Of a DNA stretch of 64,000 nucleotides, positions 1-64,000 are shown one piece after another; position 1 is the first letter of the stretch; every line of letters starts with the position of its first letter. Both the position numbers and the translations under genes were made by a program. The stretch covers positions 38,626,918 to 38,690,917 of the forward strand of contig CP136062.1 of assembly GCA_032622095.1 (NCBI GenBank). The letters are read 5' to 3'. The DNA comes from Siphonodentalium dalli. Lineage: Eukaryota; Mollusca; Scaphopoda; Gadilida; Siphonodentaliidae. Below the pieces are notes generated by a model. That model was given only the letters and a program-made list of their open reading frames with translations, made no database searches and had not been told where the DNA came from.

Positions 1-471
1 AGTTCACGGATCTCCAGTGTGATAATGTTGGTGTATTTATTTTTGAATTTTATAATGATTTTTTAAATGTAGGTCAAGTGATGTAATTCCAGAAAAAAAA
101 TCTAATATATATATTTATTGCAAAATTTTATAATTTACCAAGCGGACCCGCCAGATAAATACCTGTTTCCAATACCATATCAAGTCACACCCAAACGTAT
201 GAGCAACTCTGTAACTTTTGCTCCGCAGATTGTCGTGGAAATCGCCATTCAAAATTGTTCACTTGACCTCCCTCTTAATTTAAAAGAAAGGTATTGTCAG
301 CCTCTCACATCTATGTTAAAATACATTGCTGTCGATTAATAATTTCTGAAATTCTACATACAATGAAGACGGTGATCTGATAAAATCAAGGTCTTTTGCC
401 AGATCCAGAGAAATTCTTTATTGAAAATCTCTGCCATTTTGGCTGGATTTATGCAAAACGTGCATCTCCCC

Positions 472-843
472 TTAACCCTTTACCCAACAAAACGGCCAAA
501 AACGCCCAAATAAAGCTTCAACAACCTAAAATATCTTGGGTATGTCTCAATAGAACCATAAAAATATGGATATCATTGGAACCGGTTCATTGACCACATT
601 GTGATGGTTACAGTTATGCCCTGTGCCAATGCATTCTCTTATATATGCGAGTCGACCATATGTCGCCTCGCATATATAAGAGAATGCATTGGCCTAAAAA
701 AATCTTTTTTTTAACACTTTTTACCATTTTTTCTTACATTTTTTAACAATTTTATAATTTTTTCTTACATTTTTAAACAATTTTTATAATATTTTATAAT
801 AGAATGCACTGGCACAGGGCCGTTCTGTTGGGTAAAGGGTTAA
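472..843 (+). mobile_element. TTAA-flanked MITE, family A (piggyBac-like), internally deleted
   Basis: The element is bounded by TTAA on both sides. Its terminal inverted repeat begins CCCTTTACCCAACA and runs about 22 bp with one mismatch between the ends. TTAA target sites and termini starting CCC are known for the piggyBac superfamily; the assignment here is inference. It contains a 69-nt hairpin (625-693) and an AT-rich spacer. The second hairpin present in the duplicate (52892-52960) is lost here through a 95-bp deletion near position 797. It has no coding capacity, so it is non-autonomous. Confidence 0.8.
625..693 (+). repeat. 69-nt palindromic hairpin module (copy 1)
   Basis: Near-perfect palindrome from GCCAATGCATTCTC to GAGAATGCATTGGC with a TCGAC/GTCGC centre. 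It is the first of 12 modules of the same family in the window. The TCGACC order at the centre defines its orientation as forward. The flanking CCTGT extends the family sequence outward. Confidence 0.9.
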
Positions 844-1330
844 TATCTCTGTGGAACATCACGCTCTCGCTGTAGGGGGGGGGGGTATAAAATGATTCCC
901 AGAAATGACGCAGAATAAGCGTCCACGAAAGTAAACGCATTACATATGCTTTTTCTTGCATTTTCGGGATCAACTGGTGTCAATCTAGCTGGGTAAACAT
1001 GATTGGAGTGACCTGTAGGCTTCAATTCATTGAATTTGACCAAAACGTTAACACTGTCGCCTATGGGAAACCATTTAGTTCAGTGATTCCTATAAGAAAA
1101 ATTTGAATTTTACGAAATTTCACGTTTCGCCATGTTAAGTTGTTAATTTCATATTTTTTTATATTCAAATGATAATGGCGAAATGTTCGACAGATTTAAA
1201 GAACACAAAAACAGTAGATAGTAAAGACAGTGATAAATCTGGGAATTTTGTATGGGCAGTAAGTACCATGAGAGGGGTCTGGGGTCTAAGAAAGGGCAAA
1301 GGTTAGCAGCACGCCAATTTTTTACCCTGT
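844..1330. other. Unannotated AT-rich spacer
   Basis: No gene or strong repeat was recognised here. A G-run followed by TATAAAA lies near 877-891, and the run differs in length between the two duplicate copies. Short ORFs on both strands are not preserved as proteins and look fortuitous. Confidence 0.5.
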
Positions 1331-1399
1331 GCCAATGCATTCTCTTATATATGCGAGTCGACCATAGGTCGCCTCGTATATATAAGAGAATGCATTGGC
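1331..1399 (+). repeat. 69-nt palindromic hairpin module (copy 2)
   Basis: Same length and termini as the module at 625, in forward orientation. This copy is not inside a recognisable TTAA element. It is preceded by CCCTGT and followed by a T-rich tract, so the module can exist outside family A or marks a decayed copy of it. Confidence 0.9.
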
Positions 1400-1663
1400 C
1401 TAAGAATGTTTTATCATTTTTTTATTATAAATTTTTCAGAAAATCCTCCTGTCGTGATCATGTTTATCAACTTGGGGGGGGTCTTAGAATGAAAATAGGT
1501 ACAAAAAAGGGGAACATCGCCGAGCACGCATACATTTTTAGCTCCTTTTAAAGGTTTTGAATTGTTAAGAGCTTTGCTAACCCATTTTCAACCCAAATTT
1601 GAAGGAGTGAAAATAAGGATTCTGTTCAATTTTATTAGTAATCACAGCAACCAAACCCATAGA

Positions 1664-2632
1664 CAGTGTTCGCGCTGGACCGAAAAAAACTTTAGCCAAA
1701 ACTTTAGCCAAATGAAAATTTGATTAGCCAAATGAAAAAAACTTTAGCCAAATGTTTTTTAGCCAAATTAAAAAAAACTATGGCCAAATTAAATCATCGT
1801 TTTCTGGTCGGTTCACAATTAATGACTAAAACGTCAAATCTAACAGACACAGGTAAAATACACAATAATTTAACTAATTTTGATGAACTAGAAATATTTT
1901 GATATATATCATTTATTAAAAATTTATTAATTAATCTTTATGTGGAAGAGTGATTTGGGAGGGGGGGGGTAACCCGGGATTGTCCTTCTTAATGTCATTA
2001 ATTTTTTGTTTTATATCAATATCTTTTTAAAAATCATTAAATATTAATTATCCTTGCGAAAATATTTAAGTGACATCTGGAAACTAATAACTTAATATTG
2101 TTACGCCATTATCAAATTGCAATCTGTCATAAAAGCATGCATATTATTTTGAATGTATCGGTATTGACGACAAATAGCCATAAAATATCTGTCGTGATTC
2201 ACATTTGGCTGATTAAGCTATTGTCTTACACTTGGTGCTCATAAACCTTGACCGTCATAAATACAATGTCATCATAAACATGCATTGTGCAGGAGTCCCG
2301 TGAGTGACCAGACAGACAATGGGGGATTAGCGGATTAAATGTAAAATAATGATATTTTGCTGTTTCGTGCAGAGTGACGGGGTTTCCCTTTGTACTGTCC
2401 GCGATCGGGTTTCCTTTTGTACCGTCGGCGATATATTCGCACTTACAATTTTTTCGGACTAGATCGTTCACATCACAGAATTGAAAACCCACTTGCCAAA
2501 AATTCATGCTTTCAGTCTCCATTTGGGGTCAAAAAAAGTTTAGCCAAAAGTTTAGCCAAATGAAATTTGTATTAGCCAAATTCGAAAAAGATTAGCCATT
2601 GGCTAATTTGGCTACCGACAGCGCGAACACTG
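1664..2632. mobile_element. Non-autonomous hAT-like element present only in the left duplicate
   Basis: The TIR is CAGTGTTCGCGCTG at the left and its exact complement at the right. The element is flanked by an 8-bp direct duplication, CCCATAGA (1656-1663 and 2633-2640). The right duplicate has a single CCCATAGA at the matching place, so the empty site is visible. TIRs starting CAG with an 8-bp TSD are the hallmark of hAT elements. Both subterminal regions carry many TTTAGCCAAA motifs, a pattern typical of transposase-binding sites. A 98-codon minus-strand ORF (2226-2522) has no transposase features that I recognise. Confidence 0.93.
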
Positions 2633-2996
2633 CCCATAGATGCACCATTTTAACAGTTAAAGTCATGATGGATTATCTTAGAAATACAAAATGTGAACTT
2701 TATAGATGTTTTAAAAAATATTTGTTTGAGCCCAAATCCAACAAACACAAAATCAATTTCTAAGAACAAAATATGGAAATGTGTACTAAATACTGCGAAG
2801 AACGACGAACAATAAAGTTATATTCATATTTACCAAGTGTTCTTTGACAAACTTAATTAAAACCAGCTGTTTACAAATGATAGATTCACTTCCCAAACTT
2901 GTCTGACTGGGGAGCTGGAAGCAGTTGGTTAATTATTGACAGTGGTGAATTGATAATATAACTTATTAACCCTTTACCCAAACAGAAGGGCCCTGT

Positions 2997-3065
2997 GCCA
3001 ATGCATTCTCTAATATATGCGAGTCGACCATAGGTCGCCTCGCATATATAAGAGAATGCATTGGC
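2997..3065 (+). repeat. 69-nt palindromic hairpin module (copy 3)
   Basis: Forward-oriented module inside the family A element, with the same 69-nt length and GCCAATGCATT termini. Confidence 0.9.
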
Positions 3066-3146
3066 TTAACACATTAAAAATTATAAAATTGTTAAAGAAT
3101 GTAAGAAAAAATGGTAAAAAGTGTTAAAAAAAGATTATTTTTTTAG

Positions 3147-3215
3147 GCCAATGCATTCTCTTGTATATGCGAGGCGACCTATGGTCGACTCGCATATGTA
3201 AGAGAATGCATTGGT
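3147..3215 (-). repeat. 69-nt palindromic hairpin module (copy 4)
   Basis: Reverse-oriented partner of the module at 2997, about 80 bp away. Together they form a palindrome of palindromes. The last base is changed (TTGGT). Confidence 0.9.
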
Positions 3216-4019
3216 ACAGGGCATAACTATAACCATCACAATGTGGTCAATGAGCCGGTTCCAATGATATCCATATTTGTATGGTTTTATTGAGACAGAC
3301 CCAAGATATTTTAGGCTGTTGAAGCTTTATTTGGCCTGTTTTGGCCGGTTTGTTGGGTAAAGGGTTAAGCTTCAATTTTTCACACCACCCTGTAGCCACT
3401 AAATAGGTCACCAATCATGGAATGATCCCTTACAGTCCAGTGGCCACACAGGCTGATAACAATCCCAGCGACACTGGACACAAGGTGACCCGTAATCCAC
3501 CCATCAAGTGTCACCTTCTGGACATAATTACTGAAAAAGTAAATCTACCATTTGTAAATAAGTGGTTCTGAGTAACTTTTTCAAAGAGCGTTTGGTAAAT
3601 ATGAATATATTTGTATTGTTCATCATTCTTCAGTGTTCAGTACACATTCCCATATTATTTTCTTAGATATGGACTTTGTGTTTGTTGGATTTGGGTTCGA
3701 AAAAATAGATTTTAAAAACCTCTATAAATTTCACATATAGTCTTTCCAACATAATCCATCGTGGTATTCTACATCAATGGGTTTGGTTACTGTGATTTTG
3801 TAATAAAAGTGAACATAATCGTTTATTTTGACTCCATCAAAATTTTGGGAAATTGGGGTAGCAATGTCCTTAAAAGGGGATAATGATCTAGTTTGTTTTC
3901 ATTTGATATGAATGATCTTCAACTCGTCATGTTGGATAAGATTTCCTGAAACTCGTTTGATAAGTTTGATTCACAACTCGTCTACGAATCGTTGTGAATC
4001 AAATTTATCCAACACTGCA

Positions 4020-4340
4020 TGAAAACTGGAATTTATTCATTGCATAAATTCCGGATAAATGTGCATAAATCCGGATAAATCAGAAATTTATTCACTGAAT
4101 AAATGTGCATAAATCCGGAAATTTATGCACATTTATTCACAATTTATTCATGAATAAAGGCCGACATTTATACACAATTTATTCACTGAATAAACCCACG
4201 TTTATTCAGCAGAATAAACTCGGCATTTATTCGTACGTTTATGCACATTTATTATCGACCTGTTTATGCATAAATGCGAAATTTATTCACTGAATAAAGC
4301 TGCATAAATATATAGGGCTACATTTATTCTGGTTATATAC
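4020..4340. repeat. Cluster of TTTATTCA/TGAATAAA short palindromes
   Basis: Dense, irregularly spaced copies of TTTATTCACTGAATAAA and TGCATAAATCCGG-like motifs on both strands. They give many alternative small hairpins. The spacing is irregular, so this is not a simple tandem repeat. Confidence 0.75.
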
Positions 4341-4750
4341 TCCAGTGTATGCACATTTATAGCCCGTATAAATTATTTGGATTTGAACATATATATCCAT
4401 ATATATATTTGTGAAATCTACTTTATGGTGACATTTGGCTTGTAACCAGCATATAAGGCGAAACGGGTGTGTATATCTAACTATACATATACACATGTGT
4501 CGCCCTGATTCTGGTATCTCCATGTGTAGTAATTTGCCAACAAAATGCTGCCCTATTGTTGGTTATACCAGTCACAAATATAATATGAACTACTTGGACA
4601 TGGCACTTTGTGTCATAGTTGTATCTTGCCGTCATCAATTTTCGTAGTCTCGGTAATAAAGAATAAAAATTAAATAATTAAGTGATCGCATGGGAAATAA
4701 GTATAAACGATAAAATATTAAAACTAAAATAAGAATTTTTTTTTCTGCTG

Positions 4751-5326
4751 AAGAGTGATATCGCCCTTCAAGGAACAAATTTTTTTACGGGATTCAAAAT
4801 TGTGTAACATCATGGATTTATTGTACATTGAATTTTTATGCGATATGACAAAGCGTGATATCACCCTTTCATCGCCACAATTTTACTCGATTCAAACTTC
4901 AAAACGGGATTACATCATGGACTTACTGTACAATGGATTTATATGTGATATGGCAAAGGGTGATATTACCCTTCCATTACCATAATTTTACGCGATTCTA
5001 ACTTCAAGACCGGATTACATCACGGATATATTGTACAATGAATTTATATGTGAACTGGCAAAGGGTGATATCACCCTTCCATGATCACTATTTTACGCGA
5101 TTCTAACTTCAAAACGGGATTACATCATGAATATATTGTACAATGAATTTATATGTGAACTGGCAAAGGGTGATATGACCCTTCCATGATCACTATTTTG
5201 CGCGATTAAAACTTCAAAACGGGATTACATCATGGATATATTGTACAATGGATGTATATGTGATGCTAGCAAATGATGATATCACCCTAACATGACCACA
5301 ATTGCAATTTTACGCGATTAAACTGA
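4751..5326. repeat. 105-bp tandem repeat, about 5.5 units
   Basis: Units begin at about 4751, 4851, 4956, 5061, 5166 and 5271. Each carries a GGGTGATATCACCC-type palindrome followed by TTTTACGCGATT and GGGATTACATCATGGAT. The right duplicate has one extra unit, which explains the 105-bp offset change. It is a small satellite inside the element at 3914-6217. Confidence 0.92.
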
Positions 5327-6239
5327 TGCGAATTGATGAAAGAATGAATCTGCAACTTAAATTGTGAAATAGCTTTATTTCATATTCACATATATGTTAA
5401 CTTACCCTTGGTAAAATTTATAATTAGAAAAGGAATTTAAAAACTGAAATGATGTGGAGATCATTTTCTAACCCAAGCATTTACCCCCATTGCAGACGAT
5501 GCCTTAGTTTAGACAGAACATGCGAAAACAAACGTATTTGTATATACATAATCCATATAAATACTTGCCTCATGCAGCTAATAGTTCGCATTTCTCGTGG
5601 AACACGTCTGCGCTGTAGCAGTGTTGAGAGGAAAAGAAAGCTATCTCAAACGCTTGCTTCTGTTATCTGATACAGTTCTCGCATATGTATGCTTGCTGGC
5701 GACATATGGTAATAATTAAATTATGGGCTCAGAATGAAACCGGCGGCCAGTTGCAGAAATAAGCAAAATTAATGCACGACATCTATAAGTTATTCGTTAT
5801 ATGTACATCGCCGGGCCAACATTAAGATTCTCGATTTATTTAGTATGATACCTGATTTGGTATAACTGAATGCCTGCATTATGAGAGCGGTACATTATCT
5901 GTAGGGCGTTTTGTCAGGATTCCTGATGTAAAATATATTCAGCCATGGGCCTTTTGTGGGTAAATGTTGTCAGAATGTCATTTGACTCAATGGTGTTAAA
6001 ATGACATCAAATGTTTACCACATTGCTATAAATGTTCACTGGCGACATAATAGCTCTACCGACCCCGGCACTGTTCCAAGAAAGGCGAATTTAATATGCA
6101 TAAATGCATGCATACATTCAGGGTCCTAAATTTATGCAACATTTATATTTTATAAATCTTCATGCAGTGCAACTAGTTTCATAAAATATTATATCCCAAC
6201 ATAACGAGTTGGAGATCCTCTATGTATAATATATCAATC

Positions 6240-6406
6240 AAAGACATATTATGGACTTGTTCGGGTGCATGCAACTGTAAGTTAGTACTCAGGCGCTATG
6301 CCAACTGGAGGAATGCGTCATTCTACTAACATCACCGAAAATGTCAAGCAAATCGACCTCACGACTCCATGGAAAACATCGTCTCAAATACGTTCAATTG
6401 TAAATA
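6240..6406 (+). repeat. Left half of a dispersed repeat split by a TA-site element
   Basis: The sequence from about 6243 resembles the complement of 36300-36430. The part from 6310 onward matches 10985-11087. Its continuation resumes at 8744 after the inserted element, which gives the exact insertion point. Confidence 0.75.
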
Positions 6407-8741
6407 CACAGTTAGAAAAAATACCGTCGTTTCAACGGTCTGAGACCGCGCACTATCGCTGCCAACATTTGACCGTTAAACATACGGTCAGACCGTAGCA
6501 TGTTCCACGGTATAAAACCGTTTAAGTAACGGGCAGACCGTAACCAATAACTGTCAGACCAATGGTATTTTTCATGGGTCAACACCAATTGTTTGCTCTT
6601 AATTTGCTAATTTACCATATAATTAGCCAGGTTCCCATGATGATAATATGATTCCCCGGTAGGCATTACGATTCATGTTTTTGAATGGTCGAAACTTGTA
6701 TTATTCGTAACTGAAAAATACATCTTATTTCTTATGTTACGATCCTATTTTTGATGAAATGTAAATCCTCAATGCATAAAGTGATAGACAATACTTATGA
6801 AACTTTACAGTTTGCAGAGGATAAAGCTTGTTATCGGCCTCGTAGAATTTAATCCGGAAAAGGCTGCGCACGCGTAATGTGTTCGCCTTTCACTAACTAC
6901 TGTTTAAATATGGCTGTAAATAAAAAAACGTTACTAGTAATAGCTGATAAGCCAACCCATCACTATTCAGTTATGAGAAATACTAATTTCGACCAGTCTA
7001 AAACATGAATTGGCATGCCCTTTTAAGCCATAAAAAGAACAAAGCTACATGTTTCACAGTTAAAACTCAAATGTATGTACATGTAAAAGTCAAATATCTT
7101 AATGGCATACTTTTTGGTAACTTGTAAGGCGTGAAATTGTCCAGTCACTTGTAAACAGTTTTTGTTTTAGCAGGTGAATCCGTACATCATGGCAGTACGG
7201 TACGAGTCTGAAGAAGTGGTATTTTTAGGCGCACCTTTATTGCGATATTGAGTGTGCTTAATTTAGAAAAGGCGTGATTATAGCACACTACCAAAAATCT
7301 GCCGCGCTTATTATTGCAATATTGAACGCAAAACATTGCGATACTAAGCGCGCTAAATTTCATACAAACCCGATAGTGTTATATTTATATTAGATAAATA
7401 ATGTGCATATATTGTACATATAGTGTACATACCATATAGCATTTGCAACTATAATTATATACATATCTAAAACATTGTCTCTATTTAGACAATAAACAAT
7501 ATAGAAGAAACAATAATTTGATTTAAATGTCGCAATTTTGAGCTCAAGATGTCGCAATATTAAGCGCAAAATATTGAGATATTAAGCGCAAACTATTGCA
7601 GTAATATCACAATCGACATGCTTATAAGCGGTTCCACTTGCTATATTTCGATATTGGGCGCGAAAATAGCCCGCTTAATATACCACTTCTTTTGACTGGT
7701 ACTGTATATCAATAACGGCTAGATGTTATTGGAACCTACAAGACAACAGCAGATCCCATAATAACTGTGCGCAATGACTTGGCGACAATGTTCTCCTGTT
7801 GTCGCGCATTTTCCATGACATTTTGGTATCACAACCACTTAGTATCAATGTCAGCCAAAGATGAACATGCAACCAATAATGTACTGCCGGTAAATTGTCG
7901 TAATAACTTGACGTTAACATGGCGAATGATGACAATGTCTCATGTCCACACGTTTCAATGAAAATTCAGAACACTGTCAACATAATTGTCAACATTATAA
8001 TAGTAATACTGTAGCTGCTCGTTGAGTCGTTGTTATTATTGTCACTATTGGTTGACATCGAAGCTATTGTTAATTGTATCTGTATCCTCTTGTGTCAGTA
8101 AATGTGAGTGTTTTGATACTAAGTCACACACTGTCAATTTCAACATCACTCAGTCGAATGAAGTCAGACCCCCGATCGTGCCATGAATCGATTGCCAGAA
8201 TGAATCCCTGCGCTCTAATTTAGTGGAAATTGTCAATGATTAAGCCGATTTTCGCAGAATTGAAATTTGTCCGGTTATCAAAGGAACCGAAATCAGACCG
8301 TCTTAACTGTCCACAGTGGAAAAGGTAACAGTTTCCCAAAAACAATAATTTGCGATTAAATATGCAACGCCAAATACAAAATGGCGAAAAAAAGATCTTA
8401 AGGTAGTGCTAAAGCGGGAACTTAACCCCGGTGTGAATTACTTGCTCATCAATATACGTACCGACCCGATTCACAGTGTGAATGCCGATAGTATATACAT
8501 ATTAAATAACAGTAGAGTAAGATTCAGTCATACGCATGGAGTCATTGTCGTATATAATATGGTCGCCGATAAATATACTATTGAATTTTGACGCAATGAC
8601 TTTGAATCACGAAAATATTTAATTTAGACAATTTTCATGGGCACATAAAATAACGGTATGGGACCGTCAAACTGACGAAACGGCATGAGGCCGTCTATTA
8701 TGACGGTCCGAAACCGTCGAACCGACAGTAATTTCTAAGTG
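6407..8741. mobile_element. About 2.3-kb TA-site element (Tc1/mariner-like target) without a transposase
   Basis: The element is flanked by TA on both sides. The left TIR reads CACAGTTAGAAA and the right, complemented, CACTTAGAAA, followed by related GTCG/GGTCTGAGACCG-type sequence on both sides. The related repeat at 11082-11093 has the uninterrupted site GTAAATATTTAC, so the TA target and the insertion are directly visible. Both subterminal zones (6425-6560, 8650-8730) are rich in ACGGTC/GACCGT motifs. I find no transposase ORF. A second inverted-repeat element is nested at 7193-7704. Confidence 0.8.
7193..7704. mobile_element. Nested 512-bp inverted-repeat element with ATTGCGATATT motifs
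   Basis: The ends CAGTACGGTACGAGTCTGAA and the complement CAGTACCAGTCAAAAGAAGT share AGAAGTGGTAT. Internally, the motif GCGATATTRAGCGCGC recurs about eight times on both arms. It is non-coding, and no clear TSD was found. It is probably a MITE with an unusual array of subterminal motifs. Confidence 0.65.
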
Positions 8742-8967
8742 TATTTACATCTCAATTCGGGGCACAACTATCGGAGATAAACAAACGAAAATATTTCGCA
8801 ACCAGGAGTCATTGCATTTAATTGATATATAAGAATGACGGTGTATATGGTCAATGTTGATATAATATTTGTAAATAATAACTAATGTTGAGCAAGATTA
8901 TGCTCCATTTCTATTTGATTACCCACAGCCGAGTGTTTCGCATCACGTTAAAACTACTTGGGGGGGG

Positions 8968-9086
8968 TCTCTATTTATGGTATGGTTTGTAATAAATATG
9001 TATTCTCTATTTAGGGTATGGTGTCCAATAAATATATATGCTCTATTCAGGGTATGGTGTGTAATAAATATGTATTCTCTATTTAG
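8968..9086. repeat. 36-bp minisatellite, about 3.3 units
   Basis: Units of the form TCTCTATTTAGGGTATGGTG followed by TAATAAATATGTAT, directly after a G-run. The array is conserved in the right duplicate with a few substitutions. Confidence 0.85.
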
Positions 9087-9593
9087 TTCTTGGCGCGCCG
9101 TCACCAGACTACCTACAAGCTAAGGTGAGTAAATTATAATGCTATAATTATGATTACACGCCAGTGGGGTGGGGTCAGAAATAATGTTCAGGCACGTATG
9201 CCGATTTTTGTCCTTTCGTCGACCCTTGTTGGGACACACCCACCCCACGTCAAAATGTTTGTCTGTTTTCGGAAGTTTTTTTCCGACCAGCTGTATATGA
9301 ATTTATGTGCATACTATTGTCATGGATGTTAACATTGACATGTAGATATGAACGAGTCATTTTGGAGTCATTTTGGGGTCATTTGGCCAAAAAAACATGG
9401 GGAAAAACATGCGGACAAAATTGTGCCATGATGAGACGGCATATGCCCCATTCTATTCAGTTACACATATATTTAATGGAAAAAGTAATGTGTGTCTCTT
9501 TCAGATATCATGTTATTATCCGTGTGTAACAATTTTTTACAATTTTAATAATTTTTTCTTGTATTCTTTAACAATTTTATAATTTCACCCATA
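9087..9593. other. Unannotated spacer
   Basis: No supported gene. Overlapping small ORFs (9150-9529) persist in the duplicate only because the DNA is nearly identical there. A GTGAGT at 9124 resembles a splice donor but has no coding context. Confidence 0.4.
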
Positions 9594-10036
9594 ATAATAA
9601 TAATGTATAGCATTTGTAAAGCGCCTTTCCCATGAGGCCCAAAGCGCTCAAAGTTTTACAATTATTACCCTGATGAGCCTGAACATTCAGTAACCATCTA
9701 CTGCTCCCCGGGGACAGGGGGAGGTACAGCCGGGAGTATGCGAGGATACCATATGGCTAGCATACTGACACGATCTTTCACTGCTCATTATCAGGTACCC
9801 TTGTAATGCATGGGTGGTGCAAAGCAGACACAGTACGAGCGACCTTGCTCAAGGGTCACAACTTGGCGCGAGATTCAAACAGTGTACAATCCAACAATTG
9901 CACATCGCTCAAGTCGGCCAAGCCACTGCTGTGTGGAAACTCATAACAGACCACCAGCCAGCCGCGAACTCGCCTCGCTGTGTTGACAGCGAAGACAAGT
10001 CCAACGCGCTGACCACTGGACCACGGTCCACCCATA
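9594..10036 (-). mobile_element. tRNA-derived SINE, present only in the left duplicate
   Basis: This 443-bp insertion is absent from the matching place at 60867. It is flanked by the direct repeat CACCCATA (9586-9593 and 10029-10036). Read on the minus strand, it starts with a tRNA-like head: an A-box-like TGGTCCAGTGGTCAGCG and a B-box-like GAGTTCGCGGC. It ends with an AAAGGCGCTTTACAAATGC segment and an (ATT)n tail at 9594-9604. Tails of this kind are common in SINEs of marine invertebrates. The element would be transcribed by RNA polymerase III and moved by a partner LINE. Confidence 0.9.
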
Positions 10037-10187
10037 CAGAGCCCCATACAAACATGAGCAGACGACACTCTTCTATATGCTTCTATATATGTGTGGGGCT
10101 CCCTGCAGGGTAATAGATGTTTTTTATTTTATGTCCTAAAAATTGTAAGAAACATTTATTTAAAAAAACATGATAAAAAATTGTTAG

Positions 10188-10256
10188 GCCAATGCATTCT
10201 CGTATATATACGAGGCGACCTATGGTCGACTCGCATATATAAGAGAATGCATTGGC
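10188..10256 (-). repeat. 69-nt palindromic hairpin module (copy 5)
   Basis: Reverse-oriented module with the full 69-nt length, followed by CACAGGGTAAA. It sits in an AT-rich context like the family A spacer but without recognisable TTAA termini. Confidence 0.88.
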
Positions 10257-10898
10257 ACAGGGTAAAAAAAACCGACTTACAACTGGATTTGATATTGCGT
10301 GTCACATTTGTTGTACATAAATGAGGTCTGGGTCATGCTTATTATATGCCAGGTTCTTTAGATGTAGGCTTCTTTGCTTGGTTCTTTGATTGTCTACACT
10401 GTTTCAGACTGATCGGTCCTTTATTAGTGACGTGACCTGTTGACTCATCGATACATATTGTGTCTGGATGTCGAAATCCAACATTACTATCCGGTTATAC
10501 TTTTTGTGGCCGCATTATTGTCAAAGTACATTTTATGTTCCATGTTGCATCATTTCATGACACAAACCCATATTTTTACAATTGAGGGTCAAATTTATGA
10601 AAAAATATCTTGGTTGACACTGATAAGTTATAGTGTGCACGAATTAGTCGGAGCACTACTAGACTACTAAAACATTTTTATAGCCTAATATATACATGTA
10701 TAGGAGAGGTTTTTAAATGTGTAAGATACCTTTCGATGCCCTTGCAACTGAGCAAAAAAAAAGATCTGTCTATACAGTCTAATAAAAAGTTTTCGGTAGG
10801 CACCTTTTTCTTGGGTAGGTAGGGAAACCCTAAACAGTTAAAAAAAAAATTTGGCCTTACAGATAGAACTACTGTATTGTGGGTGACAATGGTTGGTA
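10257..10898. other. Unannotated AT-rich spacer
   Basis: No supported gene. A tract at 10839-10852 is A-rich here, whereas the matching tract in the right duplicate is T-rich, while its flanks are identical. This is noted as a local variant. Confidence 0.4.
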
Positions 10899-10965
10899 CA
10901 GTAATGCTCAAAGTAATTGACCCCTCAACCACAGCAGAATTATGGGTAACATTTCAGGATTTTGT
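10899..10965. repeat. Solo arm of the palindromic 175-bp MITE
   Basis: CAGTAATGCTCAAAGTAATT followed by GACC, CACAGCAGAATTATGGGTA and CAGGATTTT matches the left arm of the palindromic units at 38956-39790. Only one arm is present. Confidence 0.85.
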
Positions 10966-10984
10966 CGAAAATATGGCTTGTTGC

Positions 10985-11172
10985 CATTCATCGGAAAGCA
11001 TTCTACTAACATCGACGAAAATCTGAAGCAAATCGACCGTATAACACTCAACAGAAAACATCGTCAGAACTACACTCAAATGTAAATATTTACTACTCGA
11101 TTCTGGACGCATCTATCGGCGATAAACTAACGAAAACGATTTCGCCATCGAGATTCACTGCATTTAATTAAT
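10985..11172 (+). repeat. Uninterrupted copy of the dispersed repeat (empty TA site)
   Basis: This copy aligns with 6310-6406 joined to 8744-8830. The central GTAAATATTTAC shows the intact TA target that is occupied by a 2.3-kb element in the other copy. Confidence 0.8.
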
Positions 11173-13166
11173 ACTAGCAGGGTTACCCGGCGTTGCCCAG
11201 GTTAAAGTAATATGAAACCCTTTGCATATTACGGATATATGATTGGAATAGGGGATACTCTAGTTCAAAGCGTTACACTTATTCTCATAAATTATATACC
11301 CAAATAGCATCACAAAACATGATTCTTACACACGGAATATAAGTAGTAGCTCACCTTGTTGGATCGGAGCGATTGTCATTTTGTGTATCGCGATTAATCC
11401 GTCCCACCAATAAAGAACTATTTATTTATTTACAACTGCGTAAACTTCAACGTTATAACATGAACATGAGCACATTAGTTCGCAAAAATAAAAGACAATT
11501 GAGTTTAACATATAGAGGATCTAAAGCGAGTCCCATGTTTATAGCGAAATTTGCAAAACGAGTCCAGTAAATTAGGTCTGGATCGAGCCTTTGGCGAGGT
11601 CAAGACCTAATTTATCGGACGAGTTTTGTAAATTGCGCTATAAACTGTGGACGATTTGTAGATTCTATTTATTACATGATCCAAAAACTCTACAAAACAT
11701 CCATAATAAATCAAAAAATGGGACGATAAACTAACATCTGCTTCTATGAGACATGCGATGACGTTTCACGGAAGTATGCGTTGTTTGTCCACGTAACGAA
11801 ATAGTCCCAGATAAATAAAGACTCTTTGGCGTATTTTAAGGCGTATATTAAGGTGTACCACTTACACGGGGGTGTTATTGCTTGTTGGAAAAATATTGGA
11901 AGCCATAGTATTTTGAGACATACCGTATGTAAAGTAAATAGACGACAAACCGGATGTCAAAGGTTACCTGGCACTATTTCTTGTTATCAAACGAACGTTT
12001 AATATCAGAATTTATAGAATGGGTTTATTGAATGGAATAAGGGTAGGATCATGTAATAAAGAGACGTATCAATCTAGTGAGTTTGACTAAGATTTTGATG
12101 ACACCTGGTTATCAAATCTCCAGATACAGATACTTTAATGATACAGATACTTTAATGAAATGTCCCAGTGCTCTGTTCATTGTGCTATAAACTGGCTAAT
12201 AATAATCAGTTTAAACGAAATGTTGCTATGCTACTATATCAACTGCATGTGCCCGACACAGAATGATATTTTGAGTTTTTGTATGTTAGGCGATGAGTCT
12301 GTTCTAAACATGAATGATATCCTCTGTATTTTGGGCAGATATAACATTGTCAGATGTCAGTATTGGAGGATCCTGAAAAGTAATGTGCCACTGACTCCGT
12401 TTTCTTTTATCTCAGACATTATAATCGACGGCACACTGTGACCACAATTGTTGAACAGGCCTTATATGCATTTCCATATCTCTTGTAACTTTTGTGTGGA
12501 AACTATAATGAATGGGGCAGACTCAATTGTCTTATAATATTAAATTGAGCTATTCTAGTATTTTAACATGCACCATTATCTTCCTCGCAAAATGTTACCA
12601 CAGTTTGAACGCATTGGTGTCACCTCGATTGTACCCGTGAAGTTATATATAGATCACATACAGACATACATATATTTGCAAATATATCTAGGCACCAAAA
12701 TTAATGTGACATTTTACGTACGATTTGATTCCTCGCATTAAACATAAATATGTATAAGTTTGGTGCTAATCGGCGACTAAACAATTTTGTTTTATCAAAT
12801 TGAGTGCCCACCCACAACATCTCGCACACAAACAACACCAATATAGCGTCTTTAAATCACATGATTTGATTCCTCATATATCGTGTATAAGAATGTGTAT
12901 CAATTTGGTGCAAATTGGCGCTAAAATGATATCAATGTTGGTGCCGCTCTCCCTTTCAGTACACCCCTGTACAACAAATTACTACTTTCAACAAGGTTAT
13001 TCTACATTTGTGTTTGATCACCCTACTGGAGTGTTTCACATCATTTTACGTCAAGATCTGCTATAGATGAGGCCCACAACCTGGCTGCCGAAAGTCAAAT
13101 ACATGGAACACATCTAGTTTTAGGTTGATACTTGTGTAACTATTCCCCAGGTCATGTCAAACGTTG
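11173..13166 (+). repeat. ACTAGCAGGG-type dispersed repeat, copy a
   Basis: Begins ACTAGCAGGGTTACCCGGCG followed by TTGCCCAGG, a start shared with the copy at 13608. It continues through recognisable blocks such as GGATCGGAGCGATTGTCATT and GATTCCTCRTATC. From about 12730 there are iterated TTTGGTGCTAATCGGCGACT phrases. Similar starts are seen in dispersed repeats of many invertebrates, but I cannot assign a superfamily. No transposase or RT is visible. The small ORFs (11373-11570, 12160-12441, 12800-13066) are not supported as genes. Confidence 0.75.
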
Positions 13167-13606
13167 AAGGCCCATTTAATTTTCGAGTCTCTGATTATTT
13201 TTTGTATAGTGCTTTGATATACGGTTTAAATGACAATCTATGCCATGAAATACTATTAAAATACTATTAATTCGTCACAATTTGAAACGTCTGTCTCAGA
13301 AGGTGCCCATAGAGAAATAGAGAAACAGTTGATATCATAGAAAGATTCCCCCCGTTATGGATCCCATATTGCAACATAATTCAAACTAAAAAATGTGTTT
13401 TCAATGGAAGGGGGTAACTCTATCTTTAAGATATATCCCCCTCCATTGAAAATAATACTTTGCACTGCAAAACAGATGAAACTTAAGCACATAAACAGGT
13501 CGGTAACTCAACAAAAACATGTTCAGTTTATTACACCGAATAAGTTGATAATGCAATATTGTGACGCTTCCTCGTTCAAATGGTATATAATATGGCATAT
13601 ATTTTA
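13167..13606. mobile_element. MITE of the AAGGCCCA family (one end)
   Basis: Starts AAGGCCCATTTAATTTTCGA and shares GATTATTTTTTGTATAG and other blocks with the complement of 17869-18328. It contains a self-complementary GGGGGTAACTCTATCTTTAA and TCCCCCTCCATTG segment. The right end abuts the next repeat, so it may be truncated. Confidence 0.65.
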
Positions 13607-13607
13607 T

Positions 13608-16420
13608 ACTAGCAGGGTTACCCGGCGTTGCCCAGGTTAACGTGGTGTGAAACCCTCTGCATATTGTGGATATCTGGTGGAATAGAGGATACTTTTGTTC
13701 AAAGCGTTACACATATTGTCATAAATTATATATCCAAAATACCATCACAAAACATGATTCTTACACACGGAATATAAGTAGTAGCTCACCTTGTCGGATC
13801 GGAGCGATTGTCATTTTGTTTATCGCGATTAATATGTCCCACCAATAAAGAACCATTTATTTATTTACAACTGCGTATACTTCAGACGTTATAACATGAA
13901 CATCATAAACACATTAGTTCGCAAAAATAAAAGATGACAATTAGGTTTTACATAGAGATGTATCAATCAATCTAGTGGGTTTGACTAAGATTTTGAGGAC
14001 ACCTGGTTATCATATCTCCATGAAGATACAGATGTTTTAAAGAAATGTCCAGGTGCTCCTCTGTGCATTGTGCTATGTACTGACTAATTATTCTCTGCTT
14101 AAAAGAAATGTTGCTATGCAGCTATATCAGCTACATGTGCCCCGACACAGAGCGAGATTTTGAGTTGTTTATTATGTTAGGCGATGAGTCTGTTCTAAAA
14201 TATGAAAGATATCCTCTGTATATTGGGCAGATATAACCTCGTCAGATGTCAGTATTGGATCCTGATCTGTTTTCTTTCATCTCAGAAGAAATTATATTTG
14301 ACGGCACACTGTGACCACTATTGTTGAACGGGCCTTCTATAAATTTCCATATCTCTTGTAATTTTTTTGTGGAAAATATATTGAATGGGCAAACTAAATT
14401 GTGTTATAATATTAACATGAGCTATTCTAATATTTTAACATGTACCATTATCTTCCTCGTAAAAGGTTACCACTATTAGAACGCCTTGGTACCACCTCGA
14501 TTGTACCCCGTGAAGTTATATATAGAACAAATAGACATATATTTGCAAATATATCTAGGCACCAAATGTGACGTTTTTAATACACACGATTTGATTCCTC
14601 GTATCATTTGAGAAGAACGTGTATGAATTTGATGTTAATTGGCACTAAACATATTTCTATCAGTTGTGGTGACCAGCCCGTCCCTATCTCGGACTCAAGC
14701 GGTGCCACATTTGACATCATTAAACCACAAACTTAGCTCAGTATAGAGATTAGTATATATAAAATTGTTGAAAATTGGCGAGTATACAAATTGGTATCAA
14801 ATTTAGGGTCCCATAACTCTAACCCAAATGATACCAATTTGGCGTCATTAAATTACACGATTAGATTCCTCGTATCACGAAGAAGAATATCTATCAAGTC
14901 TGGTGGAAATCGGCGCTAAACATATTGTTTATCTATTTCTGTGTCTCTCTCGCCCTCTGTGGACCCCTGTCTCGAATGTCACCACGTTTGACATCTTTAA
15001 ACCACACAATTAGACTCTTGATATCATGGAGATAAATATTTATAAGTTTGGTGCTAATCGGGGACTAAACCCTTTTTTTTATCAAAGTTATGCCCATCCC
15101 ACACCCACACCATCTCTCACACAAACAGCACCAATATAGCGTCTTTAAATCACATGATTGAATTCCTCGTGCCATGGATAAGAACGTGTATCAATTTGGT
15201 GGATTTTGGCGCTAAAATTATTTTTATCAATGTTGTTGCCCCTCATCCTTTCTCGAATGACGCTACTTTTGACAGCAGTAAGCTTGTATAAGTTTTTGTA
15301 TAAAATTGGCGAGTATACAAATTCGTATCAAATTTATTGCCCCCATATCTCTCATCCAAACGGCACCAATTTGGCTTATCTAAACCACACGATTAGTCTT
15401 TCTCGTATCACGGAGAATATGTATCAATCTGGTGGAAATAAGCGCTAAACATATTGTTGATCTTTTTTGTGTTCCTCTCACCCTCTATGCATCTTGACTC
15501 GAATGGCCCCACTTGTGAGAGCTTGTGGCATCCTTAAACCACACAATTAGACTCCTGATATCATGGAGATGATTATTGATAAATCTGGTAAACCAATTTT
15601 GGTTAAATTTAGTGCCCACTAACCCTCATCTCTCACACAAACATAGCATCTTGAAATCACACGATCAGACTCTTCGTATTATGGATAAGAACGTGTATCA
15701 CTTTGGTGGAAATTGACGTAAAAATTATTGCGTATCAATGCGTACCCTCTCCCATTCAGTTCAACCCCGATTCGAATAACGCCACTTTTGACAGATTTAA
15801 GCTACGCCATTAGACTCCCCATACCATGGGGATGATATTGTATATGTGTGGCGGCAATCGGCGACTAAACCCATTCCTATCAAATTGAGTGCCCCTCCCA
15901 CAATATTTCGTCCAAAGACAGCAATTTGGACTTGGCGTCTTTAAATAGCACACTTAAGAGCAGACCTTAGATGCCTACAATCGCTAGAGATTTCGCATTC
16001 ATACTGCAAATAGTTTCGGAGTATTCATTGTATCACGCAGAAGAATATATATAAATTGTGGAAATCCGCGCTAAAATTAGTTTTATCAATTTACCCCCTT
16101 CGGTGTGCCCTGACGCGAAAGGCGCCACGTTTGGCATGTTTAAACAACTCCATTAGATTCATCATATCATGGGAATTATAATAAAAAAAATCCGTGGCAA
16201 TCGGCGGCAAAACAAATTTCTACCCCTCCCCTTTTTCTGCCCCTGACAACGGCGTCACTTTGGAAAATTCTAACCTACACCATTATCTTTCTCGTAATAA
16301 GTTACCCCTAGTAGACCGTTTGGTGCAATCTAGATGGTCCCTCGGCGCTAAACTTAGTTGATCAATTTTGGTGCCACTCCCCCCTTCTGCTTTTGACATA
16401 TTTAAACTATCTATTGCATG
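13608..16420 (+). repeat. ACTAGCAGGG-type dispersed repeat, copy b, with expanded internal iterations
   Basis: A diverged direct copy of 11173-13166. The phrase TGGTGGAAATCGGCGCTAAA, with preceding CGTATCACGGAGAAGAAT, recurs at roughly 14890, 15190, 15425, 15690, 16055 and further at irregular spacing. Copy a has only about two such phrases. This suggests internal expansion by unequal exchange or successive insertion. It is non-coding, and the short ORF at 15206-15448 is a reading of the repeat. Confidence 0.7.
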
Positions 16421-16429
16421 TGGGTCTCT

Positions 16430-17240
16430 TCTGACGTCATTGTTATGTTTTGTCTCACTATAACTGAGGACTAACGAGTGTATACGTTTCTATAATTTAT
16501 TATACAATACTCCCTAAGCGCGACTGCTTTTATATATAGCAGAGAACCAGGAGCACGTGTTAGTGCAGCATGCAAACAAGTCATGAATATTAATGAGTTT
16601 GTATAGTAGAAGATGGAGATGTCCCGATATATAACACCTCCCCGTTTTAACGAAAGATAGAGCGACAGTATGTTAAAGAGGAATGATACATAAATGGAAG
16701 GTGATACATCGAAATGTTGCCTCTTTCAATTTACTGTTTAGTAAATCCTACTTCTGACACCATGTTATGTTTGGTCTCTCTAAACATGAGGACTAACGAG
16801 TGTATACGTTTCTATAATTTATTATACAATGTTAGTGCAGCATGAAAACGATTCATGAATATTAATGAGTTAGTATAGTAGAAGATGGAGATGTCCCGAT
16901 ATATAACATATCCTCGTTTTTACGAAAGATAGAGCGACAGTATCCTAAAGAGGAAAGATACAAAAATGGAAGGTGATTCATCGAAATGTTGCCTCATTCA
17001 ATTTACAGTTTAGTACATCCCACTTCTGACACCAGGTTATGTTTTGTCTCTCATTAACTGAGGACTAACGAGTGTATACGTTTCTATAATTTATTATACA
17101 ATGTTCCCTAAGCGCGCGACTGTTTTTATAGTAGAGAAGCTGGAGCACGTGTTAGTGCAGCATGCACACGATTCATGAATATTAATGAGTTAGTATAGTA
17201 TAGTATAGAAGATGGAGATGTCCCGATATATAACAGTCAT
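16430..17240 (+). repeat. About 320-bp tandem repeat, 2.7 units, LTR-like composition
   Basis: GAGGACTAACGAGTGTATAC occurs at about 16467, 16788 and 17060 (spacing 321 and 272). The middle unit lacks a segment of about 50 bp with a TATATATAG box. Each unit runs from TGTTATGTTTKGTCTC to TTCTGACACCA. TG...CA ends and an internal TATA-like box resemble a small LTR, but no internal retroelement coding sequence lies between the units. The LTR origin is only a suggestion. Confidence 0.8.
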
Positions 17241-17379
17241 CATTGACCAAAATTTGGGTTTATACACCGTTACTATATATCGATGCTGATTGGCTATTCG
17301 CAAGAGCCGACATAATACAAAATGTTATCCGCCCCAGTGATGGTTATATTTTCTGACATTTGCTACTGAAAGGCAAAAT

Positions 17380-17520
17380 CCGTCGTCTATCTATATCTTT
17401 ATTTGCGAATGTCTGTCTGTCTTCTATTCACGGGGGACCATCTAGATGGCACCAAAGGGGTCTAACATGGGTAACTATTTACGAGGAAGATAATGGTGCG
17501 GGTTAGTATTTTCTAAAATG
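17380..17520 (-). repeat. Inverted fragment of the ACTAGCAGGG-type repeat end
   Basis: The complement of 17440-17520 (ATTATCTTCCTCGTAA and ATCTAGATGGTCCC) matches 16265-16340. The adjacent TCTATCTATATC and GTCTGTCTGTCT short microsatellite is of the kind often found at the end of such repeats. Confidence 0.65.
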
Positions 17521-17868
17521 ACGCTGTAACAGCGGTACTCGGTCCAAGATCAGCATCATTCAAACCGACACACCATGCTGCTGTAGTCCGAGAAGACTTG
17601 GTCTACTGGGCGACAAAAACATTCATCTGAATGAATGAAAATAGGTTCAACTGTTTCAACCATTGCTCTGTTGTCGGCGATACCCTCCGGTCTCCGGTCG
17701 GCGACACCGAGTTAACGGGTGGTGGTGAGAACATTCAACACTAGACGAAATGTGATGTTTTCAGATTTGGCGATTTCATGTAGTTTCCATGTATCGAATA
17801 TACGTCACATTTACGATGCGTTTATTCTTATATTAGCAGTTTCTGTATTCTTCACGTTTTATTGGGTC

Positions 17869-18328
17869 TAAAGGCCCACTTAATTTTCGAACCTCCAGAT
17901 TACTTTATATAAAATATATGCTATATTATATATCATTTTAAATCTCCAAGACATTGTATTATCAACTTATCCGGTGTAATAACATGTGGTCATGTTTTTG
18001 TTGAGTTGCCAACGCGTTTTGTCATAAAGATTGAAGTAAAAATCAGTATTATTTCCAATGCAGGGGGAATAACTCTATATATTAAAGATAGAGTTCTTCC
18101 CCTTTCATTGAAAAAGTTTGAATTCCCTTGCGTTATGTGTGCCAGAAAGGGGGTGGGGTCTTTAGCAGTTTTCTATTTCTCTGTGGGCATCTTCTGTGAC
18201 ACAGATGTTTCAAATAGTGATGAATTATAGCATTTTAATCATATTTTATGGCATAGATTGTTATTAAAACCGAATATAAGTAACTATACAAAAAATAATC
18301 GGCGACTCAAAAATTGAGTGGGCCTTTA
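17869..18328. mobile_element. 460-bp MITE, AAGGCCCA family, both ends present
   Basis: Ends TAAAGGCCCACTTAATTTT and GAGTGGGCCTTTA are inverted with few mismatches. The internal GGGGGAATAACTCTATA/TATATTAAAGATAGAGTTCT segment is self-complementary. It belongs to the same family as 13167-13606 and 26352-26766. The ORF at 18006-18230 is fortuitous. Confidence 0.82.
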
Positions 18329-18660
18329 AATCCCAAGTATTCGCCTACATCTGGAGGTTATTCTGGCACATCATATCTCACTATCAATGTATTAATCCTT
18401 TCAGTACCACGGGCCGATCACGTCGGCCCTAATTTATGGTCTGTAAAAAAAACAAAAAGCAAACAAACTGGATAAAACCTTAGGGGCATGTTGCAACTCA
18501 AAACTATCACCAAGAATTCATAGTAATAAGTTTGATGCCCATGATAAACGTAAGATTCCCTGGCACTAAACCTACAAAATAAGTATATTAAAGAATATAA
18601 TAAAAAAATATTAAAATTGTACAAAATTCTAAAAAATAATAACTGATGAAAAATTGTTAG

Positions 18661-18722
18661 GCCAATGCATTCTCTTATATATGCGAGGCGACCTATGGTC
18701 GACTCGCATATATGAGAGAATG
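18661..18722 (-). repeat. 69-nt hairpin module (copy 6), truncated by a foldback insertion
   Basis: The module starts GCCAATGCATTCTC and ends after GAGAGAATG. The expected CATTGG is missing. CACAGGGTA, which normally follows the module, is found at about 19650, beyond the foldback element, so the module was split by that insertion. Confidence 0.8.
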
Positions 18723-19634
18723 TAGTAACTGACGAGTTTTGTGGTAGCTCACGAGTTATGTAGCAACAATCGACGAGTTTTGTGGTAGCTCACGAGTTTT
18801 GTAGTAAAATCGACGAGTTATGTAGTAATTTGTGTTACGAGTTTTGTAGTAAAACATCGACGAGTTTTGTAGTCAAAAACAAGCTAACGAGTTTTGTAGT
18901 AATACTCGTCGAGTTCTGTAGCAACAATTTTTAGTCAGTTTCACAGGCGGGTTTGGACTTATAATACAATCGTATATAGTAAATGCAATGTTTTTTTGTG
19001 TAAGTGTTTGTGTGGTGGACGTTAATGACGTTGTAGCTCAACTTGATGTTGGTCCCTCGTCACTGCTGCTTCGTTTCTCATCAGATCTGAGCCAAACTTC
19101 GTACCTAGAAGTACTATGGCCATGTTATTAACGTCAGACGTCGCGTCCTATTTCTTAATACCATGTTGTATTTGGTGAAATAGAATAAACTATCTATCGT
19201 GGTGGAAAACCAAATGTGGTTCGTAATTTTTCTCTCAGTGCATAATGGATTCGCGGCTTGTGCACTTTAAGAAATAAACGCAACCAACAGTAACCGTGAA
19301 ACAAAAGAGAGCGGCGAGTCATGCATGCGTACCATACAGTTATTGTTGCCAATAATCGTTTCACTTTGTTTTTGCAATATAGACAACTCTACGCCACCTC
19401 TTGGTTCTTGGTTCGTTCTTGGGGATACCCATGTGATTTGACAAAGTAACACTCTGCATATTCAATCATAATACATGTAGTTGAAAAATTAAAGAAAAAA
19501 AAACCTCGTTAGCTTGTTTTTTTACTACAAAACTCGTCGATATTTTACTACAAAACTCGTAACCTGAAATTACTACATAACTCGTCGATTTTACTACAAA
19601 ACTCGTGAGCTACCACAAAACTCGTCAGTTACTA
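18723..19634. mobile_element. Foldback element with TACTACAAAACTCGTCGA arrays as TIRs
   Basis: The left arm (18723-18935) contains about eight copies of CGACGAGTTTTGTAGTAA with short variable spacers. The right arm (19505-19634) contains the complementary motif about six times. The outermost 14 bp (TAGTAACTGACGAG) are perfectly inverted. The loop is about 570 bp of unrelated sequence; its ORF (19267-19452, minus) has no recognised features. Arms built of iterated short motifs are characteristic of foldback-type elements. Confidence 0.88.
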
Positions 19635-19679
19635 CATAACTCGGCGTAACACAGGGTATATGGGTTGATACAAAAATCG

Positions 19680-19990
19680 GACTTGTGTTATTTCGAATAT
19701 AATTTATACCTATATTGCACGTATATGTGAAATTTAACGCATCCATAATGTGTTATATTTCGAAAATAAATGCACGTAAATTGCACGTATATTTGAAATT
19801 TAAAGCAACAATAAATGTGTTATTTGGTATATAAATTCACACAAACTGCACGCATATTTGAAATTTAACGCATTCATAAATGTGTTATTTAGAAAATAAT
19901 TCATCCGTAAATAACACCTATATTTTAAATCGAACGTGCGCGTATTTTCCACGTAAATGTTGAAGAATACGTGTCCGTAAATACAACGTA
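19680..19990. repeat. About 65-bp degenerate tandem repeat, four units
   Basis: Units of the form GTGTTATTTCGAAAATAAAT, GCACGTATATTTGAAATTTA and ACGCAT repeat at about 19685, 19750, 19815 and 19880. They lie just upstream of the sulfotransferase exon, in its presumed intron. Confidence 0.75.
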
Positions 19991-20097
19991 TTATTAGGTC
20001 ACTTGTTTTGGAAATTGATATGATCCGTAATTAAATTCCAAATTTGGTGCAGGGCGGTTGACTAATATTCCTGAAAGTTCATGCTGCTTTGAATTTT

Positions 20098-20120
20098 CTT
20101 CTCCTGCTCACTTTCCACAG
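20098..20120 (+). promoter_or_regulatory. Splice acceptor of the sulfotransferase exon
   Basis: A pyrimidine-rich stretch (TTCTTCTCCTGCTCACTTTC) followed by CACAG ends at 20120. A branch-point-like TGACTAAT lies about 60 nt upstream. This makes the in-frame ATG at 20058 intronic rather than a start codon. Confidence 0.75.
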
Positions 20121-21053
20121 GTGACGGTGATGAAGCTGATCGAAGCCAGGTGCCGGAACTCTGACGCAATATCTGGTAGAGCGAATACCGTAATTTACTG
20201 GACTAACTTGAAATCTGCTCTGTGCGTGGTTCCAAAAGCAGCAAGCACACTACTGCGCTCGGGAATATCGGACGAGTTGGAATCAAGAGTGGGAAAGCCG
20301 ATGGTGGCCAAGGTCAAGGTCTGGAGTAGCCCGGATGTGTTCCGATACATGTTTGTGCGAAATCCTTGGTCGAGGTTATGGTCTGGATATGTCGATAAAT
20401 TGGTGATGCTCGGATTCAGAAATAACAAATTCCCAATCTTCAATGCATTGAATCTGGGCGATTGTAGTATAATTCCAACATTCGCAGAATTTATTGCATA
20501 TCTCGCTAACCACGAGAACAATCCGGGAGTTATTAACCAGCATTGGGCCCCGATCACGTTGTTGTGTGATCCCTGTTACTTTAAACCTCATTTCGTTGGT
20601 AAATTGGAAACTTTCGACGATGACCTGAAGTACATTGGACAAAAGCTTCACATTACTGACGAGATTCGTATTGCAAACGACAAAGAAGGTAAAGCTAGGA
20701 ACAAATTCTTGATCCCAAATCAACTCAATTTTTACCTCAATAACAATGCATCGTGTGGCCTGTCTATTATGGGAATTTTGCATCGGATTTGGGTTGCTAG
20801 CATACTGACAGGTCGCATAAACAACAAAGCAGTCTTCCCCCAGGCTGAGCTCGAAGCGATCCAACCATTTACATTACAGCGATCGGATCTTATCGTTGAC
20901 ATATTTAAAAAGTACAGCCTTGAGGGGGAGGCTCGACGAGCGCAGAAGAATCTTCTACGAGATAATGCCTACGCGGAAATTCCAGACGACCTTAAATCGC
21001 GCATCAGACGAATGTATAATGACGACTTTACGTTGTTTGGATACGACCCGTGA
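20121..21053 (+). CDS. Carbohydrate sulfotransferase (HNK-1ST/CHST8-14-like), 3' terminal coding exon
   Basis: The product transfers sulfate from PAPS to a glycan hydroxyl in the Golgi lumen (family knowledge, Sulfotransfer_2). The open frame runs from 20058 (331 codons), but the acceptor at 20120 places the real exon at codon 22. Numbered on that frame, the 5'-phosphosulfate-binding loop is CVVPKAASTLLR (56-67). The 3'-phosphate-binding motif is RNPWSRLWSGYVDK (101-114). QHWAPITLLCDPC and FVGKLETFDDD (161-189) are family-conserved. The C-terminus YNDDFTLFGYDP is the usual ending. The N-terminal cytosolic tail and signal anchor are missing, so one or more 5' exons must lie upstream; none was recognised. 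Residues 230-270 are unlike common family members. The exact glycan substrate cannot be told. Confidence 0.92.
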   Translation: MTVMKLIEARCRNSDAISGRANTVIYWTNLKSALCVVPKAASTLLRSGISDELESRVGKPMVAKVKVWSSPDVFRYMFVRNPWSRLWSGYVDKLVMLGFRNNKFPIFNALNLGDCSIIPTFAEFIAYLANHENNPGVINQHWAPITLLCDPCYFKPHFVGKLETFDDDLKYIGQKLHITDEIRIANDKEGKARNKFLIPNQLNFYLNNNASCGLSIMGILHRIWVASILTGRINNKAVFPQAELEAIQPFTLQRSDLIVDIFKKYSLEGEARRAQKNLLRDNAYAEIPDDLKSRIRRMYNDDFTLFGYDP

Positions 21054-21094
21054 CGACTGCCATTGTACCTGAAGATTGTCCGTGAACTAGGAAG

Positions 21095-21605
21095 CCACCC
21101 CTTGCCAAGTGGTCCTGCTAATATGCTATGATGCTGGTGGTCCTGCTGAATTGCTATGATGCGAATAGGGCAAACTGATGTCGTTATGAAATAGTACCGT
21201 TATATTTTCTAAAGTTATCATTTTCGCGGTGTTTGACTAATCAGAGCGATTTGAGAAAAAACAGGTGTTCGTATGAAACACTCAAGAACATATATATTTT
21301 TGAAAAATATCATAATGCCTGCGCTGGTGTTCCTAAAATTACGGAATAACCCATCTTGATCATAGTCAATATTCAACAATTTATACATTTAGTATTAAAA
21401 ATATTTCGCAATGAATATATTTTTGAATGTTTGATGCGCATAATGGCTTTTCCTGGATATGTTCAGTTATCGAAACACCGCGATAAAGATAAATTAAACA
21501 AATATAACGGTACTTTTTTATAACAACATAATTTTGCCCTAACATCATCATAGCAATTCAGCAGGACCCAACCGCATCATAGCCGGAACACTTGACCAGG
21601 GGTGG
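21095..21605. mobile_element. 511-bp MITE starting about 40 bp after the sulfotransferase stop
   Basis: The TIRs extend about 110 bp. The left end starts CCACCCCTTGCCAAGTGG and the right, complemented, CCACCCCTGGTCAAGTG. Both continue through TCCTGCTGAATTGCTATGAT and AGGGCAAA. The flanks share AAG. The element probably lies in the 3' UTR of the sulfotransferase and could fold into a long hairpin in that transcript. A related single arm is at 29669. Confidence 0.85.
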
Positions 21606-22642
21606 AAGCCTGTTCTTGATCTTGAGAGGTTTCCGGCGACCTTGTAGGACCATGATTCGGGTTGTCTAAATGTCTGCGTTCATGCATTCTGGAAATGGTT
21701 GAATCTGAACATGCAATGATTGTATTCAGTATGCAACGTTGTCAGCTGTTTAATTTTTGTTTTCGTTTGGACGTTAATCATTATAGTGTTATTTGTTATA
21801 CATTATAGTGTTATTTGTTATACATTTGTTATTTGTTGATGTTAACATTGTTCACCCTAGCGTGGTAAGTTCTTCACAACAGAACATTACGATATAAAGG
21901 GACATAATGCATTCACAGTGGGAACACGTGTGTGGGGTGGTCATAAATTGTAAAACAGTCATCACTAAAAACATGGAGAAAGAAACCCTCTTTCTTATTT
22001 GTATTAATAACTCTCCAGATAAAGCATTTAAAACATGTGTTATATAAATCATACTGCGTTAGTGCCAGTCATGTGATCAACATATAGCAGAGAAAATTAT
22101 GATAAATTCGTAACAAACGTTAGGTAACATATTAGATACATAGATATATTGTGTATGTATTATGTGCATATATTTCGTATATTTATCGAATTATTTGGCC
22201 ACCGGATTGAAACGAGAGCGATAAATTGCATGCACTACACCCCATTCCCTGTAATTATTTGAATGCGGTTCGGTTCTACACCCGGTTCTGTAGTTATACG
22301 CCTTGCGGTGTGTTAGTTTCTACATTGTCGAATTTCAAACTAAACCGGAGCGTATTTCAAAGTAATTTTGACTATCTCTTCATTTCACATTGTTTATAAA
22401 ATTCAACATAAAAAATTTAAAAAGTAGAATTGAGCATTTATATTTGTCTACCGTTGTCATCGGTACCCGATGTTGTAACGTTTGACTGAAATAAATGCTA
22501 AATTTCTTAAGGAGGCAACCCATTCGTGAATTATTAAAAAAAATCCCAATTTCAGACAATAAATTTGAATGAAAATATCATTCTTTATAACTAACGTATT
22601 TTTTAAAATAGAAAGCAATCATTTATTCGTGCAGATCGATAG
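21606..22642. other. Unannotated AT-rich DNA
   Basis: No supported gene or strong repeat. A direct repeat of TTATAGTGTTATTTGTTATA occurs near 21780-21830. AATAAA at 22489 is the first consensus poly(A) signal noticed downstream of the sulfotransferase, far for a 3' UTR end. Confidence 0.4.
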
Positions 22643-23113
22643 ACAGTTTGACGGGAAATATTAAAAAAAACAAAAACACTGCATTATCTTGACTATCTAG
22701 AATATGCTCTGTCTATCATCTGAAAGCACGACTGTCTGCTAGTAAATAAATAAAATTGTTTTCACTACATATATAGTATTTGGCAGCCATTTGCTGGACT
22801 ATTTATGTATCGGTGTAAAGGACCCAAACAACATAAAACAACAAATGTTCAGCCTCGTTCTCAATAACCTGGCAGATATAAATACTCATTATATATTGAT
22901 TCGTGCTTTCAGACATTATGTAGTTTCATGGTAATTTTTCCAAATAAAATAGTTCTGAAAATGGCTGCGAAAAAAACTAACATATGCAACGAATTTTTTT
23001 TTTCTTTCTCGCAGACAGTCATGACTTCAGATGGTAGACTGAGCGCATTCCCTGGTTGGGTTGATATTATAGATAATGCAGTCTGTTTTTTTTAAATATT
23101 TCCTGTCAAACCG
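22643..23113. mobile_element. 471-bp inverted-repeat element (MITE)
   Basis: Left ACAGTTTGACGGGAAATATT and the right end, complemented (ACGGTTTGACAGGAAATATT), match with two differences. An inverted CTGCATTATCT block follows at both ends. A second pair of inner complementary blocks (GACTGTCTGC and GCAGACAGTC) is also present. It is non-coding. Confidence 0.75.
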
Positions 23114-24203
23114 TTTTATAAAGCACTATTTTTCATACTTCGAACATATCTCTCACACTGTGATGGTAAAGAGTTGCTGCTATATAGTACTACAGCTTAT
23201 ACACTATGTATAAGGGATAATGATTTGTTGTCCTTCAAATTGATACATGTATAGCTAGAAATTGAGATTTTTTTGAAAATTCAGATGGGTCGCCTTCTAA
23301 AAGATAACTGTTATGTCTGGTGTTGAATTGTGCAGGCAGAAAGTCGCAGGATTAACGCCATGCAACAATCCGATAAATGAATGACATTTGTTCCAGTGTC
23401 AGAATATAACTTTCGAGGAGGTGTGGTTTAGTGTGATGCTGTCCTCGTGACCACACACAGAATCTAAGCTATATTTCTATCGGACACTTAATGACTGAAT
23501 ATCAGCCTAAGTATTGTCAGGTCTACTTGGGGGGGGGGGTGAAGAAATAATAGTATTACGTTGAAAGACATTCCATTTTGTTTTTGAAATTCGGCACAGC
23601 TTAGAAGAGAATTAATATGAATCGTACGTGACGCGTAGTGGAGCAACCACACATGATGTGCCTCAAATTTGCCTTTTTTCGGCGACATATAACGCTAAGA
23701 CTAATTTGTCACATCATGCAGTGGTCACGACGGAGACGACATGCTAACTTGACAAGACGTGTCGTGGCTTGTAAAATCTTGTCTGGATTCTCGTCATGAC
23801 TTCTTCATTTTTCGTTTTCATTAAGCGAACCAACAAAATTGGTCTAAATTAAATTAATAAACCTAAATCGCATCTGAATTCTTCGTAAGTTGTGAAGTAG
23901 TATAGATACTTTCATTTTTATCGCGATTCTTCATTTCCAATTCCGCGGGGTTTTTTTTGCAATCTCCACACGGTTGCTAACCGAAAGTCAAGTGACAATT
24001 TCTCCAAAATCTATGCCCGCGATCTTGAAAAATCACTGATGGATATAGAAACAAATATGACGTCATTCACCTGCCTTAGGTATTTGCACCCTTGTTGGTT
24101 GCTATAACTCCATAGAACCTAATTTGGAACCGAATCTCATTGAAATGGTCGAGAGTGTTCCGTAGATCGACTGAACTAAACAAACGAATTCTGAATCCCT
24201 TTA
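23114..24203. other. Unannotated DNA with a G-run
   Basis: No supported gene. A CTACTTGGGGGGGG tract lies at about 23524-23541. The small minus-strand ORFs are not supported. Confidence 0.4.
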
Positions 24204-24625
24204 GGCTACGTTCATACGCTGGCAAGTTTGCACGGTATGTTTTTGCGGGCATTTCGTCATGGGGAAAACCACATGGTGCCAGAATATGAACGGAACCGTG
24301 CACATAGCATGCATCTTTACCAACGCGAAAGGCATGAGAAGTAACATTTATCTAATTCCACTTGTAACAGTGCTATTGGAATTTGCCTTCAAATACCTGC
24401 ATATGTATGATTTATTCTTGCGAGATAATTCCATGATATTTACAGGCAAATCCCGGTAGCATCGTTACTAGTGGAACTACAGAGATTTTACTTCGCACGT
24501 AGTTAGCTGTGGCACATATGCACTTTTTGTGCTTGTTTCCGTTCATATTATGGCACCATATCGTTTTCTACGACAAAATGACTGCAAACCATACCGTGCA
24601 AACTTGCCAGTGTATGAACGTACCC
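24204..24625. mobile_element. 422-bp PIF/Harbinger-like MITE
   Basis: TTA direct duplications (24201-24203, 24626-24628) flank TIRs of about 95 bp. The left starts GGCTACGTTCATACGCTGG and the right, complemented, GGGTACGTTCATACACTGG. Both continue CAAGTTTGCACGGTATG and ATGGTGCCA...AATATGAACGGAA. A 3-bp TTA target and GGG-type termini fit PIF/Harbinger elements. It is non-coding. Confidence 0.88.
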
Positions 24626-24628
24626 TTA

Positions 24629-26351
24629 AAGTACCGTGCACCCTTCCATATGTTGGTTAGTTAGATGACAGAAGGTTATGTTAATTTAAAATAGACAACA
24701 CACTGATCCACAAAGGGCTATCCAGGAAAAGATGAGACATTGAGAGCGGTTATTGAAATGTTCTCATTCATTGAAACGACTTGCTTCTATTCGCCACATG
24801 TTCAAAACACTATTGTACACAAACACGTAACGCCTGGTCCGAATTGACCAATCATAAACATTAACATAATTACAATATATTGACAAATGAAATAAATAAT
24901 TGAACTCATAAAACACAAAACGAATATTGCACTAAAACATGTTGATAGGCCATATGCATGTTTTGCTATCGTATGTATACACTGCCGACAATATAGAGAG
25001 CGGTTCAAAATCGCAAATCGCGAAATACCAATCTGGCAAAATTTGGTAAAAGATTTAGACAAAATCAGATGTCATTTCAGACTTATCAGAACTAAAGAAC
25101 ATAATAAATATATTCGTAATGTTGTAATGCACGAAATATCAAATTAATAACCAGACATTGGTAAATCATGCGCACTCGTATTATGACGTACGCAATCAAA
25201 ATCTGGTAGAAATGTGGCTTGAAATTGTTTTATTGAGCGAGAATTGTCATTGGAAATGTTGGGGGGGGGGAACGTGCAACTGGCCCTGAAGATACATAAT
25301 CCCCGATCTCTTTCTTTTACGAAGGCAAGCTCCACGCTGAGCAGTCTCCTGCACATGACTTATACCGCTGCCCGCACTTTCATGTAGCATACGAACGTCT
25401 CAAATAAATGTGACAACTCATTCTGCATTATTCTCAGAAACTGTCCATGTTCATTTGAAAATTATCTAGATCAAGCCAGAATGAATTGTAACTGACAAAA
25501 CACTTGAATAAAAAAATGTTAGATTTAATTAAGAAAATGCACATGCCGGCAGCGTTCAGACATAGCGTAGCGAGGGGACTGAACTATGTTTTGCAGCTTG
25601 TAACGAAGGTTCTCCATTAGAGGTCACGTGGATTGCGTACCGTTTATGAAGTTCGCAACGGCTGTTTCTCGCAATTTCATCCATATGCAGACACAACTTA
25701 TTCGATTTATATGCTATACGCTCTTAAAGCGACATATAACATTAAAGCCTCACATTAAAACCCATTGATTTCACGCATTCGTCGTGCCCCATAGGTTAGT
25801 CAGGTTCTCACACACGTACGTGTAACGTGTGATACTAAGCTAATGCACCAGCGGTCAAAGTCACATGATTTCTCGGCGCGAAAAACACGTTTATTAAGGC
25901 GCAAGGTATAGTAGCAGTTGTAAAGAATAGTTGGTGGTGAGGGCAAGCTGCGACCACCCGTACGCTTAATTCACTTCCATCAACATAATATTCCTCCGAG
26001 ACAAATTAATCCCATTTCTCACACTGTTTGCATAGCGTTGGTCGCGTCGGCCTTTTGGTTAATAGCATATTTGATAAATCTTCTTTGTCACACGTTTCGT
26101 AAGATACAGATTGAATTAAAATAAACTTCTGAACGGAATTGCCGTGTACGTGTTAGGCGAACTGGTCATGTAAGCCAGGTGAATTGTAATGGTAAAATAA
26201 GTTACAAGTTAAGTTTGTGTGGCTGCACATGGCTATTGAAATATATAGATAGTGTAACTACATGAACTATACATGTAATATAGACGACTGATTACGCCCG
26301 ATACTTGGGGGGGAATGCTCACTTGATGCAACACTGTCTACGTTTTTCACT
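24629..26351. other. Unannotated AT-rich DNA
   Basis: About 1.7 kb without a supported gene. G-runs lie at 25260 and 26307. The short minus-strand ORFs (24802-25062, 25144-25356) lack recognisable domains. Confidence 0.4.
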
Positions 26352-26766
26352 TTAAGGCCCAATTAACTATCGAATGCCCAGATCACATTATACACAACAT
26401 ATTCCATTTGATATACCACTTGAAAGAGGCACTAAACATTTTCATTCCACCAAAATACGGAACAGCTGTGGCCCAGGAGAGTCAATCGAGCGATAGTCTC
26501 ATATTCAACCCCAAGACTTTTCCGGTTATTTACCCCAGAATGCATAATAATTCATAACCCAGATCGTTATCTTCCATTAGAAATAATAATTTGGCAGTAC
26601 AGACCAGACCAAAATTAAGCACTGACCATACGTCGGTACCTTGACGGAAAAAATACTCAGTTTATTCGACGTGATAAGTTGATAATACAATGTTGGAGCA
26701 TCCTCCTCCAAATAATGTAACATTTGGAGTATGCTGTATATAATGTGAAACTTAAGTGGTCCTTTA
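26352..26766. mobile_element. MITE of the AAGGCCCA family
   Basis: The left end TTTAAGGCCCAATTAACTAT and the right end AAGTGGTCCTTTAA are diverged inverted repeats. Internal CAGTTTATTCGACGTGATAA and GTTGATAATACAATGTTG match 13522-13560, which supports common origin with 13167-13606. Confidence 0.75.
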
Positions 26767-26896
26767 ATTATAAAAGGCAAACGAGATATACCCACGCTTG
26801 GCGTTCGCGGATATGTTTGAAACTTCGCGGAAATCAATACGCGTCAACCACAAACATATGAACATTGAGAGATTTGTCTCATAATCCTCTTGATTA

Positions 26897-27374
26897 CCTT
26901 ACTCGTATTTAAATTCGTGCAGTACTATTTTTCGCGCATCCATCGGTGCGCGAATTTAAAACTGAGCGAAAAATAGTACGACTCCCCAAGTTTAGTCTAA
27001 GCCACAGTCCATAGAAAGTACAAGAGGGCCATGCTGCTGAATTTAGCTAGATATTAAGAACGGATGAATATACATATATGCATATATTTACATTCGACCA
27101 ACCGCTATCAAGACCATTGCTCGCAATGCCAAGAGGCAAACCATGACAACTTAGTCTACACGATGTAAATCCACCGCGAATGTGTTTAATATACATGTAC
27201 ACATATACTATCTCGGCAATGACCAAGAACCGAAACTTTCATCGAAAATATCACGAAAATAATACGAAATCATTTGTCAGTTTTGAATTCGCGCAGCTAG
27301 GTGCGCGAATTTAAAGTACGCGAATTCAAAACTGGGCGAAAACTAGTACTACGCGAATTTAAATACGAGTAAGG
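26897..27374. mobile_element. 478-bp TA-site MITE (Tc1/mariner-like)
   Basis: TA lies on both sides. The TIR CCTTACTCGTATTTAAATTC is perfectly inverted at the far end. Inside are several TTCGCGCAN(n)TGCGCGAA and GTACGCGAATT motifs that form further small palindromes. It is non-coding. Confidence 0.88.
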
Positions 27375-27564
27375 TAGCTAACGATTTAACAGGTATCAAG
27401 ATTCACGTCGCGACATTAGTTAAAATATAGCTTCATTTTTTTTTATATTTGATTCGCGCTTGTCACATATTTGAAGTTTCCTATGGACCTTGAATGACCT
27501 AAACCAGTTCTTCAAAACCGGAACGTCAGAGTCCGTAACAGTTTTCTGTTAACCGTGGGTAGAA

Positions 27565-27660
27565 TTAACGGTACTCAATCCGATTCGATGGTCCCCAAAT
27601 AATCATATTCCAACAACATTTTTTGAAATGCCGCTTCAGTTATCAGAATCGATTAGTAAA
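27565..27660 (+). repeat. Solo end of TTAA-flanked family C
   Basis: TTAACGGTACTCAATCCGAT followed by GGTCCCC and CCAACAACATT matches the right end of the element at 37614-38091. The other end is absent nearby. Confidence 0.75.
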
Positions 27661-27838
27661 CTATATATAAACTCATCAAAAAAGTAAGTTCCCCCCCCCT
27701 CATATAATGGCCTTAATCACCTATGTTATTTGAAGGGATCCCTGTCCCATATGACGGCCCAATCCGGTGTTACCGCCATCGATTTACTGAAGACAAACAA
27801 GCCTATGATGCATGTAGCTCGAAGAATGTATTTACCTT

Positions 27839-28646
27839 GGTCATCCTATAATCCCCGCTGCGGGCAGTAAACCCCGGTACGGGCGTTAGCAAACCGCATA
27901 TCGGGCTATAACAGTTAAGAGTATTCCACACTTGGGCTAGTCTAATATCGGCTCTAGAGAAAAACAATTAGTCGAGCGCATTCGAAATTTCGGGGTAAAT
28001 TTAAGTTTAATTCAGCAAAACTTTCACCGCAGACACTTCTCGAATTTAAAAAAAAAGAAAGAAAAAACATGGATCAGTCTATATCATGGGACACTCTACC
28101 CGTGGCGTTTTTTATACTAAAAAACCCCAATTCCCCATCCAGTAACCCGAATAGAGACATCGATAATGTGGGCATGCAGGAGTAAACTCGGATGCGGGTA
28201 AAAATCTTGCCCGCGTCGGGGTTTACTCCGACAGTTTGGAGTGCCACATGCAATTGTCAATATTTTCCTAATTGCAGCAAATTCTAATGTGAATGTAGAT
28301 TTAGTTTCCTAAACTATCTATATCAATGGAACGTTGTACAAATTTATCACCACGCACTCCTATATTGAAGCTGAAAACACACAACATTGAAACATGGAAG
28401 CTACTCTCGCACTTCATCGCTACCATCGCACTTCATCGACCATTTCGTCACTTTGTTGAGCTTTATTCGTCGAAATGTTAACATTTGGTTGAAGCTGGGT
28501 TCATATCGCACCTCGTGGATCCGGAATTGAAAAATAGAAAAACAATAAAAAAAATATCCTTCAAAACAAAACTACCTGTACTTTTCACTTGTGCTCGCAA
28601 CGGGGTTTACTCAATATTTGCTCGCAGCGGGTATTATATGATGACC
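27839..28646. mobile_element. Probable 0.8-kb inverted-repeat element
   Basis: GGTCATCCTATAATCCCCGC at the left is inverted at the right (GCGGGTATTATATGATGACC), with GTAAACCCCGG/GGGGTTTACT blocks just inside. An internal palindrome at 28168-28225 pairs GGAGTAAAC...GCGGG with CCCGC...GTTTACTCC. No TSD was recognised. A 140-codon plus-strand ORF (28485-28907) crosses the right end and is probably fortuitous. Confidence 0.6.
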
Positions 28647-28870
28647 AGCGTGGTGTTTCACCGAATGCAACAAGAAAACACGCCACATTTCAAGATGCTG
28701 GCTGTGCAAAAGAATGCTTCAGAACGGGACAATCTTCACATGGGCAAGTTTCTTGAAAATGATTTTTCTTATCGCATGCATTCGGTGAAAAAATACTATT
28801 TTTCGAGCGGCCTGCATTACGGGTTGTTTGTCTTCATTAAATCGATGGCGATAACACATTTTTTGTCTGT

Positions 28871-29395
28871 TCTGGCAATTCCCAATTATAGCTACAGCTG
28901 TGTGTAGCTATTGTATCCACATTTGACTTTCGTAAAACAATATTTTACCAATTTGCATTGCATGCATTACCCCGAGCTGTTGCAACTCAGGTTGAGGTGT
29001 ATTATGTTGAGGTGTATTGTGTTGAGGTGTATTGTGTTGAGGTGTATTGTGTTGTTACAATTTATGAACTCGCATCCGAAGACATTTCGGTTGCACCAGC
29101 TTGTGGAATATCGGAGAAGCACAGCTAAGTGACATGGGACTCGGATTCTTCTTTTATTTAGGTGCAGTTGTCAGGAAAAAGTAACAGTATTGGAATATGT
29201 TATTAATTATACATGGACATGGCAAACAATATTAATTTACTAAGAGTATAATCAAATCTTGTTCTTGTATATTTAAATGATTGTTTGTTGGATTGGGTTA
29301 TCTCTCTTCAACCATATTCATCCATCACCAATGGCCATATGTAGCTACAATAGCTACATATATGGCAATTGTAGCTATAATTGGGAATTGCCAGA
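28871..29395. mobile_element. 525-bp inverted-repeat element around a 15-bp minisatellite
   Basis: TCTGGCAATTCCCAATTATA plus GCTACA at the left is perfectly inverted at the right end. The right arm also contains a TATGTAGCTACAATAGCTAC self-palindrome. The interior includes the minisatellite at 28991. It is non-coding, with no clear TSD. Confidence 0.78.
28991..29054 (+). repeat. 15-bp minisatellite, four units
   Basis: GTTGAGGTGTATTGT is repeated four times with one substitution in the first unit. Confidence 0.95.
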
Positions 29396-29668
29396 CCTGG
29401 TCGTATGGGGCAGGGATCTTCAAGTGCATGTAGTGAACCATTATATGGGGGCGAATAAATTCCGTTATAGGAGAGTAATGGAGCAGATTTCCGACGTAAA
29501 CCGGCGTATGTAACAACCGATATCGCAAGTTCGTTTATGTCCAAGGATGTGGTCGAGCAATAAGAGGGGCGGCTGAACCAGGAATGAGTCCACAACCGGC
29601 CAAGTAGGCGGGAGCCAGTGCAATGTATCTACCCCGTCACCACAATGTCTCTACCCCCGGCATCATAA

Positions 29669-29870
29669 CCACCCCTGGTCAAGTGGTCCTGCTAATGCAG
29701 TCGAGTCCTGCTGAATTGCTATGATTGTGTTAGGGCAAACTGATGCTGTTCATAAAAAGTACCGTTTTTGTTTTATAACGTCCTATTCGCGGTGTTCGAT
29801 AATCTGAATGAGTATCAAACAGTCAAACACATATTTATTGAGAAATATTTCTAATATCTGTCGTATTAGT
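29669..29870 (+). repeat. Solo left arm of the MITE seen at 21095
   Basis: Starts CCACCCCTGGTCAAGTGG, continues TCCTGCTGAATTGCTATGAT and AGGGCAAACTGATG. It follows the internal sequence of 21095-21330 with divergence. No right arm was found. Confidence 0.78.
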
Positions 29871-30400
29871 TGTGTGAAGGAATAAGACTGTTCTCTGTAT
29901 AAATTTTATTCATCTCTAACATCGTGTGGTAAGCAGCAAGTGTATGTAGCAATACATAATGGTGAATCATTTGGATGCCATGAAAGAAAGGCGTCGCTTA
30001 TTAATTAGCGATTCCATGTTGGCATCTGTCAGATATGTCTGAAGAGCCAGAACTAAGTAAAGAGTAGATTAATGTTGGTTTATATATACGCTAATGACTT
30101 ATAGCGGTCATTAGTATATATCTTTGTCTGTACTGACCGATGGATGAACTGAAGTTGTTACCTAAGACTTTCTATCCTTTGTGGCTAGCCTTGCATAACT
30201 CATAGGTCGTGGCCAGCAGGTCGCGCCAGGGTCAGACCATGTGGAATGTTTTGTGGCTGCTAGAGTTCAGATTATATTCCCTCTTCCCATCAATAAGTTA
30301 AGATAGATATATTTAGTATGTACCATCACGTCCCTTGAATAAGATAAGGGATAGGGGTGCATTACTCTACAGTTGTTGAACATCGATTAAAACTATATAT
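29871..30400. other. Unannotated DNA
   Basis: No supported gene. A short palindrome, TATATACGCTAATGACTTA followed by TAGCGGTCATTAGTATATA, lies at about 30084-30122 and pairs over about 17 bp. Confidence 0.45.
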
Positions 30401-31190
30401 ACACGAACACCACATACATTAACATATGTTACCACTACTATATAGCCACACATGGGTATACCCATACACACAACACATGGCCATATAGCCGTGAGTAACC
30501 ATGCAGGCACAGGCACAGGTATACTCCTACACTTCACCCATGAACATAGTCACGACCTGTATACCCATTCACTACATTAATGAACATTCAGCAACCTCGT
30601 GCATACCTAATCGTCGCACCATTAGTCATAGTGTATATGTATATATATTTGCCACATGCATGGCCATTTATGCACTCATGATATACATATACACCCCAAC
30701 GAGGACAATATAGTCACTCCCGGTATACATTTTCTCCACGTTCATGACCATACATCAATTATTGTTTACACATTTGCCTCATCAGTGGACATGCAGTCAC
30801 TCTCTGTATATACATATATATACATATTTGCGACACCCATGGCCATATAGCCACTCAAGATATACATATACACCCAACCCAAAACCACAGAGTCACTACA
30901 TGTCTATATAGTATACAAATAAACCGCACCAATTGCATTATAGTCCTTCTTGATATACCAATGTCCCGCACCGCGCAAACGGACATTTCACACACCCCAA
31001 ACGTGCATATGCACCTCACCATGACAATTCAGCCTCTCTGTGTATACTCATGAACCACACTCGTGACCATAAAATCACTCCTTGTATAACAATTTAACCA
31101 CCATTAATGTTGCCAAACTGGCACTCCCTATATAAATATTGGCCACAGCATGGCCACACAGCCACTCAAGATATGCAAGTGCTCTCGTCT
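30400..31190 (+). repeat. Degenerate minisatellite (CACCCATGACCATA type), left block
   Basis: Loosely repeated units of about 45-75 bp combine ATGACCATAYAGTCACTC with GTATACATATACACC. The same array resumes at 35340-36110, so the 4-kb block between appears to interrupt a formerly continuous array. Small ORFs within (30501-30850) are readings of the repeat. Confidence 0.8.
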
Positions 31191-32088
31191 TGTAGATAAT
31201 GAGTCGAAACGTAATGTGACACTTGCTTAGTATGACACATAGTCATCGATCTACAAATGATGATGATCTAATTCATTTTGGCATCTTTTCAACTCATTTG
31301 GGAGTAATTTCCAAAAATGTCTAAACGCTACTTTTGCACTGGCGCTCATCTGCTACTCGAGATTCGCCGCAGTTCCGAAAAATGCTACACCGCACTTCCC
31401 GAAAAGCTACGTTTCAGATGTGATATTAATGGAAAAATCGAGGATATTTTCGCAAAATGGTAAGTATTTTAGCTTTCATAAACTATTTCTCAAAGAAACA
31501 ATTTGCATATGTGATCGGACTATTTTAACAATGATGTGTACCTCACAATAATACAGAAATGTTTCTCAATTTTGACGTGATAGTCATTTATCAGCTCGAT
31601 TTTTGGTGTTCATTTGGAAAGTGCCACTAAAAAGTGCGCCCCTTTTGTGCCAAAGTTACACCTGGACGTTTAATAAGGAAACATAGTTTGCCCTGCATCT
31701 TTAGGTTTATGAAGTTATAAAATGTTCGCTTATAGTGTTCGGTACATGACAAAAACGGGCTTTGTAAACAATACATGCATGCTACGTTTCCGATTTTCGC
31801 ACGCTACTTTTCTCATTTTACAAGAATTGATACGCTACAGTTCTCTCCTCCAAATATCTCCGGGATAAATAATGCAAAAATCGGTAATAATCTGAGTAAA
31901 TTCTCGAACATTATCCATATTATTATTCAAAATAAACACAAAAGTCTGTCAGAAATTATATCCTTTGATTTTAGTAGCTTTATTTTGGTATTTTCCGCGA
32001 TTTATTACTGTTTTGTCCCCCACTAACTCCAAACGCCGTGTGGTCAAACATCCATACATATATTTAGGATATATTTACATACATGCAG

Positions 32089-32244
32089 GTCTATGCGTAA
32101 TCTACTATGGACACTTAAATGCTACTGTTATATAATGAATGGGGCTGATGAGTACCTGTATCGCATAACAACCATTGATCACGTGGCAATTGCCAACATG
32201 CTTCTGCCTGCAGCTGGGCATGTCCTCAGTTATCAAATTCGAAG
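32089..32244 (+). CDS. Possible internal exon (weak)
   Basis: A 156-nt segment open in one frame, preceded by TTACATACATGCAG and followed by the donor-like GTATGT. Both junctions would be phase 2. It would encode about 51 residues including NGADEYLYRITTIDHVAIA. I recognise no domain and no partner exons. If real, it would be a second gene inside the TIR block, convergent with the zinc-finger gene. Confidence 0.18.
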
Positions 32245-32367
32245 GTATGTTTTTAAATGGTTGGGGAAAAAGAGAGATTTATTTTTATTTTAAATACATA
32301 TTTTGAAAGTGTGTGTAAATATAACAGACGAATTGTTTTTACCCGAAGTGCATGTATTTGTATGGAT

Positions 32368-32436
32368 GCATGTTGGTATGCCAAAGTCATGTTTGGGGCG
32401 TTTCGGTGCCCCACACACTTTGTCATACCAACATGC
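32368..32436. ncRNA. Pre-miRNA-like 69-nt hairpin
   Basis: GCATGTTGGTATG (32368-32380) pairs perfectly with 32424-32436. After a C/T mismatch, CAAAGT pairs with ACTTTG. After a small internal loop, TGGGGC pairs with GCCCCA around an 8-nt loop. Twenty-five base pairs in 69 nt fits a microRNA precursor. It lies about 330 nt beyond the zinc-finger stop codon, possibly in that gene's 3' UTR in the opposite sense. I do not recognise the arms as a known miRNA, and it could be a MITE remnant. Confidence 0.4.
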
Positions 32437-32761
32437 AGCCTTACAACATGGAAATGCAGGAAACGAACATCGATTTCTGAAATATGTACTAAGTGGTTTG
32501 GACCATATATTGTACATATCGTTTCAATCGGGCCTCATATGATTAGAACACTGATCAGCCAAAATATTAAAGCATGTATGCATCACAATTAATATCATTG
32601 AAACAATAATAACTAAAAAAAAATTAAACACATAAGGTATCACATCGGTTGTCTTCCTGTGTGTGTCCTGGTGAAACTTTCACTTTTCACTGCATCATTT
32701 GCATGGGCGTGTACAAATAACATTTCTATATTATAAACACTTTCTGAACATATAGTCAGAC

Positions 32762-33631
32762 CTATCCCTGAACACATTTGTGGCCGGTTTCTCTCCTATG
32801 TCGGCAATATGAAGGGCGCCACTTGTACCTCTTTCCACAAGAACATTCATAGATCTTGCTTTGGTGCATCCCTTGAATGTGATCCTTGAGCACCCGTTGT
32901 GAGCTGAAGCTCCCACTACATATATTACAAACGCGTTTAGGCGCATTGCAGTTGGTGATGTGAGACTTTAAACTTTTATCATGCAAGAAGGTACTGCTAC
33001 ATGTAGTACATCTATGAGACGGACGGATTCCGCTGTGCAATGTCATATGGGTAGCGAGATCCTTCTTTGTGTAAGATTCCTTGTTACAGGTTCCGCATTT
33101 ATACCTCGACGATGAGGCATGTCGTACTCTCATGTGACTCATCAGGCCACTATGGGTTGTATATTTCTGAGAGCAGAGATGACACAGTAACTCACTATTT
33201 CCTGATGTGTGCTGAGACCTGTGTCTCTTTAATTCATATTTGTCGTGAAAAGCTTTCGAACATTGATCGCATTCGTACTTTTTGTTCACCTCATGTGTGG
33301 ATATATGTCGACGATAGTTTCCGCGGATATTCGTGGAGTATTGGCATATGCCACATTCATATTTCTTCCGATTCTCGACATTAATGGCATTATCATGGTC
33401 TTCAACCTGAGGTTGTTGTGACGTAACCTGTGGTTTTTGTGGCGTGCTTGTCGCTATGGGTTCACACAATGAATCCGGAACGTTGATTGAGGAGGTCTGT
33501 GGTTCATCACACAATGAATCCGGAACGTCGATTGAGGTATCAGCGGTCTGATCAATCAGATGGCACGACAAATCCAACAAGAACGCAGACTCCTCCAAAG
33601 ATATCATGGACCCTTCGATCCCAGCGTACAT
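32762..33631 (-). CDS. C2H2 zinc-finger protein, seven fingers
   Basis: A 289-residue frame. The N-terminus (1-90) is acidic and Ser/Thr/Gln-rich, with a duplicated VPDSLC motif (36-41 and 51-56). Zinc fingers lie at 91-113, 119-141, 148-171, 177-199, 206-228 (last ligand Cys, C2HC), 233-256 and 261-284 (only one residue between the two Cys, degenerate). Linkers such as EVNKK and SGIRP are not the canonical TGEKP. It is probably a nuclear DNA-binding protein; its targets cannot be told. TATTTTTTTAG lies immediately before AATG, so a 5' exon may splice in here. The gene sits inside the 31337-34873 TIR block, and its upstream side is interrupted by a MITE. Confidence 0.85.
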   Translation of the reverse strand: MYAGIEGSMISLEESAFLLDLSCHLIDQTADTSIDVPDSLCDEPQTSSINVPDSLCEPIATSTPQKPQVTSQQPQVEDHDNAINVENRKKYECGICQYSTNIRGNYRRHISTHEVNKKYECDQCSKAFHDKYELKRHRSQHTSGNSELLCHLCSQKYTTHSGLMSHMRVRHASSSRYKCGTCNKESYTKKDLATHMTLHSGIRPSHRCTTCSSTFLHDKSLKSHITNCNAPKRVCNICSGSFSSQRVLKDHIQGMHQSKIYECSCGKRYKWRPSYCRHRRETGHKCVQG

Positions 33632-33688
33632 TCTAAAAAAATATTATATAATGTAATTTTAAGTCGATATCCTACATATAAATACAAC

Positions 33689-34154
33689 CAGGGACGTTTC
33701 GACAGGGGATGGGTGTGACCATCCACCCCCCCCCCCCCCCCCAAATTGCCAAAACCTTCAACTTTTTGAAATTTCAAAGCTTCTACCTGTAATTTTGTTC
33801 AATTTTTATGTTTCAGTTGGTAATTCAGACTCCTAGGTGGCTGACTAGTTGAAAAGTTTTGGAAATTTGGGAATATTTAGTTGGGAAAATTCCAATATTT
33901 GGACATTTTAGATACTTTATTGGGGGGGGGTGTGCAAATGGAGGGGGGTGCAAATGGAATTTCGTAAATTCTGATACTAGGAACTGATCGATACTAGATT
34001 TGGAACATTTGATCCCAAGCGGGTTGGGGTACAATTTCCCATATTTGGAAATTTGGTATAGTTGATCGGAATATTTAGCATTTATTCCCAAGAGGGTGCA
34101 ATTGGAATTTCCGAAGTTGACACCCCCATTCCCGACATATTCGCAACGTCCCTG
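33689..34154. mobile_element. 466-bp hAT-like MITE upstream of the zinc-finger gene
   Basis: CAGGGACGTTTCGA at the left and, complemented, CAGGGACGTTGCGA at the right. These are followed by diverged inverted GGGGATGGG sequence. C- and G-homopolymers occur inside (33726-33742, 33921-33930). CAGGG termini suggest hAT, but the flanks (AATACAAC, TGTATAAC) match only partly as a TSD. It lies 58 bp upstream of the zinc-finger ATG, in its promoter or first intron. Confidence 0.75.
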
Positions 34155-34879
34155 TGTATAACAATATTAATATGGAGAAGAAATACAATTATGCCCACTG
34201 CAATGCCATATACAAAAGTTACATTTGGTCGGGTATCAGTTCGGTGAACGTGGCCGCAGCAGCATAATCGTTCGGGGATGTCCCGTCTTTTAGCTGAAAT
34301 GAGGCAGCATCATGGCCCAGAATACACCGGAAAATCACCAAATAAGATAATACGAATGGCGTATCGATTAGGAAATGTAGCATATTTTTTCGGAAAAGTC
34401 TTAAAAACGTAGCATGTTTTCGGAGAGGAAAAGTAGCATTTATGAGCACGTTTAAACTGCCGATTTCGGTCGAATAAGAGGTCAATATTGCAATATAATG
34501 CACATCCATATATTCAAAATATATCCATCTGTTAAAATACAAGATTCTACAACCACGACAAGATGTTATCATACTATACCATCCGTTGTTTTGGTTCACA
34601 TTTTTAGTGACAAAAGCACACGAATATCTTGCTGCTTTATACGTGTCGAAAAAGCACATTTCATGAGATTTATTAGTGTCACCCAGGCTAGTGATAATTG
34701 GGACTTTTATATTAAATAAATTTGACTACAAATATATTACCTGATATTCTCTGTTTTCAAACAAAACGCGTCAACACACATTCAAAACCGGATGTGAAAC
34801 GTAGCGTCTCGATTCTGCGCAGTAGCATTTTTCGGAACTGCGGCGAATCTCGAGTAGCAGATGAGCGCCCGTGTTTTGG

Positions 34880-35340
34880 GCATGAAATAAAATCTTGTTA
34901 TTGTGGGGTACGTTCTAAAGCTATTTTCAAAATTCCATTAAACCGCTCCAGGGCCCAGCTTCCACCTCAACATTCGTGTCATTAGAACGGGGAACAATTT
35001 GTCTGCGAAAAATGGTGACCTTGGTCATCATATATTTAGCCTCAAATATATCCTGCCCTTTCTTTTGACATACATACATTTATGTACCACCTTCATTGTG
35101 CAAGGACATTATATGACGTATGGGATGTAAGTCATTATTTATTTCCCTATACTTATGTTGACAAACGGAAAGGCCGCATTACCCGTCAGTCAGTGCTCCA
35201 TTCTGACTTGTTATTGTCATTCCCGAGGGATAGGTGTGATTTTCGTTGACCAGGACAGATGTGTCACCTTGTCATACAACAACGTACGTGTATTTTTTAG
35301 CCTATACTTACCTGTATTGGTTGGTTGTAGTATTGGTTAA
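34880..35340. other. Unannotated spacer between TIR block and minisatellite
   Basis: No supported gene or repeat. It separates the right TIR from the resumed minisatellite, so the interruption of the array is larger than the TIR block alone. Confidence 0.4.
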
Positions 35341-36110
35341 TTCATGACCACAGGGTCACTCCAGGTGTATATACCTCATCAATCACCATAGCGTTCGTCT
35401 AGATGTACCTATACCCCGCACACACGATCATTCGCACACTTCAGACTGGCCAATACAGCTCAACCATGACAATGCATCCACTCGCTGTAGTATTACACAC
35501 CCCATCCATGAGCATTCAGTTATTCACTGTTTACCGGTACACACACCAAATTGAATGGCAATACAACCACAATGGATAAACATATATATCCCACCATGAC
35601 CACGATGTCACTATATATATATATACACAAGCCCACCAATGACCATCAAACTACTCCACTGTACTCCAGGTATGCATATACACTTCAACAACATTGACCG
35701 TGCAGTCATTCCATGTACACATATACACATTGTCCATTGCCATACAGTCAACGCATGTATACATATACACCCACCCATCACAATACAACCACCCAATGTA
35801 CGCATGTACACCCCACCCATGACCACACAGTCACGCCATATATACATAAACAACACAAAGATGGACAATGCAGCTAATATCGCTATACACATACACCACT
35901 GCCATGGCCAGACAGCCACGCCCTGTTTTCATGTTCACCTCACACATGACCATAAGCTACTCATTATATACATATACATCTCAACGTGACCACCCCATAT
36001 ATGACTATATAGTCACACATTGTATAACTATTCACATGATTCATGGATACAATAACTCCCCGTATACATACTCACATCACCTATCACCATGCAGTCAAAA
36101 GACATACACA
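35340..36110 (+). repeat. Degenerate minisatellite, right block
   Basis: Same unit vocabulary as 30400-31190 (CCATGACCACACAGTCAC, GTATACATATACACC) in the same orientation. The overlapping ORFs on both strands (35611-35989) are products of the repeat. Confidence 0.8.
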
Positions 36111-36299
36111 AGGTATTAAGTTGATCAATGTTGATTATAATGGGCCAGAGTAGCCACATACTATGATCACTCTCAGTTCTGTTTCAACATTCTGCCCATT
36201 TCAGTTAAAGTGATGTGAAATACTCATGCTAAAAGTAGTTATATTTTAAGAATATTGTATCCAAATTGACATGACACACCACCATTCTTATATATTAAT

Positions 36300-36440
36300 T
36301 AAATGTAGCGACTCTCGATTTTCGATGATGTTATTAGAATGCTACATTCCACCAGTTGGTACAGCGCCTGTATACTGACTTATCAGTTTCATGCACCCGA
36401 ATAAGTCCATAATATGTCATTAAAACAAACATGGACAGAA
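36300..36440 (-). repeat. Diverged copy of the dispersed repeat seen at 6240
   Basis: The complement reads CATATTATGGACTTATTCGG, GTGCATG, AGGCGCTGTACCAACTGG and TGGAATG.AGCATTCTA, matching 6243-6340. The 84-codon minus-strand ORF 36334-36588 runs through it and has no recognised domain. Confidence 0.7.
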
Positions 36441-37613
36441 TCCCAAGAAAGTTTTCGGCAAAATCCACTGCATCCCTTAGAACGAACTGTCCATGCCTCT
36501 TAAGGTACTGGGTTAACACGAATAGAACATTTAGTTGACAAACTAACATAAGCTGCCTTTTCGGAACAGCAGAGAATAATGTTGACAAGTCAACATTTTA
36601 CCAATTTTGGTTGCCATTTTGCAAGCCATCTTGAGCAAAATTGTGTAAATCACCTCAGTATAACACAGTTAGCACATATCAAAAACAATAAATACATTTG
36701 ATACCACAGATAGTTCCATTTTACTTTTTAGAAATGGTTCAAACCTTAACAGTGATTTTTTGCCGATTTTGATGTCAAGTTTGTGAGATAAATGTTCGAT
36801 TAATTCTGGCTATTTCAGTGGTTAAGATAGTAACAATTAAACAATAATCCAATATGCATCAGAAATGTTAGTATTCAATATATACAAGACAGAATAGTCA
36901 ATCAACCACAACTTGTAAGCAGTTGCACGGTACGCTGTGGCAATATTTGCCATTTTTATATATTGGTCGCCATTTTGAGCCAAAGCGACAATTTTGGTAC
37001 AATTGAGGTAGAAGATCAATAAAAAATAGAAAGCATCACTAACGTTGACACAGTTCTTCCAATTTCTTGATGAAATATAACTAGAATCCCAATGGTGATA
37101 TTTTGTGATAATTATGTTAAACCGCGTTCTGTAAAATCGAATTTTTGAGTGATCGGATTGGGTTGGGGCCCCATGAATGGCATCTTTCATTTCTTCAAAG
37201 GTCAGTTAACATACTTAATTCAAATATTAAGTCACAGTTCCAAACTTATCTTAAAGATACTAGTAAACAAGAAATTCAATTAATTGAGGAAAAACACCCA
37301 CTGTCCTGAGTGGTATTGATAAGCTATTTGGGGGGGGGTCTACCACTTCGCATGCAAAATAACACGAATGACACCAACAGCTTGGATGTGAGAATAATCC
37401 ACCATATATGGTAGATATTCAACCAGACTGTGCTTAAGTTTCTCAATTGGTGACTGATGTACATATACAGTACACACAAATAGTAATAACAATTAACGTT
37501 GTGATTTTGAAATTAACCATGCTAGAATATTGACGTTAAGGTGGTATTAACTACTACGAGCATAATAATAGTATATTCTTTTATAATATATGTGGGCATG
37601 ATGTATGGAAATA
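36441..37613. other. Unannotated AT-rich DNA
   Basis: No supported gene. GCCATTTTG/GCCATCTTG motifs occur at 36613-36633 and 36950-36977, and a G-run at 37331. The 117-codon minus-strand ORF (36837-37190) has no recognisable features. Confidence 0.4.
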
Positions 37614-38091
37614 TTAAAGGTACTCAATCCGATAAAACTCATCTCAATTACTATTTCAATGGCTTCGGGGGTCAAAAATATTTGATTCGAGTCGAGGAAG
37701 TCACACATCAAAGCTCAGATTTGTTAGATATCGATTTTAGAAATCTATTATTTTATATAATCGGGAATTCTTTCTGGCCCAGAAGACATTCAAAATTGCG
37801 TACCCTGATTATAGAGTTATCCATCCTTGTCTGTTTGAATAGAGTTTTGGCGTAAAATCTCGAGCAGGTTACCAAATTGACGGCAGTTATTAGTACTCAT
37901 CTCGAGCAATTAACAAATTTCAAAAATCAATATCTAATAACTCTGAGCTTTGTTTGGTGGTTTCCTCGACTCGAATCAAATATGTTTTACCCCCAAAGCC
38001 AAAGAAATAGTAATATAGGACCCTCTGATCGGAATGTTGTTGTTGGAATCTGTTGAGATGGGGACCCTCTTTTCGGATTGAGTACCTTTAA
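37614..38091. mobile_element. TTAA-flanked MITE, family C
   Basis: TTAA lies on both sides (37614-37617, 38088-38091). The TIR AGGTACTCAATCCGA is perfectly inverted. Longer diverged arms share TTGATTCGAGTCGAGGAA and CAAAGCTCAGA. It is non-coding; the ORF at 37541-37855 crosses the left end. It is a third distinct family using TTAA sites in this window. Confidence 0.85.
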
Positions 38092-38139
38092 AGGACAAAC
38101 CAATAGTTACAATACAATTATAACTGGGTTTTTTTTAAT

Positions 38140-38585
38140 TAAGAGCAAGAAGAGCTAATTGTGCTTAAGCACAATAAGGGATATTCCTTATTGCGCTTAT
38201 AAGCTCAATAAGGGAATCTCTATTGTGCTTAAGCGCAATAAGGGAATATTTAATTGCGCTTAAGCGCAATGAAGAATATTCAAATTTCGCTGATAAAGCC
38301 TAATAATGAATCTCTTATTAAAGAACAATATATTATATATAGTACATAAACTCCTTATAATACAGATGGTGTAGTCCATCTCCATTCTCCATGGCACAAT
38401 GGGTGGAACAAATATAGGATTATTCTACTATTTGCAGAAGGGTGATCTAATGAGAGATATATTAATTGTGTTTAAGTGGAATGGGAAGTAATTGCGGTTA
38501 AGCATAATAAGGAATGTCTTATTGCATTCTCATTGGGCTTAAGCGCAATTAGAGATTCCTTAAGTTATTGCGGTTAATCGAAATT
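38140..38585. repeat. Cluster of CTTAAGCGCAATAAGG palindromes
   Basis: TTATTGCGCTTAAGCGCAAT and its variants occur about nine times on both strands. They form many nested small palindromes separated by AT-rich sequence. The spacing is irregular. Confidence 0.8.
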
Positions 38586-38955
38586 GTCTATTAAATGTCA
38601 ATTTTGATTCCCATAGAGATCATAAATGATGTCTATGCGCAAGGGCGACGTGCCAATCTTCTCTATTGGGATTCCAATTGTTGGCTCATTAAATATGCAC
38701 ATATGCTTAAGATACAGTCGCGCATGAAGCGCGCTCCCGTAAGTCGGGTTTTGGATCCCAGTTAATGAAAATATTATTGAAATAATCGGTTTTCCCCAAT
38801 AAACAACCATATATTCAATATACATGTTTTGGAGCAGAATTAGGCAGTCCATATTGGACGCCATCATGGAATTTATTTTTTTTGGTTTAATTTTCACACA
38901 TATTTATTAGTTATGTGGATGGAGTTCTCATTAAACCTCACATCCTTATATTGGT

Positions 38956-39790
38956 TACAGTAATGCCCAAAGTAATTGACCACTTAACCACATCAGAATT
39001 ATTGGTAATTTTTCAGGATTTAAAATCCTGAAAAATTACCAATAATTATGCTGTGGTTAAGTGGTCAATTACTTTGGACATTACTGTATAAGGATTGAGT
39101 TATCATTACACCTCAAATCCTTATATTGGTTACAGTAATGCCCAAAGTAATTGACCACTTAACCACAGCAGAATTATGGGTATTTGTTCAGCATTTAAAA
39201 TCCTGACAAATTACCCATTATTATGCTGTGGTTAAGTGGTCAATTACTTTGTACATTACTGTATGAGGATTGAGTTATCATTACACCTCAAATCCTTATA
39301 TTGGTTACAGTAATGCTCAAAGTAATTGACCACTTAACCACAGCAGAATTATGGGTATTTTTTCAGCATTTAAAATCCTGACAAATTGCCAATAATTATG
39401 CTGTGGTTAAGTGGTCAATTACTTTGGACATTACTGTATGAGGATTGAGTTATCATTACACCTCAAATCCTTATATTGGTTACAGTAATGCCCAAAGTAA
39501 TTGACCACTTAACCACAGCAGAATTATGGGTATTTGTTCAGCATTTAAAATCCTGACAAATTACCCATTATTATGCTGTGGTTAAGTGGTCAATTACTTT
39601 GTACATTACTGTATGAGGATTGAGTTATCAATACACCTCAAATCCTTATATTGGTTACAGTAATGCTCAAAGTTATTGACCACTTAACCACTGCAGAATT
39701 ATGGGTATTTTTTCAGCATTTAAAATCCTGACAAATTGCCAATAATTATGCTGTGGTTAAGTGGTCAATTACTTTGGACATTACTGTATG
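38956..39790. repeat. 175-bp tandem array of a palindromic TA-flanked MITE, five units
   Basis: CAGTAATG starts at 38958, 39133, 39308, 39483 and 39658, exactly 175 bp apart. Each unit is a palindrome of about 135 bp, running from TACAGTAATGCCCAAAGTAA to its complement, plus a spacer of about 40 bp (GAGGATTGAGTTATCATTAC and following). The TA-plus-CAGT termini suggest a mariner-type MITE that was captured, with its flank, into a tandem repeat. A solo arm occurs at 10899 and 61735. Confidence 0.95.
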
Positions 39791-39799
39791 AGGATGGAG

Positions 39800-40327
39800 T
39801 TAAACCTCACATGAGTGTGTTGGGGATTTGGACCTTGACTTGGGACTTTTGTTTTTAACGCGACAAATGCGCATACACCTTATACACAAATTTCTTATGT
39901 AACCAGAGTTTTTCTTGGATAAGATGAGTTTGAAGCCTGCTTACATTTCAAAATGTCGTCAGTTTTATATTGTCTGCAGCGGAACTCAACGCGTTGAAGC
40001 AAAAGTTACAAAAGATAAAATGTGTATGTAACGAGACTATAATACAACTGAACAAATAAATTGAGGGAGGGGTGGGCGATACAGGGAACTAAGGGTTGAA
40101 CCGATATAAATTTGTAGAGCAATAACGACCAATGTTGACACATTATGCATCTGAACTCTACTGTTGCAACAAGGCTTTAAAATAGGGGGGTGTCAGAATC
40201 TTAGCCATCTCTATATAGTGCCAGAATAGTCATTTATGGACTTCTATAAGATGTTGGATTGGTTATATGGACTCGGAGAAAAAGTGGTTTGTACCGATGA
40301 ACTGACATAAATTAGTGGAGCGATGTT
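39800..40327. other. Unannotated DNA leading into the 1.08-kb repeat
   Basis: Contains diverged phrases of the following repeat (AATAACGACCAATGTTGACA near 40122), indicating older decayed units. No gene was found. Confidence 0.45.
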
Positions 40328-42517
40328 GCATCGCGACTGTACTAAAGCAGCAATGATATCAAATTGGGGGGGGGTCTGAAATTATCTATCTCTATAGATG
40401 GCACCAGGATTATATAGAAAGGAATAGCAATTGATATACGTATACGGTATACTATAGTAATACCATAGACATATAAGTGCAAGTATCACATGATAAAATA
40501 TTACGTAACGTGACTATACCGATGAAAGAAATAAATAAATTGGACCGGGATTAGAGGTTGGGTTGGTTATAAGTTGATAATTGGATATGGAATTCATACC
40601 GATGAAACGATACAAATTAGTGGAACGATAAAGACCAATGTTGACATTTATTCAGGCTACGCGGGAGAAAATAGGGGTTTATACGATAGACCGAAATAAA
40701 TTTGTCGGGTGATAATGACCAATGTTGACATATAAAGTAATGCGACTGTACTGTCGGATAATTATCAGGTGTAACCGGTCAAATATGGACTCTAGTGACC
40801 AATATAGAACAGCTTAGAAAACATTCGCAGGGCCCTAAAATTTATTTAACACTGCATTTGCCATTAAAATCGATTTATGTCAATAAAACTGTCATTTTTC
40901 AAAATTTTAAGCTGAGACTTGGAGTGTGTGGGTGGAATACCTACATATTCCTAAAATGACAGAGTACAGCACGTAATTATGTTTTAGATGGAAGAAATGA
41001 ATTTTTTTCAATGATAAAATTTAACATGGAATTTACCATTAAAATCGATTTATGTCGATAAAACTGTCTGTTTTTCAAACTTTTAGGCTGAGACTTGGTG
41101 CATGTGCGTGGGATACATATATGTTCCTAAAATGACAGAGTCCAGCGCGTAATTATGTTTTAGATGGAAGAAATTGAATTTTTTCGATGATAAATTTTAA
41201 CATGGAATTGTCCCATTCAAATCTATTTATGTCGATAAAACTGTTATTTTTCAAAAATTTAAGCTGAGACTCGGTGTTTCTGCGTGGAATACCTATATAT
41301 TCCGAAAACGGCAGGGTTAAGCACGTAATTATCTTTTAGATGGAAGAAATTGATTTGTTTCGATGATAAAAATCCAGCGTAAAATAATCGCCAATGGAGG
41401 CTTCTTGCATCGCGACTGTACTAAAGCAGCAATGATATCAAATTGGGGGGGGGGGGGGGTCTGAAATTATCTATCTCTATAGATGGCACCAGGATTATAT
41501 AGAAAGGAATAGCAATTGATATACGTATACGGTATACTATAGTAATACCAAATTACCATAGACAAATAAGTACAAGTATCACATGATAAAATATTACGTA
41601 TCGTGACTATACCGATGAAAGAAATAAATAAATTGGACCGGGATTAGAGGTTGGGTTGATTATATGTTGATAATTGGATATGGAATTCATACCGATGAAA
41701 CGATACAAATTAGTGGAGCGATAAAGACCAATGTTGACATTTAGTCAGGCTACACCGGAGAAAATAGGGGTTGATACGATTGACCGAAATAAATTTGTCG
41801 GGTGATTATTAAATGACCAATGTTGACCTATAAAGTAACGCGACTGTACTGTCGGATAATTATCAGGTGTAACCGGTCAAATATGGACTCTAGTGACCAA
41901 TATAGAACAGCTCAGAAAACATTCGCAGGGCCCTAAAAATTAGTAAAATTTATTTAACACCGCATTTGCCATTAAAATCGGTTTATATCGATAAAACTGT
42001 CATTTTTCAAAATTTTAAGCTGAGACTTGGAGTGTGTGGGTGGGATACCTACATATTCCTAAAATAACAGAGTACAGCACGTAATTATGTTTTAGATGGA
42101 AGAAATGAATTTTTTTCAATGATAAAATTTAACATGGAATTTACCATTAACATCGATTTATGTCGATAAAACTGTCTTTTTTCAAACCTTTAGGCTGAGA
42201 CTTGGTGCATGTGCGTGGGATACATATATGTTCCTAAAATGACAGAGTCCATCGCGTAATTATGTTTTAGATGGAAGAAATTGAAGTTTTTTCGATGATA
42301 AATTTGAACATGGAATTGTCCCATTCAATTTCAAATCTATTTATGTCGATAAAACTGTTATTTTTCAAAGATTTAAGCTGAGACTCGGTGTTTCTGCGTG
42401 GAATACCTATATATTCCGAAAACGGCAGGGTTAAGCACGTAATTATCTTTTAGATGGAAGAAATTGATTTGTTTCGATGATAAAAATCCAGCGTAAAATA
42501 ATCGCCAATGGAGGCTT
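40328..42517 (+). repeat. Two-copy 1.08-1.11-kb tandem higher-order repeat with 178-bp monomers
   Basis: GCATCGCGACTGTACTAAAG occurs at 40328 and 41407 (period 1079), and both copies end ATAATCGCCAATGGAGGCTT. The distal half of each copy has three monomers of about 178 bp, marked by TTTATGTCGATAAAACTGT at about 40875, 41052 and 41227. Each monomer also carries GCTGAGACTTGG and TTTTAGATGGAAGAA. Differences between the copies are small indels. It has a satellite-like higher-order organisation and no coding potential. Confidence 0.93.
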
Positions 42518-43157
42518 CGCTTCGCATGGTTGGCAATTATCACGATACACAGGGAACACTTTGACGTTCGTACTCATATTTCACCAATTTTTGTACCTGG
42601 CTTTCCAATCCTAAGTTTCAAGGGGAAATGTCTAATTTTACTCTATTTGTCGTTATATACATATTATACATATTTATCACACCATTTATTATTCATTTTC
42701 ATAAAAATAAAAAAAAAAAGCCGAAGATGACATGTTTAAACTGTTTGAAGCACGAATTTGGCGATAACTTATCAGAGTACGTTATACTTGTGATAGTTAC
42801 GTTACGCACACGTGTTCCAATATCCTATTGCGATAATCGCTTAACCCTTCAGTTTTCAACGGCATTTCAATTGGTTGAAATTAAAATTTCTCAAGTTCCA
42901 GCTCAACACGAATCTAGTGACCTAATTGGTAGAAATACTTTAGCAGTAATTCTTAGTTTTATAAGTCATAACTCTAATTTTATTGACGATACGAGCTCAA
43001 CATCATAATATGTCACTGTTTATGGCGGTGTTATCCAAACGTGTGCTTTGATAATGGTTATAATTTTATTTTGCGATCAAACGTCAGTGCAGCCCAGCAG
43101 AAACGCATAGGCACTAGTTCAATTCAGCAGAAACGCATAAGTCCTACGATTATAGTA
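42518..43157. other. Unannotated DNA
   Basis: A 126-codon ORF (42628-43008) has a hydrophobic start, a poly-lysine tract and no recognised domain, so I do not call it a gene. CAGCAGAAACGCATA is duplicated at 43096-43140. Confidence 0.4.
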
Positions 43158-43195
43158 CACCCACTGAACGCGCTTCGCGCGTTGGTCAGTGGGTG
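43158..43195. repeat. GC-rich hairpin
   Basis: CACCCACTGA and TCAGTGGGTG enclose ACGCG/CGCGT around a TTCG-containing loop. A compact stem in AT-rich surroundings, possibly a transposon end. Confidence 0.7.
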
Positions 43196-44599
43196 AAAAA
43201 GGTAACAAATCACTTCCGGCCGCCATTTTGGCTGCCATCTTTAACGAGGAGTTCCAATTGTGGCACAGAAAAGTGGCGTTATATCTTAGCTTTACAAAAA
43301 TGTATACATGTGTATATATATGGGAAGATTGCATCAAACTAATTTAACGGAAATGACAGCCATCTTGGACGCCATCTTGAATTACAAATAAATGCTCAAA
43401 GCGAATGCTAGCGGAATTTGGATATGTTATAGAGGATATATTCCTCTTCAATATGGTATACAAACTAACTTTTTCTAGGTCAAACAGGGTCAAACCGTTC
43501 ATCGACCAATCTACACTCGCAGATGTGTTTCGATAGTCAAATGTGACAGTCGCATGATTGTGTCTTACTATTATATTATATACATTGTATAAGTGGATCA
43601 TGAATTCCGAAGAAGTCTGTCTGCCAGCATGATAATAAGGAATTTGGACATGAAACCAACAACCAACTTGCTTTTTACCAAAGGTACGGCTGCAAATCAT
43701 TAGTATGTGACAAACGTGTCGCATTTACACGCACACTTTTCGAAATTACTACTAATAGTCCATTGGTTCCTCCAGATTATCCAGATACAAGTTCTGTTGT
43801 TAGTTATATCGGATATGTGGAGCGCTATATAGTGAAGTGGTTATTATGTTGGATTATTGGATATATCACTATTTAGTGGTTCTAAAAGTAAATGTTAATT
43901 CGTTTAGTTTCATCGTTGGATTAGTGGTCCTGAGTACCTGTGAATATTTTCGGAACTGGATTAGCTTTGTGGAATAATCATATAAATGTAATTATTCTAT
44001 AGTAGTTAATAAATAATTCAACCAATGTATGTGTTACTAATGCCACCGCCTTCCGTTCGCCCTGTTGGTGTATATATATTGTATGTTTGGTAAATCACCC
44101 TAATTCCCAAGGCTGGCAAACTTCAGTGATATCCCGTTGTTCGACACGCGCCCCTCATAACAAACAAATCGCGCGGTCGTTTCAATGCAGCTTCAATTAT
44201 TATACCAGATGACATGCACCCTACCCGCTCTCCCCTTATACACCGTCCCTATAAATGTGCCTGCTTAGTATATCAGAAGTGCGCAAATAGTAACGGCGTA
44301 TAATTAACGCCCCCGGTGTATACTGTTCTACAAATTTTAGAAAGCTGTGGTCAGCTGGGCATTTTATAAATAGATAATGGTTTTTTCCTGTTAATTTTGG
44401 ACGCATTAAAGTTGTACTGCGATCCCGAGCCCGGTAAAAGCTGTAGATGGAATTTCAATTTCGTTTATTTATTATCGTTGATTTTGGTTTATGATAAGCT
44501 ATGCCAATTACAAATAGAAGTAATGAAAAATATAATTTGTAAAATGCGTATGTCAATTGATACATGTTGTCTGAGTGTAGTGTGAGACAGCCGAGTCAG
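43196..44599. other. Unannotated DNA with YY1-like motifs
   Basis: GCCGCCATTTTGG and GCTGCCATCTT at 43219-43241, and GCCATCTTGGACGCCATCTT at 43360-43379, resemble YY1 sites. No gene is supported. The 126-codon minus-strand ORF (43344-43724) shows no domain. Confidence 0.4.
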
Positions 44600-44940
44600 C
44601 CACCGGTTCGTTAATTATGTGCTGATCGGCGTGACAGTTTGCAGTAGGTCCCCTATTTGCGGAGTTGTTTGCGAAAGTCCCCAAATTCGCGGAGGTTCCT
44701 AAAATGGTCGAAATATGTTGATTTTAATGAGGGAACGGTGCATATATCTCAATTTATACGTATTTTAAAGAGGTTAATCGGATACAGATTCGTTAATTGG
44801 TGCTGATCAGTGTGACAATTTGCAGAAGGGCCCTATTTGCGGAGATCCCCGAATTCGCGGAGTTCTCATAAAATGGTCGAAATATGTTGATTTTAATTAG
44901 GGAACAGGTGCGTATATGTCAATTGATACGTATTTTAAAC
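44600..44940 (+). repeat. About 181-bp tandem repeat, two units
   Basis: TTCGTTAATT..GTGCTGATC starts at about 44608 and 44789. Both units share CCTATTTGCGGAG, AATTCGCGGAG, AATGGTCGAAATATGTTGAT and ATACGTATTTTAAA. Confidence 0.85.
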
Positions 44941-44988
44941 AAATAACGACACGGTCATCATAATAGTGGTTTGTGTTCTATAAATCAT

Positions 44989-45053
44989 ATCATCGTCATC
45001 ATCATCATCATCATCATCGTCATCATCATCATCATCATCGTCATCATCATCAA
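44989..45053 (-). repeat. (GAT)n tail of the retrotransposon fragment
   Basis: A CATCAT/CGTCAT microsatellite on the plus strand. On the minus strand it is (GATGAT)n and follows directly after the reverse-transcriptase reading frame, so it is probably the 3' tail of that non-LTR element rather than an independent microsatellite. Confidence 0.8.
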
Positions 45054-45760
45054 AATACGGAACAAGTCTTGCGACTTTTCGTCCAATAACATAATATGCA
45101 ATGTTTGTTTACAAATATATGTATCGTCATTCGATATTTACTTGTGCGTAACTTGAACATATTACTAACTAATTCTTGTAAGAATGAGTCCATGTATATT
45201 TTGAATTGGTCGCGTGTTTGGGCCTCAACAGCGAAGTCTGGCAGAGAGTTCCAGCTATATACCACCCTCTGTGTGAAGATATATTTTCATATGGCCTTGT
45301 TAACAATTGGCATCTGTAGCTTGTTATTATGTCCTCTTGTTCTTCCTAATGAATGTCTTTCTAAAAGGTCACAGGCATTGATATTGTAATGACCATTCAC
45401 CAGTGTATATACCTCGATTAGATCCTCTCTAAATCTTCGATATTTTAAAAAACATCAGATTGAGTCTTATCATTCGGTCTCGGTAGCATATAATTTTGAT
45501 TTGACGAACTAGTTTCGTTGCTTTTCTTTGTATTTCTCTAACACAATGGTTTGATATTTGTGATGTGGGCTCCATGCAGAGTTACAGTGTTCGATGATAG
45601 GTCTCACCATGCTTATGTAGAGCGATTATAAATTGTCGATGTCCAAGTTCGTGAAAGTTCTATATTGACTATGCCGATGATTTGAGAAGCTTTATTGTTT
45701 TAGGATATTGTAGGAAGGCTAACCTGGCCGTGTCAAATTGAGCTATGGCGATGGAATATC
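45050..45760 (-). pseudogene. Non-LTR retrotransposon reverse transcriptase, C-terminal part, decayed
   Basis: On the minus strand, several frames in order give RTFTNLDIDNL, SLYISMVRPIIEHCNSAWSP, then a QRKATKLV-like block. These are followed by REDLIEVYTLVNGHYNINA, GRTRGHNNKLQMP and FTQRVVYSWNSLPDFAVEAQ. This is the standard order at the end of LINE reverse transcriptases of the CR1/L2/Jockey type (family knowledge). An in-frame stop precedes KYIFTQ, and at least two frameshifts separate the blocks, so it is dead. The catalytic FADD region and endonuclease are absent (5' truncation), as expected for LINE copies. Confidence 0.85.
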
Positions 45761-46438
45761 TCGCAGGACAACACATTTCGGGTTTTCGTGGGGTGTGTAT
45801 TCGCTGGATGTCTTATAGTTGCAGTATGTAACTATTATGGCCGCGTTAATTGCGTTCGATGTTTAGGTATGAATAATGGCGTGAACACAATTTTTGATCC
45901 GTATTTAGAAGCTTTCTGGTTTGTTGATTGAGAAACCTGCAGTAATAAGCCGTAGTTTTTTGTAATAATTTGAAGGATTAGTTGTTTTAACGGAATTCTG
46001 AGGCGGTGCATTCAGGTAACCAATATATTTTATATTATAATTTATATTTATGGCTAATAATATGATCTTGAGGGCGTTACCATTTCTGACTATGGTTTTC
46101 TTGTGGCAGTGTGGTGGGGGAAAGCAGAGCGCTGTTCATGCCCCTGTGGCCTCTGGCAATTGAAGCTGCTTCGAAGCGCCAGTGCGATTTGTCTGTTGTG
46201 AGGTGCGTGTGCCTAACAATGGGCGCTTTAAAGAGGGAACAGTCCGCGTTGTCTCGGACATATCCATTCACATTCAACGGCGATAGGAACATTATAATCA
46301 CGTTGTTGGGCGTAACTAACCGGCTATTATGTCTAATCGCGGCCATCGCACGGATTGTGCGTCGTGGTCAAACACGTTCAATGGCACATTTTCATTTGAT
46401 TGCATTATGTGGGATCAATTGTGCTCTAAGTCGGTCAC
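45761..46438. other. Unannotated DNA
   Basis: No supported gene. From about 46180 the sequence is less AT-rich than its surroundings. Antiparallel ORFs (46077-46346 minus, 46111-46467 plus) have no domains. Confidence 0.35.
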
Positions 46439-46517
46439 AGCACGCGAATAGTTCTTTACCAGAATAAATCTCTTGTCTTCGACTCGATTTAATCTGGTAA
46501 AGAACAATTCGCGTGCT
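46439..46517. ncRNA. Strong 79-nt hairpin, pre-miRNA-like or MITE relic
   Basis: AGCACGCGAAT (46439-46449) pairs with 46507-46517. GTTCTTTACCAGA pairs with TCTGGTAAAGAAC, and TAAATC with GATTTA, around a 15-nt loop. Only two mismatches interrupt about 30 pairs. Length and loop size fit a microRNA precursor. I do not recognise either arm as a known miRNA. Confidence 0.45.
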
Positions 46518-46729
46518 CTAACTATTACGGATAATCTCGATTTAGCCCCGCCCCGCAATCAGAAGGAGGATCGAGCGCATGTGGAATTTCAAATTCTCGG
46601 TGATTGGTGAACCATCATTTTGACACGACGCGGTCTCTTCGTTTACCCAGTCGAACGCGGACGACCCACCAGTGACACACCAGGTATGGCGTTCAGAGTA
46701 ATACTGTTTGCGTCCACAGTTCTAACCGG

Positions 46730-48146
46730 TAAGGGTCTATTCTCATTGCACACGCGCGTGCGATTAATCGCAGCGTTTTTTAAGGTGCGTGTTAACATAA
46801 CACAGAGCGATTCGGGATCAATTACCTTCCTCAAACAACCACGTCCTATTCGTGACCAATCATCTTATGCAATCAACCTCGTCATTGAGATAGCCGTTAC
46901 AGAGAATGGCATGGTTCACTTGGTCACATATACTATCCGGGTACAGTGTACTACAGTCATTCTCATAACTAATGGGTGATAACATAATAAATGAAGTACG
47001 GAAAGGAAATGGCTTGGAAAGAAGTTTCCAACGTATAGCTAGCATCAGTGGTGATTTTTGTAGAATTCAGTCGAATTATATTACCTGTCAGTCTCGCGCA
47101 ACATTGTACCCAAGATTGTGAATATATATATTGATAGTAATGTGCCGTTTAGCATGTGCGATCACTTATGATAAGCCGCCAATGGCGATCAAATTGAAAT
47201 CAATCGCTCATGCATGCGAATAGCGTCCTGGCGACAGAATTCGACCTGAAACTATGAGTGTGTGACTCTTAAGGTCGAATTCTGAGTCCCATCACTTATT
47301 ATATTTGAATGGTGGTTCGTCAATTATAGTACCGCGTTGTCGCTGTTGCCAGCGGCTATACAAATTAGCACTCGATGATGGGGGGGGGGGGTCTGAAAAA
47401 AAAAACGTTCATACATAGGGTTGAACATAAAAATCCCTCCCAACCATGGGTCTACATCCTTCCTACATGCAAATCTATTTGTTTTTCTCCCAACAAATTG
47501 GGGTCTCATCCCCTCTTTCCCCATAATTTTTACTGGATATCATATGTTTGAGTACAAATGTTTTAAATGAGCTTTATTCAGAAAGACGATTTTTGTCAGA
47601 CCTAGCTAACTATAAGGTAAAATGTTGAAAGATCTAATTCAACCACTTGAATCGTACACTTTTGATAATCTTGAGTGATAATAACAATTATATACATAAA
47701 ACTCCTGTAATCTGGGTTGTGATCGTACTATATAGTGTTATATACGTTTCAAGCTGGAATAAAATATGCATATTTATGCCCAACTACATGGAATTGAACC
47801 CTCTATTTCTAATTATAATTAGCTAGATATAATTGTGTCCTCAAAACTTATGTCATTTTGATGGCACGGCTCGTTATACTCAACTTATACCTGAGTAAAT
47901 CTAACTGAGGAAAATTTAAGTTAATGTGTTAGCATATATAGGCCTGTATGTGGTCACCCCCAACCGAAAGTACTTTATCATCCTCCAACCTACCCTAGAC
48001 ATGTGTATGAATGTGTTCATCAGACCCCCACCCCTATTGGGGGAACTCTTAGGAAGGAATGCCATCGAACACACATATAGAGCCGCTCGACCTTAAAAAA
48101 CGCTGCGATTAATCGCACGCGCGTGTGCAATGAGAATAGACCCTTA
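46730..48146. mobile_element. 1.4-kb block bounded by perfect 57-bp inverted repeats
   Basis: 46730-46786 and 48090-48146 are exact complements, starting TAAGGGTCTATTCTCATTGC. The repeat contains the small palindromes CACGCGCGTG and GCGATTAATCGC. Outward of AGGGTC both sides have TA, compatible with a TA-target element. The interior has no transposase. It includes a 12-bp inverted pair (AGAATTCGACCT at 47236, complement at 47272) and a G-run at 47380. It could alternatively be two opposed copies of a short repeat. Confidence 0.65.
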
Positions 48147-48577
48147 GTCTGGGTAAGGACACAGGTACATGTAACAAATATTTTATTACTCAAGAGGGAG
48201 GTCAAGTGATCAATTTTTAATGGGGATTTCCATGCAAATCTGAGGAGCAAAAGTTACAGAGTTGCACATACTTCTGAGTGTGACTTGATGTGGTATTGAA
48301 AATAACATGGACTGGAACATTGTGTATTTATCTGGCGGGTACGCTTGGAACTTGTTCCATTATAATCACACTGAGATCCGCGAACTCGAACAACGGTTGA
48401 AAACTCGGAACAACCGTTAACATTGACGGACGGAAAGTGTAATTTTTATGATATATACCCATGCAATGTGCCATAATTCAAATATTTTCCGAGTTCATTG
48501 TGTGTGTATATAATTGTTCTATTGCATGATCGTCAAATCTCCAGTGTTTAATCAAATGTGTTTGTATATATGGGCTG
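48147..48577. other. Unannotated spacer
   Basis: No gene recognised. It contains a short GAACAACGGTT/AACCGTT pair near 48390-48420. Confidence 0.4.
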
Positions 48578-49562
48578 TTAAGGGCTTTGTGGACCCAATT
48601 TTTTCAAAATTTCCCAAAATTTTATAGAGTCCAAATAAAGAATTCTGTTCATGTATATTAGTAATAATAGAAACCATGCCCATTAATGAAACATTTTGAG
48701 AGTATACTTCATGGTGGATTATGTTAGAAATACAAAATGTGAACTTTATTGAGATTTGAAAAAATAACATTTACAGGCAATGGTCCAAGAAAAACAAAGT
48801 CCATATCTAAGAATCAAATATGGGAGTATGTACTGACCACTGTGATGAATGATGTAATACAAAACAATATTATATTTCTTGAGTGTTCTTTGTTAAAATT
48901 ACTTTGAACCGGTTGTTGACAAATGATATACTATCTTCATAATATGGTTGACTGAGTGGCAGCAGTTCATGGGACAACCTTTCATGGCTGATGTCCAGTC
49001 TAGTGTGAATGGCTTTTACCAGTTTCAACTTCCACATGAGTGATTACCCTGAGTGAGTGGTGACCTACTTACTAGAATTAGTGTGGTGATCTGGTAGGGG
49101 TTTGGTTGAGGATTAGCATTATATTGTCAACAGAGTCCAGAGCAGTTACAATGGTCAGCTGTTAACCAGTGCCTGCTACCACCCACATAGCTAATATTTA
49201 AGCAAGTATATATAATTTGTCAACAACCGGTTCAAAGTAATTTTATAAAAAAACACTCAAGAAATTTTATTTGTTTGTGTATTACATCATTCATCACAGT
49301 GGTCAGTACATATTCCCATATTTGATTCTCAGATATGGACTTTGTTTTTATTGGGCCATTGCCTGTAATTTTAATTTTTTTAAATCTCAATAAAGTTCAC
49401 ATTTTGTATTTCTAACATAATCCACCATGAAGTATACTCTCAAAATGTTGCATCAATGGGCATGGTTTCTATTATTACTAATAGACATGAACATAATCCT
49501 TTGTTTGGACTCTATAAAATTTTTAGGAAATTTTGGAAAAATTGAGTCCACAAAGCCCTTAA
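48578..49562. mobile_element. TTAA-flanked long-TIR element, family B, intact 985-bp copy
   Basis: TTAA lies at both ends (48578-48581, 49559-49562). Arms of about 390 bp are well-matched inverted repeats, from AGGGCTTTGTGGACCCAATT inward to TTTGTCAACAACCGGTTCA. The loop of about 250 bp is unrelated to that of the copy at 1565. It is less diverged between arms than the copy at 1565, so it is probably younger. No coding capacity. The ORFs at 48552-48770 and 49427-49609 are complementary readings of the two arms. Confidence 0.92.
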
Positions 49563-49825
49563 GGACTTTGCTAACCCAATTTTCCCCAAATTTGATGGAG
49601 TCACAATAAAGGTTTATGTTCACTTTTATTAGTAATCACAGTAACCAAACCCATGAATGCAACATTTTAAGAGTATAATTCATGGTGAAATATGTTAGAA
49701 ATACTAAATGTGAAATTTATAGAGGTTTTTTAAATCAATTTTTGCGAACCCAAGATCAATAAACACAAAGTCCATATCGGAGAAATAAAATATGGCAATG
49801 TGTACTGAATATTGCGAAGTAAATC
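49559..49825 (+). repeat. Solo left arm of family B abutting the intact element
   Basis: Shares the TTAA of the preceding element, then AGGACTTTGCTAACCCAATT. It aligns with the left arm of the copy at 1565 (AATCACAGTAACCAAACCCAT) to about 49825. The intact element seems to have inserted at the TTAA of an older copy. Confidence 0.85.
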
Positions 49826-50500
49826 CTGCTGATGAAATTTGATGGCTAAATGGCCCATGTTAGTTGAAACCCCATCTATAACATATTGCATGCATTATAG
49901 TATGCCATCAACCGACTATTGTGGTTATATAGCACATAGTTTTATTTCCCCAACCATATACAAATTGTGATATTTTGAGGCAGTATTCTGCATCCTTCCT
50001 TTAGTATAAACATGTGTAGAATGAAACCCACGAATAGAATCGTATAAATTGTTACAAGCTCAATGTGATTATACTAGGTACCACACTATTATATATGGAC
50101 AAAAACAAGTATATGCACACTTTATATAGCTTAGCACTCTTATACCATAGCGCGAATACAGCGCGGAACGCATGCGCCTGTCTTATTTATTAAGCTGCGT
50201 TCACGTACATGTACATGCGTTTAACACATGCGTTTAAGCTATGCATGTTGCGTACACCTTTCACATAAGTGCGTTGAACTATCCGTTAGCTTTGCGCATA
50301 ACGCAAGCGTTTCACACCCATGTAAAGCATTTAGCTCCATTCGCTTGTTCAAAATGGATTCATTTAGAGTCAATATCCCGAGCAACAGTTGTGGACCGAG
50401 AATACTTGGTCTAATTATATTGTAGAATAATCTAGTCTAATATGACAAAAGACACTTTACAACGGCATCAACAGTTTTCTGTAACATTGTAGTTTACCCT
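49826..50500. other. Unannotated DNA
   Basis: No supported gene. GCG-rich short motifs (ATGCGTTTAA, CGCATAACGCAAGCG) occur at 50190-50310. Confidence 0.4.
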
Positions 50501-50912
50501 AGTACGTACTTTCCATGGTACCATGGTAGTACAATGGTAGTTATCACTTTGCCGTGGTAATACCACGCGGGGTAGTATACCATACTACAATGCATGGTAG
50601 TACCAACTGTAACCAAAAGCATGGTGAAGTACTTTAGTACAATGCCATGGTATAGTACATGGTATATATAAATTTAACGTGGTTGTACCATGGTAGAATA
50701 CCGTGGTAGTACTATACTGACATGGTAGTACAAAAATGCCATTGTAGTATCATGATAAGTAGGCCCCTACCCTAGTAGAGTTCCAATGAATCATGGCAGT
50801 ACCATGGGAAATATAACTTATAGTACCATGTTAGTACGACACTACCATGATATTACCACGGTATAGTACCATGATGGTACCATTGTAGTAACATGGTATT
50901 ACGATTGTGCTT
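50501..50912. repeat. Dense TACCATGGTAGTAC palindromic motif block
   Basis: About 25 overlapping variants of TACCATGGTA and its GTAC-joined forms, irregularly spaced over 400 bp. The block is strongly self-complementary and non-coding. Confidence 0.88.
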
Positions 50913-52055
50913 TTATATGGGAGTCTTGATCTCGTCACATAAATTAGTGCATTTCTGGGCATCGCGCAATGCGTTCACACAACAATTTACTGATTGTTTA
51001 GTAAAGGTGTCTACTAAAATGAACGGACGTCTTTTTATGCAGTTATGTGAAAGGCCCAGTGCTGACTCTTTTGTTTAAAGGTACGGTTGGCCTTGGCGGT
51101 GGGTATCCTGTGAAATTATTTCCACCCGTCAAAAAACGCCACAAACAGAAAGAACAACAAAATGTAGACAGACTTTGTCCGTATACAAATAAGAAATATC
51201 GCATAAACAGTATGTTATTGTCATATCTTTGACCATTGTTATGTAAACAAAAGCATAAAAAGTTACTTTTCTGGTGTTTGTTTATATTATGATGGTAAAC
51301 ATAAAGAGCGTTCTTTGTTGATGAATTCCCGAATAAAGAGCGTTTATGCCATTTTATGCAGCATTTTGCTGTCTTCTGTAACACAATCAGGCTCTTGATT
51401 ATGTAAAATATATCAAATCATTATGATAACATGCTGTTTACGCGATGGTCCTGGTATATATGAACGAAACTGTATGCATTTTAATGTTTTTTCTGTTTAC
51501 GGTGATTGGAACAAATATAAATATTTTCGACAACTAAGGCCTCACGTGCCTTTAAACCAATGCGCCTTTCTAATATTGAAAACCGGTGTGCGTGTTATTA
51601 AACATGTTTGCTTAATTAACCTAAGTGCGTGTTCGAAATTCGTTGTACGAGTTCTTGCAGAAATAATACTGGATTTAAAAATGCATACCGTATACATGCC
51701 TTTCATCTTGTTATAACATCTGGGTTCAACATATAAGTATGCTGAGATGCTAGCCTATTTGGAGACAAATAACATGCATTCAGAGAACAGCCGACAGGGT
51801 CTCGCCTAACGATTGAAATCGTAAATTTGGAAATTATTCAAGAAATAAGGTAATAAATTTATTTTGTGACACGATTAATACATTGTTTCGACAATGGATT
51901 ACTTCTTCCCATTGATGGTTCATACTCACACCTGTTTTATTTAATCTGATATGGATAATATTGTTTTGTTTCATACTCACCGATTTTGTGCAGTAGCTTC
52001 GACGTGAAAATAAAAAAAAATGACCGCTGTACTTAGTTCGCGTAACCGTAGATCG
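50913..52055. other. Unannotated DNA up to the right duplicate
   Basis: No recognised gene; the ORFs at 51047-51384 and 51423-51716 lack domains. The similarity to window position 1 begins at 52056. Because the window starts there, the true duplication edge cannot be read. Confidence 0.4.
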
Positions 52056-52679
52056 AGTTCACGGATCTCCAGTGTGATAATGTTGGTGTATTTATTTTTG
52101 AATTTTATAATGATTTTTTAAATGTAGGTCAAGTGATGTAATTCCAGAAAAAAAATCTAATATATATATTTATTGCAAAATTTTATAATTTACCAAGCGG
52201 ACCCGCCAGATAAATACCTGTTTCCAATACCATATCAAGTCACACCCAAACGTATGTGCAACTCTGTAACTTTTGCTCCGCAGATTGTCGTGGAAATCGC
52301 CATTCAAAATTGTTCACTTGACCTCCCTCTTAATTTAAAAGAAAGGTATTGTCAGCCTCTCACATCTATGTTAAAATACATTGCTGTCGATTAATAATTT
52401 CTGAAATTCTACATACAATGAAGACGGTGATCTGATAAAATCAAGGTCTTTTGCCAGATCCAGAGAAATTCTTTATTGAAAATCTCTGCCATTTTGGCTG
52501 GATTTATGCAAAACGTGCATCTCCCCTTAACCCTTTACCCAACAAAACGGCCAAAAACGCCCAAATAAAGCTTCAACAACCTAAAATATCTTGGGTATGT
52601 CTCAATAGAACCATAAAAATATGGATATCATTGGAACCGGTTCATTGACCACATTGTGGTGGTTACAGTTATGCCCTGT

Positions 52680-52748
52680 GCCAATGCATTCTCTTATATA
52701 TGCGAGTCGACCATATGTCGCCTCGCATATATAAGAGAATGCATTGGC
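52680..52748 (+). repeat. 69-nt hairpin module (copy 7)
   Basis: Counterpart of the module at 625, forward orientation. Confidence 0.9.
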
Positions 52749-52891
52749 CTAAAAAATTCTTTTTTTTAACACTTTTTACCATTTTTTCTTACATTCTTTA
52801 ACAATTTTATAATTTTTTCGTACATTTTTTAACAATTTTTATAATATTTTCTACATTCTTTGACAATTTTATCATTTTTAATATGTGTTAA

Positions 52892-52960
52892 GCCAATGCA
52901 TTCTCTTATATATGCGAGGCGACCTATGGTCGACTCGCATATATAATAGAATGCACTGGC
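52892..52960 (-). repeat. 69-nt hairpin module (copy 8)
   Basis: Reverse-oriented module with no counterpart in the left duplicate, where most of it is deleted. Confidence 0.9.
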
Positions 52961-53480
52961 ACAGGGCCGTTCTGTTGGGTAAAGGGTTAATATCTCTGTG
53001 GAACATCACGCTCTCGCTGTAGGGGGGGGGGGGGTATAAAATGATTCCCAGAAATGACGCAGAATAAGCCTCCACGAAAGTAAACGCATTACATATGCTT
53101 TTTCTTGCATTTTCGTGATCAACTGGTATCAATCTAGCTGGGTAAACATGATTGGAGTGACCTGTAGGCTTCAATTCATTGAATTTGACCAAAACGTTAA
53201 CACTGTCGCCTATGGGAAACCATTTAGTTCAGTGATTCCAATAAGAAAAATTTGAATTTTACGAAATTTCACGTTTCGCCATGTTAAGTTGTTAATTTCA
53301 TATTTTTTTTATATTCAAATGATAATGGCGAAATGTTCGACAGATTTAAAGAACACAAAAACAGTAGATAGTAAAGACAGTGATAAATCTGGGAATTTTG
53401 TATGGGCAGTAAGTACCATGAGAGGGGTCTGGGGTCTAAGAAAGGGCAAAGGTTAGCAGCACGCCAATTTTTTACCCTGT

Positions 53481-53549
53481 GCCAATGCATTCACTTATAT
53501 ATGCGAGTCGACCATAGGTCGCCTCGCATATATAAGAGAATGCATTGGC
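53481..53549 (+). repeat. 69-nt hairpin module (copy 9)
   Basis: Counterpart of the module at 1331, with a T-to-A change in the left arm. Confidence 0.9.
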
Positions 53550-54172
53550 CTAAGAATGTTTTATCATTTTTTTATTATAAATTTTTCAGAAAATCCTCCT
53601 GTCGTGATCATGTTTATCAACTTGGGGGGGGGGGTCTTAGAATGAAAATAGGTACAAAAAAGGGGAACATCGCCGAGCACGCATACATTTTTAGCTCCTT
53701 TTAAAGGTTTTGAATTGTTAAGAGCTTTGCTAACCCATTTTCAACCCAAATTTGAAGGAGTGAAAATAAGGATTCTGTTCAATTTTATTAGTAATCACAG
53801 CAACCAAACCCATAGATGCACCATTTTAACAGTTAAAGTCATGATGGATTATCTTAGAAATACAAAATGTGAACTTTATAGATGTTTTAAAAAATATTTG
53901 TTTGAGCCCAAATCCAACAAACACAAAATCAATTTCTAAGAACAAAATATGGAAATGTGTACTAAATACTGCGAAGAACGATGAACAATAAAGTTATATT
54001 CATATTTACCAAGTGTTCTTTGACAAACTTAATTAAAACCAGCTGTTTACAAATGATAGATTCACTTCCCAAACTTGGCTGACTGGGGAGCTGGAAGCAG
54101 TTGGTTAATTATTGACAGTGGTGAATTGATAATATAACTTATTAACCCTTTACCCAAACAGAAGGGCCCTGT

Positions 54173-54241
54173 GCCAATGCATTCTCTTATATATGCGAGT
54201 CGACCATAGGTCGCCTCGCATATATAAGAGAATGCATTGGC
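54173..54241 (+). repeat. 69-nt hairpin module (copy 10)
   Basis: Counterpart of the module at 2997. Confidence 0.9.
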
Positions 54242-54323
54242 TTAACACATTAAAAATTATAAAATTGTTAAAGAATGTAAGAAAAAATGGTAAAAAGTGT
54301 TAAAAAAAAGATTACTTTTTTAG

Positions 54324-54392
54324 GCCAATGCATTCTCTTATATATGCGAGGCGACCTATGGTCGACTCGCTTATATAAGAGAATGCATTGGC
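54324..54392 (-). repeat. 69-nt hairpin module (copy 11)
   Basis: Counterpart of the module at 3147. It has the full GGC terminus. Confidence 0.9.
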
Positions 54393-55090
54393 ACAGGGCA
54401 TAACTATAACCATCACAATGTGGTCAATGAGCCGGTTCCAATGATATCCATATTTGTATGGTTTTATTGAGACAGACCCAAGATATTTTAGGCTGTTGAA
54501 GCTTTATTTGGCCTGTTTTGGCCGGTTTGTTGGGTAAAGGGTTAAGCTTCAATTTTTCACACCACCCTGTAGCCACTAAATAGGTCACCAATCATGGAAT
54601 AATCCCTTACAGTCCAGTGGCCACACAGGCTGATAACAATCCCAGCGACACTGGACACAAGGTGACCCGTAATCCACCCATCAAGTGTCACCTTCTGGAC
54701 ATAATTACTGAGAAAGTAAATCTACCATTTGTAAATAAGTGGTTCTGAGTAACTTTTTCAAAGAGCGTTTGGTAAATATGAATATATTTTTATTGTTCAT
54801 CATTCTTCAGTGTTCAGTACACATTCCCATATTATTTTCTTAGATATGGACTTTGTGTTTGTTGGATTTGGGTTCGAAAAAATAGATTTTAAAAACCTCT
54901 ATAAATTTCACATATAGTCTTTCCAACATAATCCATCGTGGTATTCTACATCAATGAGTTTGGTTACTGTGATTTTGTAATAAAAGTGAACATAATCGTT
55001 TATTTTGACTCCATCAAAATTTTGGGAAATTGGGGTAGCAATGTCCTTAAAAGGGGATAATGATCTAGTTTGTTTTCATTTGATATGAAT

Positions 55091-57495
55091 GATCTTCAAC
55101 TCGTCATGTTGGATAAGATTTCATGAAACTCGTTTGATAAGTTTGATTCACAACTCGTCTACGAATCGTTGTGAATCAAATGTATCCAACACTGCATGAA
55201 AACTGGAATTTATTCATTGCATAAATTCCGGATAAATGTGCATAAATCCGGATAAATCAGAAATTTATTCACTGAATAAATGTGCATAAATCCGGAAATT
55301 TATGCACATTTATTCACAATTTATTCATGAATAAAGGCCGACATTTATACACAATTTATTCACTGAATAAACCCACGTTTATTCAGCAGAATAAACTCGG
55401 CATTTATTCGTACGTTTATGCACATTTATTATCGACCTGTTTATGCATAAATGCGAAATTTATTCACTGAATAAAGCTGCATAAATATATAGGGCTACAT
55501 TTATTCTGGTTATATACTCCAGTGTATGCACATTTATACCCCGTATAAATTATTTGGATTTGAACATATATATCCATATATATTTGTGAAATCTACTTTA
55601 TGGTGACATTTGGCTTGTAACCAGCATATAAGGCGAAACGGGTGTGTATATCTAACTATACATATACACATGTGTCGCCCTGATTCTGGTATCTCCATGT
55701 GTAGTAATTTGCCAACAAAATGCTGCCCTATTGTTGGTTATACCAGTCACAAATATAATATGAACTACTTGGACATGGCACTTTGTGTCATAGTTGTATC
55801 TTGCCGTCATCAATTTTCGTAGTCTCGGTAATAAAGAATAAAAATTAAATAATTAAGTGATCGCATGGGAAATAAGTATAAACGATAAAATATTAAAACT
55901 AAAATAAGAATTTTTTTTTCTGCTGAAGAGTGATATCGCCCTTCAAGGAACAAATTTTTTTACGGGATTCAAAATTGTGTAACATCATGGATTTATTGTA
56001 CATTGAATTTTTATGCGATATGACAAAGCGTGATATCACCCTTTCATCGCCACAATTTTACTCGATTCAAACTTCAAAACGGGATTACATCATGGACTTA
56101 CTGTACAATGGATTTATATGTGATATGGCAAAGGGTGATATTACCCTTCCATTACCATAATTTTACGCGATTCTAACTTCAAGACCGGATTACATCACGG
56201 ATATATTGTACAATGAATTTATATGTGAACTGGCAAAGGGTGATATCACCCTTCCATGATCACTATTTTACGCGATTCTAACTTCAAAACGGGATTACAT
56301 CATGAATATATTGTACAATGAATTTATATGTGAACTGGCAAAGGGTGATATCACCCTTCCATGATCACTATTTTACGCGATTCTAACTTCAAAACGGGAT
56401 TAGATCACGGATATATTGTAGAATGAATTTATATGTGAACTGGCAAAGGGTGATATGACCCTTCCATGATCACTATTTTGCGCGATTAAAACTTCAAAAC
56501 GGGATTACATCATGGATATATTGTACAATGGATGTATATGTGATGCTAGCAAATGATGATATCACCCTAACATGACCACAATTGCAATTTTACGCGATTA
56601 AACTGATGCGAATTGATGAAAGAATGAATCTGCAACTTAAATTGTGAAATAGCTTTATTTCATATTCACATATATGTTAACTTACCCTTGGTAAAATTTA
56701 TAATTATAAAAGGAATTTAAAAACTGAAATGATGTGGAGATCATTTTCTAACCCAAGCATTTACCCCCATTGCAGACGATGCCTTAGTTTAGACAGAACA
56801 TGCGAAAACAAACGTATTTGTATATACATAATCCATATAAATACTTGCCTCATGCAGCTAATAGTTCGCATTTCTCGTGGAACACGTCTGCGCTGTAGCA
56901 GTGTTGAGAGGAAAAGAAAGCTATCTCAAACGCTTGCTTCTGTTATCTGATACAGTTCTCGCATATGTATGCTTGCTGGCGACATATGGTAATAATTAAA
57001 TTATGGGCTCAGAATGAAACCGGCGGCCAGTTAGAAATAAGCAAAATTAATGCACGACATCTATAAGTTATTCGTTATATGTACATCGCCGGGCCAACAT
57101 TAAGATTCTCGATTTATTTAGTATGATACCTGATTTGGTATAACTGAATGCCTGCATTATGAGAGCGGTACATTATCTGTTGGGCGTTTTGTCAGGATAC
57201 CTGATGTAAAATATATTCAGCCATGGGCCTTTTGTGGGTAAATGTTGTCAGAATGTCATTTGACTCAATGGTGTTAAAATGACATCAAATGTTTACCACA
57301 TTGCTATAAATGTTCACTGGCGACATAATAGCTCTACCGACCCCGGCACTGTTCCAAGAAAGGCGAATTTAATATGCATAAATGCATGCATACATTCAGG
57401 GTCCTAAATTTATGCAACATTTATATTTTATAAATCTTCATGCAGTGCAACTAGTTTCATAAAATATTATATCCCAACATAACGAGTTGGAGATC
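55091..57495. mobile_element. About 2.4-kb element with internal satellite (right duplicate)
   Basis: Counterpart of 3914-6217 with the same inverted ends. It is longer mainly because of one additional 105-bp satellite unit. Confidence 0.55.
55926..56606. repeat. 105-bp tandem repeat, about 6.5 units (right duplicate)
   Basis: Same unit as at 4751. The additional unit lies at roughly 56340-56445 and is nearly identical to its neighbour, as expected from recent unequal exchange or slippage. Confidence 0.92.
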
Positions 57496-57684
57496 CTCTA
57501 TGTATAATATATCAATCAAAGACATATTATGGACTTGTTCGGGTGCATGCAACTGTAAGTTAGTACTCAGGCGCTATGCCAACTGGAGGAATGCGTCATT
57601 CTACTAACATCACCGAAAATGTCAAGCAAATCGACCTCACGACTCCATGGAAAACATCGTCTCAAATACGTTCAATTGTAAATA

Positions 57685-60020
57685 CACAGTTAGAAAAAAT
57701 ACCGTCGTTTCAACGGTCTGAGACCGCGCACTATCGCTGCCAACATTTGACCGTTAAACATACGGTCAGACCGTAGCATGTTCCACGGTATAAAACCGTT
57801 TAAGTAACGGGCAGACCGTAACCAATAACTGTCAGACCAATGGTATTTTTCATGGGTCAACACCAATTGTTTGCTCTTAATTTGCTAATTTACCATATAA
57901 TTAGCCAGGTTCCCATGATGATAATATGATTCCCCGGTAGGCATTACGATTCATGTTTTTGAATGGTCGAAACTTGTATTATTCGTAACTGAAAAATACA
58001 TCTTAGTTCTTATGTTACGATCATATTTTTGATGAAATGTAAATCCTCAATGCATAAAGTGATAGACAATACTTATGAAACTTTGCAGTTTGCAGAGGAT
58101 AAAGCTTGTTATCTGCCTCGTAGAATTTAATCCGGAAAAGGCTGCGCACGCGTAATGTGTTCGCCTTTCACTAACTACTGTTTAAATATGGCTGTAAATA
58201 AAAAACGTTACTAGTAATAGCTGATAAGCCAACCCATCACTATTCAGTTATGAGAAATACTAATTTCGACCATTCTAAAACATGAATTGGCATGCCCTTT
58301 TAAGCCATAAAAAGAACAAAGCTACATGTTTCACAGTTAAAACTCAAATGTATGTACATGTAAAAGTCAAATATCTTAATGGCATACTTTTTGGTAACTT
58401 GTAAGGCGTGAAATTGTCCAGTCACTTGTAAACAGTTTTTGTTTTAGCAGGTGAATCCGTACATCATGGCAGTACGGTACGAGTCTGAAGAAGTGGTATT
58501 TTTAGGCGCACCTTTATTGCGATATTGAGTGTGCTTAATTTAGAAAAGGCGTGATTATAGCACACTACCAAAAATCTGCCGCGCTTATTATTGCAATATT
58601 GAACGCAAAATATTGCGATACTAAGCGCGCTAAATTTCATACAAACCCGATAGTGTTATATTTATATTAGATAAATAATGTGCATATATTGTACATATAG
58701 TGTACATACCATATAGCATTTGCAACTATAATTATATACATATCTAAAACATTGTCTCTATTTAGACAATAAACAATATAGAAGAAACAATAATTTGATT
58801 TAAATGTCGCAATTTTGAGCTCAAGATGTCGCAATATTAAGCGCAAAATATTGAGATATTAAGCGCAAACTATTGCAGTAATATCACAATCGACATGCTT
58901 ATAAGCGGTTCCACTTGCTATATTTCGATATTGGGCGCGAAAATAGCGCGCTTAATATACCACTTCTTTTGACTGGTACTGTATATCAATAACGGCTAGA
59001 TGTGATTGGAACCTACAAGACAACAGCAGATCCCATAATAACTGTGCGCAATGACTTGGCGACAATGTTCTCCTGTTGTCGCGCATTTTCCATGACATTT
59101 TGGTATCACAACCACTTAGTATCAATGTCTGCCAAAGATGAACATGCAACCAATAATGTACTGCCGGTAAATTGTCGTAATAACTTGACGTTAACATGGC
59201 GAATGATGACAATGTCTCATGTCCACACGTTTCAATGAAAATTCAGAACACTGTCAACATAATTGTCAACATTATAATAGTAATACTGTAGCTGCTCGTT
59301 GAGTCGTTGTTATTATTGTCACTATTGGTTGACATCGAAGCTATTGTTAATTGTATCTGTATCCTCTTGTGTCAGTAAATGTGAGTGTTTTGATACTAAG
59401 TCACACACTGTCAATTTCAACATCACTCAGTCGAATGAAGTCAGACCCCCGATCGTGCCATGAATCGATTGCCAGAATGAATCCCTGCGCTCTAATTTAG
59501 TGGAAATTGTCAATGATTAAGCCGATTTTCGCAGAATTGAAATTTGTCCGGTTATCAAAGGAACCGAAATCAGACCGTCTTAACTGTCCACAGTGGAAAA
59601 GGTAACAGTTTCCCAAAAACAATAATTTGCGATTAAATATGCAACGCCAAATACAAAATGGCGAAAAAAAGATCTTAAGGTAGTGCTAAAGCGGGAACTT
59701 AACCCCGGTGTGAATTACTTGCTCATCAATATACGTACCGACCCGATTCACACAGTGTGAATGCCGATAGTATATACATATTAAATAACAGTAGAGTAAG
59801 ATTCAGTCATACGCATGGAGTCATTGTCGTATATAATATGGTCGCCGATAAATATACTATTGAATTTTGACGCAATGACTTTGAATCACGAAAATATTTA
59901 ATTTAGACAATTTTCATGGGCACATAAAATAACGGTATGGGACCGTCAAACTGACGAAACGGCATGAGGCCGTCTATTATGACGGTCCGAAACCGTCGAA
60001 CCGACAGTAATTTCTAAGTG
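57685..60020. mobile_element. TA-site element without transposase (right duplicate)
   Basis: Counterpart of 6407-8741, bounded by TA at 57683-57684 and 60021-60022. It contains the nested inverted-repeat element at 58470-58981. Confidence 0.8.
58470..58981. mobile_element. Nested ATTGCGATATT-motif element (right duplicate)
   Basis: Counterpart of 7193-7704, with the same length and ends. Confidence 0.65.
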
Positions 60021-60246
60021 TATTTACATCTCAATTCGGGGCACAACTATCGGAGATAAACAAACGAAAATATTTCGCAACCAGGAGTCATTGCATTTAA
60101 TTGATATATAAGAATGACGGTGTATATGGTCAATGTTGATATAATATTTGTAAATAATAACTAATGTTGAGCAAGATTATGCTCCATTTCTATTTGATTA
60201 CCCACAGCCGAGTGTTTCGCATCACTTTAAAACTACTTGGGGGGGG

Positions 60247-60365
60247 TCTCTATTTATGGTATGGTTTGTACTAAATATGTATTCTCTATTTAGGGTATGG
60301 TGTCCAATAAATATATATGCTCTATTCAGGGTATGGTGTGTAATAAATATGTATTCTCTATTTAG
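60247..60365. repeat. 36-bp minisatellite (right duplicate)
   Basis: Counterpart of 8968-9086, with the same unit count. Confidence 0.85.
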
Positions 60366-61023
60366 TTCTTGGCGCGCCGTCACCAGACTACCTACAAGCT
60401 AAGGTGAGTAAATTATAATGCTATAATTATGATTACACGCCAGTGGGGTGGGGTCAGAAATAATGTTCAGGCACGTATGCCGATTTTTGTCCTTTCGTCG
60501 ACCCTTGTTGGGACACACCCACCCCACGTCAAAATGTTTGTCTGTTTTCGGAAGTTTTTTTCCGACCAGCTGTATATGAATTTATGTGCATACTATTGTC
60601 ATGGATGTTAACATTGACATGTAGATATGAACGAGTCATTTTGGAGTCATTTTGGGGTCATTTGGCCAAAAAAACTTGGGGAAAAACATGCGGACAAAAT
60701 TGTGCCATGATGAGACGGCATATGCCCCACTCTATTCAGTTACACATATATTTAATGGAAAAAGTAATGTGTGTCTCTTTCAGATATCATGTTATTATCC
60801 GTATGTTACAATTTTTTACAATTTTAATAATTTGTTCTTGTATTCTTTAACAATTTTATAATTTCACCCATACAGAGCCCCATACAAACATGAGCAGACG
60901 ACACTCTTCTATATGCTTCTATATATGTGTGGGGCTCCCTGCAGGGTAATAGATGTTTTTTATTTTATGTCCTAAAAATTGTAAGAAACATTTATTTTAA
61001 AAAACATGATAAAAAATTGTTAG

Positions 61024-61092
61024 GCCAATGCATTCTCGTATATATACGAGGCGACCTATGGTCGACTCGCATATATAAGAGAATGCATTGGC
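61024..61092 (-). repeat. 69-nt hairpin module (copy 12)
   Basis: Counterpart of the module at 10188. It retains the atypical CGTATATATACGAG variant. Confidence 0.88.
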
Positions 61093-61734
61093 ACAGGGTA
61101 AAAAAAACCGACTTACAACTGGATTTGATATTGCGTGTCACATTTGTTGTACATAAATGAGGTCTGGGTCATGCTTATTATATGCCAGGTTCTTTAGATG
61201 TAGGCTTCTTTGCTTGGTTCTTTGATTGTCTACACTGTTTCAGACTGATCGGTCCTTTATTAGTGACGTGACCTGTTGAGTCATCGATACATATTGTGTC
61301 TGGATGTCGAAATCCAACATTACTATCCGGTTATACTTTTTGTGGCCGCATTATTGTCAAAGTACATTTTATGTTCCATGTTGCATCATTTCATGACACA
61401 AACCCATATTTTTACAATTGAGGGTCAAATTTATGAAAAAATATCTTGGTTGACACTGATAAGTTATAGTGTGCACGAATTAGTCGGAGCACTACTAGAC
61501 TACTAAAACATTTTTATAGCCTAATATATACATGTATAGGAGAGGTTTTTAAATGTGTAAGATACCTTTCGATGCCCTTGCAACTGAGCAAAAAAAAAGA
61601 TCTGTCTATACAGTCTAATAAAAAGTTTTCGGTAGGCACCTTTTTCTTGGGTAGGTAGGGAAACCCTAAACAGTTAATTTTTTTGTTTGGCCTTACAGAT
61701 ATAACTACTGTATTGTGGGTGACAATGGTTGGTA

Positions 61735-61801
61735 CAGTAATGCTCAAAGTAATTGACCCCTCAACCACAGCAGAATTATGGGTAACATTTCAGGATTTTG
61801 T
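61735..61801. repeat. Solo arm of the palindromic 175-bp MITE (right duplicate)
   Basis: Counterpart of 10899-10965. Confidence 0.85.
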
Positions 61802-61820
61802 CGAAAATATGGCTTGTTGC

Positions 61821-62008
61821 CATTCATCGGAAAGCATTCTACTAACATCGACGAAAATCTGAAGCAAATCGACCGTATAACACTCAACAGAAAACATCGT
61901 CAGAACTACACTCAAATGTAAATATTTACTACTCGATTCTGGACGCATCTATCGGCGATAAACTATCGAAAACGATTTCGCCATCGAGATTCACTGCATT
62001 TAATTAAT
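61821..62008 (+). repeat. Dispersed repeat with empty TA site (right duplicate)
   Basis: Counterpart of 10985-11172. Confidence 0.78.
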
Positions 62009-64000
62009 ACTAGCAGGGTTACCCGGCGTTGCCCAGGTTAAAGTAATATGAAACCCTTTGCATATTACGGATATATGATTGGAATAGGGGATACTCTTGT
62101 TCAAAGCGTTACACTTATTCTCATAAATTATATACCCAAATAGCATCACAAAACATGATTCTTACACACGGAATATAAGTAGTAGCTCACATTGTTGGAT
62201 CGGAGCGATTGTCATTTTGTGTATCGCGATTAATCCGTCCCACCAATAAAGAACTATTTATTTATTTACAACTGCGTAAACTTCAACGTTATAACATGAA
62301 CATGAGCACATTAGTTCGCAAAAATAAAAGACAATTGAGTTTAACATATAGAGGATCTAAAGCGAGTCCCATGTTTATAGCGAAATTTGCAAAACGAGTC
62401 CAGTAAATTAGGTCTGGATCGAGCCTTTGGCGAGGTCAAGACCTAATTTATCGGACGAGTTTTGTAAATTGCGCTATAAACTGTGGACGATTTGTAGATT
62501 CTATTTATTACATGATCCAAAAACTCTACAAAACATGCATAATAAATCAAAAAATGGGACGATAAACTAACATCTGCTTCTATGAGACATGCGATGACGT
62601 TTCACGGAAGTATGCGTTGTTTGTCCACGTAAAGAAATAGTCCCAGATAAATAAAGACTCTTTGGCGTATTTTAAGGCGTATTTTAAGGCGTATATTAAG
62701 GTGTACCACTTACACGGGGGTGTTATTGCTTGTTGGAAAAATATTGGAAGCCATAGTATTTGAGACATACCGTATGTAAAGTAAATAGACGACAAACCGG
62801 ATGTCAAAGGTTACCTGGCACTATTTCTTGTTATCAAACGAACGTTTAATATCAGAATTTATAGAATGGGTTTATTGAATGGAATAAGGGTAGGATCATG
62901 TAATAAAGAGACGTATCAATCTAGTGAGTTTGACTAAGATTTTGATGACACCTGGTTATCAAATCTCCAGATACAGATACTTTAATGATACAGATACTTT
63001 AATGAAATGTCCCAGTGCTCTGTTCATTGTGCTATATACTGGCTAATAATAATCAGTTTAAACGAAATGTTGCTATGCTTCTATATCAAATGCATGTGCC
63101 CGACACAGAATGATATTTTGAGTTTTTGTATGTTAGGCGATGAGTCTGTTCTAAACATGAATGATATCCTCTGTATTTTGGGCAGATATAACATTGTCAG
63201 ATGTCAGTATTGGAGGATCCTGAAAAGTAATGTGCCACTTTTATCTCAGACATTATAATCGACGGCACACTGTGACCACAATTGTTGAACAGGCCTTATA
63301 TGCATTTCCATATCTCTTGTAACTTTTGTGTGGAAACTATATTGAATGGGGCAGACTCAATTGTCTTATAATATTAAATTGAGCTATTCTAGTATTTTAA
63401 CATGCACCATTATCTTCCTCGCAAAATGTTACCACAGTTTGAACGCATTGGTGTCACCTCGATTGTACCCGTGAAGTTCTATATAGATCACATACAGACA
63501 TACATATATTTGCAAATATATCTAGGCACCAAAATTAATGTGACATTTTACGTACGATTTGATTCCTCGCATTAAACATAAATATGTATAAGTTTGGTGC
63601 TAATCGGCGACTAAACAATTTTGTTTTATCAAATTGGGTGCCCACCCACAAAATCTCGCACACAAACAACACCAATATAGCGTCTTTAAATCACATGATT
63701 TGATTCCTCATATATCGTGTATAAGAATGTGTATCAATTTGGTGCAAATTGGCGCTAAAATGATATCAATGTTGGTGCCGCTCTCCCTTTCAGTACACCC
63801 CTGTACAACAAATTACTACTTTCAACAAGGTTATTCTACATTTGTGTTTGATCACCCTACTGGAGTGTTTTACATCATTTTACGTGAAGATCTGCTATAG
63901 ATGAGGCCCACAACCTGGCTGCCGAAAGTCAAATACATGGAACACATCTAGTTTTAGGTTGATACTTGTGTAACTATTCCCCAGGTCATGTCAAACGTTG
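62009..64000 (+). repeat. ACTAGCAGGG-type dispersed repeat (right duplicate, runs to window end)
   Basis: Counterpart of 11173-13166. The window ends where the left copy meets the MITE at 13167, so it cannot be seen whether that MITE is also present here. Confidence 0.75.

Follow-up and report, generated by a model that had tools for sequence, protein, structure and literature searches.

A 64-kb window of the genome of Siphonodentalium dalli (by the window we mean the whole stretch of DNA analysed here, 64,000 nucleotides) contains at positions 31337–34873 a block of 3,537 bp in which a multi-finger zinc-finger gene is enclosed by inverted repeats. Is this block a transposon to which the zinc-finger gene belongs, or a host gene that has been mobilised by a pair of opposed ends?

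The element and its insertion site

The block is bounded by terminal inverted repeats (TIRs) of 52 bp with a single mismatch (CACTGG at the left, CACGGG at the right), which can be extended to 58 bp at 95% identity. The left repeat (CACTGGCGCTCATCTGCTAC...) occupies 31337–31388 on the plus strand and is also present at the ends of approximately 17 copies; the right repeat (CACGGGCGCTCATCTGCTAC...) occupies 34822–34873 on the minus strand. A 38-bp core of the TIR occurs at only two places in the 64-kb window, the two ends of the element, where 0 are expected. Further in, the block GCTACGTTTC occurs at 31406 and 34796 in inverted orientation, and immediately outside the repeats TTTTG is present on the left (31332–31336) and on the right (34874–34878) as an exact 5-bp direct duplication that fits at no other length. 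A preliminary description of this DNA had remarked on the bounded block, the inner inverted block and the TTTTG on both flanks, and each of these observations is borne out.

When the flanks of the element are joined with a single TTTTG, the resulting sequence is matched without gaps and at 100% (300/300 bases) in at least 13 places. These empty sites are paralogous, belonging to repeated DNA of C2 and C5, and since they match at 100% over 300 bp the block is a true, recent insertion: the element is young and has recently moved. That the inverted repeats and TTTTG arose by chance, or that the block is an artefact of assembly, is scarcely conceivable and is refuted by the multiple copies, the exact duplications at every readable copy and the empty sites.

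The insertion site is part of a tandemly repeated unit of ~46–50 kb (window 1–64000; C2:38.36–38.72 Mb; C5:263.06–263.66 Mb), of which there are near-identical copies on two chromosomes as well as dispersed copies at 88–91%. A 105-bp satellite is found at 4807–5303 of the window and again at 55982–56583. Also within the unit, at window positions 20058–21053, is an ORF of 331 aa with a carbohydrate sulfotransferase-like Sulfotransfer_2 domain (E 1e-27).

A longer relative, a second family and the zinc-finger gene

When all 2.23 Gb of the genome (9 contigs) were searched with the left end and the right end, the matches paired into approximately 17 elements with both ends, ranging in length from 1.75 to 13.6 kb, and the terminal pattern had 29 exact matches genome-wide compared to 0 for a reversed control. 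Both ends could be read in 11 elements, ten of the window family and one of a second family described below, and all 11 are flanked by exact target duplications, of 5 bp in eight cases and of 6 bp in three (3/10 window-family copies).

One copy, C2:28377487–28388597, is 11.1 kb long, has window-type ends and the duplication CTTAT, and is 98.6–99.5% identical to the window copy over the regions that they have in common. It contains the zinc-finger ORF of the window copy, at 99%, together with transposase exons in which a YqaJ domain scores 30 bits against a Pfam cut-off of 22 and which are broken by one stop codon and one frameshift; no intact autonomous copy of the window family was seen. Comparison with this copy by blastn placed an internal-deletion junction at about 32348–32358, where the window copy lacks ~7.5 kb (C2 copy positions about 1121–8601), including most of the transposase gene, and it has kept both ends, the transposase 5′ exons and the whole zinc-finger gene. 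The middle deletions differ between copies, and those compared directly all retain the left 0.8–0.9 kb and the right 1.2–1.3 kb of the 11.1-kb copy, a pattern like that of P elements and Ds. A different deletion has spared the zinc-finger gene at C8:64828674, and an internal deletion has removed it at C8:119780701. Indeed, in most deletion copies the gene is broken or absent, and it is therefore not needed in cis; a few copies keep it intact with the transposase missing or broken. To judge from these alignments, the window element is a non-autonomous deletion derivative of an 11.1-kb-type DNA transposon.

The copy at C7:186678960 owes its extra length to a Gypsy retrotransposon nested within it, which has an open reading frame of 1690 aa (L023 3816–8885; C7:186.68 Mb). 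Pairs of oppositely oriented copies with identical flanks (C8:2.05 and 2.22 Mb; C3:282.52 Mb) suggest inverted segmental duplications.

The block is not a complete transposon, as its large deletion relative to the 11.1-kb copy shows. The preliminary description had seen no known transposase, which is true of the window copy insofar as most of that gene is deleted but not of its relative; the proposal that full-length relatives be examined for a transposase was in this respect rewarded. The suggestion of a mobile element that encodes a zinc-finger protein agrees with the recurrence of related copies with the same gene. Of the two features anticipated in copies found with the TIR, the zinc-finger ORF does recur among the paired elements, whereas the 5-bp duplication gives way to one of 6 bp in 3 of 11. 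Copies without the gene, and other duplication lengths, had been named as observations that would count against this suggestion, and both exist, but this holds in a formal sense only: gene-less copies such as C8:119780701 are the same element, internally deleted.

The zinc-finger gene of the window copy (32762–33631, minus strand) is intact and encodes 289 aa with an N-terminal (I/L)SLEES motif; an acceptor-like TTTTTTTAG lies directly upstream. The seven fingers counted initially are present as seven modules, but only five of these are C2H2, finger 5 being C2HC and the last having an unusual CxC. A 5′ exon or leader is predicted at 34741–34873 on the minus strand, with a donor CAG/GTAATA at 34740, and GTAAGT-type donors are similarly placed in two other families. 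The intron region of the gene also contains a nested inverted repeat of ~490 bp (window 33676–34167) that may be a MITE; its ends are CAGGGACGTT-like, it includes poly-G/C tracts, and it is present in the long copy too.

A second family is represented by C6:210899398–210909265, an element of 9,868 bp with ends CACTGGGGCTCACCTGCGATC and the duplication AATCA. Its transposase comprises two open exons, the long copy being matched at 53% identity over the region of the first and at 48% over the second, and its zinc-finger gene, which lies towards the right end on the other strand, specifies a protein that is 34–37% identical to that of the window, with the same finger order and the N-terminal motif LSLEES. 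The plan common to both families consists of CAC...GTG ends, a 5-bp duplication and two opposed genes, that of the transposase at the left end and the C2H2 gene at the right. Related zinc-finger ORFs occur in two further families, in which CACGGGGG- or CACTGGTG- ends (CAC[TG]GG) are situated ~0.65–0.9 kb upstream of the ORF. Within families dN/dS is 0.43–0.76; between families the synonymous sites are saturated, and despite this the protein is conserved.

It is highly improbable that the gene is a passenger, that is, a C2H2 gene which the ends took up from the host and which has no role in transposition. C2H2 genes are plentiful in the host and the gene is lost or broken in most deletion copies, as might be expected of a passenger, but a SLEES orthologue with the same finger order, place and orientation occurs in an independent family with 48% identity in the transposase, zinc-finger relatives lie near CAC[TG]GG ends in two more families, and the protein has been conserved between families over a distance that saturates synonymous sites. 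The idea of a host gene mobilised by opposed ends, which the preliminary description had entertained, is largely refuted by the second family. Because the second and further families carry the zinc-finger gene, it is the transposons' own gene and not cargo, and it appears from these comparisons to be a standing, conserved gene of these transposons.

Other zinc-finger relatives were also found. Six copies related to the element gene follow one another in tandem at intervals of ~2.88 kb at C4:30054449–30069439, possibly a domesticated or amplified form, and at least 10 copies of another family, including C5:1050643, C9:201665649, C9:123984221, C5:17853040 and C1:249311091, resemble the second-family zinc-finger protein over its first 170 aa only, at ~40–42% identity. 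Among the matches listed, no zinc-finger match adjoins the transposase relatives of 35% identity.

The transposase and its built-in nuclease

What is left of the transposase gene in the window, as read from the sequence, is a probable start codon with a splice donor directly after it (ATG/GTAAGT; 31457–31459, plus strand), for which the second family has a matching ATG/GTGAGT arrangement, and a predicted remnant of an internal 5′ exon (32089–32244, plus strand) between a GCAG acceptor and a GTATGT donor. In the alignment the catalytic blocks D, D, DxxH and E are conserved as SFDGKK, SSDGQF, DCHH and DSENFF, in that order. The transposase has in these the DDE triad and the D(2)H motif of the P superfamily, although the latter, being found in hAT, MuDR, Kolobok and Dada as well, is not specific to that superfamily. 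The YqaJ domain, which exceeds the Pfam cut-off and has an intact PD...EIK motif, lies between the D1 and D2 blocks. At C1:120112372, C7:95920471 and C2:136339218 the listed matches to a first-half query (D1 plus YqaJ) share a single long open frame with those to the D2 region, and in L037 the end of YqaJ is continuous with the D2 half.

An AlphaFold model of exon 2 of the second family, corresponding to the second half of the transposase, was of modest confidence (mean pLDDT 57.6, pTM 0.48); its top Foldseek matches were 6p5a/6pe2, the Drosophila P transposase (E 0.0065, prob 1.00), and VIA gave a Z of 18.0 over 281 residues for that protein, followed by RAG1 with a Z of 5.5. The model of the D1 and YqaJ segment was unusable (pLDDT 34), and the fold comparison covers the second half of the transposase. 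Pfam TNP-like_RNaseH_N scored a weak 14.5 bits, or 18.3 with the YqaJ insert removed, below its cut-off of 24.6, with aligned positions that fit, and the transposase, used as a profile against PDB sequences, gave no meaningful match. The N-terminal exons of both families, the first short ones of which are predicted, contain no match to a THAP domain and have in its place a single CxxC...H...H finger. Taken together, the alignment and the model predict that the full version encodes a P-element-like transposase with a YqaJ-type (lambda-exonuclease-like) nuclease between the first two catalytic aspartates.

The P superfamily (P element, 1360/Hoppel, Galileo, THAP9) provides the best fold match and shares with this transposon the DDE and DxxH motifs, inverted repeats accompanied by subterminal repeats that resemble binding sites, and many internally deleted non-autonomous copies. 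However, that superfamily is recognised by a duplication of 7–8 bp and by THAP (PMC4168063; PMC7776569), whereas here the duplication is 5–6 bp and a single finger was found where THAP went undetected; in addition, YqaJ is placed between D1 and D2, there is an extra C2H2 gene, the element measures 10–11 kb compared to 2.9 kb, and Pfam similarity is sub-threshold. The transposon works like a P element, to which it is closest in fold, and its duplication length, undetected THAP and inserted nuclease put it outside the P superfamily as defined.

We consider it improbable that the transposon belongs instead to a known nuclease-bearing superfamily. Both ISL2EU and KolobokE have been described with lambda-exonuclease/YqaJ-type proteins (PMC4482050; PMC9587614): the former is, like ours, a eukaryotic DNA transposon encoding a YqaJ domain, and the latter combines a DDE transposase of the C/DxxH group, a motif common to Kolobok, with a lambda-exonuclease-like nuclease. 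Moreover, one cannot assume that the PDB includes a Kolobok structure, and the fold match by itself therefore does not separate P from Kolobok. ISL2EU (PHIS superfamily), however, has an AT duplication, a YqaJ domain in a separate ORF and a Harbinger-like transposase with HTH and THAP (PMC4482050), whereas the window family has 5–6-bp duplications and YqaJ inside the transposase, and KolobokE has TTAA duplications, 5′-RR ends and a downstream nuclease (PMC9587614), whereas here TTAA is seen in 0 of 11 duplications, the ends are CAC...GTG and the nuclease is between D1 and D2. A CCHC pattern, sought as a sign of Kolobok, was not found in the transposase. Transib and RAG-like transposons make a 5-bp duplication and have ends beginning CAC, as is the case here apart from the 3 of 11 duplications of 6 bp, and RAG1 is the second-best fold; nevertheless, the duplication in our transposon is mixed (5–6 bp) and its modelled fold is far nearer that of P transposase (Z 18 versus 5.5 for RAG1).

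Subterminal sites and the zinc-finger protein

GCTAC, whose recurrence near both ends had been pointed out at the outset, is arranged in four inward-pointing clusters. On the left these are an outer cluster (31352–31410, plus strand) with sites at 31352, 31384 and 31406 (element positions 16, 48 and 70) and an inner cluster (31781–31838, plus strand) with sites at 31781, 31803 and 31834 (positions 445, 467 and 498); on the right, counted from the right end, they are an inner cluster at 437, 461 and 493 (34377–34437, minus strand) and an outer cluster at 16, 48 and 69 (34801–34858, minus strand). The 12 sites compare with a shuffle mean of 0.7 and a shuffle maximum of 5, and all six matches to GCTACNTTTC in the 64-kb window are inside the arrays, three per end and in opposed orientation (0.43 expected). 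The second family has sites of a different sequence, GCGAT/GCGCT...ATTC, at 16, 48, 71, 458, 480 and 511 on the left and at 16, 49, 70, 454 and 509 on the right, 11 being located in both ends together; the inner ones were found with a matrix built from the outer ones, and most exceed the shuffle range. For a third family the inner-site matrix search was below the shuffle threshold, though sites are readable by eye. The spacing of about 22 and 32 bp, or roughly two and three turns of the helix, is similar in the window and second families whereas the sequences differ, and this conservation of spacing with changing sequence leads us to infer that a zinc-finger protein encoded by the element, either the accessory protein or the transposase, reads the subterminal sites. 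TnpA of maize En/Spm, a second element protein that is not C2H2, has its binding sites in subterminal motifs repeated at either end. The likeness is one of working only: a second element protein together with repeated subterminal motifs, here putatively bound.

It is possible, if on balance doubtful, that the main function of the zinc-finger protein is to repress or activate transcription (compare P-element KP and maize TnpA) and that it is not a part of the transposition complex, in which case short copies that retain the gene would be self-limiting regulators. Such a regulator would be in keeping with the position of the zinc-finger promoter region and of the 5′ exons of the transposase, both among the site clusters, with the few copies that have an intact gene and an absent or broken transposase, and with the finding that deleted P elements often encode repressors (PMC7776569); the outer sites, on the other hand, are within or beside the TIR, where they could also serve in recognition of the ends.

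We think it very probable that the window element is a young, non-autonomous, internally deleted cut-and-paste transposon with a relative of ~11 kb that encodes a YqaJ-bearing transposase of the P fold and an opposed C2H2 gene. In the autonomous-type relative the two genes would be read inward, one from each end, on opposite strands. Transposase supplied in trans would recognise the CAC...GTG ends and make staggered cuts of 5–6 bp. The subterminal sites would be bound by a zinc-finger protein of the element (the accessory protein or the N-terminal finger of the transposase), which might pair the ends, regulate the two promoters that lie among the sites, or both, and a shortened copy with the zinc-finger gene could serve as a helper or a repressor.

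More tentatively, we suggest that these transposons may constitute a new superfamily-level lineage in animals, characterised by a P-fold transposase with an inbuilt YqaJ domain, CAC...GTG ends, 5–6-bp duplications and a dedicated C2H2 protein that reads ~12 symmetrically arrayed subterminal sites, the spacing of which is constant whereas their sequence shifts with the protein between families. There is a fair chance that the lineage is separate, set apart from P, ISL2EU and Kolobok by their descriptions, and it may already have a family name; in the literature on YqaJ and transposons, represented here largely by titles and abstracts, no description of such an arrangement is apparent. If right, this would add a type of transposon with an exonuclease domain inside the transposase and an accompanying zinc-finger gene, and would give a handle on the role of the puzzling YqaJ nucleases found in several groups of transposons. 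For annotators, intact C2H2 genes of this type would be transposon genes, and the similar spacing and differing sequence of the sites within one genome would offer a natural test of co-evolution between C2H2 proteins and their targets.
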